A stretch of DNA of 64,000 bases from positions 1 through 64,000 of the forward strand of contig JADBWK010000024.1 of the NCBI GenBank assembly GCA_020404895.1. The letters are read 5' to 3'. Positions 1 through 64,000 of this stretch are shown here, in pieces. The notes beneath the pieces are model-generated. The model saw only the letters and a program-made list of their open reading frames with translations. It made no database searches and was not told the origin of the DNA. How positions within the stretch are numbered: position 1 is the stretch's first letter; each line of letters opens with the position of its first letter. Source of the stretch: Pseudanabaena sp. M085S1SP2A07QC (GTDB taxonomy: Bacteria; Cyanobacteriota; Cyanobacteriia; Pseudanabaenales; Pseudanabaenaceae). Both the position numbers and the translations under genes were made by a program.

Positions 1-82
1 TATGCTCTTTCCCTCGGTTATCTCGTGGATCTTCTACTCCCTCAAAGTGGCTCAGTAAACTAACTGTGATAGAACTATTCAT
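1..82 (-). CDS. ISAs1-like transposase, N-terminal fragment cut by window edge
   Basis: Reading leftward from an ATG at 82, the 27 visible codons give a peptide with the pattern VSLLSHFEG-x-EDPRDNRGK. This resembles the start of ISAs1-family (DDE) transposases, which open with a short helix followed by a 'hF..l.DPR....k.H' motif. Only the first residues are inside the window, so catalytic residues and the inverted repeats cannot be judged. It lies just 15 bp beyond the stop of the DUF29 gene, on the same strand. It could be an intact insertion sequence or a remnant. Confidence 0.55.
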   Translation of the reverse strand, partial: MNSSITVSLLSHFEGVEDPRDNRGKEH

Positions 83-97
83 TACGGGTTGACTTCT

Positions 98-601
98 TTA
101 TTGTCTCCTTATTTTATTCACTTTTTTATGCGGTTGCCCTGAATCGATAGTTAACAGTGAGTCAATATCACGGCTAAACTGCCATGTATCGGGAAAATTT
201 ACGGATTTGTAATCTGGATCTGCTCTCATTAATTGGAGAGCGTCCTCAAAAGCATCCTGAAACAATTCGGAACTATTTGCATAGTTCTTAAGGCTAGGTG
301 ACTGTTTGAAGATTTTGCGGATTTCCATGCGAGTTCTATTAATGGTTCTGACCCATCCTGCATAGTCATACTCGCTTTTGACATAGCACCGTTTGAGCAA
401 ATGCTCTAGCAAAGTGGTTAGTCTATTTTCTAATTCGCGTCTATCCCTACCAGCCAAGCCCTCTAACTCCTCCACTAAGTTTTCCACATCAAGATTATGA
501 AAATCACCAGCTTTTAACTGGGCGATCGCTGCTTCTAACCAAAGATTAAGATCGCGATCGTAGAGTGAGGTTTTAGAAGGCTTGGGTAAGGCTTGAGTCA
601 T
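98..601 (-). CDS. DUF29 family protein
   Basis: The 167-residue protein has the DUF29 pattern: an N-terminal 'LYDRDLNLWLEAAIAQLK' segment, the 'DVENLVEELEGL' helix, and a 'LLEHLLKRCY' helix followed by a basic stretch (RTINRTRMEIRK). DUF29 proteins are small helical proteins, very common in cyanobacteria, with no established role. The gene starts 18 bp after the end of sigA on the same strand, so it may be co-transcribed with it. There is no signal peptide or membrane segment. Confidence 0.85.
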   Translation of the reverse strand: MTQALPKPSKTSLYDRDLNLWLEAAIAQLKAGDFHNLDVENLVEELEGLAGRDRRELENRLTTLLEHLLKRCYVKSEYDYAGWVRTINRTRMEIRKIFKQSPSLKNYANSSELFQDAFEDALQLMRADPDYKSVNFPDTWQFSRDIDSLLTIDSGQPHKKVNKIRRQ

Positions 602-619
602 AGCGTACTGCTCAACAAA

Positions 620-1807
620 CTAGCGAATGTACTCTTTTAAAACGCTATTACGGTTAGGATGACGCAATTTGCGGAGAGCCTTAGCTTCGATTTGGCGGAT
701 GCGTTCACGGGTAACATTGAATATCTGTCCAATTTCTTCGAGGGTTTTCATGCGACCGTCATCAAGTCCGTAACGCAAACGCAAAACATCGCGTTCTCTG
801 GGGCTAAGAGTGCCCAGAACGCTTTCGAGATCTTCTCTTAATAGGCTCTTAGCAACTTGATCGTCAGGAGTTTCACCCTCAGATTCAATAAAGTCACCGA
901 GTCGAGAATCTTCCTCTTTACCAATGGGAGTTTCCAAAGAGATCGGCAACTGCGCAGATTTAGCAATAAACCGTAGCTTTTCAATCGTCATCTCCATGCG
1001 AGTGGCGATTTCTTCTTCGGTTGGCTTGCGCCCCATTTCTTGGGAAAGCAACTTAGTAGTTTTCTTAATGCGGGAAATTGTTTCGTAAAGGTGGACAGGT
1101 AAGCGGATCGTACGAGATTGATCAGCGATCGCACGAGTAATTGCTTGACGAATCCACCATGTCGCATAGGTCGAGAACTTATAACCCTTTTCATGGTCAA
1201 ATTTCTCAGCGGCACGGATCAAGCCCAGGCTGCCCTCTTGGATTAAATCTTGGAAAGACAATCCACGATTCATGTACTTTTTAGCGATCGATACCACAAG
1301 TCGCAAGTTAGACTGCACCATCTTGTCTTTTGCCCTGCGACCAGAGTGGAGGCGTTTGCGAAACTCTCCGAGGGGCATATCCATTTTGACTGCCCAGTCT
1401 GCTTCCCTTACGTCATCAGGATGGCATTCAACCTCAGTAGCTATTTCTTCACGCTTTAGCTCTAGCTCTAAGAGATCGGCGATCTTTCGGGCAAGCTCAA
1501 TTTCTTCATCAGCTCTGAGTAAGCGGATACGACCAATTTCTTGTAGGTAGAGGCGAATCGAGTCTTCAGTAAAATGCTTTTTCTTAGTCTGGCTAGCTCG
1601 TTTTTTAGTCCCCCTTGCTTTGCCAGCTTTGTCAGGATCATCATCAGGGTCAGCGTCTTCATCTGAGTCATCAATTAAATCGTCCTTTTCGAGTTCGATA
1701 TCATCATCTAGGTCTTCAAGGTCTTCTTCAATTTCTTCAAGATTTCCGCCAAGTTTGCCTACAGGCAACTTGATTTCAATAGGTAGGTCGATGGCTGTTT
1801 TGCTCAT
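620..1807 (-). CDS. sigA: RNA polymerase principal sigma factor SigA (RpoD)
   Basis: Group 1 sigma-70 factor, 395 residues, which directs RNA polymerase to housekeeping promoters. A very acidic N-terminal segment (about residues 23-60, runs of D/E) is followed by a basic stretch and region 1.2 ([12 protein letters not shown]). Region 2 has the core-binding and -10 recognition helix ([19 protein letters not shown]). Region 3 follows, and region 4.2 ends in the -35 recognition helix ([17 protein letters not shown]). The length fits cyanobacterial SigA. The ATG at 1807 is preceded by a GAGGA-like ribosome binding site. Expression is divergent from the DUF2854 gene. Confidence 0.97.
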
Positions 1808-2224
1808 GCCAGATTCCTCAGATCCGTACTGTCTAAAACTTTGTGCTACGGGGAATTACACCTAGATGATTGTAGCTTGCCAAATCTAAAAATGGTGGTT
1901 TTGGCTACTTAGAATTACAAAAAACCTATCTAAGGGTTAATTTACAATTCTTGAATTCAGTCAAGCTAGAGTAATTCCTACTTATATATTTATAGTCTAA
2001 CGATGGTAACCCCGACTATAAAATTTTTTTCGCCACAAAAAATTAGGAGCTATAGCTACCAGTCTTGTTGAGCCATAAAACCAAAAAGGAGAGAGTCGGC
2101 GCTTTGCGCCGACTCTCTCCTTTTTGGTTTTGAATTTCGTCATTTATGGTGATCAGCTAAAAATATCTTCAAAAAATCGATGCAGTTAAAAGATACATTT
2201 ATTAAGTATTATTAAATTTTGACT
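1808..2224. other. Divergent intergenic region between sigA and the DUF2854 gene
   Basis: About 415 bp that should hold promoters for both divergent genes. It is A+T-rich, contains one long palindrome (listed separately) and no convincing small gene. I could not assign specific -10 or -35 boxes. Confidence 0.5.
2077..2131. repeat. 26-bp perfect palindrome, 3-nt loop, between divergent genes
   Basis: Left arm 2077-2102 and right arm 2106-2131 are perfect reverse complements around the loop TTT. The outer part reads AAAACCAAAAAGG and the inner part GAGTCGGCGC. It lies between the starts of two divergent genes, so it is not a terminator for either. The inner core recurs at 27935-27973 and the outer arm recurs around a different core at 29102-29157. 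Confidence 0.9.
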
Positions 2225-2791
2225 ATGCCTAAGACTAATAAAATATCTCTAGCTTCAGTTGGTTTATATGTAGGCTCAATTCTATTTGCAGTGGGATTTT
2301 GGGCTTATGCTAAAGGAAATTCCACATTAAACCTGATAGGCTTTTTCTATGGATTCCCTGTTTTATTGGGAGCATTTGCTTTTAAATCTTCAGAAGTAAC
2401 ACCAATACCTGTAGTTGTTCCTGAATCTGAAGCAGTTCTAGCTTTGCGTAATTTACAAGAAACTTCAACGCAAAAGCAGTTACGCAAAGATGTAACCCGC
2501 TATCGTTACGGTATCAAGGCGCATTTAGATGAAATTTTAGAAAAGCTAGGGATGAGTCCTACTGATGAGGAGCGTCCCGTCTTGGTAGGCATCTACGAGG
2601 AAATTTCGCAATCCGCAGAAACTAAAGAAGCTTATAGTTTAGTTTTACGTTTTCGATCGCCATTGCTAGATTTTGAGGCTTGGCAACAAAAACAAGACAA
2701 ATTAACGCGATTTTTCGGTCCTGGAATTGTGGCTGTTGTTGCAGAATTAGAAAATAAGGAAGTTGATTTAAAGTTGATTTCGGTGAAATAA
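2225..2791 (+). CDS. DUF2854 membrane protein
   Basis: About 188 residues. Two hydrophobic segments near the N-terminus (about residues 8-30 and 33-50, separated by a short polar turn) anchor a soluble domain of about 130 residues. The pattern (paired N-terminal membrane helices, then SEAVLALRNLQ and a region ending in KEVDLKLISVK) matches the DUF2854 family found in cyanobacteria and plant chloroplasts, whose function is not established. I chose the ATG at 2225; a TTG two codons upstream is also in frame. No clear operon partner. Confidence 0.8.
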   Translation: MPKTNKISLASVGLYVGSILFAVGFWAYAKGNSTLNLIGFFYGFPVLLGAFAFKSSEVTPIPVVVPESEAVLALRNLQETSTQKQLRKDVTRYRYGIKAHLDEILEKLGMSPTDEERPVLVGIYEEISQSAETKEAYSLVLRFRSPLLDFEAWQQKQDKLTRFFGPGIVAVVAELENKEVDLKLISVK

Positions 2792-2884
2792 AAAGCCGTT
2801 TTTTCGCGGCGTGTCTTTGTCGCACTCCAAAAAATGGCTTTTTATTTAGTACTTAATTAAGCAATTTGGAGAAAGAGAGATTCA

Positions 2885-3463
2885 GTGGCTTTGGTTTCTT
2901 TGATATCTTTAGTAGCGAGTGCAAGATCGGGGAAATTAGTTAGTTTCCCGACAGATACTGTGCCTGCTTTGGCGGTGCGCCCCGATCGCAGTGCCGATAT
3001 TTTTACGCTCAAGCAACGATCGCCTGATAAGCCGTTAATTTTGATGGCGGCGAGTTGGCAAGAATTTCTCCCATTTCTAGATATAGATCATCCTGATCTT
3101 GAGACTTGGCAACAAACTGCTCAGAAATATTTTGCTGGCGCGGTGACTCTAGTTTTGCCTGCTAGCGATCGCGGATGTCTATTAAATCAAGGCTTTACCA
3201 CTTTAGGTGTGAGAATTCCTGACAGTAAAATAGCGATCGCCATTTTGCAACAGACAGGAGCAATGCTAACTACGAGTGCCAATAAAAGTAACGAGCCGCC
3301 CTTACGCAAAATGATTGAAATTAATGATGCTTTCCCATCAGTAATGACTTTGGGCGAAGCGATCGACATTAATGAGCGATCTGGTAGTGGATTACCGTCA
3401 ACTGTAGTGGAATGGACGAAGACGGGTTGGGTAGTTCGTCGCCAAGGTGCTGTTAGTTTTTAA
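2885..3463 (+). CDS. Sua5/YciO/YrdC family L-threonylcarbamoyladenylate synthase-like protein
   Basis: 192 residues with the Sua5/YrdC fold signature: 'GKLVSFPTDTVPALAV' near the N-terminus, the KQRS-x-DKPL lysine/serine motif that binds substrates, and 'MLTTSANKSNEPP'. Known members condense threonine, bicarbonate and ATP to threonylcarbamoyl-AMP for tRNA t6A modification. The start is GTG at 2885, preceded at a good distance by GGAGAAAGAGAG. It ends at a hairpin terminator shared with the convergent gene. Being short (no Sua5 C-terminal domain), it is of the YrdC type; a paralogue with another role cannot be excluded. Confidence 0.88.
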   Translation: MALVSLISLVASARSGKLVSFPTDTVPALAVRPDRSADIFTLKQRSPDKPLILMAASWQEFLPFLDIDHPDLETWQQTAQKYFAGAVTLVLPASDRGCLLNQGFTTLGVRIPDSKIAIAILQQTGAMLTTSANKSNEPPLRKMIEINDAFPSVMTLGEAIDINERSGSGLPSTVVEWTKTGWVVRRQGAVSF

Positions 3464-3494
3464 CAAAAAAGGGCGCTTAGCGCCCTTTTTTGTT
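3462..3494. terminator. Bidirectional hairpin terminator
   Basis: A perfect 15-bp stem (AACAAAAAAGGGCGC and its complement) with loop TTA. It overlaps the stop codon of the YrdC gene and lies next to the stop of the convergent peptidoglycan-binding gene, with A- and T-runs suitable for termination in both directions. Confidence 0.85.
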
Positions 3495-3497
3495 GGT

Positions 3498-4772
3498 TTA
3501 GATTGTTTGCCAATCTTTTGAGAATTTTTCTAGGTTGGCTGTAGTTAGCTCTTTTTCTAGCCATTGCAAGGCTGTAACTTGGCTAGAAAATTTCTCACTG
3601 TCGTAGTCTTGAAACACATCCACCAGAGAAATGGCGATCGCGGTTTGTCCTGAGGCAAGCGCCCAACGTTGGAAAAACTGCTGCATAGTCTGTAATGGTA
3701 AAGAAGCTTGAAGATTTTCCAAAGCAGTTAGCTGGTTTGCAGTGCGCGTATAAACTTTTACAGCAGCAGTCAGATTGATGAGTTGGAGCTGAGGATTGTT
3801 AGTTGGAGGTGGAGTAGGTTGTGTTGGCGTAAATGGAGTAGTTGTACCTGTACCTGTTCCAGCATTAAGGTTTGACCAATCTTGACGAAATTGCGCGAGC
3901 GACTGTGACAAGAGTTGGCTCTGTAACCACTGCAAGGCAAGATTTTGATTGAGCATTTGGGCGCTGTTGTAACCACCGAGAGCATCTTGTAAAGATGTAG
4001 AGGTAGTTGCTTGTCCCGAAGCAATTTGCCAACGCTGAAAAAATTGTTGCAATATTTCTGGGGTAACACTTGCTTGTAAGTTGTTAATCGCGGCAGTTTG
4101 ATTGGGCAATCTAGCGCGGCTATAACTATTCGCCGCATCGACTAGACTAATCGCACTTGCAGATGGAACTGGTAATGGTGTGCTAACACTTGGATTATTA
4201 GCTGTTACAGAGATTGTTGGAGAAGGGACAAAAATCGAAGGTGTTGGTGTTGGCGATGGAGTTACAGGGGTTGGGGTTGGCGATGATGGGCGGACAATCT
4301 CCACAACCGTAACTGGCGGGGTCACATCAGCGATCGCTGGTACTTGCAATTTTTTCCATGTTTGCTCGCCCACTTTGCCGTCAATAGTCAATCCATTAGC
4401 GCGTTGAAATGCAGCGATCGCATCCCTTGTACCTACACCAAAATCACCATCAATACGACCTTGGTAATAGCCTTTATCTTTAAGTAGTTGTTGCGCTTGA
4501 GAAACAGCAGCCCCTTTGGAGCCTGGCAGTAATGTTGGTAAGCCCTGAGCTGAAGTCGGTATCACCACCACACGCAGTTTAGCCCAGCTAGAACTACCAA
4601 CAATGCCATCAGGTACTAATCCATTCTCTTTTTGAAATTTCAGGACTGCATTTGTTGTCCCAGCACCAAAATCACCGTCGATTTTGCCACTATAAAATCC
4701 TTTACTTTGGAGAAGTTGCTGCAACTCAGCGACAGCACTACCCTTACTACCTTGTCTTAATATCGAGTCCAT
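3498..4772 (-). CDS. Peptidoglycan-binding protein with two PG_binding_1 domains and a repeated C-terminal module
   Basis: 424 residues from the ATG at 4772; a TTG at 4808 would add 12. Two PG_binding_1 domains lie at about residues 5-60 and 80-140, each with 'LQ.LL..KG.Y.G.IDGDFG.GT..A...FQ...GL..DG.VG...W.KL'. A Pro/Thr-rich linker follows. The last 220 residues hold four copies of a helical repeat in two pairs, such as 'NLQASVTPEILQQFFQRW' and 'ALQWLQSQLLSQSLAQF'. No signal peptide is evident, which is odd for a cell-wall binder. It follows a SPOR-like exported protein with a 39-bp gap, suggesting a shared role in the envelope. Confidence 0.85.
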   Translation of the reverse strand: MDSILRQGSKGSAVAELQQLLQSKGFYSGKIDGDFGAGTTNAVLKFQKENGLVPDGIVGSSSWAKLRVVVIPTSAQGLPTLLPGSKGAAVSQAQQLLKDKGYYQGRIDGDFGVGTRDAIAAFQRANGLTIDGKVGEQTWKKLQVPAIADVTPPVTVVEIVRPSSPTPTPVTPSPTPTPSIFVPSPTISVTANNPSVSTPLPVPSASAISLVDAANSYSRARLPNQTAAINNLQASVTPEILQQFFQRWQIASGQATTSTSLQDALGGYNSAQMLNQNLALQWLQSQLLSQSLAQFRQDWSNLNAGTGTGTTTPFTPTQPTPPPTNNPQLQLINLTAAVKVYTRTANQLTALENLQASLPLQTMQQFFQRWALASGQTAIAISLVDVFQDYDSEKFSSQVTALQWLEKELTTANLEKFSKDWQTI

Positions 4773-4811
4773 AATTAGCCCAAAGTTTATAGTTCGTAAT
4801 TGGCTCAAAAT

Positions 4812-5399
4812 CTAGAAATAGAGTACACGAGCATCTATTCCTTGCGATCGCAAAAAATGTTTCAAAGATTCGGCAGCATCGCGATTTGGATATCCTCCAG
4901 CGTAGATATAGTTGCCACGACCTGATCGCGCCACAAATGCAGTAGGAATAAACTGTCTAACTTGATCTAAAGTTGTGATCGTTCTCAAGGGAACTGCGGT
5001 AACGTAGCGATATTGTGCCGAGCTCTCAATAATATTAGTAGGTAAATAACTTGGCAATGTTACATAGGGTGAAGTATTAACAGTTGGAGTAGTCTGAAAC
5101 GTCTGGGAAATATAAGCCTGTTGTGCAGCTACACCGCGACGCTGCAATTCTCTAGACACAAAATCGGCAGTCATAGCGTCAAAGGCTCCTGCAACGATAG
5201 ATGTCTGACCATTGACCGAAGCAACCACAGGATTAGTGACAACTTGCCTTGCAATATTGAGAGTTACAGGGTTATTGCCTGCTATATAGACAACAACATT
5301 GCCTAATTGGGCATTAGCATTTGCGATCGCCACATTCCAACCCCCCCAGCTCGCGATCGCCAAACTAATAGCTTGTTTTGCCCAGTCGGATATTTTCAT
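4812..5399 (-). CDS. Exported SPOR-like protein of unknown function
   Basis: 195 residues. An N-terminal signal-like segment (about residues 8-30, rich in Ala/Ile and ending ANANAQ) is followed by two stretches resembling SPOR-type or sporulation-repeat folds. One has 'GAFDAMTADFVSRELQRRGV' and the C-terminal one has 'AGGYPNRDAAESLKHFLRSQGIDARV'. SPOR domains bind denuded peptidoglycan glycans at division sites. It lies directly upstream of the PG_binding_1 gene on the same strand. The fold assignment is by pattern only. Confidence 0.6.
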   Translation of the reverse strand: MKISDWAKQAISLAIASWGGWNVAIANANAQLGNVVVYIAGNNPVTLNIARQVVTNPVVASVNGQTSIVAGAFDAMTADFVSRELQRRGVAAQQAYISQTFQTTPTVNTSPYVTLPSYLPTNIIESSAQYRYVTAVPLRTITTLDQVRQFIPTAFVARSGRGNYIYAGGYPNRDAAESLKHFLRSQGIDARVLYF

Positions 5400-5487
5400 C
5401 GTTTTTAGACCTCATAACCCTAAAGCGACCTAATTGCTCATGAACCCAAATTAAATTCTATAGCAATGTAAGCTTTGCTTAGGACAT

Positions 5488-5534
5488 AAAACCCAAAAGA
5501 TGGCAGAGCAAAGCTCTGCCATCTTTTGGGTTTT
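5488..5534. repeat. 22-bp perfect palindrome with imperfect outer arms
   Basis: Perfect 22-bp arms (outer part AAAACCCAAAAGA) around loop AAA. Outside it, TATAGCAATGTAAG near 5460 pairs with CTTACGTTGCTATA near 5553 with one mismatch, so the palindrome is nested in a larger one. It lies upstream of the SPOR-like gene start and downstream of rimI. Confidence 0.85.
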
Positions 5535-5593
5535 GAATTGTCCTATCTATCTCTTACGTTGCTATATAGCAATAAGTAGATGTGGTTTAGTTT

Positions 5594-5636
5594 TAGATTT
5601 GTGGTGGCGCGGCTTCGCTGCGCCACCACAAATCTA
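5594..5636. repeat. Palindrome with GGCGCGGC core
   Basis: Arms of about 20 bp, one G-T wobble, loop TTC. The core TGGCGCGGCTTCGC recurs at 7347-7409 inside different arms. Confidence 0.85.
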
Positions 5637-5641
5637 GTCCA

Positions 5642-5684
5642 AGAAATTAGAGTTGCTATGCAAAGCACAGCAACTCTAATTTCT
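5642..5684. repeat. Palindrome downstream of rimI, possible terminator
   Basis: A 16-bp stem, one mismatch, then TGC-AAA-GCA at the tip. It sits just beyond the rimI stop codon and may terminate it. The inner sequence GCAAAGCACAGCAAC recurs at 48376-48430. Confidence 0.85.
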
Positions 5685-5688
5685 CGTT

Positions 5689-6228
5689 TTATAAATTCCA
5701 GCCTTTGGCTAATAATTGCAAAGATATAGACTCATGCCACTGCTCTAGCAGTAATCCAAACTCTTTTGTATGTATGCCTTTGCACCACAACATCAACGCA
5801 TCTTCGCCAGTCACTTCATAATATTTCGGTCTTCGACCAATTTCCTTAAAACTAAAACTTTCGTATAGAGAGATCGCGACATGATTAGATTCACGAACTT
5901 CGAGTGTTGCCCATTCTAATTGGAGATCGTGGGCTTTTTTAAGTAAACCCCAAACTAGTGACTTACCAAAGCCTTGACCTTGATATTTAGGACGCACCGC
6001 TAATACTGTAATATGCGCTTCTTCAAGAATTGACCACAAACAGCCAAAACCTAGTAATTCATGATTTTCCGTAGTTAAGCCCAATACAAGACTGCTGGGA
6101 TTGTCAATTTCGCGCTGATAGGCTTCTAAGCTCCAGAAATTGCCAAGACATGCACAATCGATCGCCAATAGCTGCGATAAAAAATTTTGATCAATCTCAC
6201 TTAGATAGATTCGGGTCGATAGGCTCAT
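5689..6228 (-). CDS. rimI: Ribosomal-protein-alanine N-acetyltransferase (GNAT)
   Basis: 179 residues with the GNAT fold. Beta-4 'AHITVLAVRPKYQGQG' carries the acetyl-CoA pyrophosphate loop (Q-x-x-GFG pattern at KYQGQGFGKSL). It is followed by 'ATLEVRESNHVAISLYESFSFKEIGRRPKYY', a stretch diagnostic of RimI. Known RimI acetylates the N-terminal Ala of ribosomal protein S18. It reads as a single gene with palindromes on its 3' side. Other GNAT roles are possible but the V-R-x-S-N motif favours RimI. Confidence 0.85.
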   Translation of the reverse strand: MSLSTRIYLSEIDQNFLSQLLAIDCACLGNFWSLEAYQREIDNPSSLVLGLTTENHELLGFGCLWSILEEAHITVLAVRPKYQGQGFGKSLVWGLLKKAHDLQLEWATLEVRESNHVAISLYESFSFKEIGRRPKYYEVTGEDALMLWCKGIHTKEFGLLLEQWHESISLQLLAKGWNL

Positions 6229-6278
6229 GTGTTGTAATTATCTAAAGATTCATCGGAATGTGAGGCACAACGCGCCGT

Positions 6279-6383
6279 AATACCAATTCATGAAAGCATG
6301 ACAACACTTTTGTGAATTGAAAGCCAAACCTAGTAAAGGTTTTTAAGATTAAAAAATGGTGTAGCCACTTTTTAATTTGGTAT
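6279..6383. repeat. Possible MITE-like element
   Basis: About 105 bp flanked by ATACCAATTCA on the left and the reverse complement of ATACCAAATTAAA on the right. Inside, ATTAAAAAATGG and CCACTTTTTAAT pair with one mismatch. The ATACCAATT terminus is also the outer arm of the palindrome at 38908-38979. It carries no ORF. Confidence 0.4.
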
Positions 6384-6414
6384 AACTAGCCTGATACAAA
6401 CGGATTATCGATCA

Positions 6415-7323
6415 ATGTCAGAACTCATGCCAATTGTATATCTCAGTGTAGTTAGCTTTTTTGCTTGGATTGTTAGTACGCTGGCAGGCGGGGGAAGTCC
6501 CTTTGTTTTAATCCCTCTTATTAACTTATTAATGGGAGCCTCTTCGGTTCCACCTGTAATTACAATTGGCATGTTTTTCGGTAATGCCCATCGAGTTTTC
6601 CTGTTTTGGCACGAGATTGATTGGCAATTAACTGCTTGGTACGCACCGGGAGCGATCGCAGGGGGAATTCTGGGAGCATACACATTTACCCAAATCCATC
6701 TTGACTGGTTGCAAATAATTATTGCAATTTTCTTAATTGTCAGTGCATTTTTATTTGAATTAGAGAAGAGTCCAGAAAAAAAAACTGCCGCAAGCTCAGA
6801 CACAACTGTGGCAATTCCATCTAGTGAGTCTCTTGAATTAGCTAGTGGCGATTTAATTCCACCCTTATTTGGTGAATCTAGCGAACCCAATGATTTTAGA
6901 GAACCTGAAGACACCGCAATTGTTAAACCCAGATTTCAGCTAGAAGCATGGCATATTATGCCTGCGGGTTTCCTCAAGGCATACGTGTCTGGTTTAGTGG
7001 GGACAACGGGACCTGTACTTAATCCCTTTTACTTGCACTATGGATTAGTCAAAGAGCAAATGCTCGCCACCAAAGCGACCCACATGACAATTATTCATTT
7101 AGCCAAAATCATTACCTACGGTGCTTTTGCGGCTATGTCCAAGGATCAAATAGTGGCAGGATTAGTGATCGGTTTAGCAGCCATACCTGCCAATCTTATT
7201 GGCAAAGCGATCCTCAAACGGATGAGCCATCATCAATTTCGACAACTTGTGTTAGCCTTCATGGTAGTTGGGGGAGCATGGATGCTCTGGCAACAAAGGA
7301 ATTTATTTTTGAGTGTGCTTTAG
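6415..7323 (+). CDS. TSUP family (TauE/SafE-like) membrane permease
   Basis: 302 residues with about eight hydrophobic segments in two halves. Each half opens with the TSUP pattern: 'STLAGGGSPFVLIPLIN' at the N-terminus and 'GFLKAYVSGLVGTTGPVLNPF' in the second half. A polar, acidic loop of about 60 residues (about 120-180) separates the halves. TSUP proteins move sulfite, sulfonates or other small anions across the inner membrane; the substrate cannot be told from sequence. It is followed by a strong palindrome. Confidence 0.85.
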   Translation: MSELMPIVYLSVVSFFAWIVSTLAGGGSPFVLIPLINLLMGASSVPPVITIGMFFGNAHRVFLFWHEIDWQLTAWYAPGAIAGGILGAYTFTQIHLDWLQIIIAIFLIVSAFLFELEKSPEKKTAASSDTTVAIPSSESLELASGDLIPPLFGESSEPNDFREPEDTAIVKPRFQLEAWHIMPAGFLKAYVSGLVGTTGPVLNPFYLHYGLVKEQMLATKATHMTIIHLAKIITYGAFAAMSKDQIVAGLVIGLAAIPANLIGKAILKRMSHHQFRQLVLAFMVVGGAWMLWQQRNLFLSVL

Positions 7324-7346
7324 CTTTGGTAAAGCTGCGTCGGTAA

Positions 7347-7409
7347 AATAAAGAACCAGATTTTTGATGGCGCGGCTTCGCCGCGCCATCAAAAATCTGG
7401 TTCTTTATT
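7347..7409. repeat. 30-bp perfect palindrome after the TSUP gene
   Basis: Perfect 30-bp arms around loop TTC at 7377-7379. The inner part shares GGCGCGGCTTCGC with the palindrome at 5594-5636. It lies between two genes in the same direction and may act as a terminator. Confidence 0.9.
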
Positions 7410-7667
7410 AAATTGCATAACCCGTATGAATGAGATTAGCTAGTTTGGTAATTCATTGTAAGGTCATTTAATCTGTTCTCTGAATAACAAAAAAACAACT
7501 AGTTATCCGAAAATAATACGCAAATAGGCGATCAAAACCAAAAAATTATCCCTAAGACATAGCTTTAAGTTTTGGTTAAAAGGAGTGAGATCCGTACACG
7601 CAGAATGCTGTTAAGGCTGTGCTAGTATTAACTTTAACCAGAACGCAGCAAAGTATGGGGAAACGCC
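7410..7667. other. Upstream region of clpC
   Basis: About 260 bp, A+T-rich, with no ORF I can support. It must hold the clpC promoter. A GGGGAAACGCC stretch lies directly before the start codon. Confidence 0.45.
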
Positions 7668-10157
7668 ATGTTTGAACGCTTTACAGAAAAAGCAATTAAA
7701 GTCATCATGCTGGCTCAAGAGGAAGCTCGCCGCCTCGGTCATAACTTTGTCGGCACAGAGCAAATTCTATTGGGTCTGATCGGAGAAGGAACTGGCGTTG
7801 CCGCCAAAGTACTGAAGTCGATGGGTGTAAACCTCAAAGATGCACGGATTGAGGTTGAGAAAATCATCGGACGCGGCTCTGGTTTTGTCGCGGTAGAAAT
7901 CCCTTTCACACCTCGCGCCAAAAGAGTTCTAGAGTTGTCCTTAGAAGAAGCTCGCCAGTTGGGACATAACTACATCGGTACTGAGCATCTATTGCTAGGA
8001 CTAATTCGCGAAGGCGAAGGTGTTGCCGCTAGAGTTTTAGAAAATCTGGGCGTTGATTTGTCAAAAGTCCGCACACAAGTAATCCGCATGTTAGGTGAAA
8101 CTGCTGAAGTCTCAGCAGGTGGAGGTTCATCGGGACGCACCAAAACACCAACCCTTGACGAGTTTGGATCAAACCTGACCCAGCTTGCCCAAGATGGCAA
8201 GCTCGACCCTGTTGTGGGTCGCGAGAAGGAAATTGAACGAGTAATCCAAATCCTCGGTCGCCGCACCAAAAACAACCCTGTTTTGATCGGTGAACCTGGT
8301 GTAGGTAAAACCGCGATCGCGGAAGGTTTAGCTCAGCGCATATCTAATAGTGACATCCCTGACATTTTGCAAGAAAAGCGAGTTGTCACTCTTGATATCG
8401 GTCTGCTAGTTGCGGGTACAAAGTATCGGGGTGAATTTGAGGAACGCCTCAAAAAGATCATGGAAGAGATTCGCACTGCTGGCAATGTGATCTTGGTAAT
8501 TGATGAAGTTCACACCTTGATTGGTGCTGGCGCTGCTGAAGGTGCGATCGATGCCGCTAACATTCTAAAGCCAGCCCTTGCTCGTGGCGAACTGCAATGC
8601 ATCGGCGCTACAACCCTTGACGAATATCGCAAACACATCGAACGTGACGCGGCTCTCGAACGTCGCTTCCAACCTGTCATGGTTGGTGAGCCTAGCGTCG
8701 AAGAAACCATCGAAATTTTGATTGGTTTACGTCAACGTTATGAAGAGCATCACAAGCTGAAGATCGATGATGCGGCATTAGTTGCCGCCGCAAAACTAGC
8801 TGATCGCTATATCAGCGATCGCTTCTTGCCAGACAAAGCGATCGATTTGGTAGATGAAGCAGGTTCTCGTGTACGCCTGATTAACTCGCAGTTACCTCCA
8901 GCAGCTAAAGAACTAGACAAAGAATTGCGTCAAACTCTCAAAGATAAGGATGATGCTGTTCGTAAACAGGACTTTGATAAAGCTGCCGAATTGCGAGACA
9001 AGGAAATCGATCTCAAGCAACAAATTCGCGCCCTCAGCCAAACCAAAAAGGCTGAAACTCCTGCCGAAGATGCACCTGAGATTCATGTAACCGAAGAAGA
9101 CATCGCCTATATCGTCAGTTCTTGGACTGGCGTACCTGTCCTTAAAATCACTGAATCTGAATCTGTCAAGCTCATGCAGATGGAAGAAACTCTGCATAGC
9201 CGCGTAATCGGACAAGATGAGGCTGTTAAAGCTATTTCTCGTGCGATCCGTCGTGCACGTGTTGGACTTAAGAGCCCCAACCGTCCGATCGCTAGTTTTA
9301 TCTTCTCAGGACCTACAGGCGTTGGAAAGACTGAGCTAACCAAGGCTCTTGCAGCTTACTTCTTCGGATCTGAAGATGCAATGATCCGCCTCGATATGTC
9401 TGAATATATGGAGCGTCACACCGTATCTAAATTGATCGGTTCACCTCCAGGATATGTTGGCTATAACGAAGGTGGTCAGCTTACTGAAGCTGTGCGTCGT
9501 CGTCCTTACACCGTGGTGCTATTCGACGAAATCGAAAAAGCTCACCCCGATGTTTTCAATTTACTCTTACAAGTACTTGAAGATGGTCGCTTGACTGATT
9601 CCAAGGGTCGCACCGTTGACTTCAAGAACACCTTATTGATTATGACCTCCAACGTCGGCTCTAAGGTAATCGAAAAAGGTGGCGGTGGACTCGGCTTTGA
9701 CTTCGCTGCTAGTCAAGAAGATGCACTTTATACCCGCATCCGATCGCTAGTTAACGAAGAACTCAAGCAATACTTCCGCCCAGAGTTCCTCAACCGTCTT
9801 GACGAAATCATCGTCTTCCGTCAGTTGACGAAACCCGAAGTCAAGGAAATTGCCGATCTAATGCTTAATGAGTTCTTCAAGCGGATGCTTGATAAGGATA
9901 TAGTACTTACGGTAACTGAGCGATTTAAGGAGCTGCTTGTCCAAGAAGGCTACAACCCCAGCTACGGCGCACGTCCATTACGTAGAGCGATCATGCGCTT
10001 GCTCGAAGATTCTCTTGCCGAAGAGATCCTCACAGGTAAAGTGCGTGAAGGTGCATCTGTACAGGTTGATGTCGATGACGATGGCAAGGTCAAGGTGATC
10101 GAACAAGAAGCTCTAAGCGGCTCTGAAAATAACCTTCAGTTGCTGCCATCAGCTTAA
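7668..10157 (+). CDS. clpC: ATP-dependent Clp protease ATPase subunit ClpC
   Basis: 829-residue HSP100 unfoldase that feeds substrates to ClpP. Two Clp_N repeats fill residues 1-145 ([15 protein letters not shown] and [15 protein letters not shown]). AAA domain 1 has Walker [10 protein letters not shown] and Walker B 'VILVIDEVH'. The middle region has the UVR-type motif '[12 protein letters not shown]' that distinguishes ClpC from ClpB. AAA domain 2 has Walker [10 protein letters not shown], '[11 protein letters not shown]' and the ClpB_D2 small domain ([15 protein letters not shown]). The length and very high conservation fit the essential cyanobacterial/chloroplast ClpC. Codon use and HIP1 sites are native. 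Confidence 0.97.
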
Positions 10158-10160
10158 GAT

Positions 10161-10205
10161 AGACAAAGGCAATCCCTGCGCTAAGCGTAGGGATTGCCTT
10201 TGTCT
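10161..10205. terminator. Hairpin terminator after clpC
   Basis: 21-bp stem with one G-T wobble, loop TAA, starting a few bases after the clpC stop. The tip GCGC-TAA-GCG resembles those at 3462 and 19646. Confidence 0.8.
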
Positions 10206-10248
10206 GGTTGTAGGTAATTTGCATAGCGCTAAATTTAAAACAAGCTTC

Positions 10249-11340
10249 ATGAATGCCAACCAGCGTAATATTGCCGTGAAATCTAATCCTCTGCCTCCTA
10301 CAAAATTACAGTCGGTCGCAGGGGATTTGTCATCTGCGGAGATGCCTGAAGTCATTGTCTTACCTCAAAATGACGAGTATATCGGTAATGTACCTTCTCC
10401 GCTGACTGTCGCAGATGTCGAGGGGGGTGAACTTAAACCTATTCCCACCACCAGCAAACCTGCAAAAAAAACTCAGCCCGAACCAGAAACCGATTCAGAA
10501 ATCTCGCAGGTTCGTTTTAAAACGCTTGATGGAAAACTGAACCTGTTGTTACCAACTGACAAAAAAGTCAAGTTACCGTTTAAGCAATCAAACGATAATG
10601 GTGAATTTCAAACAGTTGAGTTAGATAATATTCATTCGGATAATTCTGAGACTTCGCTGCTAACCTTAAGTTGGGAAGAAATACTTTCTCAGTTAGAGCA
10701 ACGCATGGCGGCGAGTGGTCATGATTGGAAGCCTCGCACGCAGGTGTATTTGCAAGCAGGCGATCGCCTCTTGGACACGCGCCAACTCCAAGAATTATCC
10801 GAGTCACTGCAAAATTATCAACTTTTGCTACATTGTATTGTCACCAATCGTCGCCAAACTGCGGTTAATGCTGCTAGCATGGGCTTCTGCGTAGAGCAAG
10901 GTACGGTCTTTCGTGAACTGCTAGGATTTAATCCGATTCCTAATGCACCAACGGATGATCCGCTATACATTAAGATGACGGTAAGATGTGGTACAGAAAT
11001 TCGGCATTCTGGCAGTATTATTATCTTCGGTGATGTCAATGCTGGTGCAGAGCTTATCTCTGAAGGCGACATTATTGTGTGTGGCAAGCTAAAAGGCATG
11101 GCTCATGCAGGGGCGAAAGGCAACGCTCAGGCAGTTGTTATGGCTTTACACTTAGACGCAACCCAAATTAGGATTGCCAGCTTTATTGCCCGTGTTGAGA
11201 GTCCGAGCACATCTTTCTGTCCAGAAGTAGCATTTGTAAGTACACAAGGTACGCCTGCTATTAAAATTGTCCAAGTTGTTGATTTTTCAGCATTTAGTCA
11301 TTCTTCGCTCAACTATCCCTCGCAAATCAGTAATTCGTAA
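10249..11340 (+). CDS. minC: Septum site-determining protein MinC
   Basis: 363 residues from the ATG at 10249 (a TTG at 10219 would add ten). The C-terminal beta-solenoid MinC domain is clear: 'VRCGTEIRHSGSIIIFGDVNAGAELISEGDIIVCGKLKGMAHAG'. It is preceded by an N-terminal domain of about 100 residues and a long, poorly conserved leader, as in other cyanobacterial MinC proteins. MinC inhibits FtsZ assembly away from midcell. It opens a minC-minD-minE operon, ending 2 bp before minD. Confidence 0.93.
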   Translation: MNANQRNIAVKSNPLPPTKLQSVAGDLSSAEMPEVIVLPQNDEYIGNVPSPLTVADVEGGELKPIPTTSKPAKKTQPEPETDSEISQVRFKTLDGKLNLLLPTDKKVKLPFKQSNDNGEFQTVELDNIHSDNSETSLLTLSWEEILSQLEQRMAASGHDWKPRTQVYLQAGDRLLDTRQLQELSESLQNYQLLLHCIVTNRRQTAVNAASMGFCVEQGTVFRELLGFNPIPNAPTDDPLYIKMTVRCGTEIRHSGSIIIFGDVNAGAELISEGDIIVCGKLKGMAHAGAKGNAQAVVMALHLDATQIRIASFIARVESPSTSFCPEVAFVSTQGTPAIKIVQVVDFSAFSHSSLNYPSQISNS

Positions 11341-11342
11341 AC

Positions 11343-12146
11343 ATGAGTCGCATTATCGTTGTTACCTCTGGTAAAGGTGGTGTCGGCAAGACCACATCTT
11401 CAGCAAATCTCGGCATGGCTCTCGCCAAACTGGGACGCAAAGTGGTTTTGGTAGATGCTGACTTTGGCTTACGCAATCTCGATCTTTTATTGGGATTAGA
11501 AAATCGCATCGTGTATACGGCTCTAGAAGTTATTGCGCGAGAATGTAAGCTCGATCAAGCTCTAGTCAAAGATAAGCGGCAACCCAACCTGTCTTTATTG
11601 GCGGCTCCCCAAACTCGCAACAAAACGGCGATTACGGCAGCCCACATGAAGGCACTGGTGGAGGTTTTAGGCAGATATTTTGATTATGTTTTGATTGACT
11701 GTCCCGCAGGCATTGAGTCAGGATTTCAGAATGCGATCGCTGGCGCGAAAGAAGCGATCGTCGTGACAACTCCCGAAATTTCGGCAGTGCGCGATGCCGA
11801 TCGGGTAGTTGGGTTGCTCGAAGCCAATCGAATTACGGATATTAAACTAATTCTAAATCGTATTCGTCCTGCGATGGTACAAAACAACGACATGATGAAT
11901 GTCGAGGATGTGCTGGATATTCTGTCAGTCAAATTGATTGGCGTAATTCCTGATGACGAACAGGTGATCGTTTCTACGAATAAAGGGGAACCATTGGTGT
12001 TGTCAGATAAGCCATCGCTGGCAGGCACTGCCTATGAAAATGTGGCAAAACGCCTTGAAGGAAAAAATATTGAGTTTTTAAAGCTCGAAGCCCCTCCTAA
12101 AGGATTTTTTGCTCGTCTGACAAATTGGATTAGTGGTAACTCCTGA
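11343..12146 (+). CDS. minD: Septum site-determining ATPase MinD
   Basis: 267-residue ParA/MinD ATPase. The deviant Walker A 'SGKGGVGKTTSSAN' is at residues 9-22, with 'VVLVDADFGLRNLDLLLG' following and 'YVLIDCPAGIESGF' as the Walker B region. The C-terminus ends in an amphipathic stretch (GFFARLTNWISGNS) that fits the membrane-targeting sequence. MinD dimerises with ATP on the membrane, recruits MinC and is released by MinE. It is tightly spaced in the min operon (2 bp from minC, 8 bp to minE). Confidence 0.96.
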   Translation: MSRIIVVTSGKGGVGKTTSSANLGMALAKLGRKVVLVDADFGLRNLDLLLGLENRIVYTALEVIARECKLDQALVKDKRQPNLSLLAAPQTRNKTAITAAHMKALVEVLGRYFDYVLIDCPAGIESGFQNAIAGAKEAIVVTTPEISAVRDADRVVGLLEANRITDIKLILNRIRPAMVQNNDMMNVEDVLDILSVKLIGVIPDDEQVIVSTNKGEPLVLSDKPSLAGTAYENVAKRLEGKNIEFLKLEAPPKGFFARLTNWISGNS

Positions 12147-12154
12147 GGTTAGAG

Positions 12155-12931
12155 ATGATTTCAACACTGCTCGATCGCCTATTTCAAAGAAGTAATGTCC
12201 CTAGTGGGGCAAAAGTCAAGCAGCGTTTGAAATTTATCCTTGCCCATGATCGGGCTGCGATCGAGCCACAGGTATTTGAAAATATGCGCCATGAGATTAT
12301 GCGTGTAGTTTCTAAGTATGTAGAACTTGACGAAGGCTCATTGGATATTCGCCTAGAGTCTGACAAACGGATGACAGCATTGATTGCCAATTTGCCGATT
12401 CGGATGGTGCGTGAAGAACTGCCCAATCTAGTTAGTCTCTTTGATGAACCCACTGACGAAGTAACTTCATCATCAAGTAACGCCGATTCCTTAGCATTAG
12501 AAATGGATCAATCTGCCGTGGATGCTCTTGATGCGATCATTGTAAAAGAAAACATCAAAGCTACAACTGAAGATATTTCTTCCGAGCGCATTGCGGTTAT
12601 TGCCGAACAGACTATCGAAGTAACCAGCAAAATAAGAATAGCTGCTAATAACAATCAAAACGAAGGGAGCAATGATCGCGTTGAAGAAACTGATACATCC
12701 CAAACCATTATCACAAATATTGTCGATGATTCTGATTTAGTTTCGACTGACACAGCATTAGAAAATCCTATCAATGAAGAATTAGAAGAGTTAAATGAGC
12801 AAACAAGTGATCAATTAGAGTTGTCTTTAGGTTTGCCTAATTCACAAGAATCTCAAGAAATAGTAGTTGAAGAATCTCCAAAACTTTATAATCGAGAGGA
12901 AGAGAATCATGGCAGTTACGACAGAAGCTAA
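12155..12931 (+). CDS. minE: MinE with long acidic C-terminal extension
   Basis: 258 residues, whereas MinE is usually 85-105. Residues 1-98 are a normal MinE. They have an N-terminal membrane/MinD-contact segment (LLDRLFQRS), 'KQRLKFILAHDRAAIEP' for the anti-MinCD helix and 'LDIRLESDKRMTALIANLPI' for the dimerisation sheet. The remaining 160 residues are rich in D, E, S, T and N, low in complexity and of no known domain. No internal frameshift is visible. The reading frame runs into a Uma2 remnant starting at 12909. The extension may be a native disordered tail or captured intergenic sequence. Confidence 0.9.
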   Translation: MISTLLDRLFQRSNVPSGAKVKQRLKFILAHDRAAIEPQVFENMRHEIMRVVSKYVELDEGSLDIRLESDKRMTALIANLPIRMVREELPNLVSLFDEPTDEVTSSSSNADSLALEMDQSAVDALDAIIVKENIKATTEDISSERIAVIAEQTIEVTSKIRIAANNNQNEGSNDRVEETDTSQTIITNIVDDSDLVSTDTALENPINEELEELNEQTSDQLELSLGLPNSQESQEIVVEESPKLYNREEENHGSYDRS

Positions 12932-12965
12932 CATCGCCAAAGTACGCTGGACATCTTCTGATTGA
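12909..12965 (+). pseudogene. Uma2-type N-terminal remnant
   Basis: An 18-codon ORF (MAVTTEANIAKVRWTSSD, then stop) overlaps the end of minE. It looks like the opening of a Uma2/DUF820 endonuclease-like protein, which often begins with MAVTTE and a RWT-x-x-D-L motif. The rest of such a gene is absent. Confidence 0.4.
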
Positions 12966-13032
12966 GAATGATTCGATAACTTCACTTCTATTACCAGATT
13001 TCGTCTGTAAGCTCACCGAGATTTTTGAATAA

Positions 13033-13878
13033 ATGTTGACAGTTTATTTCACAATTGGCTTGCCTGCTTCTGGCAAATCTACATGGGCTAAGGCAAAAGT
13101 AGATAAATCACCCAATGGAATTAAGCGGGTGAATAAAGACGAACTTCGTGCCATGCTAGATAATTCCTATTTCTCCAAAGGTAATGAGAAATTTGTTTTA
13201 AATATTCAAGATCAGATTATTAAAGCAGCTTTAGAGGAAGGGAAGCATGTAATTGTGGATAATACGCACCTTGCTCCTAAACACGAAGCGAGAATTAGAG
13301 AATTGATCAAGGGCTTGGCAGTATTAGAGATTGTAGACTTTCGGCATGTAGATTTAGAGACCTGCATTAAGCGTGATTTGCAGCGATTTAACTCAGTTGG
13401 GGAGAAGGTGATTCGTGATATGTACAACCAATTTATCGCACCGCCTAGAAACCCGAAACCTGCACATAATCCAGACTTGCCTGATGCGATTATCTGTGAT
13501 TTAGATGGAACTCTTGCTTTGATTGGCGATCGCAGCCCCTATGATAGCGCCAGTTGTGAGAAAGATTTGGTCAATGAACCCGTGCGATCAATTTTGCAGA
13601 CAGCAGGAAAAGCGATCGTATTTGTGTCTGGGAGAGAGGATAAGTCCAAGCCTCAGACATTGGCATGGCTAGAGAAGCATGGTATATGTTTTGATGCTCT
13701 GCATATGCGAAAGTCAGGTGATATGCGAAAAGACAGCATTGTTAAGAAGGAGATTTATGATGAATTTATTCTTGATAAATACAATGTGGCGTTTGTATTA
13801 GATGATCGCGATCAGGTGGTCAAAGTTTGGCGAGATCTGGGTTTAACTTGCCTACAAGTTGACTATGGAGATTTCTAG
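13033..13878 (+). CDS. T4-like polynucleotide 5'-kinase / 3'-phosphatase
   Basis: 281 residues with the two-domain arrangement of phage T4 Pnkp. The kinase P-loop GLPASGKST is at residues 9-17 and VNKDELR at 33-39. The C-terminal HAD phosphatase has DLDGTLA (nucleophile Asp156 and Asp158), 'FVSGRED' and 'VLDDRDQVVKVWR' (Asp257/Asp258). T4 Pnkp heals broken RNA ends, removing 2',3'-phosphates and adding 5'-phosphate before RNA ligase seals. No RNA ligase gene is visible nearby. It stands alone between the min operon and alaS. DNA-end processing is an alternative role. Confidence 0.85.
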   Translation: MLTVYFTIGLPASGKSTWAKAKVDKSPNGIKRVNKDELRAMLDNSYFSKGNEKFVLNIQDQIIKAALEEGKHVIVDNTHLAPKHEARIRELIKGLAVLEIVDFRHVDLETCIKRDLQRFNSVGEKVIRDMYNQFIAPPRNPKPAHNPDLPDAIICDLDGTLALIGDRSPYDSASCEKDLVNEPVRSILQTAGKAIVFVSGREDKSKPQTLAWLEKHGICFDALHMRKSGDMRKDSIVKKEIYDEFILDKYNVAFVLDDRDQVVKVWRDLGLTCLQVDYGDF

Positions 13879-14107
13879 CTTTTCACGATAATCAGGAAGA
13901 AGGCATAACTAAATGGCAACACCATTTAGAGGATTGGTATTATCGCCAAAGTTTTGGGCAAGGATGCCCTAATCGCTATAATACAAGTAGAAAATTGTTA
14001 AAATTTGTAAGAATTTATATTAGGTTTGCCCAACATATTCATTTCATGTTGCAAACTTGTTGAGTTTTCCTGAATCTATATTACTGTCTGCATTAATTCA
14101 AACTTTT

Positions 14108-16750
14108 ATGGCTAGCCTTCCCTCTCTTACTGGTGCTGAAATTCGCGCGAAGTTTCTCAATTTCTTTGAAGAGCGCGGTCACAAGGTAATGCCTAGTGCT
14201 TCACTCGTACCAGATGATCCTACAGTGCTACTAACGATCGCGGGTATGCTACCATTTAAGCCAATCTTTTTAGGTCAACAGGAGCCTGAGGTTCCTCGCG
14301 CTACCACCTCTCAAAAATGTATCCGTACCAATGACATTGAGAATGTCGGCAGAACAGCGCGTCACCATACATTTTTTGAAATGTTAGGCAATTTCAGTTT
14401 TGGTGACTATTTCAAAAAAGAAGCGATCGCATGGGGATGGGAATTAGTCACTAAAGTATTTCAACTACCGCCCGATCGCCTAGTTGTCAGTGTCTATCAC
14501 ACCGATGAAGATGCCTTTGCGATTTGGCACGATGCGATCGGAATTCCAGCGCATCGAATTCAACGGATGGGGGATGATAATTTTTGGGCTTCGGGTGCGA
14601 CTGGGCCTTGTGGCCCATGTTCAGAAATCTATTATGATTTTCATCCTGAATTGGGTGACGATGCGATTGATTTAGAAGATGATTCACGATTCTTGGAGAT
14701 TTACAATCTGGTCTTCATGGAATTGAATCGAGATGCTGAGGGCAATCTTACAAAACTAAAAAAACAAAATATTGATACGGGCTTGGGCTTGGAGCGGATG
14801 GCTCAGGTTTTACAGGCTGTTCCTAATAACTATGAAACAGATTTAATTTTCCCTATCATCAAAAAAGCCGCCGATATTGCAGGAATTGATTATCACCAGA
14901 GCGATGAGAAGATAAAGTCTTCGCTCAAGGTGATTGGCGATCATGTGAGATCCGTTGTTCATATGATTGCCGATGGCATCAATGCCTCGAATGTTGGACG
15001 CGGTTACATTATGCGTCGTCTCTTGCGCCGAGTAGTTCGTCATGGACGATTGATAGGCATCTCAGGCACATTTGCGTCTGAAGTGGCTGAAGTTGCGATC
15101 GCACTTTCAGAATCCGTTTATCCCAATACTCGTGAAAGAGAGCAAATAATCAAAGATGAGATCAAAATCGAAGAAGTTCGCTTTTTACAAACCCTAGAAC
15201 GTGGAGAAAAGCTGCTTGAAGAGATTCTTACAAAACCTGAAGTGCAATCTGGTAAGACGATTTCGGGCGTAGATGCTTTCACTCTCTATGATACTTACGG
15301 ATTTCCACTTGAATTAACCCAAGAAATCGCCGAAGAAGAAGGCTTTACTGTTGATGCGGTCGGCTTCGAGTCGGAAATGAAGAAGCAACAGGAGCGATCG
15401 CAAGCCGCCCATGAAGATATTGATCTCATGGCGAAAGATAGCTGGGTGAATATTGCTAAAGAAATTGGGAAGACTGAATTTCTTGGCTATACAGAACTGA
15501 GTAGCACTGCGACCGTGAAAGCAATTCTTGTTAATGGTGAATTGGTAAAAACAGCGATCGCAGGTAGCAAAGTTCAAATTGTTTTAGATCGCACTCCTTT
15601 CTATGCAGAATCAGGTGGGCAGGTTGGTGATACGGGTTATCTCGCTATTGGTGAAGCGATCTCCAAGGTTAATGATGTCCAGAAGCAAGCCGATCTATTT
15701 ATCCACATTGGACAAGTAGAACGTGGCAAAATTGCTGTTGGTGATAACGTCAATGCTCAAGTTGCAGTATCTGAACGTCGTCGCATTCAGGCACACCATA
15801 CTGCCACACACCTGTTACAAGCAGCATTGAAGAAAATCGTTGATTCCAATGTTTCTCAAGCAGGTTCTTTAGTCGATAGCGATCGCTTGCGTTTTGACTT
15901 TAATCTCAATCGAGCGGTCACTACTGAAGAGCTTAAGCAAATCGAATTGCAGATCAATAACTGGATCGCCGAAGCCCATGAATCAGTAATCGAAGTATTA
16001 CCAATCTCCCAAGCAAAAGCTAAAGGTGCGATCGCTATGTTCGGTGAAAAATATGGCGCAGAAGTTCGGGTTATGGATATTCCTAATGTATCAATGGAAC
16101 TTTGCGGCGGAACGCATGTAAAAAACACGAGTGAAATTGGACTATTCAAAATCATTTCTGAAGCAGGTGTTGCCTCTGGCGTGCGGCGGATCGAAGCGAT
16201 CGCAGGTCAAGCTGTACTCGAATATCTCACCCTGCGTGACAATATTGCCAAAGATTTAAGCGATCGCTTTAAAATCAAGCCCGAAGAAATTAGCGATCGG
16301 ATTACAGGCTTACAACATGAGCTAAAAAATGCTCAGAAGGAAGTCGAACATCTCAAACAGCAACTAGCCCTAGTTAAAGCGGATTCTCTCATCCATGAAG
16401 CGGAAGCTGTTGGCGAATTTAAGATTCTGGTTGCTCAGCTTCCTGATATCGAAGCCGAAGCATTGAAATCGGCTGCCGAAAAGCTTTCTGCAAAACTTGG
16501 ACATAGTGCAGTAGTACTAGGTTCTTTTACTGATGATGGCAAAGTTACGTTGGTTGCTTCTTTCAGTAAGGAAGTAATTGCTAAGGGTTTACAAGCTGGT
16601 AAATTTATCGGTGCGATCGCCAAAATCTGTGGCGGCGGTGGTGGCGGTCGTCCCAACCTCGCTCAAGCAGGTGGGAAAGATGCCAGTAAGTTGCCCGAAG
16701 CTCTAGAAGCTGCTGAAACTCAGCTAAGACATGCTCTCGGTAATCCTTAG
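14108..16750 (+). CDS. alaS: Alanyl-tRNA synthetase
   Basis: 880 residues from the ATG at 14108; an upstream in-frame TTG at 14057 is unlikely because the conserved N-terminus begins shortly after this ATG ([15 protein letters not shown]). It has the class II catalytic domain ('[20 protein letters not shown]'), then the editing domain with HHTATHLLQ and ELCGGTHV (zinc-binding H and C residues). A coiled coil follows, and the C-Ala domain ends with [15 protein letters not shown]. It charges tRNA-Ala and clears mischarged Ser and Gly. Full length and intact. Confidence 0.97.
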
Positions 16751-16782
16751 AAATTCTCTTAAGTCAAGATAGAAGTCTAACC

Positions 16783-17850
16783 ATGAAACTACACTCGTTA
16801 GAAATTGAAAATTTTCGAGCTATAAAACATCTTGAATTAGATTTTACTGACAAATTGTCAAGACCAAGATTAATGACTTTAATTGTTGGTCCTAACGGCT
16901 CAGGTAAAACTTCTATCTTTGACGCTATTGATATTGTTGTTAAGACGGCTGAAGATGGGCAAAATCCACAATTAAGAGATGGGTTAATTTTGTCACCTCA
17001 GCAAATTATCAAAGGAATTGGATGTCATTCTAATATTAGATTTGAATATTCATTGAATGAAGATGAAGAAAAAGCAATTATAAAGGTTTATTCTAAAATG
17101 GGTTTTCCAATATCTGAACAATTGGAAAAAGGCAAAAAATTTGCAGTTAAAGATATCTCTAAAATTAGGTGGTCATTTCCCTCAAAAAACTTTAATCAGT
17201 ATCCTTGTGATATTGAGAACGAATCACCAGATTTAATTTATTGTCTAGGAGCAAGAGGAATAGCTCAAAAAGCGATTGCCATAAATTTAGAATCTTCAAA
17301 TATTTTTGATGTAATTGGAGGAATTTGCTACTTAGATCAACGCAGAATAGTAAGCTTAGACAAAAGTATATCTAACAGCAAAGAAGAGAATTTAGCTCTT
17401 GATGATGTACTTTCGCGACTTTATTTTTACTATAAAAAACATATAATATGGAACGAAGAAAAATATGGCGAGTCATATTGGACAAGGATACAACGCCTTT
17501 TTAATAAGATTTGCTATCCTGCTGAATTCATCGGTTTAGAGTCAGGACCAGATTCAGATACTCTTATTTTGCGAAAAAATGGCGTTGACTATGATCTATA
17601 TCAGATGAGTTCTGGTGAGCATCAAATTTTACGGATCTTAGTTGGTCTAGCATCGGCAACAGCGAAGAACTCAATTGTTTTAATTGATGAAATCGAACTT
17701 AATCTGCATCCGACTTGGCAGAAAAGATTAATTAGAACATTGAGAGATGATACAGATAATAATCAATATATTTTTACAACTCACTCCCCTGACGTGATGG
17801 GTCTTTTTTATGATTCAGAAATTATTTATCTTGGGGATTTATTGGAGTAA
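16783..17850 (+). CDS. AAA/ABC-type ATPase of a two-gene defence-like module (PARIS AriA-like)
   Basis: 355 residues of the OLD/RecF-like ABC ATPase class. It has 'SLEIENFRAIKHLELDF' at the start, Walker A GPNGSGKT (residues 36-43), signature SSGEHQ (276-281), Walker B VLIDEIE (299-305) and H-loop TTHSP (332-336). A family-specific insert fills the middle. The next gene begins 6 bp after its stop and encodes a TOPRIM/DUF4435-like protein. An ATPase plus DUF4435 pair is the layout of PARIS, where AriA senses phage anti-restriction proteins and releases the AriB effector. AriA is typically longer than this. The gene is A+T-rich and has no HIP1 site, unlike its neighbours, suggesting transfer. 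Confidence 0.75.
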   Translation: MKLHSLEIENFRAIKHLELDFTDKLSRPRLMTLIVGPNGSGKTSIFDAIDIVVKTAEDGQNPQLRDGLILSPQQIIKGIGCHSNIRFEYSLNEDEEKAIIKVYSKMGFPISEQLEKGKKFAVKDISKIRWSFPSKNFNQYPCDIENESPDLIYCLGARGIAQKAIAINLESSNIFDVIGGICYLDQRRIVSLDKSISNSKEENLALDDVLSRLYFYYKKHIIWNEEKYGESYWTRIQRLFNKICYPAEFIGLESGPDSDTLILRKNGVDYDLYQMSSGEHQILRILVGLASATAKNSIVLIDEIELNLHPTWQKRLIRTLRDDTDNNQYIFTTHSPDVMGLFYDSEIIYLGDLLE

Positions 17851-17856
17851 TTAGTA

Positions 17857-18807
17857 ATGATTATTAGAGAAAATGCTTTATATATTTTAATTGAAGGAAA
17901 GCCTTATAGTCCTGAAGTTTCATTCTTTAAGCAATTGTCATTTCCTGATGATATAGTCCCTCTAGAATTTGTTGAAGTTGGAGGGAGTGGTAGTTTTAAT
18001 ATAGTTTCAGAATTGATATACAACAAAATTCAAGACAGGAAAAAATCTATTCATCACAAAATACCAGTATTAGCAATTACAGATAATGATTTTCGTAAAT
18101 ATCCTAAAACTGATGATAAGTCCGATAGTACATTTAATGATCTTATTCAAGAAAAGAAGCCTCAAAAAATATATTTAGAAAGACACGAATGGGAAAATTT
18201 TTTGCTTGATGAGTTAGATATTATTACTGATATTTTAAATAGTTCTCAAATCAATAAAATAAGGCAGGATATGGTTCAGAAAGATTATATTGAAAAGTTT
18301 TTACTGCAATACTTTCAAAATGAAATTCAAATTCAAACAGAATTCATACAATGTATAAGATTTAGATTTGGAGATCTACGCAAAAAATATCCTCGCTTAG
18401 AAGATCCGAAATATAAAGAGATCCAAGATATTAAGCATTTAAAACAATGGTATGAATCTGAATTAACAAAACAAGCACAATTTTCTAAAGATGAGATTGA
18501 GTCTGAGAAATACCTTGATATTTTTGATGATGTATTAGATGAGTACAATTGGAAGAATTGGCTTGAAGATCCAAAATCTCTATTGTTTGAAGATGGGAAA
18601 AAATATTTTCAGGGGAAAGAAGCTTTCAAAGCTCTTTTAGATCATTTAGTACAAAAATTTAAAATTTCCCCTTCCTTCCTTAATGAAAGGGAATTCAAAC
18701 CACTGATCATTGAAGAGATCCAAAAGAATAGAGATAAATCGGTTTTAGTTGATCAGATCGACACATTACTAAGACCTTATTTAAAAATGATTAGGGAAGG
18801 GCTGTAG
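17857..18807 (+). CDS. TOPRIM/DUF4435-like effector protein (PARIS AriB-like)
   Basis: 316 residues. The N-terminal third has a TOPRIM-like pattern: 'LYILIEGK' with Glu13, a glycine-rich 'VGGSGSFN' (41-48), 'AITDNDFR' with Asp76 and Asp78, and 'LERHEWENFLLD' (107-118). This E...DxD...E-N order is that of DUF4435 and OLD-type nucleases. The rest is charged and helical. In PARIS the partner of the ATPase is a DUF4435 nuclease that cleaves tRNA. It is translationally close to the ATPase (6 bp) and to the ATP-grasp gene (6 bp). No HIP1 site, A+T-rich. Its own nuclease activity is not proven by sequence. Confidence 0.65.
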   Translation: MIIRENALYILIEGKPYSPEVSFFKQLSFPDDIVPLEFVEVGGSGSFNIVSELIYNKIQDRKKSIHHKIPVLAITDNDFRKYPKTDDKSDSTFNDLIQEKKPQKIYLERHEWENFLLDELDIITDILNSSQINKIRQDMVQKDYIEKFLLQYFQNEIQIQTEFIQCIRFRFGDLRKKYPRLEDPKYKEIQDIKHLKQWYESELTKQAQFSKDEIESEKYLDIFDDVLDEYNWKNWLEDPKSLLFEDGKKYFQGKEAFKALLDHLVQKFKISPSFLNEREFKPLIIEEIQKNRDKSVLVDQIDTLLRPYLKMIREGL

Positions 18808-18813
18808 TAAGTT

Positions 18814-19650
18814 ATGTTGACAAACATCAAAATGTTATTGGAGGCTTGCAAAAAGTTATCCGTAGAATACGAGATTTTGCATCCGAATCAGAATCTAGTT
18901 AAGGTTAGACTCAGCGATCGCGAATATTACTTTACCAACTATTCAACCCCTCTCACGCCGCAATCTATAGCGGAAATCTTTAAGGATAAGCAATATTTTT
19001 ATCAAGTATTTCAAGATGTCGTGAAGATGCCCCGCACGTTGTCTTTTATCTCACCCTATTGTGATCAGAAATACAAAGAGTATTTACAATTCTCGACTAT
19101 CGAGGAAATTATTGCAGAGATTGAAAGCAACTTTGAGTTGCCAATCATTGTAAAGCGGAATCGGGGATCGGGGGGGAATAATGTCTTTAAGTGCTTTGAT
19201 TTGATACAGATTCGGAGTGCTTTAGATTGTATTTTTAATGTTAATAGCAAAAACTATGACTATGTTGCTCTAGTACAAGAGCCAATTAATATCGTTAAAG
19301 AATATCGCTCCGTATGTCTCAATCATGAGCAAATAGTTCTGTATGACAAAGATATTTCGCAGGCTGAGTTTACAGGAAATCTCAGTCCTTTGCATTGGGA
19401 AGGGGCGATCGCGAAACAAGTTAGTAATCACGAAACGATTACTGCAATCGATGAGTTTATCAAACCAATTTTCCAGAAGATGCCTGCGATCGCTTATGTA
19501 GGGCTAGATGTTGCAATAGATGATCGCGGCGTGTACTGGCTGATTGAGGCGAATTCGCATCCAAATTTTGATATTTTTATTCGAGATAATGGAGAAGAGC
19601 CGATCATAGGGCTTTTCCAAAAGATTTTAAGATATTTGGAATGCGCATAA
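18814..19650 (+). CDS. ATP-grasp enzyme of unknown substrate (RimK/cyanophycin-synthetase-like)
   Basis: 278 residues. ATP-grasp marks: 'LPIIVKRNRGSGGNNVFKCF' (nucleotide-binding lysine and flexible glycine loop), 'ALVQEPI' adenine-contacting strand, and 'VGLDVAIDDRGVYWLIEANSHPNFD' with the Mg-binding Glu and Asn. Such enzymes join a carboxylate to an amine or thiol via acyl phosphate. It starts 6 bp after the TOPRIM gene but, unlike that pair, contains HIP1 sites (for example near 18915). So it may be native and only adjacent. Substrate unknown. Confidence 0.75.
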   Translation: MLTNIKMLLEACKKLSVEYEILHPNQNLVKVRLSDREYYFTNYSTPLTPQSIAEIFKDKQYFYQVFQDVVKMPRTLSFISPYCDQKYKEYLQFSTIEEIIAEIESNFELPIIVKRNRGSGGNNVFKCFDLIQIRSALDCIFNVNSKNYDYVALVQEPINIVKEYRSVCLNHEQIVLYDKDISQAEFTGNLSPLHWEGAIAKQVSNHETITAIDEFIKPIFQKMPAIAYVGLDVAIDDRGVYWLIEANSHPNFDIFIRDNGEEPIIGLFQKILRYLECA

Positions 19651-19696
19651 GCAAACAAAAAGGGAGCGCTAAGCGCTCCCTTTTTGTTTGCTTATG
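19646..19696. terminator. Bidirectional terminator, 24-bp perfect palindrome
   Basis: Arms of 24 bp (outer CATAAGCAAACAAAAAGGG) with loop TAA. It overlaps the ATP-grasp stop codon and lies before the stop of the convergent hli gene. Confidence 0.85.
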
Positions 19697-19704
19697 TGAT
19701 GAAA

Positions 19705-19851
19705 TTACATCAAGCCAATTTGAGTAAGAATGCCTTGTCCAGTGATTAATTCTGTTGCCAAACCGATAACGAATCCTAGCATTGCAAGACGACCGTTCCA
19801 AGTTTCAGCGAAGTTGTTAAAACCAAATTTAGGCTCTGTAGAATCGGACAT
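19705..19851 (-). CDS. hli: High-light-inducible protein (one-helix chlorophyll-binding protein)
   Basis: A 48-residue gene starting at an ATG at 19851, preceded by AAGGAGAT. It holds the HLIP/chlorophyll a/b-binding helix motif E-x-x-N-G-R-x-A-M (Glu16, Asn19, Arg21) within a single membrane helix (about residues 20-36). HLIPs bind chlorophyll and carotenoid and protect newly made or stressed photosystems. The length is typical. It is convergent with the ATP-grasp gene and shares a terminator. Confidence 0.88.
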   Translation of the reverse strand: MSDSTEPKFGFNNFAETWNGRLAMLGFVIGLATELITGQGILTQIGLM

Positions 19852-20051
19852 TGCAGTTATCTCCTTTGTTTTTAAATTTCTAAACGTTAGAAATCTTTTG
19901 TTAAATTAATATTACTTTATATTTCTTAATAAGCTATACCACTCAAGGTAGATTCGCTAAAGCTATCAGAGTTATTACAAAAGTAAATACGGAGCTAGTA
20001 CAAATGCCGCCTATCTACTTTATAGAGCCTCGCAGCGCTTTGTATTTAAGC

Positions 20052-20112
20052 CCAAACCAATAAACTTTTGAAAGCATTGCGAAGTAACGCTTTCAAAAGT
20101 TTATTGGTTTGG
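20052..20112. repeat. 24-bp palindrome of the TTTTGAAAGC family
   Basis: Perfect 24-bp arms ending CTTTTGAAAGC, with a 13-nt imperfectly paired tip (ATTGC..GTAAC). Member of a family with copies near 36943, 40549, 40660, 42303 and 44461. It lies between hli and psaD. Confidence 0.85.
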
Positions 20113-20134
20113 CTGTTCAAAATCTGTCATGAAA

Positions 20135-20176
20135 CACAAAAGCTAATGAGATCTAGCGATCGCATTAGCTTTTGTG
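20135..20176. repeat. 14-bp hairpin downstream of psaD
   Basis: Arms CACAAAAGCTAATG and complement, with a tip containing GATC-TAGC-GATC. It may terminate psaD (stop at 20222), being 46 bp beyond it. Confidence 0.7.
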
Positions 20177-20221
20177 AAAATAAAAATAAATGAGAGCGAT
20201 ATTAATAGCCAAGGCCATTAA

Positions 20222-20665
20222 TTAGACATCGTAAGTTGCCTTACCAGTAAACTTGACGCTTATAGGATTAGGATTATCACCAATCTTACGGCTGACGCTA
20301 TTAGCGGCAACACGACCAGCATTCACCTTCTCAGGGAATACACCATCGCTAGGATGTAGATAAACTTGGTCGCCATTAGGAAATTCGCGCCAAATTTTGT
20401 AATTGGTGATCTTAAATTTACGCAACTGTGTACCCAAAGCAAGGGCTTGCTCTTTCTTAGCTAAGTAAAGCAAGTTGTCGCCACTGACCATAGTTGCAGC
20501 GCCGCCTGTGGGCATTTCAAATACTTGCTCTTTTGGGCTATTCCAAGAGATTAAGTACTTTTCTTCGGTGAAGGCGGAGTTGAGCAAACCACCTGTGCTA
20601 CCACCCCAGATAGGGGTTTTGCCTTTAGGGGCAGGTGCAGTAAAGGTTGCTGTTTCTTCTGACAT
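20222..20665 (-). CDS. psaD: Photosystem I subunit II, PsaD
   Basis: 147 residues. PsaD is a stromal-side peripheral subunit that docks ferredoxin to photosystem I. Diagnostic stretches are '[20 protein letters not shown]', '[19 protein letters not shown]' and '[20 protein letters not shown]'. Length and sequence are typical of cyanobacterial PsaD. The start is preceded by GGGAGAAC. Single gene with hairpins on both sides. Confidence 0.98.
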
Positions 20666-20846
20666 TGAGATGTTCTCCCAAATTGCGTATATGCTTTTGA
20701 TATCAAGAGCAAAGATATCATTTCTATATACCCCTGCTTCAAGCTTACTTAACGTTACTTTACGAAGCTTGACAAAACTTTTAGAGAAAATATCTCGTGA
20801 AGCAAGATATTTTCTTGTCTAAGTAGCTAGGCATAATTAATTACAA

Positions 20847-20899
20847 ACCCAAACCTGTAAAGTTGCGCCCCGCAGGGGCGCAACTTTACAGGTTTGGGT
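20847..20899. repeat. 25-bp perfect palindrome between psaD and a YqgF-like gene
   Basis: Arms of 25 bp (outer ACCCAAACCTGTAAAG) around loop GCA. It sits 11 bp beyond the stop of the YqgF-like gene, so termination is possible. Confidence 0.88.
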
Positions 20900-20909
20900 A
20901 ATTTAGTAC

Positions 20910-21311
20910 TTATGAGCTAATTAGACGGCTGAGATAACGTTCAATTAGGATAATGGCAACAATGTCATCGATTGGACGATCAGGCGATCGCATTCCGAGC
21001 GGGACTAATTTCATTAAGCCCTGAGCGGGATAAACCTCCCAAAATCGTAGGCGAGCCTCTTCACTGCTATAACGCTCGTCTACAGTGATGATTCGCAAAT
21101 CAGGGAATGTTGACTGTAGTTCAGCTTTCCATTGCTTAGAGGCAGTTTGGTCGCCCATCACCATCAGCGAAATGGGATAGCTATCTAATAAGCTGCCAAC
21201 TTTAGCGATCGCATCTTGGCTGGGGATGACAGCCTGAAAGTGAAGCTTGCGATCTAAGCCCATGACAGCAAGACCACATTTTTGTTTTCCTGGATCGAAA
21301 CCTAACAGCAC
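20910..21311 (-). CDS. YqgF/RuvX-like RNase H-fold protein
   Basis: 133 residues with a YqgF-type RNase H fold. It has 'LLGFDPGKQKCGLAVMG' (catalytic Asp6), 'LMVMGDQT', 'ITVDERYSSEEA' (Glu) and 'RPIDDIVAIILIERYL' (Asp). YqgF processes pre-16S rRNA ends; the fold is also that of Holliday-junction resolvases. The sequence departs from standard YqgF, so it could be a cyanobacterial paralogue with a distinct target. No neighbour suggests a pathway. Confidence 0.75.
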   Translation of the reverse strand: MLLGFDPGKQKCGLAVMGLDRKLHFQAVIPSQDAIAKVGSLLDSYPISLMVMGDQTASKQWKAELQSTFPDLRIITVDERYSSEEARLRFWEVYPAQGLMKLVPLGMRSPDRPIDDIVAIILIERYLSRLISS

Positions 21312-21329
21312 AGATATTCCTGAATTGAT

Positions 21330-21379
21330 AATTACGAATTACGAATTATCAAGGAGATTTCAATTCGTAATTCGTAATT
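21330..21379. repeat. 18-bp inverted repeat of direct-repeat units
   Basis: AATTACGAATTACGAATT and its exact complement, separated by 14 nt. It lies between the YqgF-like gene start and the hydrolase stop. Each arm is a tandem of ATTACGA, a repeat style common in cyanobacterial intergenic DNA. Confidence 0.7.
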
Positions 21380-21399
21380 TTTGTTTACGCTGTCCACAA

Positions 21400-22278
21400 T
21401 TATATACTTTGGATAAATTCCTTAAGCCCATTGCGATAGATTTCGAGAGAGTCTAAAAAGCCACCGTTATGATCTCCACGTAGTGTGATTAGTTTTTTGG
21501 GCTGATTGGCTGCTTGAAAATTGAGATCGCCATGATGAAAGGGAATGATTTCATCATCGGTGCTATGAATAATTAAAACAGGAATTTTGATACTGGGTAA
21601 GCGATCAATGGAGTTGTAGGAAAATCGCGACAGGAAACTAATTGGCAAAAATGGATAAAGCTCAGCCGCGCGATCGCTAATCGAGGTAAATGTTGAAGCA
21701 AGAATCAAACCACCTGCTGAATTTTTTGCATCTTGCTGTGAAGTTTTCTGGGCAATGTAGGAGGCGATCGCACCTCCTAATGATTCACCGTAGATAATAA
21801 TTTTTTGAGGTGGAATTTGTTTCTCTTGAGTGAGATATTGCCACGCAGCTTCGACATCGCTATAGGTTCCTTCTTCGCTGGGTTTACCCTCACTCTTACC
21901 GTAGCCACGATAATCAAACAGGAAAGTAGCAAGCCCCAAATCTTTAAAAATTGGTAAATAACTAACACGATTGCCAATATTGCCACCATTGCCATGACAA
22001 AACAAAATCACACCTTTACCAATTTGATCGTTATCTTTAGCTGGCACAAACCAAGAATCTAAATTGACATTATCTTTAGTTGTGAGCTGTACATCATCAA
22101 ATTTCAAGCCTATGGTTGCAGGCGTATCTATTAGCTCTTGACTCGGCATATAGACTAGGTTTGATTGTCCGAGATATAAAGCGATCGCCAAGCCAATATA
22201 AGCAAGCACAAGAATGCGAACTACTGGCAATAAAAACTTTTGTAATATTTGCAATATTGGCTGTAAATTCGGGTTCAT
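21400..22278 (-). CDS. Alpha/beta hydrolase, membrane-anchored (ABHD13/BEM46-like)
   Basis: 292 residues. One N-terminal membrane helix (about residues 15-37) precedes an alpha/beta hydrolase core. The oxyanion strand is 'GVILFCHGNGGNIGNR', the nucleophile elbow is GESLGG (Ser), the acid is in 'VLIIHSTDDEIIPF' and the histidine in 'LRGDHNGGF'. Substrate unknown; relatives are called peptidases or esterases. Two bp separate it from the upstream nuclease-like gene, and the trio with trpC may form an operon. Confidence 0.85.
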   Translation of the reverse strand: MNPNLQPILQILQKFLLPVVRILVLAYIGLAIALYLGQSNLVYMPSQELIDTPATIGLKFDDVQLTTKDNVNLDSWFVPAKDNDQIGKGVILFCHGNGGNIGNRVSYLPIFKDLGLATFLFDYRGYGKSEGKPSEEGTYSDVEAAWQYLTQEKQIPPQKIIIYGESLGGAIASYIAQKTSQQDAKNSAGGLILASTFTSISDRAAELYPFLPISFLSRFSYNSIDRLPSIKIPVLIIHSTDDEIIPFHHGDLNFQAANQPKKLITLRGDHNGGFLDSLEIYRNGLKEFIQSI

Positions 22279-22280
22279 TT

Positions 22281-22934
22281 TTACTGAAATAACTGAGCGA
22301 TTTTTTTAAGAATCTGAAGTACAGTCAAAAATTCATTTGCATTGCGATTGTATAGCGAAAAATCATTAGAGAATTGATATTGAAAAACCTCTGCTTGAGT
22401 CACCTTAAGAAAAATTGAAAACCCACCGTTGCTAATAAATCCATAGGTTGACTGCAATTGATTGGGACTACTCATCATATAAGTAAGCGCCTGCGCCATG
22501 CCTGATTCGATACTAAACGATTGACCTTTAGATTCGATTACCAGCACCCATAGTTTTTTGTGAATCACAAGCGTATCAATACGACCTTGATAAATAGTTT
22601 GTTCGTTTTCGTCTACATCAAATTCTATAGATTCAATTTGAACAGGATACTCAGATCTAATATCAAAAGGTGGATCATAAAATTTTGCCATTTCCAATAA
22701 AGGCGCGATCACAATTTGATTAATTAACCCTTCACTGATATGTCCATGATGACGATGGTAAAGATATCGCTCCTTCAGGCGATCGCAGCGTTCTTTTTCA
22801 AGTTCCGTCAACTCTGGCAAGTCTTCATAGCATTCACTGAAAAAGCGATCGCCGATAGCTTGTTGTGCTGAGAATCTAGTTTCTACTTCCAGCAAACTAT
22901 TAACATGTTTAGAAATTGCTAATGTTGTGACCAT
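22281..22934 (-). CDS. PD-(D/E)XK nuclease-like protein (HsdR N-domain-like)
   Basis: 217 residues. The stretch 'YQGRIDTLVIHKKLWVLVIESKGQ' has the D...E-x-K arrangement of the PD-(D/E)XK fold as seen in the N-terminal nuclease domain of type I restriction subunits. The rest of HsdR (helicase) is absent, as in a common stand-alone cyanobacterial family. It lies between trpC and the hydrolase on the same strand with short gaps (27 and 2 bp). No methylase or specificity subunit accompanies it, so a restriction role is not supported. Confidence 0.65.
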   Translation of the reverse strand: MVTTLAISKHVNSLLEVETRFSAQQAIGDRFFSECYEDLPELTELEKERCDRLKERYLYHRHHGHISEGLINQIVIAPLLEMAKFYDPPFDIRSEYPVQIESIEFDVDENEQTIYQGRIDTLVIHKKLWVLVIESKGQSFSIESGMAQALTYMMSSPNQLQSTYGFISNGGFSIFLKVTQAEVFQYQFSNDFSLYNRNANEFLTVLQILKKIAQLFQ

Positions 22935-22961
22935 TAATTCCTAGCTCTTAAGATTAGAGAT

Positions 22962-23843
22962 TTATTTTTCTAGCAAATTTGTGATTGCACCTTCAATATT
23001 TTCTTGCTTGATTAAAGACTCGCCAACTAGCACAGATCTTGCTCCACAACTTTGCACAAAGTCTAGATCTTGACGGGTATAAATGCCAGACTCGCTCACC
23101 CAAAGATATTTATCTCTAGTTGCTTGATCTAGTCTATCCATTAAAATTTTAGTTTGTTCAAGCTCTACGACAAAATTTTCTAAATTGCGATTATTGATCC
23201 CGATTAAGCGCACATCAGGAATTTGTAAAACACGATCTAGCTCAGCTTGAGTATGCACTTCAACTAGTGCAGCCATGCCTAACTCATGGATTAATGATTG
23301 CAATGAGATTAATTCAGTATCAGTAAGAATTGCGGTGATTAGTAAAACTGCATCTGCACCATGCGATCGCCCCAAATAAATTTGATAGGGATCAATAATA
23401 AATTCTTTACAAAGTAAGGGTAATTCAACAGCTTGGCGCACCAGTTGCAAATTTTCAAAACCGCCTTGAAAGAATTCTCGATCAGTTAGTACCGAGAGGC
23501 AACTCGCTCCGCCTCGTTCGTAGGATTGGGCGATCGCTATAGGATCAAAGTCTTTACGAAATAAACCTTTGCTAGGTGAGGCTTTTTTGACTTCGGCGAT
23601 TAGCGCAGGTTTGATATAAGAATTTTGCAAACTGCCATAAAAATCTCGCGGCGGACTAACGCTAGTTAATTTAGCTTTAATTGACTCAATCGGCTCAGTT
23701 GCGTACATCTGCGCAACCTCTTGCTCCTTATGCCAAACTATTTTTTCTAAAATGTTTTGGGGCGCTTCAGTTAGGGCAGCGATCGCATAGCCTTTGCTAC
23801 TAGCGGTTTCAGATTGGCGGCGTACTTGCATTGATGAGAACTT
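22962..23843 (-). CDS. trpC: Indole-3-glycerol-phosphate synthase
   Basis: 293 residues from the ATG at 23843; the longer frame to 23918 adds a stretch not typical of TrpC. The TIM-barrel motifs are present: 'NILEKIVWHKEQEVAQM', 'ALIAEVKKASPSKG' (catalytic Lys), 'LLCKEFIIDPYQIY', 'GINNRNLENFVV' and 'VSESGI'. It closes the indole ring from CdRP in tryptophan synthesis, in the cytoplasm. First gene of a likely three-gene unit with the nuclease-like and hydrolase genes. Confidence 0.95.
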   Translation of the reverse strand, partial: KFSSMQVRRQSETASSKGYAIAALTEAPQNILEKIVWHKEQEVAQMYATEPIESIKAKLTSVSPPRDFYGSLQNSYIKPALIAEVKKASPSKGLFRKDFDPIAIAQSYERGGASCLSVLTDREFFQGGFENLQLVRQAVELPLLCKEFIIDPYQIYLGRSHGADAVLLITAILTDTELISLQSLIHELGMAALVEVHTQAELDRVLQIPDVRLIGINNRNLENFVVELEQTKILMDRLDQATRDKYLWVSESGIYTRQDLDFVQSCGARSVLVGESLIKQENIEGAITNLLEK

Positions 23844-24008
23844 GGTTGATCGTGTAAAGGTATAGTTTTTAGCATAAAGCAATTTATCAAAAAGCCGCCT
23901 ATGGTTACTTTTTAGCAAATTACTTTATAAATTATGAGGTTTCTTTACAAGCAAAGCGCTCATTTTTCGGTATATTTGCCTGTGTAATGTGAGTTGAGCA
24001 TAGTTTTT

Positions 24009-25859
24009 ATGAGCGCGATCGCAAACTCTAACCAACCCGAAGACAAGCCAAAGACTTCGCGAGTTCAATCTTATTGGCGAAATATCCCTTGGAAAAAGTT
24101 ATCCAGTTTGGTCATGGCGATCGCCCTGTGCTTTTACCTCACAGCTTGCGGTGGTGACAATAAGCCAGTCAGTAAAGCCCCTGACAAAAAAGTCGTATCG
24201 AGCATTAACATCACCGAAGTCTCTCCACCCAAGGAAATTCAACGACTCAGTCGCCTACTTGATAGCTATGCCCCACAGGTCATTATCATCAGCCCAAAAC
24301 CTGATGAAATACTAAATGACACTCAAGTGTCGGTGAAGTTTGATGTCAAAAATTTGCCAATTTTCAAAAATGCTGATTTCGGTTTAGGTCCCCATATCCA
24401 TGTGACTTTGGACAACCAAGAATACAAAGCAATTTACGACCTTAATCAAACCGCAACATTTGATCACCTCAGCGCAGGAACTCATACAATTCGAGCCTTT
24501 GCTTCTCGCCCTTGGCATGAAAGCTTCAAAAACCAAGGTGCATATGCACAGACGACCTTTAATGTATTGACCAAAACTGGCGAAAATACTCCCGAAGCAA
24601 AAACACCTTTGCTCACCTACAGCCGTCCTGTTGGAACCTATGGTGCTGAGCCAATCATGCTTGATTTTTATCTCCAAAATGCACCTTTGCATTTGCTCGG
24701 CAAAGATGATGAGGCGATCGATGATTGGCAGGTTCGCGCCACCGTTGATGGACAAAGTTTTACCTTCGATCGCTGGGAGCCAATCTATCTCAAAGGCTTT
24801 AAAACTGGACAAAACTGGGTAAAACTGGAATTGCTAGAACCAGATGGCGATGCGATCGCAAATGTATTTAACAGCACTGCCCATGTCATTAACTATCAAC
24901 CCAATGGAACTGACACCCTAGCGCGTCTAGTCCGTGGTGAAAAGATTGCCAACATTGAGGCGATCGTTAACCCAGACTATGTACCACCTGCTCCTGAAGT
25001 TATACCTTCGCCTGTTGAGTCTGTCGCACCAGTCGTCACTCCTACGGAAAAGCCAACCGAATCATCTAAAACTGAGATTGTTAGCCCCACATCTACGCCA
25101 GTAGCTGCACCCAACGAACAGACTAAACCTGTTGATAAAGCATCATCTGTAGTTCCTGTAGTTCCTGTAATTCCTGTTGCTCCAGCCGCACCAATTATTA
25201 CAAAATCATCACCAGTAGCTGAGCCAGTCAAGGTTGAACCTATCCCGACTAAGGCAGTTCCAGTCCCAGAACCAGTCAAAGTTGAACCAATTAAAGTCAA
25301 AGATGCTCCTGTGTCTGCCGAACCTGTAAAAACTGCGCCCATCAAGACTAAAAACACACCAGTTACTGAGTCAGAAAAGGTCACTTCAGAATCTGCCAAG
25401 GCTAAGCCTGTAAATGTTGTAGAACCAGACAAGAGCGCTCCTGCTCCAATTAGGAGTAAATATGCCCCTATTGCAATACCAGGAAGACCGAGCGCACCCA
25501 AAGTCTCACCTCAAGTAACAACACCTAAAGAAGCGCCTCAGGAAGCCGCCAAAGAAGTCTCTAAAAATACAACTCTGGTAACACCAAAATCTGAACCACC
25601 CAAAGATGTTTTACCTGAGAAGGAACCGAAGAAGTTCAAACCAACTGCTGCTCCAACAGATGTATTCAAAAATTTCAACTTTGATACAAGTAAATTTTTT
25701 CCAGCTAAAACTGAAGAAACAAAACCTGTAAATAAGTCTTCCGAGACCAAAGACATCTCAGAAAATAAATCTGACGCTAAATCAACAGACAAGCCTCCAG
25801 CATTAACGGATTTGTCTACAACTACAACATCACCAATTAAAGTGTTAACTAAAAAATAA
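24009..25859 (+). CDS. Lipoprotein with proline-rich repetitive tail
   Basis: 616 residues from the ATG at 24009 (a TTG at 23994 is also in frame). The N-terminus has about 40 polar residues, then a hydrophobic segment with a lipobox (LTACGG), so the mature protein is probably lipid-anchored. Residues about 70-320 are folded: 'IIISPKPDEILNDTQVSVKF', then 'GPHIHVTLDNQEYKAIY', resembling a DUF4399-like beta sandwich. The last 280 residues are Pro/Val/Lys/Glu-rich with repeats of the type VPEPVKVEPIK, probably extended and spanning the periplasm. No function is known. It shares a terminator with the convergent cyclase gene. Confidence 0.75.
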   Translation: MSAIANSNQPEDKPKTSRVQSYWRNIPWKKLSSLVMAIALCFYLTACGGDNKPVSKAPDKKVVSSINITEVSPPKEIQRLSRLLDSYAPQVIIISPKPDEILNDTQVSVKFDVKNLPIFKNADFGLGPHIHVTLDNQEYKAIYDLNQTATFDHLSAGTHTIRAFASRPWHESFKNQGAYAQTTFNVLTKTGENTPEAKTPLLTYSRPVGTYGAEPIMLDFYLQNAPLHLLGKDDEAIDDWQVRATVDGQSFTFDRWEPIYLKGFKTGQNWVKLELLEPDGDAIANVFNSTAHVINYQPNGTDTLARLVRGEKIANIEAIVNPDYVPPAPEVIPSPVESVAPVVTPTEKPTESSKTEIVSPTSTPVAAPNEQTKPVDKASSVVPVVPVIPVAPAAPIITKSSPVAEPVKVEPIPTKAVPVPEPVKVEPIKVKDAPVSAEPVKTAPIKTKNTPVTESEKVTSESAKAKPVNVVEPDKSAPAPIRSKYAPIAIPGRPSAPKVSPQVTTPKEAPQEAAKEVSKNTTLVTPKSEPPKDVLPEKEPKKFKPTAAPTDVFKNFNFDTSKFFPAKTEETKPVNKSSETKDISENKSDAKSTDKPPALTDLSTTTTSPIKVLTKK

Positions 25860-25861
25860 AC

Positions 25862-25888
25862 AAAAAGCGGCGCTAATCGCCGCTTTTT
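25862..25888. terminator. Bidirectional terminator
   Basis: 11-bp stem AAAAAGCGGCG with loop CTAAT, flanked by A and T runs, between two converging stop codons. Confidence 0.8.
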
Positions 25889-27854
25889 ATTTGTTTTCCA
25901 ATGAGTTTGTGGAACTAAGTTGAATAGGTTTCTTTTTGACATCCAACACTCGGTAAATTCCTGTTTCTTTCGTTTTTCCTTTGAGCGCAAATTTACCCAC
26001 AAACTCAGTCTGAAAATTATTATCCAAATGGCGATGCGTTTCTTCACTAATCAAAATATGGTGTGGTCCACCATCAACTTCTTTATTAAAGCTCTCTAGG
26101 CGCGAAGCAACATTCACTGCATCTCCTAATACAGAATATTCCAGTCGCTCTGAACTTCCTAAACTTCCTGCAATCACAAGCCCAGAGTTAATGCCAATTC
26201 CTGTCGAAACGGGAGGTAGCCCTTGGGCTACCCAGATCTCATTCATTTCCGCTAATTTATGAGCGATCGCTAAAGACGCAGCCACAGCAGATTGAGCATC
26301 GCGCGTACGTTCCATTTCATTGCTGTGGGGAATAGGCACACCAAATACTGCCATCACCGCATCACCAATATACTTATCGACCATTCCGCCATATGCTAAA
26401 ACTTCATTAGCGATCGTTCCCAAATAATTATTAAGCCAATTTAGCGTCTCCCCAGGGGCTTGAGCCTCCACCGCAGTACTAAAGTTTCTCATATCCGTAA
26501 ACAAGACCGTAACATATACTTCTTGTCCAATAATCCGCCCTTCTTGCAGAAATTTTTCGCGATTTGACCAAATAATATCAGCTAGCTCCTTGGAAACATG
26601 TCGCGAAAATAATCCCATCAACACTTTGCGCTCTGATTGCTGAATCGCAAGCTGATAAGCCATGACTAATACATTTGAAGCAATTAAACCCAATAGAGCC
26701 GAAAATAATGGAATCCACAGAGCCTGACCAAAGGCAAAATAGCTAGCCCAAATTAAACCACCTGTGCAGAAACCTAAAAGTCCAATATTTTTGCCAGCAT
26801 GAGCGATAAATACTGCCATTGCACCACCAGCGATCGCCCAAAACAAAATCCAAATATTTTCAATATCGTTTGACCAAACCTGAATAAATTTGCGATCGTC
26901 TAAAGTACTACTAATCAACTGGCTGACAATATTTGCATGGATTTCCACTCCATACATCACATCACCATCAACACTGACAGGAGTGGGGAAGCTATCTTTG
27001 AGGCTTTCCGCAGTCACCCCAATAAGGACAATGCGATCGCGCAGTTTCTCAGGATCAACTCGCTTCTCAAGTACATCAGTCGCTCGAATATGCTCAAAAG
27101 CTCTTGATTTCCCTCGATAGCGAATCATCATTTGATATCCGCTATCATCCTCTTTGCGATAAGCACCGTAATTTGCCGTTATTCTCGGAATAATTTGTTT
27201 TCCAGCCGTAAATTTAATTGCGGCTGGGTCAAATACAAGTTGTTTACTATGCAAATTTTTCAAATACAAGTTGGCAATCTCAAAGGCTAAAGACCCTGAA
27301 TCGCCAACAATAGAAGCTCGCCGCACCAGCGCCCCTTTATCTGTGGGTAAATTCACATATCCATAGCTGCTGATTTGTTCTAGATCTTTAGCAGGATCAA
27401 CGCCACTCCGACCTTCGACCGTTGCAATAAATTTAGCATTTACTACATTTCCAGCATTTTTAACGGCTGCAACCAGCTCACTACGTCCTTCCAGAACTGG
27501 TAAATCCAAATACTTATCAATGCCGATCACAGCAGGTTTGGCTACGGAAATTTGGTTAATCAGTCTGGCAAATAAGCGATCCGAAATTGGCCATCGCTCA
27601 GAATACAACTTAGAGAAGTCTTGAATATCTGCTTCCGAAATCTCGACAATCACAACACGGCGATCGGGTGGTTCGTTAAGTTGCGATCGCATCAAGCTGT
27701 CATAGACCCAGAGCTCCACTTCCTTAAAAGCTCCATTTTCCCTTAAGCCCAATACCCCCAAAGACAATGAAAACGTGATCAATCCAGCCACTAATTGCTG
27801 ATGATTACGTTTACAAAAAGCTCCGAAATTAACCAAAGTGGTAGGAAGTTTCAT
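25887..27854 (-). CDS. CHASE2-domain class III adenylate cyclase
   Basis: 655 residues. One N-terminal membrane helix (about 15-35) is followed by an extracytoplasmic CHASE2 sensor (about 40-330; 'DRRVVIVEISEADIQ', 'WPISDRLFARLI', 'RIVLIGVTAESLKDSFPTP'). Three membrane helices (about 335-420) come next, then a class III cyclase domain. The metal-binding aspartates lie in 'VLFTDMRNF' and 'KYIGDAVMAVFG'. Lys in 'MVDKYIGD' and Asp in 'YSVLGDAVNVASRLE' are consistent with ATP as substrate. It is likely to make cAMP in response to a periplasmic signal. Not obviously linked to its neighbours. Confidence 0.92.
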   Translation of the reverse strand: MKLPTTLVNFGAFCKRNHQQLVAGLITFSLSLGVLGLRENGAFKEVELWVYDSLMRSQLNEPPDRRVVIVEISEADIQDFSKLYSERWPISDRLFARLINQISVAKPAVIGIDKYLDLPVLEGRSELVAAVKNAGNVVNAKFIATVEGRSGVDPAKDLEQISSYGYVNLPTDKGALVRRASIVGDSGSLAFEIANLYLKNLHSKQLVFDPAAIKFTAGKQIIPRITANYGAYRKEDDSGYQMMIRYRGKSRAFEHIRATDVLEKRVDPEKLRDRIVLIGVTAESLKDSFPTPVSVDGDVMYGVEIHANIVSQLISSTLDDRKFIQVWSNDIENIWILFWAIAGGAMAVFIAHAGKNIGLLGFCTGGLIWASYFAFGQALWIPLFSALLGLIASNVLVMAYQLAIQQSERKVLMGLFSRHVSKELADIIWSNREKFLQEGRIIGQEVYVTVLFTDMRNFSTAVEAQAPGETLNWLNNYLGTIANEVLAYGGMVDKYIGDAVMAVFGVPIPHSNEMERTRDAQSAVAASLAIAHKLAEMNEIWVAQGLPPVSTGIGINSGLVIAGSLGSSERLEYSVLGDAVNVASRLESFNKEVDGGPHHILISEETHRHLDNNFQTEFVGKFALKGKTKETGIYRVLDVKKKPIQLSSTNSLENK

Positions 27855-27934
27855 GGCGATCGCTATAAGAACATTGATTCCACAATATTCTATCTACATC
27901 GCTAGATACTCATACATCAGCGAAATTGCGTGAA

Positions 27935-27973
27935 CAAAAAAAGAGTCGGCGCAAAGCGCCGACTCTTTTTTTG
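27935..27973. terminator. Terminator-like palindrome after gap2
   Basis: Perfect 18-bp arms (CAAAAAAAGAGTCGGCGC) around loop AAA, just beyond the gap2 stop. The core GAGTCGGCGC is the same palindrome as at 2077-2131 read on the other strand. Confidence 0.85.
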
Positions 27974-27978
27974 AGAAA

Positions 27979-28992
27979 TTATTTCCAGTTCTTAGCAACA
28001 ATTTCAGCTAAGTCAACAACACGTTGGCTATAGCCCCACTCGTTGTCATACCAAGCCACAACCTTAACCATGTTGCCACCCATGACCATTGTCAATGAAG
28101 AGTCAACAATTGAGGAAGCATCAGTACCACGATAGTCGATTGACACCAAAGGCAATTCGTTATATTCCAAAATACCTTTCATTGATCCTTCAGCAGCAAC
28201 GCGGAATGCTTCATTAACTTCTTGAGCGATCGTGGCTTTTTCCACTTCGACCACAAAGTCAACGACTGAAACGTTAGGAGTTGGCACTCGCAAAGCAATG
28301 CCGTTTAATTTACCAGCTAGTTGTGGTAATACGAGCGCAACTGCTTTTGCCGCACCTGTGGAGGTTGGTACAATGCTCAAAGCAGCAGCTCTAGCACGAC
28401 GCAAATCACGGTGGCTAGCATCAAGCAAGCGTTGATCACCAGTATAGCTGTGGGTGGTAGTCATTACACCTTTGACAATGCCAAAGTTTTCTAGCAATAC
28501 TTTAGCAACAGGGGCTAAACAGTTGGTGGTGCAACTAGCATTACTGATGATGTGGTGAATATCATGGTTGTAATCTTTATCATTCACACCAACGACAAAC
28601 GTACCATCTTCGTTTTTACCAGGGGCAGTAATTAGAACTTTCTTAGCACCTGCACCAATATGTCGGCCAGCGCCAACTTTATCGATAAATACACCCGTAG
28701 ATTCGATGACTAAATCAATGCCCCAATCTTTCCAAGGTAAATTGTCAGGATTGCGATCAGAAACTGTTTTGATGGTTTTGCCATTAACAGTAATTGTGGT
28801 GTCATCAGCACTAACTTCACCAGCAAATTTGCCGAGCATGGAGTCGTACTTGAGCAAGTGAGCGTTGGTACGGGGATCGGACGTATCGTTCAGTCCAACT
28901 AGTTCTATGTTTGTCTCTGAGCGACCAGCCCAGCATCTGAGAAAGTTACGTCCGATGCGCCCAAATCCATTAATCGCTACCCTGATAGTCAC
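27979..28992 (-). CDS. gap2: Glyceraldehyde-3-phosphate dehydrogenase, photosynthetic type
   Basis: 337 residues. NAD(P)-binding '[13 protein letters not shown]' at residues 8-20, catalytic Cys154 in [12 protein letters not shown], and '[21 protein letters not shown]'. The stretch '[19 protein letters not shown]' after the second beta strand is typical of Gap2, the NADPH-using enzyme of the Calvin cycle, rather than of glycolytic Gap1. Complete and well conserved. Confidence 0.93.
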
Positions 28993-29101
28993 TTCTTATC
29001 GCCCTTTATATAAATTTAACTTTTTACTTTAATCTGATGCTTATGATACCGAAAAACCGTCACCAATTTATTCTCTCTTAAAGCAAAATTTGAAATCTTA
29101 A

Positions 29102-29157
29102 TAAAAACCAAAAAGGTAGGGGCAATTCATGAATTGCCCCTACCTTTTTGGTTTTTA
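29102..29157. repeat. 28-bp perfect loop-less palindrome downstream of apcE
   Basis: Outer arm AAAAACCAAAAAGG, inner GTAGGGGCAATTC, with no loop (the centre is CATG). The outer arm recurs at 2077-2131 and the inner core at 49033-49066. Confidence 0.9.
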
Positions 29158-29184
29158 GATGAAATATGCATGGCATATTTCATC
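29158..29184. terminator. Small hairpin after apcE
   Basis: 12-bp perfect arms GATGAAATATGC around ATG, just beyond the apcE stop and followed on the minus strand by the palindrome at 29102. Probably part of apcE termination. Confidence 0.6.
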
Positions 29185-29197
29185 TATTTTTTATTAG

Positions 29198-32268
<3,071 letters not shown>

Positions 32269-32967
32269 ATGATGAATACTCCAACCTTACCAAGAGAGCA
32301 ATCTGCGACATCAGTAAGTGAAAAAACAGAGAAATCCAGACCCTTATCTGAAAATCGGGTCTTGCTTCATGGGGTGAGTTGGGAAACTTTTGAGTGCTTA
32401 CTTGCAGATGTTGGCGATCGCCGTAAAACTCTATTCAATTATATTAAAGGTAATTTAGAGATTATGTCTCCGCTCTCACTCCATGAAGGAAGCAGTCGGT
32501 TTTTCGATAAGCTATTGACTATTTTCGTTGATGAACTGGATATCGATATGCGATGTTTAGGCTCGCTATTAATGAAAAGCTCAGAATTAAAAATTGGTGG
32601 GGAGCCAGATTCCTGTTATTACATCAAAAATGAGTTGGCTATTCGCGCTCAAGAAAATGTCATCGTTGGACAAGATCCTCCTCCCGATCTGGTTTTAGAA
32701 GTAGATATCACCAATCCTAGCGATCGCCGTTTACCGATCTATGCTCTCCTTGGTGTGCCTGAAGTCTGGCGTTACGATGGTTATAGTTTAGAGTTTTTAG
32801 CTTTGCAGAATGGGGGATATGTGGCGATAGAAAATAGTTTATCGTTTCCGACTTTACCCGCCGCAATTATTGTGGAATATGTGCAGAAGCGCTTACTCTT
32901 AGGGGAAAGTAAGACTTTAAAAGAGTTTCGGGGATGGGTGAAGGCGATCGCACGAGGACTAACATGA
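32269..32967 (+). CDS. Uma2 family endonuclease-like protein
   Basis: 232 residues. Uma2/DUF820 family with the PD-(D/E)XK-like core 'GGEPDSCYYI' and 'PDLVLEVDITNPSDRRLPIY', then 'GVPEVWRYDG'. The family is abundant and mobile in cyanobacteria, with function unclear. Its stop codon is immediately followed, in the same frame, by the truncated Septu-like ATPase, so its arrival may mark the break in that gene. Confidence 0.85.
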   Translation: MMNTPTLPREQSATSVSEKTEKSRPLSENRVLLHGVSWETFECLLADVGDRRKTLFNYIKGNLEIMSPLSLHEGSSRFFDKLLTIFVDELDIDMRCLGSLLMKSSELKIGGEPDSCYYIKNELAIRAQENVIVGQDPPPDLVLEVDITNPSDRRLPIYALLGVPEVWRYDGYSLEFLALQNGGYVAIENSLSFPTLPAAIIVEYVQKRLLLGESKTLKEFRGWVKAIARGLT

Positions 32968-33849
32968 AAATCCGATATTCTGCCACTAATTTCTTATTAT
33001 GGTACAGGTCGCCTTTGGTCACAAAAGAAGGAGAAGAGTATTGAAACATTACCACCGAGAGCAAGACGCTATGGATATGTGGATTGCTTAGATCCTGCCT
33101 CCAATCAAAAACAACTTCTCAAATGGATGAAAACAATGGAAATTGCATCTTTACAGAGAGGAAGTGAAATTAATGTACTTTCAGCACTCAAACAGTCTGT
33201 AAGTGAGTGTATGGAAAACTGGTGTTCAGTATTTTATGACATTCATGAAGATGATTTAATGGCAACTTCTGATAATGGGAAAATATTGCCTTTTCGGATG
33301 TTGAGTGACGGTGTTCGGAATATGCTGGCAATGGTCGCTGATATCGCATATCGTGCTGCAACACTTAATCCTCATCTTAAAGCTGATGTTATAGAGCAAA
33401 CTACTGGGATTGTTCTCATTGATGAAATTGAATTACATCTTCATCCAAAATGGCAAGTAAGAGTGGTCGAAGATCTTAGAAGAACGTTTCCAAAAATCCA
33501 GTTTATTGTTACAACACATTCTCCATTTATCATTCAATCTCTACATAATGGCAAGCTAATTAATCTCAATAGTTCTCCACCATCAGAATATGAAGGTAGA
33601 AGTATTGAGGACATCATCGAAGATATTATGGGGATTGAGTTACCACAATATAGTCGCAGAAAACTAGCGATGCTAAATGCTGCTGAGGAATACTACAGAG
33701 TGTTACAAGAAGCGGAAAGCCTTGGGCAAGATAAACAGGAAGAACTTGATGTATTAAAACAAAGACTCGACGAGCTATCTATGCCTTTTAGTGACAATCC
33801 TGCCTATCATGCCTTTCTAAAAATGGAACGCTTGGCAAGAGGTCTGTAG
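32968..33849 (+). pseudogene. Septu PtuA-like ATPase, N-terminus missing
   Basis: The reading frame is open from the Uma2 stop codon to 33849. It begins 'LPLISYYGTGRLW', a motif found inside, not at the start of, PtuA-type AAA ATPases. It keeps the signature-like LSDGVRNML, Walker B VLIDEIELHLHP (DE near 33421) and the H-loop TTHSPF, with a C-terminal helical tail. The first part, including Walker A, is absent. A GTG at 33079 could start a 256-residue product, but it would lack ATP binding. Three bp later comes the start of a PtuB-like gene. Confidence 0.75.
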
Positions 33850-33851
33850 AT

Positions 33852-33917
33852 ATGCGTCCAATCTTAAGAGGTGAAAGACCACTTGACTCAGAAGGCAATC
33901 CTAAAAATTTTACGTAG
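33852..33917 (+). pseudogene. Septu PtuB-like HNH gene, first 21 codons only
   Basis: An ATG two bp after the ptuA-like stop opens MRPILRGERPLDSEGNPKNF, then one more codon and a stop. This is the usual beginning of HNH proteins paired with PtuA-type ATPases, which start with a short R-G-x-x-P-x-D motif. The HNH domain is gone; the sequence switches to an IS66 tail shortly after. Confidence 0.6.
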
Positions 33918-33930
33918 AAGTTCAAGGGGG

Positions 33931-34056
33931 CTAAGGGAGAAGAGAAGGTGGAATTTGCCCAGAACGAGCAGCCAAGATAGATTCAGCCAAAAAATCAAGA
34001 ATATTACGCTCTTGGAGATTCAGAGAAGAAACAACAGTGAGTAAACGAGAGACAAA
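33931..34056 (-). mobile_element. IS66-family transposase C-terminal remnant
   Basis: Read on the minus strand this gives 'FVSRLLTVVSSLNLQERN', then 'LDFLAESILAARSGQIPPSL', ending near a stop at 33931. This is the conserved C-terminus of IS66 transposases (LTVV..L..Q.RN.L.FL......G...PSLLP). Only about 40 residues remain. It separates the ptuB-like stub from the truncated hsdR, and it explains the 112-codon minus frame at 33931-34269, whose other half is antisense to hsdR. Confidence 0.7.
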
Positions 34057-36186
34057 CTCGCCCATGTCGCCCCCAGCAAACGCGCCGAACTCATCGAAAA
34101 GCGTAAAGCCTACGCCAATAACAAAAATATTTATTCGCTCCTGCTGCAATACGCCGCAGGATTTGGCAAGTCTAACATCATCGGCTGGACAGCACTGCAA
34201 CTCAAAGACCTGCGCCGCAATGGTGAATATGTCTATGACAAAATCATGATCGTCGTCGATCGCCTCCAACTCCGCAGCCAGATCGACTCAAAGATGCTAA
34301 ACATGAACATCGATAATCGGATGTATGTTGAAGCGAATAATAAGGCAAGTTTCCAAAAAGCCCTTGAATCCGATACCCGCCTCGTGATCGTCAATCTCCA
34401 AAAATTTGGCGCAGTTGCAGAAATGCTTGCTCCTGATACCATGCAAAAACTTTCGCAATTGCGTATTGTCTTCCTAATCGATGAGATCCACCGTTCCAAT
34501 AGTGGCGAACAACATGAAGAAATGGTCAATATCTTCGATGAACTGCAAACACCCTTTGACACTCAAACCAGCCTATTCCGTACCAAAAAGAATTTAATTA
34601 TCGGCTTCACCGCCACACCTGACGACCATACCCTCGCACGTTTTGGTGAATTTAGCGGCTATGCCGAAAGCGAAAAGCTCTGGGTTCCCTTCGATTCCTA
34701 CACCATGAATGAAGCAATTAAAGACAAATTTGTTCTCAATCCGCTCAAAAATATTATTCCCGTGGCTTCCAAGCTAGGGTTTAACCTTCCAAGCAATAAA
34801 CAGGAAGGCTTCGAGCAACCTAATTACAAAGATGTCGATAAAAAGCAAATCTATGAAGAACGCGAACGAATCAAAGAGATCGCCAAATACATCGCCGATC
34901 TCCTCGTAAAAGATGTCTATCCTAAAATTCGCGGCACGGCAAAAGCCATGCTCGCCGTGTACTCAATTAAAGCAGCGATCGCCTATAAACAAGCCATCAC
35001 TAAAAATTTCCAAGAAATCGTCAAACAAAATAAATACGCTAAATATGCCAAAGCACCCATTCACATCGTCTATTCCAGCAACCAAGACGAACAAAGCGCC
35101 ACAGGACTAAATGATGGACTTACCGAAGAAAAAGTCTTAGAAAACTTTGCCCTCGAGAAAAATGGCTTGATTATCGTTGTCGCCAAACTGCAAACAGGCT
35201 TCGATGAAAAAAGACTACACACCCTATTTCTAGACAAAGAGATCAAAGGCATTAGCGCCATTCAAGCAATTTCTAGAGTTAATCGCACCGCTAAACATAA
35301 AAATGAATGCAAAATCGTTGATTTTTCCTACAACAACGTCAACGTTCAAAATATCAAAGAAGCCTTTGAGCATTTCTCCGATGTTGTCGTTAGTGACTTC
35401 GATCCCTTCAGTGACAAACGCATATTAGAACTGCTATTCACAATACTGAAAAAATCTGATGTCTACGAAGAGTTCTTCAATATATTTGTGGCGATCGCTA
35501 ATGATGTCACTAAACAAAATAATCCCGAAAACCACCTAGATTTAGAAAGTAGCATCGAAAAATATATCGAAGCTAATCCTAAACCCACCGCCGACACCAA
35601 AGCCAAAACCGCCCAATATTTCACCATACTCAATCGCATCGAGTATGTGATTACCCTAGAGGCAAAATACAGCGAATCGAATCTTTTAAATTTCCTCCGC
35701 CTATTCAATAAAATATACAACCAACTACATCGCACCGATGAAGTTAAAGATGCGATCAAAGTCTATTTTGACAATCAAATCGGCATTATTGAAGTCCAAA
35801 CCCATCCCAAAGAACCCAAGATCCCCAAGTCGCCCAAAATAGCTGAGGGTAAACCGCCCTTTACAGTTCATCAATTTGATATTCTGACGATTCTCGAAGC
35901 TCGTAACGATCAAGAAAAATTAAAAGGCGATCGCATCCAAGAATTTGCAACCAAAATAGTAGAATTCTTCTCTTACGTCCAAAATTGTGAGGAAGGTAGA
36001 CGCTTAGTTGTCAAAATCAATTCCTATGTCCCAGAAGAAGAGATTTATGAAGAATTTGCAAAAATCTACACCAAGTACAAAATTTTAAATAGAAAGACTG
36101 TCGGAGATTACTTTTTCAAGGAAACCGAGGATCTTGTTAATAAACTTTGTGATGATTTTGAAGTGATAGTGCGGAATACTCATTGA
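34045..36186 (+). pseudogene. Type I restriction HsdR-like motor, N-terminal nuclease domain missing
   Basis: The frame is open from a stop at 34042 to 36186. It keeps the whole helicase/translocase: Walker A AAGFGKSN (34153-34176), 'VFLIDEIHRSN' (DEIH near 34480), GFTATPDD, 'KLQTGFDEKRLHTLFLDK' and 'AISRVNRTAKHK', plus a C-terminal helical region. The usual 200-300 residues with the PD-(D/E)XK nuclease are absent upstream, replaced by the IS66 tail. The first ATG (34246) lies after Walker A. No hsdM or hsdS is in the window. It is probably non-functional. Confidence 0.75.
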
Positions 36187-36555
36187 TTGAATTTTCATAT
36201 CAAAAACTATTCTGTGATTATGTCTGCGGATAAGATAAAAAAAACTTATTAAAAAAATCAAAATACAAACGAAAACTCATCATTTTGTTAGCCCACAAGA
36301 ACACCTCCAGCCCATTCTCAACAAGGATTTAAAGCATTTAAGTGGTCATGAAAGCGATCGATAACTATCACCTATAACCAATGGTAGAAATAAAAAGCTA
36401 ATTGTTCGCTTGGTTGCCAAGAACGATATGATGCGTGTTGATACCCTTGTGGGTAATTGAGATAAACGTAACTTGGTTGATTACCTTTAACTAGGTATAG
36501 GTTCAGGCGATCGTTTATTTTTTTGGCTGCAATCTTTAAGAGGTTTATTACATAC
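36187..36555. other. Upstream region of ferredoxin gene
   Basis: About 370 bp, A+T-rich. No ORF, hairpin or RNA gene that I can support; it presumably holds the petF promoter and leader. Confidence 0.4.
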
Positions 36556-36855
36556 ATGGCTACCTTCAAAGTAAGACTGATTAACGAAGCTGAAGGACTT
36601 GATAAAACTATCGAAGTTCCTTCTGATGAGTACATTCTTGATGTTGCTGAAGCTCAAGGCATCGATCTTCCTTACTCTTGCCGCGCTGGTGCTTGCTCTT
36701 CTTGTGCTGGCAAAATCGTTAAGGGTGAGATTGATCAAGGCGATCAGTCCTTCTTGGATGACGAGCAAATCGAAGCTGGCTACGCTCTCCTGTGCGTAAC
36801 CTATGCTCAGTCTGATTGTGAAATCTTGACTCACCAAGAAGAAGCTCTCTACTAA
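36556..36855 (+). CDS. petF: Plant-type [2Fe-2S] ferredoxin
   Basis: 99 residues from the ATG at 36556; the longer frame to 36523 is unlikely given the conserved MATFKVRLI start. The cluster cysteines are Cys42, Cys47, Cys50 and Cys80 (CRAGACSSC and LLC). It accepts electrons from photosystem I (docking on PsaD, also in this window) and passes them to FNR and other enzymes. It ends in a LTHQEEALY tail, typical of photosynthetic ferredoxin I. Confidence 0.96.
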
Positions 36856-36878
36856 TCGCTTCTTTTCATAAATTTTTT

Positions 36879-36924
36879 AAAAGCTCCGATCGCTAGTACT
36901 TTATATGCAACGCTCGGAGCTTTT
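36879..36924 (+). terminator. Terminator after petF
   Basis: AAAAGCTCCGA pairs with TCGGAGCTTTT across a 24-nt loop, followed by T-rich sequence, 24 bp after the petF stop. Confidence 0.75.
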
Positions 36925-36942
36925 TCATTAATTCTTATTTTG

Positions 36943-37039
36943 AAAACTGGTTTTCTGAAAGCCTTCCGCAAACAAGCTTTCAGAAAACCAGTTTTGTGTT
37001 CTTCAGCGCCTGCGGCGCTGAAGAACACAAAACTGGTTT
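36943..37039. repeat. Two hairpins sharing a middle arm
   Basis: Hairpin 1 pairs 36943-36962 with 36976-36995 (20 bp, TTTTGAAAGC-family tip, here TTCTGAAAGC). Hairpin 2 pairs 36985-37010 with 37014-37039 (26 bp perfect, loop TGC). The segment 36985-36995 belongs to both, so only one full stem can form at a time. The same design occurs at 40549-40647. It lies between petF and murJ. Confidence 0.88.
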
Positions 37040-37164
37040 CATACAGCGATTGCTAGATTTTGATGCAAGCTTTAACGTGAGTGGTATTTTGATGATACAT
37101 TTCTCAAAGTCTAAACTGCAAAGAGGCATCACCAATTTTGTCTAGCAACGAAGAAGAAATCGAC

Positions 37165-38859
37165 ATGGAAATGCAGGAATTACAATCCACTGCAAAATCT
37201 GCTAAGCGATCGCTACTCAATATCGCTACGATTGTGGCGATCGCAACTTTGTTGAGCAAAATATTTGGATTACTGCGTCAAGTGGCGATCGCGGCAGCTT
37301 TTGGAAACGGTACTGCCTACGGAGCTTACAACTTCGCCTACGTGATTCCAGGCTTCTTGCTAATCTTACTTGGCGGCATTAATGGGCCATTTCACAGCGC
37401 GATCGTTAGTGTTTTAGCAAAACGCGATCGCAAAGAAGTTGCAGCAATCATCGATAGCATCACCACCATCGTTACGGGGATTCTCTTGCTGGTGAGTGTT
37501 GCGCTAGTAATTTTTGCAGAACCATTGATGCATCTAGTAGCCCCAGGGTTATTTATCCCAGAAGCAGATTTACTCGCCAAAGGAATTACCCCTGAAACCA
37601 TTCAAAACCTAAAGATTACTAAGGACATTGCGATCCAGCAGTTTCAGATCATGGCTCCAATGGCAGTTTTGGCCGGACTAGTGGGGATCGGCTTTGGAGC
37701 TTTAAATGCTGCTGATGCTTATTGGCTACCTTCGGTCAGCCCTATATTTTCTAGCTTGACAGTGCTCATTGGCATCGGTGGCTTGTACATGGTAGTGGGC
37801 AGCAAGATTTTACTACCAGAAAATGCGGTGCTAGGCGGTGCGGTGCTTGCTTGGTCAACTCTAGCAGGAGCAGTTTTGCAATGGCTGGTGCAATTACCTA
37901 TACAGCTCAAAGCTGGTATGGGTGGATTTAAGCTAAGGTTTGACTTTCAGCGCACTGAAGTCAAAGAAGTCTTAAAAATTATGATCCCCGCCACTTTTTC
38001 ATCGGGGATGCTGCAAATTAATGTCTGGACAGATTTGTTTTTTGCTTCTTTCATTCCCAATGCAGCGGCGGCAGTGTCGGCAATGGGCTATGCGGGGTTA
38101 TTAGTGCAAACGCCTCTGGGAATTTTGTCGAATGTGATCCTTGTACCGCTGTTTCCTGTTCTTTCTAAGCTAACTGATCCCGAAAATTGGGACGAACTGA
38201 AACAACGAATTCGTCAAGGACTGATGCTCACGGCTCTTACGATGTTGCCAATTAGTGCAGTGATGGTAGCACTGGCTTTGCCGATTTCTCAGGTGGTTTA
38301 TGAGCGCTATGCTTTCGATGCTGAGGCTTCACGGCTCACTGCTGTAGTTTTAATGGCTTATGCGGTGGGCATGTTTGTGTACTTAGGTCGCGATGTTTTG
38401 GTGCGGGTGTTTTATGCCCTTGGCGATGGCGACACACCTTTTAAGATCAGCATTGTGAATATTTTTCTGAATGGACTATTTGATTATTTGTTAGTCCAAA
38501 GATTTGGAGCAGCAGGAATAGTTTTGGCAACCGTTGGCGTGAATGTGATCTCCATGCTAGCGATGATGTATTTCCTCGATCGCCGTCTGAATGGAATGCC
38601 CCTAAAAAGTTGGAGCAAAACCCTCTTGGGTTTAGCGATCGCCAGCGTGATCGCAGGTGGTGCAAGTTGGGGCGTTTATCATTTGCTCAGTCATAGTTTT
38701 GATAGTTTTGGCGCTGTGGAAAGATTTGGTGCAGAGTTGGGTGGTTTATTGCTAGCCAGTGCGATCGGGTTCACTATTTTTGGCGCGATCGCAGTCCAAA
38801 TGAAAATCCCTGAGCTCAAAGCCATCAGCAATCAAATCAAGCATCGGTTTTCACGTTAG
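37165..38859 (+). CDS. murJ: Lipid II flippase MurJ (MviN)
   Basis: About 564 residues from ATG 37165; TTG at 37138 would add nine and has AGAGG upstream, so the start is uncertain. Fourteen or so membrane helices of the MOP/MviN type. Family motifs: 'TLLSKIFGLLRQVAIAAAFG' at the N-terminus, 'PFHSAIVSVL', and 'LFPVLSKL' in the middle. MurJ moves lipid II across the inner membrane for peptidoglycan synthesis. No other wall gene is adjacent. Confidence 0.9.
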   Translation: MEMQELQSTAKSAKRSLLNIATIVAIATLLSKIFGLLRQVAIAAAFGNGTAYGAYNFAYVIPGFLLILLGGINGPFHSAIVSVLAKRDRKEVAAIIDSITTIVTGILLLVSVALVIFAEPLMHLVAPGLFIPEADLLAKGITPETIQNLKITKDIAIQQFQIMAPMAVLAGLVGIGFGALNAADAYWLPSVSPIFSSLTVLIGIGGLYMVVGSKILLPENAVLGGAVLAWSTLAGAVLQWLVQLPIQLKAGMGGFKLRFDFQRTEVKEVLKIMIPATFSSGMLQINVWTDLFFASFIPNAAAAVSAMGYAGLLVQTPLGILSNVILVPLFPVLSKLTDPENWDELKQRIRQGLMLTALTMLPISAVMVALALPISQVVYERYAFDAEASRLTAVVLMAYAVGMFVYLGRDVLVRVFYALGDGDTPFKISIVNIFLNGLFDYLLVQRFGAAGIVLATVGVNVISMLAMMYFLDRRLNGMPLKSWSKTLLGLAIASVIAGGASWGVYHLLSHSFDSFGAVERFGAELGGLLLASAIGFTIFGAIAVQMKIPELKAISNQIKHRFSR

Positions 38860-38907
38860 GCAAATAAAGAAAAGTGGAGATTCGTTCCGTCCTTCTTTAT
38901 TTTGGCT

Positions 38908-38979
38908 ATACCAATTCACAAAATGGCATAACTGGCATAACTATAGCTATGCCAGTTATGCCATTTTGTGAATTGGTAT
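38908..38979. terminator. 32-bp perfect palindrome between murJ and sbtB
   Basis: Arms of 32 bp (outer ATACCAATTCACAAAATGG) with a short imperfect tip around CTATAG. It lies between two convergent stop codons and touches the sbtB stop. The outer arm begins with the same ATACCAATTCA found at 6279. Confidence 0.85.
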
Positions 38980-39284
38980 TAGGTAGCACTTGCCGCATTA
39001 ATAGCCATTGCATCCGAGATATAACAAACTCCGCCAAACTTTTTGGTAACTGGCTTCAGCTTTTCAACCAAAGTCTTAGTTTTGTCTTCTAAAAAGAAAG
39101 CAATCACATAGTCATTTTCCAACATACTCATATCTAGATCACCCGAATTTGTACCACTGACTCCCTTACCAACGACATTACGAATCACGGTGTAGTTTAA
39201 AACCCCAACTTTTTCTAAAACCTTGATAATTTTGTATGACTCAACAGAATCAGATACGATTTCGATTCTTTTAACAGCTTGCAT
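38979..39284 (-). CDS. sbtB: PII-like regulator SbtB
   Basis: 101-residue PII-like protein: 'VKRIEIVSDSVESYKIIKVL', 'GVLNYTVIRNVVGKG' leading into the T-loop (VSGTNSGDLDMS), and 'FFLEDKTKTLVEKLKPV'. SbtB binds adenine nucleotides including cAMP and gates the bicarbonate transporter SbtA. It lies directly downstream of sbtA on the same strand, the normal arrangement. Confidence 0.93.
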   Translation of the reverse strand: MQAVKRIEIVSDSVESYKIIKVLEKVGVLNYTVIRNVVGKGVSGTNSGDLDMSMLENDYVIAFFLEDKTKTLVEKLKPVTKKFGGVCYISDAMAINAASAT

Positions 39285-39288
39285 AATT

Positions 39289-39330
39289 TTATTTCTACTA
39301 AATTTCTACTAAATTTCTACTAAATTTTTG
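39289..39330. repeat. Short tandem repeat upstream of sbtB
   Basis: Three copies of an 11-bp unit close to AAATTTCTACT followed by a degenerate fourth, in the 117-bp spacer between sbtA and sbtB. Probably slippage; no function seen. Confidence 0.7.
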
Positions 39331-39401
39331 CTAATTTTTTTCGCCAAATTTTTTGACCGATAATCAACAGAATTGGCGACAGGTTGAGCCGCCAATATCG
39401 C

Positions 39402-40394
39402 CTAAGTTGTTGCCCAAAACATATTAATCACATACATGTACAAAGGAATCCCCACAATGATATTGAAGGGAAAGGTGACTGCTAGAGCCGTTGAAACATA
39501 GAGGCTAGGATTGGCTTCTGGCACTGTGAGACGCATCGCAGCAGGTACAGCGATATATGAGGCACTGGCGCATAGCACTGCAAACAATAGTGCATCTCCC
39601 TGCGACATGGAAATTAACTTAGCGATCGCAATGCCAACACCAGAGTTCAAGATCGGCATCAAAACAGCAAAAGCAATTAAGAAAAAGCCTGTTTTTTGCA
39701 AATCCTTAATGCGTTTCGCCGCAACTAAACCCATATCCATCAAGAAGAAGGTCAACACACCGTAAAACATGTCTTGAGTAAAAGGTGACAGCACATGCCA
39801 GCCTCTTTCGCCAGTCAAACAGCCAATGAGTAAACTACCGACGAGCAAAAATACTGAGCTATTAAGAAAAGCTTCACGTAGCACCTCTGACCATGCAAAT
39901 TTGCTAGTTTCACCTTTTTTGGCTTTTTCTTCTGCCGTAAATAGGCTTACGAGAATGAGTCCGACAATGATGGCGGGAGACTCCATCAGTGCTAAAGCTG
40001 CCACCATATAGCCATCAAAGGAAATACCTAACTGCCCCAAAAATGAACTTGCCGTAATAAAGGTAACGGCACTGATCGAGCCATAGGTTGCCGCGATCGC
40101 CGCCGCATTGTAAGAATCAAGTTTGATCTTGAGAATAAAAAATGAATAGACAGGTACGATGCAAGCCATTAGGATTGCTGCTGCCATCGTCAAAATCACT
40201 TCTTGGTTGATACCGCTTTTAACTAGCTCAACACCGCCCTTAAAGCCGATCGCCAACAGTAAATATAGTGAAAATAATTTCGGAATTGGCGGCGGGATTT
40301 CTAAATCTGATTTAATCAACACCGCTAACATGCCCAGAAAAAAGAACAGGATTGGCGGGTTGAGAATATTAGAAACAATTAGGTCTAAATCCAT
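39402..40394 (-). CDS. sbtA: Sodium-dependent bicarbonate transporter SbtA
   Basis: 330 residues with about ten membrane helices. It has family motifs 'FFFLGMLAVLIKSDLEIP', 'ALMESPAIIVGL' and 'LCASASYIAVPAAMRL' (the duplicated SPAI / SASYIAVPAA substrate and sodium sites). SbtA is a high-affinity Na+/HCO3- symporter for carbon concentration. It is shorter than the about 370-residue Synechocystis protein, chiefly in the cytoplasmic loop between the two halves (here 'TAEEKAKKGETSKF'). It is co-directional with sbtB, 117 bp upstream. Confidence 0.93.
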   Translation of the reverse strand: MDLDLIVSNILNPPILFFFLGMLAVLIKSDLEIPPPIPKLFSLYLLLAIGFKGGVELVKSGINQEVILTMAAAILMACIVPVYSFFILKIKLDSYNAAAIAATYGSISAVTFITASSFLGQLGISFDGYMVAALALMESPAIIVGLILVSLFTAEEKAKKGETSKFAWSEVLREAFLNSSVFLLVGSLLIGCLTGERGWHVLSPFTQDMFYGVLTFFLMDMGLVAAKRIKDLQKTGFFLIAFAVLMPILNSGVGIAIAKLISMSQGDALLFAVLCASASYIAVPAAMRLTVPEANPSLYVSTALAVTFPFNIIVGIPLYMYVINMFWATT

Positions 40395-40548
40395 TTGGAC
40401 AGATCCATTAAAAATAAAAGGATTTTCTTAAAACAATTCGTACATCATGTCAGTCTACAGAATTGTATGGCGATCGCTATCGGAAATGCGTTATGAGAAA
40501 CACACCTTGAATCCGAAAGACTGAAGACAGACTGCAATTCTCATTAAC

Positions 40549-40647
40549 AAAATTATTTTTTTGAAAGCCTCTAATGTGATGTGGGCTTTCAAAAAACAAT
40601 TTTGGTGTTTCCATCGCCAAAGGCGATGGAAACACCAAAATTGTTTT
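40549..40647. repeat. Two hairpins sharing a middle arm, inside outer arms
   Basis: Hairpin 1 (40549-40603, about 20 bp, tip TTTTGAAAGCC / GGCTTTCAAAA, one mismatch and one bulge) and hairpin 2 (40593-40647, 26 bp perfect, loop AAA) share 40593-40603. Outside both, GCAATTCT-x-ATTA near 40534 pairs with TAAT-x-AGAATTGC ending near 40662. Same layout as 36943-37039. Confidence 0.85.
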
Positions 40648-40659
40648 CATAATTAGAAT

Positions 40660-40693
40660 TGCTGAAAAGCATTGCTTAGCAACGCTTTTAGCA
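40660..40693. repeat. Diverged TTTTGAAAGC-family hairpin
   Basis: TGCTGAAAAGCATTGC pairs with GCAACGCTTTTAGCA around TTA, with one bulge and one mismatch. Confidence 0.7.
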
Positions 40694-40746
40694 TTTCGGG
40701 TTTGATATCATAAAGAAAAGTATTTGTTTTGGGAGAATATTTGACA

Positions 40747-41445
40747 ATGACAGCGATCGCTCCTCCCCCCATCAAACAACAGGAAAACTTAGCAGATTCA
40801 CGATCCCAGCAACTCATCACTGATCAGTGGATTAGTGCAACATGGGACGAGTTTGTAAAGATTCTCGAAAATCCTCTGTATGCAGAATCTCGTTGCTATT
40901 ACGACACTAATCAAATTAAGCAAATGAGGATTGAAACTATGCCTGTGGGTTCAGAACATGCTGATGACAATACTCTGATCATCTTTGCGATTAGTTTATA
41001 CTGCACATTAAAAAATATTCCTGCGAGAGGTTTGACCAATTGCAGCTATGTCAAAACAGGATGTAAAGGCTGTCAGCCAGACATCTCGTACTACATTGGT
41101 AAAGTTTCAGCCCGCGCACCTCGCAGTAGTTCCATCGTCAGTCTCGATGAATCGCCTGCACCGAATTTGGTGATTGAAATATCTAGTTCCACGATCAATG
41201 ATGACTTAGGAAAGAAGCGCTTGCTGTATGAGCAGTTAGGTACTAGTGAATATTGGGTGATTGATGTCCAAGAGGTGAAAATTATCGCCTTAGAAATGTT
41301 GGAAAATGGTGGCAGTCGTCAAATTACCTCATCTAAATTATTAGGTGGACTAGCGATCGCTGATATCGAAGCTGCATTAAAACTCAGCCGTGAAAAATCT
41401 CAATCTGAAGTAGGGGCATGGCTATTACAGCACTTTGCACTCTAA
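40747..41445 (+). CDS. Uma2 family endonuclease-like protein
   Basis: 232 residues from the ATG at 40747, preceded by GGGAG. Uma2/DUF820 core: 'CQPDISYYIGK' and 'PNLVIEISSSTINDDLGKKRLLY', then 'GTSEYWVIDV'. The predicted nuclease residues (D, E-x-S/K pattern) are present. It shows little similarity to the copy at 32269 beyond the fold motifs. Function unknown. Confidence 0.85.
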   Translation: MTAIAPPPIKQQENLADSRSQQLITDQWISATWDEFVKILENPLYAESRCYYDTNQIKQMRIETMPVGSEHADDNTLIIFAISLYCTLKNIPARGLTNCSYVKTGCKGCQPDISYYIGKVSARAPRSSSIVSLDESPAPNLVIEISSSTINDDLGKKRLLYEQLGTSEYWVIDVQEVKIIALEMLENGGSRQITSSKLLGGLAIADIEAALKLSREKSQSEVGAWLLQHFAL

Positions 41446-41497
41446 AACCCGAAAAGAGAGTTGCGGCGCGAAACACCTCAACTCTCTTTTCGGGTTT
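41445..41497 (+). terminator. 19-bp hairpin after Uma2 gene
   Basis: AAACCCGAAAAGAGAGTTG pairs perfectly with its complement across 15 nt, overlapping the stop codon. The arm resembles AAAACCCAAAAGA at 5488. Confidence 0.8.
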
Positions 41498-41624
41498 ATA
41501 AAATTCGATGAGTATTTTAAATGAGGCGCTATACTATCTTTAGACATTAAACTGCATATTGTTTTTAGCAAACTATTTTCTAATTTAGTTGCTTACCTTC
41601 CTTTAAACATTCATAGTTGGAAAA

Positions 41625-42245
41625 ATGAGCGAACCAACTCCCTACGAAAAATTAGGAGTCAACGACGAAGCCTCCTTTGAAGAAGTGCGCGATGCACGCG
41701 ATCGCCTATTGCGCGAAAATGAGGGGGATGAGTCTCAACAAGAAATTATCGAGGTTGCTTACGATGCCATCCTCATGGATCGTCTACGCGCCCGAAAAGA
41801 AGGCAAGATCGCTGTCCCCGATCGCATTCGATATCCCGAACGGCTATCTGCGGCGATCCCCGCTTCTCTCCAGAATAATACACAGCATCGCGCCCCATCT
41901 TGGCTGTCGAGATTATGGGACAGCCCTAGCCAAAAAGATATTTATATTTCTCTAGGAATTTTTGCGGGACTTAGTGCAGTCAGCTTTTTCATACCCGCAG
42001 TCACGACTACATGGCTATCGTTTGGGTTGATTGCCAGTGTTATTTTGCTAACCCGCAAAGAAAATCGATTTGGACGTGCTTTGCTGATCTCCCTATCAGG
42101 AATTACTGTCGGAGTATTATTAGCAACTTTAACTAATCAAGTTTTAATAGTATCCCGTTTGGTAGGAGGTGGATTTTTTCCTAGTCCGATCCAGACAGTA
42201 ATTATTTTGTTGGTGATGTGGCTTCATGCTTGTTTCTTAAGATAA
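41625..42245 (+). CDS. CPP1-like (DUF3353) membrane protein
   Basis: 206 residues. An N-terminal J-like domain ('TPYEKLGVNDEASFEEVRDARDRLL', about 1-60, no HPD motif) is followed by a basic linker and three to four C-terminal membrane helices. This is the layout of cyanobacterial relatives of plant CPP1, a chaperone-like protein that stabilises protochlorophyllide oxidoreductase. The function in cyanobacteria is inferred from that similarity. Confidence 0.85.
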   Translation: MSEPTPYEKLGVNDEASFEEVRDARDRLLRENEGDESQQEIIEVAYDAILMDRLRARKEGKIAVPDRIRYPERLSAAIPASLQNNTQHRAPSWLSRLWDSPSQKDIYISLGIFAGLSAVSFFIPAVTTTWLSFGLIASVILLTRKENRFGRALLISLSGITVGVLLATLTNQVLIVSRLVGGGFFPSPIQTVIILLVMWLHACFLR

Positions 42246-42246
42246 A

Positions 42247-42366
42247 AGCGATTAGCTGTTAGTGATTAGCTGTTTAGAGTGCTTTGCAATCTTTGGTAAA
42301 CTCAAATATATTTTAAAAGCCTTGCAAAGCAGGGCTTTTAAAATATATTTGGACAAGCTAATCGCT
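42247..42366. repeat. Nested palindrome between CPP1-like gene and nadE
   Basis: Outer arms AGCGATTAGCT (42247-42257) and AGCTAATCGCT (42356-42366) enclose a hairpin at 42303-42351 with a 24-bp stem, one G-T wobble and loop AAA. The inner part TTTTAAAAGCCTTGC belongs to the TTTTGAAAGC family. Confidence 0.85.
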
Positions 42367-42413
42367 AAAAGCTAACGATCAGTCGCTAATAACTTCAAAA
42401 AGATAAAACACCT

Positions 42414-44114
42414 ATGTCACCTACATTTTTTGGGATCGCACAACTTAATCCCGTAATTGGTGACTTGCTCGGTAACTGCGATCGCATCTTAACTGCTGTC
42501 CAGAAATTAGCTAAGCAAGGGGTGCAGCTAGTACTGACACCTGAGCTGTCAATTTGTGGTTATCCACCTCGTGACTTATTGATGAATCATCAATTTGTGC
42601 GCGATATGGAAATTGCGATCTCTGAGCTTGCGAGTAAACTCCCCCCCGATATTGCTGTACTAGTGGGAACAGTATCAGTAAACCCTCAGGCTAATCAATC
42701 GGGAGGAAAACCCCTATTTAATAGTGCAGCCCTATTGCAAGATGGCAGGGTTCAGCAAGTTTTTCGTAAGCGGTTGTTGCCAACCTATGATGTATTTGAT
42801 GAAGATCGTTATTTTGCGGTGGGAAATGGGAGCAATGTTTTTACACTCAATCTGAAAGGGGGAGCCTCTCTAAATATAGGTGTAACCATTTGTGAAGATA
42901 TTTGGAATGACGAAAAATTTTGGGGAAAGCGTAACTATGCTGATGATCCTGTTGCTGAACTAGCTACGAATCATGAATTAGATTTGCTGCTCAATTTATC
43001 GGCTTCACCCTATGCGGTTGGTAAGCAGAAGTTACGCGAATCGATGCTAAGTCATAGTGCGATCATGCATAACTTGCCGTTGCTTTACGCCAATCAAGTT
43101 GGGGCAAATGACGATCTGATTTTTGATGGGCGGAGTATGGCATTTGATCGCCATGGCAAAATAATTACCCGTGGGAAGAGCTTTGAAGAGGACTTGCTGG
43201 TAATTAATCTAGATGAGGTAAGCCTTGATTCATCCAGATATGAAAGTGATGACGCAGAAATTTTTGCGGCTCTGGTGCTTGGTGTGCGTGACTACGTCCA
43301 GAAATGTCGATTTCGTCAGGTGGTGATTGGTTTGAGTGGCGGCATCGACTCGGCTCTAGTAGCCGCGATCGCAGCTGAGGCGATCGGGAAAGAAAATGTG
43401 CTGGGCGTGCTGATGCCTTCTCCCTACAGTTCTGCACATTCGATTACCGATGCGATCGCCTTAGCTCATAATTTAGGAATATCTACACAAACAATTCCGA
43501 TTCAGCCAATGATGGAAGCCTTTGACGCTAGTCTTGCTAACCTATTTGTGGGACAAACTAGTGATGTCACGGAAGAGAATTTACAGTCGAGGATTCGCGG
43601 TAGTTTGCTGATGGCAATATCTAACAAATTTGGTCATTTACTCCTTTCTACAGGTAACAAGTCAGAAATTTCAGTGGGTTACTGCACACTTTATGGTGAT
43701 ATGAATGGTGGGCTTGCTGCGATCGCTGATGTCCCTAAAACGAGAGTATTTTCTATCTGTAAATGGCTAAATCGTACTAGTTCTCTTTTGATGATTAAGC
43801 AAGAGAATAGCGAAGTAATTCCTGTGAATATTATCACCAAGCCGCCCAGCGCTGAGCTGAAACCCGATCAATTAGATCAAGATTCTCTTCCTCCCTATGA
43901 CATCCTTGATGATATTTTGCATAAGCTGATTAACCAACATCTCGCTGCTGCGGAAATTAGTGCCACAGGGCATGATCCAGCGATCGTCGATCGCGTAGTG
44001 CGCTTAGTCAAAATCGCAGAATTCAAACGCCGTCAAGCTGCCCCAGGGTTAAAAATAACTAATCGTGCTTTTGGCTCTGGCTGGAGAATGCCTATCGCCA
44101 GTAAAGTCACCTAA
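42414..44114 (+). CDS. nadE: Glutamine-dependent NAD+ synthetase
   Basis: 566 residues. The N-terminal nitrilase-type glutaminase has the E-K-C triad in 'TPELSICGYPPRDLL', 'FRKRLLPTYDVFDEDRYF' and 'GVTICEDIWND'. The C-terminal synthetase has the P-loop GLSGGIDSALVAAI and 'GNKSEISVGYCTLYGDMNGG'. It converts deamido-NAD to NAD using glutamine-derived ammonia. Full length. Confidence 0.96.
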   Translation: MSPTFFGIAQLNPVIGDLLGNCDRILTAVQKLAKQGVQLVLTPELSICGYPPRDLLMNHQFVRDMEIAISELASKLPPDIAVLVGTVSVNPQANQSGGKPLFNSAALLQDGRVQQVFRKRLLPTYDVFDEDRYFAVGNGSNVFTLNLKGGASLNIGVTICEDIWNDEKFWGKRNYADDPVAELATNHELDLLLNLSASPYAVGKQKLRESMLSHSAIMHNLPLLYANQVGANDDLIFDGRSMAFDRHGKIITRGKSFEEDLLVINLDEVSLDSSRYESDDAEIFAALVLGVRDYVQKCRFRQVVIGLSGGIDSALVAAIAAEAIGKENVLGVLMPSPYSSAHSITDAIALAHNLGISTQTIPIQPMMEAFDASLANLFVGQTSDVTEENLQSRIRGSLLMAISNKFGHLLLSTGNKSEISVGYCTLYGDMNGGLAAIADVPKTRVFSICKWLNRTSSLLMIKQENSEVIPVNIITKPPSAELKPDQLDQDSLPPYDILDDILHKLINQHLAAAEISATGHDPAIVDRVVRLVKIAEFKRRQAAPGLKITNRAFGSGWRMPIASKVT

Positions 44115-44460
44115 TTATAGACTTTTGAGCTTTTTTGAGCAGCACATCCTACGAACGTACTTCTCAAAAATTATTTTGGATTGATATTGGCTATCGATTT
44201 CCAAGAACTTGTTGACATCTCTATCTGTGGGAGTAAGAAGTCTCAGACAGGAATATTGAGAAAGATATACAATGTAAGGCTAATGTACCTAACGATTGAT
44301 TTGTATATTTATTCCTTCCAGCTCTTTGCGATTAAGCTCGAACCAGTAAATTTTTAGCAATGTTTCTTCGCAACACTGTTAAAAGTTTTATTGAGCTTTG
44401 TTTGATTGTAAACAGCTATAAGAAATGGGTTCTTACAGCAATTTGCGCTCAAACCCAAAT

Positions 44461-44511
44461 CAAGAAGTTTTTTGAAAGTGTTGCTTGGCAACACTTTCAA
44501 AAAACTTCTTG
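44461..44511. repeat. 24-bp perfect palindrome, TTTTGAAAGC family
   Basis: CAAGAAGTTTTTTGAAAG, then TGTTGC, forms the left arm; loop TTG; perfect complement on the right. Confidence 0.9.
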
Positions 44512-44574
44512 TGATTCGTTTGCTCGGTAATTTCTGTAATCTCTCAGCTTGTTTCTATAAAAGTATTTGTAAAG

Positions 44575-44615
44575 CAAATTACATCACTTTGCCTATGGCA
44601 AAGTGATGTAATTTG
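44575..44615. repeat. 19-bp perfect palindrome upstream of type III PKS
   Basis: CAAATTACATCACTTTGCC and complement around TAT, 26 bp before the PKS start codon. It could affect expression of the gene. Confidence 0.88.
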
Positions 44616-44641
44616 ATATTCGTTATATTAGGCTTAACTAA

Positions 44642-45757
44642 ATGTATACAGTTTTAGAAGCGATCGCAACTGCGAATCCACCTTATAAACTAACACAGGC
44701 CGAAGCTGCGGACTTTATGTTAAAGACAGAAAGTTTATCCGCTTCCATTAGAAAAAGAATTCCAGCAATTTATGCAAATTCAGGAATAGATTATCGTTTT
44801 AGCTGTATTTCAGACTATGGTGGCGATCTCCAAAATTTTGAATTATATCCTCATAATTGGGAACTCACGCCCACACCAACAACCTTTAGCCGCAATCAAA
44901 AATATGAAACCTATGCACCAAAAATTGCTCTGCAAGCAGCACAACAAGCGATCGCTGAAGCCGAAAATCTTAATGCTCAAGACATCACCCATTTAATCGT
45001 CGTCAGTTGTACTGGCTTTTCTGCCCCTGGCATTGATATTCACCTCATCAAGCATTTGGGACTTTCCTATACTGTTTCGCGTACAATGATTGGCTTTATG
45101 GGCTGCCATGCAGCTTTTAATGGACTCAGAACTGCTCATGCCATCTGTCAAAGCGATCGCCAAGCTAAAGTTCTCTTAGTCTGCGTTGAGCTATGTTCAT
45201 TGCATTTTCAAGTCGCTGACACCTTAGAGAATACAATTATCAATGCCATTTTTTCCGATGGAGCTGCTGCCGCTATTCTGACTTCGAGTCCATTTGCTCA
45301 GGCTGAAGGAAAGCTTGCTTATACCAATGGATATAGCTTGCTGATCGAAAACACTGAAGAACTAATGAATTGGACAATCGGTGATACTGGTTTTTTGATG
45401 GGCTTATCACCAAAGGTTCCTGAAGTAGTAGTATCGCATTTACCTGATTATTTACAAGCTTTCTTACAGCAACATCATCTCACTACACATGATCTAGACG
45501 TTTGGGCAATTCATCCAGGTGGAAGAAAGATTATTGAAAATATTCAATCTGCTTGTGAACTTAGCGATCGCATGGTGGCTGATTCTTTTGAGGTCTTGCG
45601 CCGTTATGGCAATATGAGTTCACCGACAATTCTATTTATTCTCAAACAGATTTTAGATAAGCATCAATCAGGAGCGTCTGCGCCCTTTCAAAATGGGATA
45701 GCCTTAGCCTTTGGTCCTGGGCTATCAATTGAAGGTTGTCTATTTCAAAAAGTCTAA
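44642..45757 (+). CDS. Type III polyketide synthase (chalcone/stilbene synthase family)
   Basis: 371 residues. Catalytic triad in place: Cys155 (GFMGCHAAFNGLR), His291 (WAIHPGGRKI) and Asn324 (RYGNMSS). The C-terminal 'GIALAFGPGLSIEGCLF' is the GFGPG-like loop, here AFGPG. Such enzymes extend an acyl-CoA with malonyl-CoA units and cyclise the product to pyrones, resorcinols or chalcone-like rings. A SAM methyltransferase lies downstream in the same direction, as in bacterial alkylpyrone loci where the product is methylated. The starter unit is unknown. Confidence 0.92.
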   Translation: MYTVLEAIATANPPYKLTQAEAADFMLKTESLSASIRKRIPAIYANSGIDYRFSCISDYGGDLQNFELYPHNWELTPTPTTFSRNQKYETYAPKIALQAAQQAIAEAENLNAQDITHLIVVSCTGFSAPGIDIHLIKHLGLSYTVSRTMIGFMGCHAAFNGLRTAHAICQSDRQAKVLLVCVELCSLHFQVADTLENTIINAIFSDGAAAAILTSSPFAQAEGKLAYTNGYSLLIENTEELMNWTIGDTGFLMGLSPKVPEVVVSHLPDYLQAFLQQHHLTTHDLDVWAIHPGGRKIIENIQSACELSDRMVADSFEVLRRYGNMSSPTILFILKQILDKHQSGASAPFQNGIALAFGPGLSIEGCLFQKV

Positions 45758-45800
45758 GAACATGTTTAAGAATTGCTGTCTACGTTCAAAAGCTCCAAGA

Positions 45801-45882
45801 GATCCCCCCAGCCCCCCTTATAAAGGGGGGAGAATATAAATTATAAATTCTTCCCCCTTTATAAGGGGGATTGAAGGGGATC
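45801..45882. repeat. GATCCCC palindromic element
   Basis: An 82-bp imperfect palindrome with C/G-rich arms (GATCCCCCCAGCC; CCCCCTTATAAAGGGGG inside), between the PKS and the methyltransferase. The ends GATCCCC and GGGGATC are complementary. It looks like a small non-coding mobile repeat of a type common in cyanobacteria. Confidence 0.75.
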
Positions 45883-45897
45883 TAGACAACTCTATAA

Positions 45898-46677
45898 ATG
45901 GGTTCTAATCATCAATTCACACAATTAGGAACATATATGCCTTCATTTCAAATCCGCACTAATCAAGATGAATTGATGGATGATTTCTCAATTCAGGATG
46001 AACGACTCACTGACGCATTGGAGCAACTACGTCCGATCAATCAACTATTGGGTGGATATGCGACGACGATGGAAGTTCTCGCGCCCTTTCTCAAAGCGCG
46101 ATCGCAATCAAATCAAACAACACGCATTCTCGATATTGGCACTGGCATCGGCGATTTCCCTGAGTACATCGTGCGTTGGGCGGCGGCTCAATCTCCTGCA
46201 ATTAATGTAGAGATCGTAGCGATCGATGCTAATCCTGTTACGGTGGATTATGCCCATGAAGCGTTAAAAAAGCGATTGCCAGCGGATCTACAAGCAAAAA
46301 TCAAAGTGGAAGTTGCGGATGCTTTAGCTCTGCCCTATGCGGATCAGGAGTTCGACGTTGCGATCGCCGCAATGTTTTTGCATCACTTTGCCCATGAGAA
46401 TGCCGTGCAAATTGTGCGATCGATGCAACGAATCTCGAAGCATGGGATTCTAATTAATGATTTACATCGTCATCCTTTTGCCTATTATGGAATCTATGCG
46501 CTGACAAGGCTATTGCCTGCTGTGCAAATGGTTCGCAATGATGCACCGCTTTCAGTTTTGCGCGGCTTTAAATCTTCTGAATTAAAAAGCATTGCTGAAT
46601 CCGCAGGATTGATTAATTTCTCGCTCAAATGGCGATACGCCTTTCGCTGGGTACTTAATACAATACAAACCTCCTGA
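45898..46677 (+). CDS. Class I SAM-dependent methyltransferase
   Basis: 259 residues. SAM-binding motif I 'ILDIGTGIGDFPEYIV', motif II acid in 'EIVAIDANP', and 'VADALALPYADQEFDVAIAAMFLHHF' (motif III/IV). The C-terminus resembles UbiE-like and polyketide O-methyltransferases. It follows the type III PKS by 140 bp, interrupted by a repeat element, and probably methylates its product. An alternative start is the ATG at 45937. Confidence 0.85.
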   Translation: MGSNHQFTQLGTYMPSFQIRTNQDELMDDFSIQDERLTDALEQLRPINQLLGGYATTMEVLAPFLKARSQSNQTTRILDIGTGIGDFPEYIVRWAAAQSPAINVEIVAIDANPVTVDYAHEALKKRLPADLQAKIKVEVADALALPYADQEFDVAIAAMFLHHFAHENAVQIVRSMQRISKHGILINDLHRHPFAYYGIYALTRLLPAVQMVRNDAPLSVLRGFKSSELKSIAESAGLINFSLKWRYAFRWVLNTIQTS

Positions 46678-46689
46678 GATTTGCGATAA

Positions 46690-46717
46690 AGGGGCGAGTA
46701 CAGGGAGCCTCGCCCCT
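46690..46717. terminator. Hairpin between convergent methyltransferase and PucC-like genes
   Basis: AGGGGCGAG pairs with CTCGCCCCT across 10 nt, between converging stops. Confidence 0.6.
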
Positions 46718-46724
46718 AACATTT

Positions 46725-48194
46725 CTAGTCCAATTCATTGGAAAATACAGCTGCGATCGCCTGTTTTGCATCAGAGCGGAATTCCTGCACATTCACGAGG
46801 CTGAGTAAACTTACAGCAATAATCATTACAGCAGCTTCGCATACAAACACAAAACTATAGGCATAGATCGCCGTACTAAAGATCATCTTACCAACATCCA
46901 GCACGATGCCACCTGAAAGCGTGGCAATACCTCTTGCGATCGCCTGAGATAAACCCCAAGCACCGATGAATGTGCCTGCGGTTTCGGCAGCTGTGAGGTC
47001 GAGCATGAGACTTAATGCGCCTGAAGTGGTGATTCCTGAAGCAAATCCAAAGAGAGTGAGAGCTACTTGCAAAACAACAGTTTTTTGAGTGAAGCCTGCA
47101 ATCAATAGGAGAGCACAGCTAGCTGCAACTAAATAACAACCTAATTTTGTAGAATTTTCTTTGCCGAGTCGGGGCACAATTAGAAATCCTGAAGAACTTA
47201 AACCAATGAGCGTACCTGTTCCAAAAGCTGCATTAAGTTGGGTCGTCGCACAAATGCTCATTCCAAATACAGCACCCCCAAATGGTTCCATAATCGCATC
47301 TTGCATAAAAATACCGATGGTCATCATTAGCAAAAACGAGAAAAATAAACCAGTCTGTTTACTTGCAGTTAATACGCGCAGAGCCCTACCTAAGCTAAGT
47401 TTATCTTCTGTTGCAGTAGTTCCATTGAGAATATGATTTTGAGCGACGCGCAATTTATAACGGGAATATTTTCTCTCAACGCCATAGGTTGCAAAAAAAG
47501 ACAGTCCAACTACGGCAACAGGAATGATTATGAAGACAGAATTAATTGATTTTTGGAGCTGAGCAAGGCGATCGCTATTTGCATAAATAGACACCTCACT
47601 AGGCGGTGCACCTGTACAGGGTAAAAGTCTTGAAACAGCGATCGCGCCAATCACAATGCCCACCATGAGCATCGACCAAACGATCCCAACTAATTTTGAG
47701 CGATCCTCTTCATCGGATATATCTACTAACAATGCTGCAAAAGGAGTGGAACTAAAACTTATTGCCATTCCATAAATCGCGAACATTGCACCAAGTAACC
47801 CTACCCACGCATATGTAACACCATTCCAGCCAATCTCATGAACGCTAAGCCCCAGTTTCCACATTACCTGTGTAAGTAAAAAGGCAATGATCGCAAATAC
47901 TACTGCTCCAATCCAGACATATCCTGAGCGATGAGTTCCAAATATGGTTTTAGCGTCGGAGGTCTGCCCAAACCAGACTCTCGTCGGTGATACAAATAGA
48001 GGCATGGCTATAAACCCTGCGGCGAGGGTAGCTGGAATTGTCAATTCGTTGATCATTAGGCGGTTAAGAAGCCCAGCAATCAGCAAAGACATAATCCCTA
48101 AGCCCATTTGAAATAATCCGATCCGAAACATCTGGATCAGTGGCAGTTTAGGCGGCTGTTCGTCTAAATTTGCAGTATCCACTTGGTTATTCAT
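46725..48194 (-). CDS. PucC-like major facilitator (BCH1/PUCC family)
   Basis: 489 residues with about twelve membrane helices. Family patterns are 'FRIGLFQMGLGIMSLLIAGLLNRLM', 'VSPTRVWFGQTSDA' and 'GTHRSGYVWIGA' near the N-terminus. PucC/LhaA proteins assist assembly of chlorophyll antenna complexes in purple bacteria; cyanobacterial members are thought to handle chlorophyll or related pigments. It is convergent with the PKS-methyltransferase pair, so a shared pathway is not shown. Confidence 0.85.
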   Translation of the reverse strand: MNNQVDTANLDEQPPKLPLIQMFRIGLFQMGLGIMSLLIAGLLNRLMINELTIPATLAAGFIAMPLFVSPTRVWFGQTSDAKTIFGTHRSGYVWIGAVVFAIIAFLLTQVMWKLGLSVHEIGWNGVTYAWVGLLGAMFAIYGMAISFSSTPFAALLVDISDEEDRSKLVGIVWSMLMVGIVIGAIAVSRLLPCTGAPPSEVSIYANSDRLAQLQKSINSVFIIIPVAVVGLSFFATYGVERKYSRYKLRVAQNHILNGTTATEDKLSLGRALRVLTASKQTGLFFSFLLMMTIGIFMQDAIMEPFGGAVFGMSICATTQLNAAFGTGTLIGLSSSGFLIVPRLGKENSTKLGCYLVAASCALLLIAGFTQKTVVLQVALTLFGFASGITTSGALSLMLDLTAAETAGTFIGAWGLSQAIARGIATLSGGIVLDVGKMIFSTAIYAYSFVFVCEAAVMIIAVSLLSLVNVQEFRSDAKQAIAAVFSNELD

Positions 48195-48282
48195 CGTTTA
48201 CGATTGAAATTTTAAAAATCAAGAAAAAATATTACTATTCACTTTAGCACTAAGAGCAGAAAGCCCTATGCTGTAAAGGTTT

Positions 48283-48317
48283 AAATAAAAGACAGCACAA
48301 AGTACTGTCTTTTATTT
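48283..48317. repeat. 13-bp palindrome between divergent genes
   Basis: AAATAAAAGACAG pairs with its complement around a 9-nt tip. It is upstream of both flanking genes. Confidence 0.8.
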
Positions 48318-48375
48318 ATAAACTTCCGCAGAATTGCGCTAGCCGATCGCAAAACAAGTTCGTAAACTCTAAATC

Positions 48376-48430
48376 ATTCTTGGTTTGTTTTGTTGCTGTG
48401 CAAAGCACAGCAACAAAACAAACCAAGAAT
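48376..48430. repeat. 26-bp perfect palindrome upstream of ankyrin gene
   Basis: Arms ATTCTTGGTTTGTTTTG plus TTGCTGTGC, loop AAA. The tip GTTGCTGTGC matches the one at 5642-5684. It lies between divergent genes, 26 bp before the ankyrin start. Confidence 0.9.
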
Positions 48431-48455
48431 ATTAACTTGAGATGCGAGTAGATCT

Positions 48456-49013
48456 ATGAATATTTTTTTGAAAAGCTCAAACTTTTTATTAGCCTGTAGC
48501 CTTGTTCTTAGCTTTAGCAGCAATGTCTATGCTAATGATCTCTATGCGAATAATTTATTACCGCATAGCTCTGAGTTAAGCAAGCTAATTAATATCCAAA
48601 ACAAGCAGATTAAGCAAGAGAAAACCAAGCAAAATCTGAATGCACAATTACTCATAGCTGCTCAAAATGGCAACATCAAGGAAGTAAGATCGCTAATTTC
48701 TCAAGCAACCGATGTTAATGTCCGCGATGAATATGGCTGGACACCAATCCTATGGGCGGCAATGAATGGACATACTGATGTGGTGCGAGTGTTGTTAGTA
48801 TCAGGCGCAAATCCCAATACACGCAATAAGTATGGATGGACTCCACTGATGTGGGCAGCGGGGCAAGGCTTTGGCGAAATTGTGCGATCGCTAATTGCAT
48901 CAGGTGCACGACTAAATGCACAGGACCGCAATGGCTGGACAGCGATGATGTGGGCATGGGACGGCAATCATCAAGAGACTGTCGCAATTTTGCGAAGTGT
49001 TGCAAATAATTAG
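48456..49013 (+). CDS. Exported ankyrin-repeat protein
   Basis: 185 residues. Signal peptide (about 1-26, ending SNVYANDL), a spacer rich in N, K and Q, then four ankyrin repeats from about residue 68: 'AQLLIAAQNGNIKEVRSLI', 'GWTPILWAAMNGHTDVVRVLL', 'GWTPLMWAAGQGFGEIVRSLI' and 'GWTAMMWAWDGNHQETVAIL'. Ankyrin repeats bind other proteins; here in the periplasm or outside. Partner unknown. Confidence 0.88.
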   Translation: MNIFLKSSNFLLACSLVLSFSSNVYANDLYANNLLPHSSELSKLINIQNKQIKQEKTKQNLNAQLLIAAQNGNIKEVRSLISQATDVNVRDEYGWTPILWAAMNGHTDVVRVLLVSGANPNTRNKYGWTPLMWAAGQGFGEIVRSLIASGARLNAQDRNGWTAMMWAWDGNHQETVAILRSVANN

Positions 49014-49101
49014 GACTTACGCAAAAGAACGAGCCGTAGGGGCAATTCATGAATTGCCCCTACGGCAAAATGAGGCTTTCAGGGCATTTTTGCGTAAGTC
49101 C
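49013..49101. repeat. MITE-like element with nested palindrome
   Basis: Terminal inverted repeats GGACTTACGCAAAA (49013-49026) and complement (49088-49101) enclose a perfect 34-bp palindrome at 49033-49066 (half-site GCCGTAGGGGCAATTCA). That inner palindrome is the core seen at 29102-29157 inside different arms. The element touches the ankyrin stop codon. Confidence 0.8.
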
Positions 49102-49151
49102 AAGTAATTAGAGAAACATTGCACAAAGTGCAATGTTTCTCTAATTACTTG
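49101..49151. repeat. 24-bp perfect palindrome downstream of the mscS remnant
   Basis: CAAGTAATTAGAGAAACATT plus GCAC, loop AAA, complement. It directly abuts the preceding MITE-like element and lies between converging genes. Confidence 0.88.
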
Positions 49152-49160
49152 TCAACTGTA

Positions 49161-49765
49161 TCAAAGAGTCCCAATCGTAATCTCCTCTTGTTCCATTCTC
49201 AACTTGAGACGACGACGGAATTCCCTTCCCACGACCCATTGCTGAAGTGGTTGTGTTTTAATCCAGATACGGATTAAAATGCCTGATTGCTGTAAATCAT
49301 CAATCCCAAGAACCTAAGGTTACGAACGATCGCAATCGAGCTATTTGGGATGGTAATTAATTGACCTTCGTTATTACGGATTTGAGTGATTCGTAGATTC
49401 ATATTTTCGACTAACCCTCTCAATTCACCTACCATGATCACATCACCGACAGCATACTGATCTTCTAAAATAATCAAAAATCCATTAATTACATCCTTAA
49501 TCAGCCCCTGAGCTGCAAAAGAAATTGCAATACCAACAATTCCCGCCCCTGCTAATAATGGAATCAAGTCAAAACCTATAGCAGAGAGAATTGCTAAGGC
49601 TCCTAGACCAAACAAAGCGATCCCATTAAAAAATTCAGATTGCCCCCAAGCGCTTTGACTAGACGAAAAAGATAGTGATAGAGCGATCGCTAAAATACAT
49701 AAAACAGAAGTACGTAAACACTTTTTCCAAAAGTGGAATTTGGATTTGACTGAATGATTGGACAT
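49161..49765 (-). pseudogene. MscS-family mechanosensitive channel, broken by deletions and frameshift
   Basis: The 5' part (49765 down to about 49310) encodes a signal peptide and the MscS pore/beta core: 'LLAGAGIVGIAISFAAQGL', 'IILEDQYAVGDVIMVG' and 'ITIPNSSIAIVRNL'. The frame then ends at 49274. In another frame the C-terminal domain continues to a TGA at 49161: LGIDDLQQSGILIRIWIK, then 'QQWVVGREFRRRLKLRMEQ'. Roughly 50-60 residues between the two are missing compared with the family, and part of the membrane region after the signal peptide also seems deleted. Probably inactive. It ends 3 bp from the PAP-fibrillin gene. Confidence 0.8.
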
Positions 49766-49768
49766 TGA

Positions 49769-50362
49769 TTAAATCTTTCTCAAAACAAATAGATTCCCTT
49801 CATTGCCTCTACCGATTCGCAAATCCTGATCGATATAGGTTGTCTCTAGCCATCCTTTTTGATCTTCTCTTTTAATTGGGAAGTCGATCGCAAATAATTT
49901 CTTAGGCGATCGCAAAGTATCAATAAAACTATCTATATTCTGATAGCCAATTAAGTTTTGTGAACCAGCTACCAAGCGCTCAAAATTCACTTTAACTCGT
50001 TTCTCATCAACCACCGTAAAATTTGCACAGACACTCACTATCCCACTTAGTAACGGCAGCCCTTTAATCTCAGCAACATTAAAAATCTTGCCTTCCGCTA
50101 CACGCAAACATTGATATATATTACCTAGTCTGTACAACGGGAATCGATCAATTCCCAAGAGCTCTTGGCTAGTCGTAAATAGTAGTAACCAATTGCCATC
50201 TAGTAGTTCAGGATTGTCATTTGGTGAAGAGTTAGGATTTAATTCTTCAAGGTACGCAACAGCCGAAAAAATCGCCTTACGCTGATTTTCGGACATTTGT
50301 AAGCCACGATTCACAGGTGCGATCGCATTAATAAGATTTGCTTTGCGAGTATTACTAGTCAT
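49769..50362 (-). CDS. PAP/fibrillin family protein
   Basis: 197 residues. PAP/fibrillin pattern: 'LNPNSSPNDNPELLDGNWLLLFTTS', 'YQCLRVAEGKIFNVAEI' and a C-terminal 'GWLETTYIDQDLRIGRGNEGNLFVL'. Plant fibrillins sit in plastoglobules and thylakoids and bind lipids or carotenoids; cyanobacterial members affect photosystem stability under stress. It lies just upstream of the mscS remnant, same strand. Confidence 0.87.
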   Translation of the reverse strand: MTSNTRKANLINAIAPVNRGLQMSENQRKAIFSAVAYLEELNPNSSPNDNPELLDGNWLLLFTTSQELLGIDRFPLYRLGNIYQCLRVAEGKIFNVAEIKGLPLLSGIVSVCANFTVVDEKRVKVNFERLVAGSQNLIGYQNIDSFIDTLRSPKKLFAIDFPIKREDQKGWLETTYIDQDLRIGRGNEGNLFVLRKI

Positions 50363-51040
50363 GTCTTTATTCTAAACGCATCCAAACCAAACATGATTAG
50401 AACATATATATACAGGTATATATATGTTTTAGGAACCCAGATCTAAAACCTAAACTAATTGCCAATTAATTAGGCAGAGACTTGATTGTAGTGCTTATTG
50501 GCTACTAGATTATATGTCTTGAGATAAATAATCAACGGACATAATTGTGTAAGTCTTGTACAAAACAATCAACATAGTGTAGGCTATATTACGTATCGAA
50601 CAAAAAATACACTCAATAAAATTTAAATAATGAAAATCTAAATTTTGCCGTAACGTCTGCGTTCACTAGTATTGTTTGTTGGTTGATTTTTCATTCCTAA
50701 AGATGAAGAAATTTCGAGGGAGAAATTAATGATTTGTAGAATCTGGGAGAGTCCCCAAACTGCGATTTTCTAGATTTCATAATCAACTTTTGCAACTAAA
50801 TCCTATTATTTGAAAATAAATTTTGAACTCAATTCAAAACCAAGTAAAGATCGTAGCCTATAATTTTGAGTCTCTACTTAGTTGTTTAATTGAAACGTAA
50901 AATATTTTGCTCAAATTGTAGTTGACAATCTATTTTAGAAATAATTACGGATAGTTCGCTGCTTCCAAAAACTGGTGGTTTTCAACATTGCCTTTTACGG
51001 AAACACATTATTGCTTTTTAGTCAGAAAAATTAGAACTAT
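50363..51040. other. Long upstream region of the surface-protein cluster
   Basis: Nearly 680 bp with no supportable gene. It contains a 13-bp AT-rich inverted repeat at 50401-50428 (AACATATATATAC / complement, 2-nt loop). The rest is A+T-rich and free of HIP1 sites as far as I could see. It probably carries the promoter and a long leader for the gene at 51041. Confidence 0.5.
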
Positions 51041-53755
51041 ATGGGTAATTATAGTAAAAAAACTAACTCAAAGTCTTCATTCTATCGGTTGATAGCAGCA
51101 ACATTGACAATAAGTGGAGTGTCATCGTTACTGCCCTATCTTGCAATAGCTCAGGTTGTGCCGCCAACGCCAGCAAATACCCAAATCCTCAACCGCGCAT
51201 CTGGTACTTATGTAGACCCGAATAATCCTCTCATACCGATTAACGCCACTTCTAATACAGTTACGGTAACCGTTGCAGAGGTAGCAGGTATTACGAATGT
51301 GCCAGCGGGGATTATCGATGTTAACGGTGGTAGCGTCTCCCTAGGTGACGTAGTTAACTTTGACTTTTTAGTTACAAACACAGGAAATGCTCCTAGCAAT
51401 ATCGTCTTCCCAGCAGTCGCAAACATTACAACTGTAGGTTTAAGCACTGCTCCTGGTCCTGGTACATTGCAGTACCAACTAGACCTAAATAATGATGGTG
51501 ACTTTGCCGATGCTGGTGAAGCTTTGCAAGCTGGAGCGTTTACCACCACCACACCAATTCCTGCGGGTAGCTCTGTGCGAGTCAGAGTTGTTGGCACGGT
51601 AACAGCCGCCGCCGCAGGCGCACCTGTCAGCGTCCGATTGGGTGATACTGGGGCTAATGACAACACAGCAGGCACTCAAAACCAACCAGACTCAGGTGCT
51701 GAGCCACCACTTACAACAGGAACTGATCCAGTGGCTGGTGCTGCTGGGTCTGAGGGCGAGATTCGTACTGTCAACGTGGCACCTGATGCGCCTGTTAACG
51801 GTGAGCGTGAAGCATCCGCAATTCAAGCAACCACGGTTGCTACGGCTGTTCGTAATATAGCCTTAGCAACTATCCTAAAGGCCAGAGCAAGTTATGACCC
51901 AGGAGTTGCTAATACCTTAATCGATGATCGCCTCACCTATCGACTAAACCTAAGAGTTGCCGCAACCTCTCCCAATCCTGCTCAATTCACGCCAACAGCC
52001 CTCGAAGGAACTACGGTTAACGTTAATGGCGGCAACCAAACTCGCATTTTAATTTCTGACGTAATTCCCGCAGGAACCACAATTGATAGCACATTTGATG
52101 CAGCCGCAAATTTACCTGCGGGCTGGCAAGCAGTCTATCAATATGCACCACCAACTGCCGCAGCTACGATTCCCATCGTTAGCGCCGTAGGTGGAGCATT
52201 GCCAGCAGCAGCATGGTTAACTACCGCTCCAGATGCTGGAACTGCGCCTAACGTTGTTCGTGTTGGCTATATTTTTACAGGGACTCTGGCTCCTGGGTTT
52301 ACCACTGAATTAGTTGCCAATGCTTTCCAATTTAGAGTAGTCACCACAGGATTAGCTGGTGGCGGCGTGGTTAACAATATTGCTCAAATATTTGGCGAAA
52401 CTGTGGGTGACCCAACCAATCGCGTGATCTATGATGAATCAGGCGACCAAAACCCCAATAACTTTGAAGGAGCTATTCCTCCAGCCCCTGAAGGATCACT
52501 CTTTACCCCCAATGGCGCAACTCCTGACAATGGTGTTCCTAATCCAGCCACTCAAGATACTGACAATAACAATAACAACACTGGTACAGGCTCTGGTGGG
52601 GAAGTTAACATTTTCCCAATTGTTCCAACAGGTGGCATTCTCAATGGACCAAACAATGTCCCTGGTGCGATCGGTCGAACTGATAACAACGATGACTTTA
52701 CAAATCGCTCCACGGGCTTAACTGCACCTCAGTCAATTCCAGGGGAACCCGTCGGAGTGTTGTTCGATCCACCGCCGATTATTTTTAACAACACGTTCCA
52801 AAACCCGCCCAGCAATACAACCAACCTAGATACAGTTCGCCTGTTGCCATTGCCTCCAAGCGATCTATCTGTGCCATTGGCTTCAAGACAGCCAAATGGT
52901 GATATTCCCGATGGCACTAGAGTAACGATTACTTTTGGAACCCAGATCGCGTCTTATGTATATAACGCAGGTGTCTACAACTTCGACCCAAACCCATTAG
53001 TAAGTTCTGGATTGCTGCCTGGATCTCAAAGTGTGTTAGTCAATGGTCTAGCGCCTGGGGTATTGAATAACTATACCGTTACCCTTGATTTGCCGCTAGG
53101 ACCTCAGAATACACTTCTATCCGTTGACCGCTTTGTGACAGCAGAGGCTGCAACACCCGGAACGGGAGCATCTCGCGCAGGATTTAATGTGCCGATTGTC
53201 GCTTTTGTGGATAGCGATATTGATGGAAACTTTGACTTTTCAGCAACTCCACCGAACGATGCGATCTTTAATATCACAATCGATCGCGGTTATACAGGTT
53301 ATGTAAGGTTGCGGAAGCAGTCTCAAGTTTTGCAAGGCACTAATCCACGCCCTGTTATCGCCCCAAATAGCACGCTTGACGAACTTGCCAAGACCGCAGA
53401 GCCAGGCAATATAGTCCGCTATGTAGTTGAGTATGTCAACTTCTCAACTCCTCTTGCAGGGGCAGGTAGTGTAGTTCTAGATGCTGCGAACTTGGTGATT
53501 ACAGAAAATGGAGCAACTGCACCGAACAACTGGGCAGGGGTATCGTTGCACTTCAACAATCCCGCAGTGGTTGGCGGATTTGCTCAAAATACCTTTGCGA
53601 CACAAGGTACGGTTACCTATGATGGTGCAGCCATTCCCGACCCAGCCACAGGAACTGCCATCACGACTTATGTAAATAATGTCGGCACGATTCAACCCGC
53701 AACTAATCCAGCTATCTTCCAAGGCGTTTTCCGCTTCCATCGCCAGTTGCAATAG
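51041..53755 (+). CDS. Large exported DUF11-like repeat protein
   Basis: 904 residues. A signal peptide (about 1-38, ending YLAIAQ) is followed by ILNRASGTYVDP, a motif shared with the 500-residue protein at 54632 (IQNRASGSYSTP). Then come several beta-sandwich repeats of DUF11 type ('GDVVNFDFLVTNTGNAPSN', 'PAGTTIDSTFD', 'AEPGNIVRYVVEYVNFS'), rich in N, T, P, G and A and very poor in Cys and Lys. There is no LPXTG or transmembrane anchor. Probably a cell-surface or fibrous protein. First of six exported proteins in a row. Confidence 0.8.
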   Translation: MGNYSKKTNSKSSFYRLIAATLTISGVSSLLPYLAIAQVVPPTPANTQILNRASGTYVDPNNPLIPINATSNTVTVTVAEVAGITNVPAGIIDVNGGSVSLGDVVNFDFLVTNTGNAPSNIVFPAVANITTVGLSTAPGPGTLQYQLDLNNDGDFADAGEALQAGAFTTTTPIPAGSSVRVRVVGTVTAAAAGAPVSVRLGDTGANDNTAGTQNQPDSGAEPPLTTGTDPVAGAAGSEGEIRTVNVAPDAPVNGEREASAIQATTVATAVRNIALATILKARASYDPGVANTLIDDRLTYRLNLRVAATSPNPAQFTPTALEGTTVNVNGGNQTRILISDVIPAGTTIDSTFDAAANLPAGWQAVYQYAPPTAAATIPIVSAVGGALPAAAWLTTAPDAGTAPNVVRVGYIFTGTLAPGFTTELVANAFQFRVVTTGLAGGGVVNNIAQIFGETVGDPTNRVIYDESGDQNPNNFEGAIPPAPEGSLFTPNGATPDNGVPNPATQDTDNNNNNTGTGSGGEVNIFPIVPTGGILNGPNNVPGAIGRTDNNDDFTNRSTGLTAPQSIPGEPVGVLFDPPPIIFNNTFQNPPSNTTNLDTVRLLPLPPSDLSVPLASRQPNGDIPDGTRVTITFGTQIASYVYNAGVYNFDPNPLVSSGLLPGSQSVLVNGLAPGVLNNYTVTLDLPLGPQNTLLSVDRFVTAEAATPGTGASRAGFNVPIVAFVDSDIDGNFDFSATPPNDAIFNITIDRGYTGYVRLRKQSQVLQGTNPRPVIAPNSTLDELAKTAEPGNIVRYVVEYVNFSTPLAGAGSVVLDAANLVITENGATAPNNWAGVSLHFNNPAVVGGFAQNTFATQGTVTYDGAAIPDPATGTAITTYVNNVGTIQPATNPAIFQGVFRFHRQLQ

Positions 53756-53770
53756 CATCTGAGTCTATCG

Positions 53771-53864
53771 CCATTTTCAAATGAGCTTCTGCTCATTTGA
53801 AAATGGGAAATTAAGCTCATTAAAGTTTTGAGATTTTCAATTTGTCTATGACAAATTGAAAATC
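53771..53864. repeat. Two hairpins between surface-protein genes
   Basis: CCATTTTCAAATGAGC pairs across TTCT (53771-53806), then GATTTTCAATTTGTC pairs across TAT (53832-53864). Possible terminators of the 904-residue gene. Confidence 0.75.
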
Positions 53865-53957
53865 CCTATACAGCTCAAGAGATCAAGAAAAGAGAATCAA
53901 TTCTTTTTTTAAATATAGACAGACTGATAAGAATTTATCGAAGTTTTGGAGCCGATC

Positions 53958-54539
53958 ATGAAAAATTTTGAAATTAAACCCTTGTATCTAGCTGTTAGTG
54001 CTGTGATACTGCCTATGTTGCTATTGTCTACTGCGATCGCAAGTAACAATAGTTCTACTAACGTTTCTGAGCCAGATTCACGGGTAGCTCAACAGCAGCA
54101 ACCTGTGGAATTATTATTAGCAGCTGAAAAACGCCAAATCAGCCGTGATGAATCAGGCAAAGAAAAAATTTCTTGGAATGCCCTCCCTTCTAATTCCCAA
54201 GTAATTCCTGGTAGTGTTTTGCGATACACAGTGACAGCCAAAAATAACACTAGCCGTAATATGCGTAATCTTACGGTGATTCAGCCGATTCCTAATGGAA
54301 TGGTCTACATCATCCCATCCGCAACTGCATTAAATACCCCAGGCGCTAAATTGGAATTTAGCATTGATGGAAGTAAGACTTTTACAACTCAACCAATTGT
54401 TCGCGTGCGTACCCGTGGCGGCATCATCGAGGAGCGTCCTGCTCCAGCCGATGCCTATACCCATGTACGCTGGGATTTTGGCGAAGCTTTATCTGCAAAT
54501 TCTAAGGTAATGGTTGCCTATCAGGTTCGTGTCAAGTAG
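53958..54539 (+). CDS. Exported single-DUF11-domain protein
   Basis: 193 residues from the ATG at 53958. Signal peptide about 1-28 (LLLSTAIASNNSS), a Gln/Pro spacer, then one DUF11-like domain: 'SVLRYTVTAKNNTSRNMRN', 'VIQPIPNGMVYIIPSATA', and a final 'HVRWDFGEALSANSKVMVAYQV'. A compact unit that could be a subunit or cap for the larger DUF11 proteins beside it. Separated from both neighbours by hairpins. Confidence 0.78.
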   Translation: MKNFEIKPLYLAVSAVILPMLLLSTAIASNNSSTNVSEPDSRVAQQQQPVELLLAAEKRQISRDESGKEKISWNALPSNSQVIPGSVLRYTVTAKNNTSRNMRNLTVIQPIPNGMVYIIPSATALNTPGAKLEFSIDGSKTFTTQPIVRVRTRGGIIEERPAPADAYTHVRWDFGEALSANSKVMVAYQVRVK

Positions 54540-54543
54540 TTAA

Positions 54544-54576
54544 GATGATGCACCGCACTTTTTACGGTGCATCATC
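54544..54576 (+). terminator. Hairpin after DUF11 gene
   Basis: GATGATGCACCG pairs with its complement across CACTTTTTA, 4 bp after the stop codon. Confidence 0.65.
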
Positions 54577-54631
54577 ACCCATGATTAAAACTAATTTATC
54601 CCGATTGAATATCTAGATTGATAGAACTTTA

Positions 54632-56134
54632 ATGAACATGCGATCGCTCAAAAAAATAATCAAGCGATATGCTTTCTTTTTCTGGTTATGGCTAGGAAGT
54701 TTAGCGTTATGTCTTTGCTTCGCGAATGGCGCTGCTTTCGGTCAAGCACGAACCTATGGAATTCAAAATCGCGCAAGCGGTAGCTATAGCACTCCAGGGG
54801 TAGCTGCGCCAGTTCAAACTTCTTCGCCCTTAAACGTTATTAATGGCGATCGCCTCATCGATCCTCTAGGTCAAATACTCGATTGTGGTGGTAGGGAGTT
54901 TGCCGACTACACTGGTTTTACTATGGGGCTATATCAAGCTATTGGCAGTGGCGGCGAAATCGGCGCTCCAATTGCCTTAACCCCAACTAATCCGCCAAAC
55001 ACAGTCCTGCCAGAAGGACTTGCCCCTAACATCTTAAACGTCAATCCATATTCGATCACCAATGCAGCGGTAAATGGCAGACGCGGGATATATAACTTCT
55101 TGTTAAATGGAGCGCAAAGAGCTCCAGGCAGCACCTATATCCTAGTTGTGAGTCCCCCTCCTAGCCTTGGACTCGGACAACGGCGAATTAGGATCGTAAT
55201 TGGCACACAAAATGGACTGGTCTTGCCATATACAGCTACAGCAGTGGATGGCAGACCCATTGGAATTGACGGAGTTTTCTCGGTTACTGAAAACGTAGTT
55301 GTCAACAATGCTGCCCAGAATGCCTTGTCGCTAAACGCATTGCAGCTTAATTCAGCTTTGTCTGTATGCGAGGCTCGTGAGATCCAGATCATCAAAACAG
55401 GCGATCGCGCTGCTGCTGAGCCAGGCGATATTGCTTCCTATCGTCTAACGATTAAAAATCTCACAACTACGACCTTGATCAATCCTGTTATTACAGATTC
55501 TTTGCCTATCGGCTTGCGATATGTGCCAAATTCTGCAAGAGCATCTGTTAATGGAAATCCTGTCCCAGTTGTGGTTCAGGAAAATGGCAATAATTTATCC
55601 TTTGCGCTCCAAGCACAGATGCCTGCTGGGAACATAAGCGCTTTGGTTGCCTATGCGGTGACTGTTACTCCCGATGCTGTGAGGGGAACAGGAAGGAATT
55701 CCGCTGCGGTTTCGGCAGTTAGAGCCGACAACAATTACACCGTTCGCGACGGGCCCGCCATTTTTACGATGAGAATCCGTCCTGGCATCGTTACTGATTG
55801 TGCCACCTTAATTGGAAGAGTATTTGTGGATAAAAACTTTGATGGAGAACAACAGAATGGCGAGCCGGGCATTCCAGATGCTGTAGTGTTCATGGATGAT
55901 GGAAATCGCATTGTTACTGATGCAAATGGACTATATTCAGTTGCTAATGTCATTCCAGGTGCGCGAACTTTGGTATTAGATATAAGTTCTTTGTCAGGGT
56001 ATACTCTAGCTCCCAACTTATACTTTATCGAACGCAACAGTCAGTCTCGACTTGTAAGACTATCCCCAGGTGGTTTGGCTAGAGCAAATTTTGCTGTAAC
56101 TCCAGCATTTAAAGGTGTGGGAGGGCAAAAATAA
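54632..56134 (+). CDS. Exported protein with DUF11 and SdrD_B-like domains
   Basis: 500 residues. Signal peptide (about 1-40, ending AAFGQA), IQNRASGSYSTP shared with the 904-residue protein, and a unique domain of about 200 residues. A DUF11 domain follows at about 250-360 ('AEPGDIASYRLTIKNLTTTT', 'DSLPIGLRYVPNSA'). A carboxypeptidase-like/SdrD_B domain is at about 389-480 ('GRVFVDKNFDGEQQNGEPGI', 'DANGLYSVANVIPG'). Its stop overlaps the next start by one base (TAATG), so the two are translationally coupled. Confidence 0.82.
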   Translation: MNMRSLKKIIKRYAFFFWLWLGSLALCLCFANGAAFGQARTYGIQNRASGSYSTPGVAAPVQTSSPLNVINGDRLIDPLGQILDCGGREFADYTGFTMGLYQAIGSGGEIGAPIALTPTNPPNTVLPEGLAPNILNVNPYSITNAAVNGRRGIYNFLLNGAQRAPGSTYILVVSPPPSLGLGQRRIRIVIGTQNGLVLPYTATAVDGRPIGIDGVFSVTENVVVNNAAQNALSLNALQLNSALSVCEAREIQIIKTGDRAAAEPGDIASYRLTIKNLTTTTLINPVITDSLPIGLRYVPNSARASVNGNPVPVVVQENGNNLSFALQAQMPAGNISALVAYAVTVTPDAVRGTGRNSAAVSAVRADNNYTVRDGPAIFTMRIRPGIVTDCATLIGRVFVDKNFDGEQQNGEPGIPDAVVFMDDGNRIVTDANGLYSVANVIPGARTLVLDISSLSGYTLAPNLYFIERNSQSRLVRLSPGGLARANFAVTPAFKGVGGQK

Positions 56135-59100
56135 TGAAATCTGTATCTAAAGCTAAATTGTGGTTGCATTTGCTTGGCTTACTTGGTTTGTGGCTGGGCA
56201 TGAACGCATCTAGTGCGATCGCTTCAAACGAGTCCGTCGTCAACGACGCAAGATCGTTAGAAGCATCTCCTCCTGCGGATCAACTAGCGCTAGTAACTGA
56301 CTCAAACCCTAAACCAAACACTAAACCAAATCTTACAAGTACCCAACCAGCTCTACAAATTGCAGTCCAAACTAATACTCAACCAGAGAACAGTTCGGCA
56401 GCTCCTGAACCACCCAAGACTCCTCCTACTGCGGTAAAGAAAGATCAAGTTGCACCACAAGTGACTATTCTCTCTCCTGCAAACCAATCCTTGATTGATG
56501 TCCCTGCGACTACGGTTATTTTACGGATTCCCACTGGGGCAGAAGTGGAGCTGTCAGTTAATGGGAAAAAGATAGATGCGAATGCGATCGGGCGTTCTGA
56601 GGTTGACACTAATGCTGGCATCGTAACCCAGACTTGGTATGGTGTGGCTCTGAATGAAGGTGAAAACAGGATTACCGCTAAGTTAGTTGGCAGTGAAGTT
56701 AGTCAAAGTGTTGTGGTGCGCTTGCGCGGCGCGGCAACAAAAATTCAGGTAAGCACACTAGAGTCGCGTATTCCTGCCGACGCCCGAACCACCGCTACAG
56801 TGCAGGGTCTGTTGTTAGACGAAAAAGGCGATCGCTCCAATCGTAGTGCCATTGTTACCCTCACCACCAGTGAAGGTGAATTTATAGGAAATGATGCTCG
56901 ACCTGATCAACCAGGCTTTCAAGTAGAGGCAAGAGAAGGTCAATTTACTGCACTTCTGCGTTCTGGACTTACTTCTGGCAATTCTATCATTCGAGCTAGC
57001 TCCGTAATTAATAATCTCGAAGTTGAAGCCTTTACCCAACTGCAACTAGAAACTAACCTGCGCCCTTCTATCCTCACTGGGGTAGTTGATTTTCGTATAG
57101 GAGCAAGAGGCACTGATTTCTATCGAAGCTTTCGAGATTTCTTGCCTACTGACGGTAATAATTCCACTAATGTTGATTTTTATGCAGCAGCCTTTGGGAC
57201 TGGCAAAGTTGGAGAATGGCTGATCACGGGAGCATTTAATACCCGTCGGACGCTTAACGAAGATTGTGAAGGTAGAAGCCGACTATTTCGAGATATTCAG
57301 TTTTGCAAACAAAATTATCCTGTCTATGGAGATAGCTCAACTTTAACCACTGAGACACCCTCTTTAACTAGTATCTTTTTGAGAGCGGAGCGAACTTCTC
57401 CTGTGCCTAATGCAGGTACTGATTTCTTAATGTGGGGAGACTTCCGTACCGAAGAATTTGCCAGTCGTTCTCAAGAATTTACAGCCTTTACTAGACAATT
57501 CAATGGACTAAAGTTCAACTATAACTTTGGCGATTTACAAGCTACAGGGCTTTATAGCAGCACTACACGAGGGTTTGAGCGTGATATTATTCCGCCCGAT
57601 GGTACAAGTGGGTTCTTCTTTCTCTCTCGGCGGTTAGTCACCCCTGGCAGTGAAAATGTATTTATCGAATCAGAAGAACTACTGCGTCCCGGAAATATTG
57701 TGCGCCGAGTCAAGCTTAACCGCAGTCAAGACTATGAGATTGATTATGATCGCGGCTCTCTGCAATTTCGGCAGCCAATTCTCAAAACTGATATTGGTGC
57801 AGGCGGTGAAACCCTAGTTAGACGAATTATTGTCTCCTATGAATATGACAATGAAGGTGGCACTAGCAACGGTAGTAATAACAATAGTGTCTATGCAGGT
57901 CAGTTGCGCTATCACTTCAAGCGCGAGCTTGGCGCAGAGAGTTGGTTAGGCGTTAATTACTTTAAAGAGAATCAAGGAGCACGAGACTTTCAGCTTTATG
58001 GAGCTAATGCTCTAGTTTCCTTTGGCAAAAATTCTTATGTGATTGCGGAATATGCGCGATCGCAAAATAACGCCAGTGACTTACCTGCACCTGTCTCTGG
58101 GTCTGCTTTACGCTTTGAAGCAGTTAGCGAATTTGTGGAAGGAATTATAGCTAAAGCTTTTTATCGTCAGACCGATACTGGTTTTGTCAATAATGCCACG
58201 ATTAGTTTTGTCCCAGGGCAGACAAGGTTAGGGCTAAGTATTGATGCGAAGGTTTCCGATGCTACGACGATTAGGGCTTCCTATGAGCGGGAAGAGAATC
58301 GGGGTGTCGCTCCTCAGCCATTTACACTTGATAGCTTCCTCAGCCTCACCCCTCAATCTACGCCCGGCAATCCCGTTGACAACCAGCTCAGCACGCTTAG
58401 TCTAGGAGTTCTACAAAAGCTAGGTTCGGCAACTGCTGAACTCGACTTTCTGTTGCGAGATCGCCAAGATCGACTAAACACAACATTTTCTGGGGCTTCA
58501 AGCCAGTTGCGATCGCGTCTAACTGTGCCAATTCTCGAAAATTTAAAATTTATTGCTCAGAATGAAATTAGTCTATCTAACTCGCCTGATACAGTTCTTC
58601 CTGACCGTACAGCCCTAGTTCTAGATTGGCAGCCCATTGAAGGGATTAGTTTACGAGTAGGACAGCAGTGGTTTAGTAGCGGTGTGCTTGCTGGCAGCAG
58701 TTTTACGACTGGCGAAGTTGTGGGAAATTATAAAGTATTCCCTGACACCACGCTTTCGGGTCGATATACTTTGGTGGGTGGCGCAAATACCACCACCACC
58801 CAAGGAGCGATCGGCTTAAATCAGCGCTGGGGCGTTTTCCCAGGGTTAAGGATTGAGTTCGGTTACGAACGGATTTTTGGCAATGACCAAGTTCGGAATT
58901 CGGCGGGAGTGACGCAGGTGTTACAGCCTCTAACCACTGGCTCTAATACTTCTTCCCTTGCTCTTCAAAGTGGTGATAACTACAGCATTGGCTTTGAATA
59001 TACTGATAACCCTGATTTTAAGGCAAGTGTGCGTTACGAATATCGGATGTCTTCGGCGGGCGCAAACTCAGTGATTAATGCTTCTGCCCTCGGTAAGATC

Positions 59101-61140
59101 AGCCCTTCGATCACTGGGCTACTGCGTTATCAGCGATCGGGAATTGCTAACCAAACGATTAACAATTTTGGTGATACCTCTAGTTTACGTTTGGGGCTAG
59201 CCTATCGAGATCCTGCTAATGATGCCCTTAATGCTCTATTACGCTATGAATATCGCCAAAACCCTAGCAGTATTCCTGAAAGCTTTATTGGTGGTATTGG
59301 CTCAGGCTCAGAAGAGCATGTTCTCGCACTTGAAGCTATCTATTCGCCAAACTGGCAATGGGAATTTTATGGGAAGTATGCTTTGCGCAATAATACTTCC
59401 TACTTGGCTCAGGACTTAATTGGAACTTCGGCGATTAATTTAGCGCAGTTACGTGCTACCTATCGAATGGGCTATAACTTCGATGTGTCGGCTGAGGGCA
59501 GATTGATCAACCAACCGACCGCAGGATTTAATGAAGTTGGCTTTGTTACCGAACTCGGTTACTATGCTACGCCCAACTTGCGATTTGCTCTGGGCTACAG
59601 TTCTGGTGCAGTCAATAATGACCGAGACTTCAGTGGTACACGTTCAGCAGGTGGAATTTATGCGGCGGTAACCTTCAAACTCAATGAACTATTTGACGGA
59701 TTTGGGCTACAGAAGATTGCGCCACCTCAGCAGAAAGAACCGCTTGATCCTAGCGTCGCCATTGAATTACCCGTTAATTCGAAGAAAGCTGGTACTACGA
59801 CAGCATCGGTTCCTAGTAATCTGTCTGAAGTAGTCAGAGTGTCGCTTGCTCAGCCCGTAGAATTTCCAAAATCTCAAGTTAATTTGTCCCCAATTAACCA
59901 ATTGGTTTTGGATAACTTAGTAACAGTGTTACGCGAATATCCTGCTTTAAATATTGATGTACAGGGGCATTTGGCATCTCTAACTGAGGCAAGTGCCAAT
60001 AGTCCTGATGCTCAGCGACTGGGTAAAGTGCGTTCATATTTAATGCGCCAAGGCATTGATGGTGGTCGGATTACGATGCGATCGCTGGGTGCTCCAGAAA
60101 TTGACGACAAGCCTCAAGTGCTTCTTGCTCTTGGTGGCACAAGAGAGACCTTTACGCAAATATCCGATCGGATCAAGCAAGGCAATGGCAGCAGCATTCT
60201 TCAGAATGTTCTACCTAGTGACTTGTCAAGTGTATCTTCTAATTCACCAGTTGCTTCTAGCCCTCTGCGAGTTCAAGCTATCTCACAACGGATTGAGTTT
60301 GCCCCAGTTGGCAAAATGACCGATCCTAGTAATGCCAATCTTGATTTGTTGATTAGTCGAATTGTCAACAATCCAGAGGTAGCAGTCGAGCTGCAAGGTA
60401 ATCTCGATGGCTCAGAACTCGAAATCAATCGTTTGATGGGACTACGCAGCTATCTAATTCAAAAGGGCATCGCGAGCGATCGCATTTTGATTAGTCCTGC
60501 AAATAGCGATACGGCAAATAGCAATACCGCAAATAGTATTACGCTCACTCTTGCAAATTTGGAAGGAGTACCTATCGCCCAATTGCCTAATGGCTCTACG
60601 CCTGCGAGAACGATCGCGCAACAAAATAATGATAATCGTCTCAGTCTCAATCTGTCAGGGCTAAATCAGTCTGGACTCAATCTGGGTGAACTAACTATTT
60701 CCTCATCCTCCTTGCTCAGTCAACTTCTCGATCCTGAGAACTATCGCCGTCAGCTCATCGGATTATTACCTAGTCCACAACTGCTCACCATGCTTTTAGA
60801 ACCGCAAGCTCAACCAACTTTGCTATCGACTAACTTCTCAACCTTCCTATCTGGTTTCCCATTGCCTGAAACTGCACCGCGTTGGTCATCTATTCCTTCA
60901 GCTCAAATTTTATCTCTCTTATTCCCTGATCCAAATGCAGCGCCTGAGAGACAACCTGATTTGATTGCTGAAGACACTAAGCGTGACTCAAATACCCGCC
61001 GTTTAGTGTCAGCCTTGAACTTCCTGCTCAGTCGCGATCGCGATGTGTTGACAGCTCTGCTGCGATCGCTTAACGAGAGCCAACCTGAGCTGCGTGGCGA
61101 AATTATCCGACCTGAACTATTTGAAGAGGGCAAACCATGA
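56134..61140 (+). CDS. Giant outer-membrane barrel protein with Ig-like and degenerate OmpA-like domains
   Basis: 1668 residues. Signal peptide (about 1-31); Pro/Thr-rich spacer; an Ig-like domain (about 106-200); an invasin-like Ig domain (about 200-300, 'IPADARTTATVQGLLLDEKG'). A very long stretch of alternating beta strands (about 305-1190) has many aromatic-ended strands such as 'FNYNFGDLQATGLYSST' and 'AAVTFKLNELFDGFG', as expected for a large outer-membrane barrel. Then two OmpA-like modules (about 1231-1330 and 1379-1470) lack the usual GHTD aspartate, followed by an Asn/Leu/Ser-rich tail. Overlaps the next gene by ATGA. It could export or anchor the DUF11 proteins; no family name is certain. 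Confidence 0.8.
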   Translation: MKSVSKAKLWLHLLGLLGLWLGMNASSAIASNESVVNDARSLEASPPADQLALVTDSNPKPNTKPNLTSTQPALQIAVQTNTQPENSSAAPEPPKTPPTAVKKDQVAPQVTILSPANQSLIDVPATTVILRIPTGAEVELSVNGKKIDANAIGRSEVDTNAGIVTQTWYGVALNEGENRITAKLVGSEVSQSVVVRLRGAATKIQVSTLESRIPADARTTATVQGLLLDEKGDRSNRSAIVTLTTSEGEFIGNDARPDQPGFQVEAREGQFTALLRSGLTSGNSIIRASSVINNLEVEAFTQLQLETNLRPSILTGVVDFRIGARGTDFYRSFRDFLPTDGNNSTNVDFYAAAFGTGKVGEWLITGAFNTRRTLNEDCEGRSRLFRDIQFCKQNYPVYGDSSTLTTETPSLTSIFLRAERTSPVPNAGTDFLMWGDFRTEEFASRSQEFTAFTRQFNGLKFNYNFGDLQATGLYSSTTRGFERDIIPPDGTSGFFFLSRRLVTPGSENVFIESEELLRPGNIVRRVKLNRSQDYEIDYDRGSLQFRQPILKTDIGAGGETLVRRIIVSYEYDNEGGTSNGSNNNSVYAGQLRYHFKRELGAESWLGVNYFKENQGARDFQLYGANALVSFGKNSYVIAEYARSQNNASDLPAPVSGSALRFEAVSEFVEGIIAKAFYRQTDTGFVNNATISFVPGQTRLGLSIDAKVSDATTIRASYEREENRGVAPQPFTLDSFLSLTPQSTPGNPVDNQLSTLSLGVLQKLGSATAELDFLLRDRQDRLNTTFSGASSQLRSRLTVPILENLKFIAQNEISLSNSPDTVLPDRTALVLDWQPIEGISLRVGQQWFSSGVLAGSSFTTGEVVGNYKVFPDTTLSGRYTLVGGANTTTTQGAIGLNQRWGVFPGLRIEFGYERIFGNDQVRNSAGVTQVLQPLTTGSNTSSLALQSGDNYSIGFEYTDNPDFKASVRYEYRMSSAGANSVINASALGKISPSITGLLRYQRSGIANQTINNFGDTSSLRLGLAYRDPANDALNALLRYEYRQNPSSIPESFIGGIGSGSEEHVLALEAIYSPNWQWEFYGKYALRNNTSYLAQDLIGTSAINLAQLRATYRMGYNFDVSAEGRLINQPTAGFNEVGFVTELGYYATPNLRFALGYSSGAVNNDRDFSGTRSAGGIYAAVTFKLNELFDGFGLQKIAPPQQKEPLDPSVAIELPVNSKKAGTTTASVPSNLSEVVRVSLAQPVEFPKSQVNLSPINQLVLDNLVTVLREYPALNIDVQGHLASLTEASANSPDAQRLGKVRSYLMRQGIDGGRITMRSLGAPEIDDKPQVLLALGGTRETFTQISDRIKQGNGSSILQNVLPSDLSSVSSNSPVASSPLRVQAISQRIEFAPVGKMTDPSNANLDLLISRIVNNPEVAVELQGNLDGSELEINRLMGLRSYLIQKGIASDRILISPANSDTANSNTANSITLTLANLEGVPIAQLPNGSTPARTIAQQNNDNRLSLNLSGLNQSGLNLGELTISSSSLLSQLLDPENYRRQLIGLLPSPQLLTMLLEPQAQPTLLSTNFSTFLSGFPLPETAPRWSSIPSAQILSLLFPDPNAAPERQPDLIAEDTKRDSNTRRLVSALNFLLSRDRDVLTALLRSLNESQPELRGEIIRPELFEEGKP

Positions 61141-63236
61141 AGAGAAGACTTACCCTCGTTATTTTGATGATGGCAGAGTTTCTAGCACTGTCGTTAAATG
61201 AGCAGTTGCTCACGATGGCGCAGACATTGCCACAGGCTTCACCAGACAACCCAGCGCCATCATCACTTCCATCATTTTTAACGATTAACGTTAATAGCAA
61301 TCGAGATGACAACTTGCGCGATCGCGAATTGACTCTGCATGAAGCAATTCTGATCGCCAATGGGACGCTCCGCACTGACCAGCTTACTCCTGCTGAACTT
61401 GCTCAAGTCTTGCCCCGTAAAGGTCGCCACCAGATTCGATTTCAAAATCTTGAGATTCCTAAGATTCAGCTAACAAGTGCTTTGCCCCCGCTACTTGTGC
61501 CAATGGAGATTGATGGAACAACTCATCCCGCTTATAAAGAAGAAACAAGCTTTGCCCAAGAAATTCCGATCCCAGTCCCAGTAGTAACGATTACTCCTGC
61601 GGCTGGAGCAGAAATTTTTCGGGGTTTGACCATCACCAGCGATGATGTCTTGATTCGTGGTCTGAGTATCTACGGATTTAGCTCACGGCACGTTGAAACC
61701 GCTGTTACTCCTCTAGGCGATATCTTCATTTCCCATCGCTTGCCACCGCCAGACACGACCCAACAGCAACAGCCTGCCAAAGACTTTTCCTTTTACGATC
61801 GCGATCGCCCTGCGGCTCGTGTGACGATCGAAAATAATTGGCTGGGAGTTCCTCCCGATGGATCGATGCCCTCACAGCCTTCTGCTTTTGGGGTATATCT
61901 ATTTCATGGTGTTGATGCGAATATTCGCCGCAATCGGATTGCCAATCATGAAGGCAGTGGCATTATCACCGCCGTTGACACTCGCAACTCTGTCATTCAA
62001 GAGAATGTAATTGAGGGCAATGGTTTTGATGGAATGCCTGATGCAATTCGGCTTGAAGGAAGAATTGCGGGAATGCAGGTGCGATCGAATATTATTTGTG
62101 GCAATGCTGGTTCAGCGGTATTTTTATTTAAGCCAGAAGGTGCAATTAAGGTTCAAGATAATACTGTGAGTTTTAACGCCCGTTTCTTTCGCCGCTCTGC
62201 TATTTATTTAATGGGACGCGGACATATCGTTAGCAATAATCGCATTAGCAATCAAGCGGGATCTGGTGTAACCGTGGCAGCTTTTCCTACTAGCGATCGC
62301 AATTTGATTCGCCAAAATCAATTTCAATTCATTGAAGGTTTAGATATTGATTTGATCTCTCGTCGCAATGTTAGTGAAAAGGATTTTCGTACAGGGGATG
62401 GGCGCAACCCTAAACGCGATTCCCATTTTTGGCGAGTTGATACGGCAAATGGAGCGATCGATGCTCCCGAATTTCGCGCTGATCGATTTAGTCGCATTGA
62501 TGGCAAGGTTGGCATCGATGGCATCGCTGACCCCAATACAGAAATTGATCTCTATCGATTGCGGGGTGGTGGGCTATATGAGTTGCTAACCACACTCAAA
62601 ACTGACGCTAAAGGCAACTTCAGTACTAGCTTAGATAACCTTAAAGCTGGTGATACCCTCAGCGCGATCGCTACCGATCTTGAGTTTGGTACATCAGAGC
62701 CTGCTCGCCATGTCCGCATCGCCGAACTCAATCAACCCGTCCCTGTGATGCCGCCCGACACCATTCCGCCCCCCCAATGCACCACGCCGCCCCCGCCCCC
62801 CATAGCGATCGAACCACCGCCGCCGCCAGCCCCCCCCACTTTACAACTGCCGCGCCAAGTCCACTTTGCCCTCGATGAGGACTTCATCAGCAATGCCTCC
62901 GTCAAGGTATTAGACAAAATTGTAACGGCGCTCAAAACCTATCCCAGCATCACCCTTGAGCTAGTCGGTCACACCGATCCCAGAGCCACCGATGCTTACA
63001 ATATCGAACTTGGATTCCGCCGCAGTCGCTCGGTGAGTCGCTACCTCCGCAGCCAAGGCATTGCCCCCGAAAGGATCGTGGTGCGATCGCAAGGGGAGAG
63101 ACAAAGACTCACCAATCAAACCGATGTCGTTAACTATGCTCGCGATCGGCGGGTGGAGTTCTTCCTGTTTAATATTCAAGGAATCGAAATTCAGTTAATC
63201 GACCAACAAGAAGATATTCAAATCGAAGATAAATAG
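61137..63236 (+). CDS. Exported beta-helix protein with OmpA-family peptidoglycan-binding C-terminus
   Basis: 699 residues. Signal peptide about 1-28 (LLTMAQ). A right-handed parallel beta-helix lies at about 40-410, with coils such as 'ANIRRNRIANHEGSGIITAV' and 'NSVIQENVIEGNGFDGM'. A beta-sandwich follows (about 430-530, 'DLYRLRGGGLYELLTTLKTD'), then a Pro-rich linker (538-572) and a canonical OmpA domain (573-690). That domain carries 'GHTDPRATDAYN' and 'FRRSRSVSRYLRSQGI', whose Asp and Arg bind diaminopimelate. It should tether something to peptidoglycan. Its start overlaps the barrel gene stop, so the two are coupled. Confidence 0.85.
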   Translation: MKRRLTLVILMMAEFLALSLNEQLLTMAQTLPQASPDNPAPSSLPSFLTINVNSNRDDNLRDRELTLHEAILIANGTLRTDQLTPAELAQVLPRKGRHQIRFQNLEIPKIQLTSALPPLLVPMEIDGTTHPAYKEETSFAQEIPIPVPVVTITPAAGAEIFRGLTITSDDVLIRGLSIYGFSSRHVETAVTPLGDIFISHRLPPPDTTQQQQPAKDFSFYDRDRPAARVTIENNWLGVPPDGSMPSQPSAFGVYLFHGVDANIRRNRIANHEGSGIITAVDTRNSVIQENVIEGNGFDGMPDAIRLEGRIAGMQVRSNIICGNAGSAVFLFKPEGAIKVQDNTVSFNARFFRRSAIYLMGRGHIVSNNRISNQAGSGVTVAAFPTSDRNLIRQNQFQFIEGLDIDLISRRNVSEKDFRTGDGRNPKRDSHFWRVDTANGAIDAPEFRADRFSRIDGKVGIDGIADPNTEIDLYRLRGGGLYELLTTLKTDAKGNFSTSLDNLKAGDTLSAIATDLEFGTSEPARHVRIAELNQPVPVMPPDTIPPPQCTTPPPPPIAIEPPPPPAPPTLQLPRQVHFALDEDFISNASVKVLDKIVTALKTYPSITLELVGHTDPRATDAYNIELGFRRSRSVSRYLRSQGIAPERIVVRSQGERQRLTNQTDVVNYARDRRVEFFLFNIQGIEIQLIDQQEDIQIEDK

Positions 63237-63262
63237 AGCCAAATAAGGGAAGTAACTTGAAT

Positions 63263-64000
63263 ATGTCGAAGAAGTGGCAAAGTACGATTATGAAATTATT
63301 TAATTCCTTTTCTCTGGCAACTCTTCGCCAAATTAAGAAGTATCTGCTTCCCTTTGTAAGTTTTATCATCACCCTTAGCATCATTCTCTTTGGCAATCAC
63401 CACACCGTGCCACCTGCTCAATCACAGGGGACTGTTGCTGGCATTAACAAAAGTTTTTCGCCAAGTACTGTTAACCCTGGCGAAGTATCCAGCCTTAGCG
63501 TCTCTTTATTTAACTCCAGCGCGGCTCCCCTAACTGGTTCAACCTTTACAGACAACTTGCCCACAGGAATGAGGGTTGCGAATCCACTCAATGTAGTCAA
63601 TAGTTGCGGGGGCACTGTAACAACATCGGCGGGAGCATTGTTATTCTTATTAGAAGGCGGTACTGTTCCCCCCGCATCAGGTGGGAATGATGGTTCATGT
63701 ATTGTTACCGTGGATGTTGTCACGACAGTTCAAGGCAACTCGGTTAACACAATTCCAGTTAATGGGCTAAACAACGATCAAAATCAAAGAAATGCCCAAC
63801 CTGCCAGCGCTACCCTACAAGTCAGGGCAATGAATAACCCTAGTCTGAATAAGACTATTAACCCTAATACGATTCGTAGTGGCGATAGTGCGCTCCTAAC
63901 TATTACCCTAAACAACAACGATCTCTCCATCCCCTTGACCAATGTCTCCTTTACCGACACATTACCAACCAACGTAACGATCGCAGGTGCTGCTAGTACC
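63263..64000 (+). CDS. Exported DUF7933/DUF11-like repeat protein, cut by window edge
   Basis: 246 codons visible, no stop before the window ends. The start is an ATG at 63263 with AAGGGAAG upstream, 26 bp after the previous gene. A basic N-terminus and a hydrophobic segment (about 30-48) precede two repeats. The first opens 'INKSFSPSTVNPGEVSSLSV' and includes 'TFTDNLPTGMRVANP', SCGGTVTTSAG and 'SCIVTVDVVTTVQGNSVNT'. The second opens 'PSLNKTINPNTIRSGDS'. The K-x-F-x-P-x-x-I/V-x-x-G start, LP-x-G/N turn and Cys pair fit DUF7933-type repeats of large surface proteins. It is probably much longer beyond the window. Confidence 0.82.
   Translation, partial: MSKKWQSTIMKLFNSFSLATLRQIKKYLLPFVSFIITLSIILFGNHHTVPPAQSQGTVAGINKSFSPSTVNPGEVSSLSVSLFNSSAAPLTGSTFTDNLPTGMRVANPLNVVNSCGGTVTTSAGALLFLLEGGTVPPASGGNDGSCIVTVDVVTTVQGNSVNTIPVNGLNNDQNQRNAQPASATLQVRAMNNPSLNKTINPNTIRSGDSALLTITLNNNDLSIPLTNVSFTDTLPTNVTIAGAAST

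Follow-up and report, generated by a model that had tools for sequence, protein, structure and literature searches.

Septu is an anti-phage system of two parts, the ATPase PtuA and the HNH protein PtuB. According to excerpts of the report on the E. coli Septu EcB88, this system cleaves tRNA-Tyr during infection and impairs the growth of infected cells, and its immunity is abolished by mutation of Walker A, of Walker B or of the HNH motif, each on its own (PMC13096335). The Septu of these excerpts acts like abortive infection, and it depends on the ATPase motifs in PtuA as well as on the HNH motif in PtuB (PMC13096335). The PtuAB pair of retron-Eco7 also depletes tRNA-Tyr, with PtuA and PtuB arresting growth only together, and another Septu has been reported to act on nicked DNA (both from excerpts of PMC11555353). 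Searches of the literature for Septu in cyanobacteria or in pseudogenes, and for recombination, hypervariability or a sensor domain in PtuA, gave nothing on the present locus among the matches listed.

Here we describe a locus in a 64,000-nucleotide stretch of DNA (hereafter the window) from a cyanobacterial genome (G000), a 4.8 Mb draft in 190 contigs that is rated 99.7% complete. In our assessment it is very probably a decayed Septu operon, in which an intact pair once stood directly downstream of a Uma2-family gene and was broken by two events. The original prediction, made from the letters of the window, had seen here the wreck of a Septu-like system next to Uma2; profile matches, PtuB-like frames downstream of related ptuA genes and an intact pair in a relative (G014) all support it. 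We identified the parts and their families, read the junctions as assembled, and found the intact homologous locus. The features are listed in the table.

Features of the Septu locus and its right flank in the window
Feature	Positions	Strand	Basis
Uma2-family gene, 232 aa	32269..32967	+	Pfam PF05685 Uma2, E 2.6e-16
Surviving ptuA start, ATG and codons 2-4 (MKIR)	32964..32975	+	Alignment with intact ptuA of G014 and G008; translation
ptuA remnant, about the last 285-290 codons	32968..33849	+	Matches to PADLOC PDLC00278 and PDB 8ee4
ptuB remnant, codons 1-20 and two bases of codon 21	33852..33913	+	Likeness to PtuB starts
IS66-type insertion sequence end, about 148 bp, cut off inside, begins GTAGAAGTTC	33914..34061	+	Match to the copy in contig 12
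Microhomology AACTCGC, 7 bp, common to IS and hsdR at their junction	34055..34061	+	Read by eye
5'-truncated type I restriction gene hsdR	34055..36186	+	NCBIfam hsdR and the protein of a relative

The Uma2 gene is divergent from a gene at 29198-31948 on the minus strand, which we take to be apcE (phycobilisome core-membrane linker), and its stop codon overlaps the start codon of ptuA (ATGA). The block of apcE and Uma2 shows 82-95% identity in relatives whose downstream genes differ. We regard Uma2 as a mere neighbour and not as a component of Septu; it was found with or without Septu in relatives.

Downstream of Uma2, the frame at 32968-33846 is open over 293 codons, without internal stop upon translation, and ends with TAG at 33847-33849. 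In PADLOC it matched the PtuA model PDLC00278 best (E 5.7e-106, profile positions 137-433 of 436); among solved structures, a PDB sequence search ranked the PtuA 8ee4 first (E 1.6e-37), presumably a Septu PtuA. Both results place the frame in the PtuA family. In Pfam it matched AAA_21 and AAA_15, aligned over the C-terminal parts of both models only. The frame contains YYGTGRLW from 32995, as well as what we take to be the Walker B region (IVLIDEIELHLHPKW) and the H-loop (TTHSP), and none of its 293 codons form a Walker A motif or P-loop, so that a complete PtuA ATPase with Walker A is absent from the locus. By these matches, the open frame is the C-terminal two thirds of a PtuA ATPase. Translation and motif reading confirmed the ATPase frame, open from the Uma2 stop and with Walker B and H-loop but no Walker A, that had been predicted, and the profile search with PtuA models that had been proposed as a check assigned it to PtuA.

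The prediction itself had named an ATPase family that naturally starts at YYGTGRLW as the finding that would speak against it. We surveyed relatives of the fragment and obtained 43 matching frames, 40 of them distinct (three loci were fetched twice). The standard P-loop GxxxxGK[ST] was present in 36 of the 40, and the variant NNGQGKT in L040 and L041, giving 38 of 40 in total; one of the two frames without a P-loop is cut by the end of its locus, and the other is a 69-aa piece. Wherever a YYGT-type motif could be recognised (13 distinct frames), it lay at least 147 residues past the stop codon that bounds the frame on its 5' side, and a natural start at this motif was seen in none of these 13 relatives. 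Of the 12 distinct loci closest in sequence to the ptuA fragment, 11 have a PtuB-like frame whose end lies no more than 1.5 kb downstream; L034 is the exception, and the match in L032 is weak (36.5 bits). As a separate observation, Planktothricoides sp. SR001 (L033, 3065-6930) carries a tandem ptuA array, with three long PtuA-like frames and a short piece followed by a PtuB-like frame.

The closest PtuA homologues among the 26 genomes of the genus searched (own genome included) were those of G014 (62%) and G008 (59%). In G014 (L084, contig C4), apcE, Uma2, ptuA and ptuB are intact at the syntenic site, and its DNA is 91.5% identical to the window between the 3' end of apcE and the start of ptuA. 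The G014 pair was recognised by PADLOC (PtuA E 2.9e-146, PtuB E 9.8e-80), residues 38-81 of its PtuB match HNH (24.6 bits against a cut-off of 21.4), and both the ATGA overlap and the 2-bp spacing between ptuA and ptuB are the same as in the window. The intact pair that the prediction had proposed to look for at this locus in close strains was found in this genome of the same genus, beside apcE and Uma2. In G008 (L094), the ptuA-ptuB pair stands behind a different upstream gene. There, 34 bases around the ptuA start (window 32941-32974; L094 4363-4396) are 97% identical and include GCGATCGC, which we take to be the cyanobacterial HIP1 repeat; it is as if the Septu module had brought its own leader. 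The family search covered 38 genomes (own genome included), and 5 of them have a PtuB of the same type at E 1e-10 or better. No other genome was found to carry the junctions seen in the window.

Comparison with the intact genes revealed how the 5' part of ptuA was lost. The surviving start reads ATG AAA ATC CGA, with the ATG at 32964-32966. In G014 and in G008 this ATG stands 474 nt before the YYG codons; here it stands only 31 nt before them. About 443 nt are missing relative to both: codons 5 to about 151 are gone, with a shift of frame, and with them the P-loop that G014 and G008 have. Because this loss is not a multiple of three, translation from the native start runs for 26 codons and then stops, and the bases before about 32976 in the 32968-33849 frame are the old ptuA start in another reading frame. 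The prediction had the ATPase beginning inside the protein with its 5' part lost at the Uma2 junction. The frame open from the Uma2 stop is, however, the downstream part of ptuA in its own register; the native start survives, and the loss is an internal, frame-shifting deletion and not one at the Uma2 junction.

The ATG at 33852 lies 2 bp past the ptuA TAG and opens 21 codons, MRPILRGERPLDSEGNPKNFT, followed by TAG at 33915-33917; the last base of codon 21 and this TAG belong to the IS end. The short peptide shares 13 of 21 residues with the PtuB of G014 and 12 of 21 with that of Symplocastrum (L025). Among the 2733 starts in the window with 21 open codons it had the top BLOSUM62 score, 71, the runner-up having 23. 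For the comparison of PtuB starts we used seven N-termini; nine loci were considered, and L026 and L030, in which no Met-Arg start was located, were left out. With the first residue fixed, none of 20000 shuffles reached the score against G014, and none of 20000 that against L025. The weaker matches were reached, out of 20000 shuffles, by 1 (L027), 9 (L033), 14 (G008), 506 (L028) and 658 (L031). The profile libraries gave no match to the remnant, which is too short for one to be expected. A PtuB with an HNH domain is missing beside ptuA: only about the first 21 codons are left, and the HNH domain, residues 38-81 in G014 PtuB, would lie past the end of the remnant. A search of the own genome with G014 PtuB did not recover the rest of the gene and gave two weak matches (21.6 and 19.3 bits). 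What had been predicted as the first 21 codons of an HNH-type partner, 2 bp after the ATPase stop, indeed corresponds to the start of PtuB.

As had also been predicted, the 3' part of this partner was lost at an IS66-type end, which cuts ptuB from 33914. This end is 99.3% identical over 149 bp, with one base different, to a longer copy in contig 12 of the own genome. That copy encodes an IS66 DDE transposase domain (E 5.2e-24) and carries an inverted counterpart of its end at a distance of about 1.43 kb, with 2 mismatches in 17 bases; no 8-bp direct repeat was visible around the copy. On the other side of the junction, the truncated hsdR is 89% identical to residues 359-1069 of a 1071-aa relative, and residues 1-358 are missing, including the HSDR_N domain (residues 1-173 of the relative); its NCBIfam hsdR score is 124 bits against a cut-off of 284.55. 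No match to residues 1-358 was reported elsewhere in the own genome, and an exact-pattern scan of viral contigs across the junction of IS and hsdR gave no match. We also considered a simple inversion between the IS copies; the failure to find the rest of ptuB or the start of hsdR elsewhere in the genome speaks against it.

Further to the right, the last part of hsdR is matched directly upstream of a ferredoxin-like gene in G014 (from window position 36050) and in G005 (from 36134), and hsdR may have decayed there independently (window 36050-36186; L112, L114). Between the ferredoxin-like gene and a murJ-like gene (both named by eye) lies a repeat at 36930-37051, with a palindromic part at 36985-37039. 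Several genomes of the genus have matches to it elsewhere, and it looks like a small mobile repeat.

Taken together, these features suggest the following history, in which we infer the order of the breakage events. The ancestor would have had an intact ptuA-ptuB pair beside apcE and Uma2, with the ptuA start overlapping the Uma2 stop. An out-of-frame internal deletion of about 443 bp would have removed ptuA codons 5 to about 151 together with Walker A, and an IS66-type element would have inserted at codon 21 of ptuB. After the insertion, a rearrangement, probably a deletion or an illegitimate join through the 7 shared bases, would have taken away what was left of ptuB, the greater part of the IS and the first third of hsdR. 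We infer that the remnant has no Septu function, because the P-loop half with Walker A and the HNH nuclease are both gone, and anti-phage activity is predicted to be absent. Some observations run counter to a simple decay. The 293 surviving codons contain no further stop or frameshift, and therefore the decay would be recent, or part of the frame would still be kept. In addition, protein identity between the ptuA remnant and G014 PtuA is only 61%, against 91.5% DNA identity in the flank, and therefore the ancestral allele was not that of G014.

A different account would place the breaks in the assembly: one or both junctions could be faulty, and the real Septu could be intact or otherwise broken, with a misjoin at the repeated IS66 end. 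Such a fault would fit a draft of 190 contigs in which the IS end is repeated in contig 12, and it would also fit the distance between the apcE and ferredoxin regions, which lie on different contigs or at least 37 kb apart in the relatives with listed matches to both, so that their nearness in the window is unusual. We nevertheless consider it unlikely, given that the IS copy in the window differs from that in contig 12 by one base in 149, that no IS or repeat was seen at the edges of the ptuA deletion, that a genome rated 99.7% complete yielded neither the lost part of ptuB nor that of hsdR at another place, and that the DNA after Uma2 varies among the relatives examined, so that change at this site is common.

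Still less probable, in our view, is that the pair was the effector of a type I-A retron, which combines PtuAB with a reverse transcriptase and msDNA, and not a stand-alone Septu. The NCBIfam model of retron Ec78 PtuA does match the ptuA remnant (E 2.7e-44), as does PADLOC ATPase_I-A (172 bits), which we take from its name to be the retron type, and retron PtuA chains occur among the PDB matches. However, the NCBIfam score (NF041760) is 152 bits against a cut-off of 500, a shortfall that is weak alone for so short a fragment, PADLOC PtuA1 reaches 353 bits, the best PDB match is 8ee4, and no reverse transcriptase was noticed by eye among frames of at least 120 aa at the intact G014 locus. It would be just as surprising if the remnant were still in use, with a shortened PtuA acting as a regulator or in a dominant-negative way. 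A frame of 256 codons (33079-33849) is open from a GTG at 33079 with its Walker B and H-loop residues intact, but it has no P-loop, which is present in 38 of 40 distinct related frames (the exceptions being the cut frame and the 69-aa piece), the native ptuA start stands in another frame and PtuB has lost its body. Moreover, one Septu was inactive when mutated in Walker A, Walker B or HNH, according to the excerpts mentioned above (PMC13096335).

We return to the reading of a decayed Septu operon and to the site at which it stands. We surveyed the flanks of seven relatives with Uma2 beside apcE and two further apcE flanks, that is, 9 of 25 relatives; names of domains and PADLOC systems come from profile scans, and the AAA pair was scanned in G014 only and recognised elsewhere by eye from the first residues. 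Downstream of Uma2, G014 has its Septu and an AAA pair, G016 a different Septu in opposite orientation, G012 a PIN_8 gene and the AAA pair, and G023 the AAA pair, where the contig ends. In G020 the Uma2 match is cut at window position 32509 and is followed by a 227-aa gene (sub-threshold HEPN match) and the AAA pair. G004 has a 208-aa gene without assignment, and G010 no frame of at least 120 aa within about 0.9 kb. Beside apcE, no Uma2 match was found in G019, and only a 75-bp match in G005. The DNA after Uma2 (window 32945; sites in L084, L086-L090 and L111) differs among the seven relatives, several of which hold defence-type genes, and the last codons of Uma2 itself vary with what follows. 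By these comparisons, the place beside apcE and Uma2 is variable and looks like a turnover site, and a wreck there is no surprise. Elsewhere in the window (16783-19650), a 355-aa AAA_15 ATPase, a 316-aa protein and an ATP-grasp protein stand in a row. The PADLOC scores of this ATPase for PtuA and AriA are about equal, and the 316-aa protein has no match in Pfam or PADLOC; the ATPase and its partner are possibly an undescribed pair.

Comparison of 18 ptuA genes of the genus, considering pairs with at least one 100-nt window at 85% identity or more, revealed alleles of mosaic appearance. Between G014 (L084) and G008 (L094), 60-nt windows of ptuA are 82-98% identical up to nt 1020 and 49-65% identical in the final ~300 nt, and in ptuB most windows are at 43-57%, with one gapped window at 12% and two near the end at 72 and 77%. 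The alignment looks as if the PtuA tail and PtuB had been exchanged together. Six alleles with common conserved ends were then chosen, labelled L010-L015 (ptuA of G012, G013, G002, G016, G021 and G006); that of G007, nearly identical to G006, was left out, and G016, the one of the six that was profile-scanned, matched PADLOC PDLC00271 best. Mean pairwise protein identity among the six is 78% in columns 1-30, 59% in 31-60, 16-35% in 61-150, 40-56% in 151-210, 73-78% in 211-270 and 89-100% in 271-450. The hypervariable stretch (columns 61-210) lies between the P-loop half and the Walker B half, which suggests diversifying exchange of a possible sensor part; alternatively, strong constraint at the ends may be combined with a fast-evolving middle. 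A wider picture may be drawn, though it is less likely than not: the genus would swap whole defence modules beside apcE and Uma2 and Septu itself in pieces, PtuA alleles either exchanging the stretch between a conserved P-loop half and Walker B half (the six genomes) or exchanging the PtuA tail along with PtuB (the one pair of genomes). The hypervariable middle of PtuA would sense the phage trigger, and the wreck would be a snapshot of this traffic.

As a further dead copy of a known system, the wreck by itself changes little. Its use is that the breakage can be read stepwise, as a deletion, an IS end and a 7-base join, against an intact pair at the same site, and that it pointed to the variable site beside apcE and to PtuA alleles of mosaic appearance. 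These alleles could show which part of PtuA recognises phage.

With respect to described systems, the locus is like Septu (PADLOC PtuA1/PtuB1) in the PtuA family of its ATPase, by profile and PDB match, in the order of ptuA and ptuB, 2 bp apart, and in having intact homologues of ptuA and ptuB at the corresponding locus of G014. It is unlike Septu in that its ptuA has lost Walker A and the reading frame through an internal deletion and that only ~21 codons of ptuB are left. With the PtuAB of type I-A retrons (Ec78/Eco7, Ec83/Eco4) it shares a homologous ATPase core, whereas the fragment stays far under the NCBIfam equivalog cut-off. The Septu of G016 (PDLC00271), at the same site, also has a PtuA and a PtuB-type partner beside Uma2; in contrast to the pair described here, it is of another PtuA/PtuB subtype and in opposite orientation, and was probably acquired separately.
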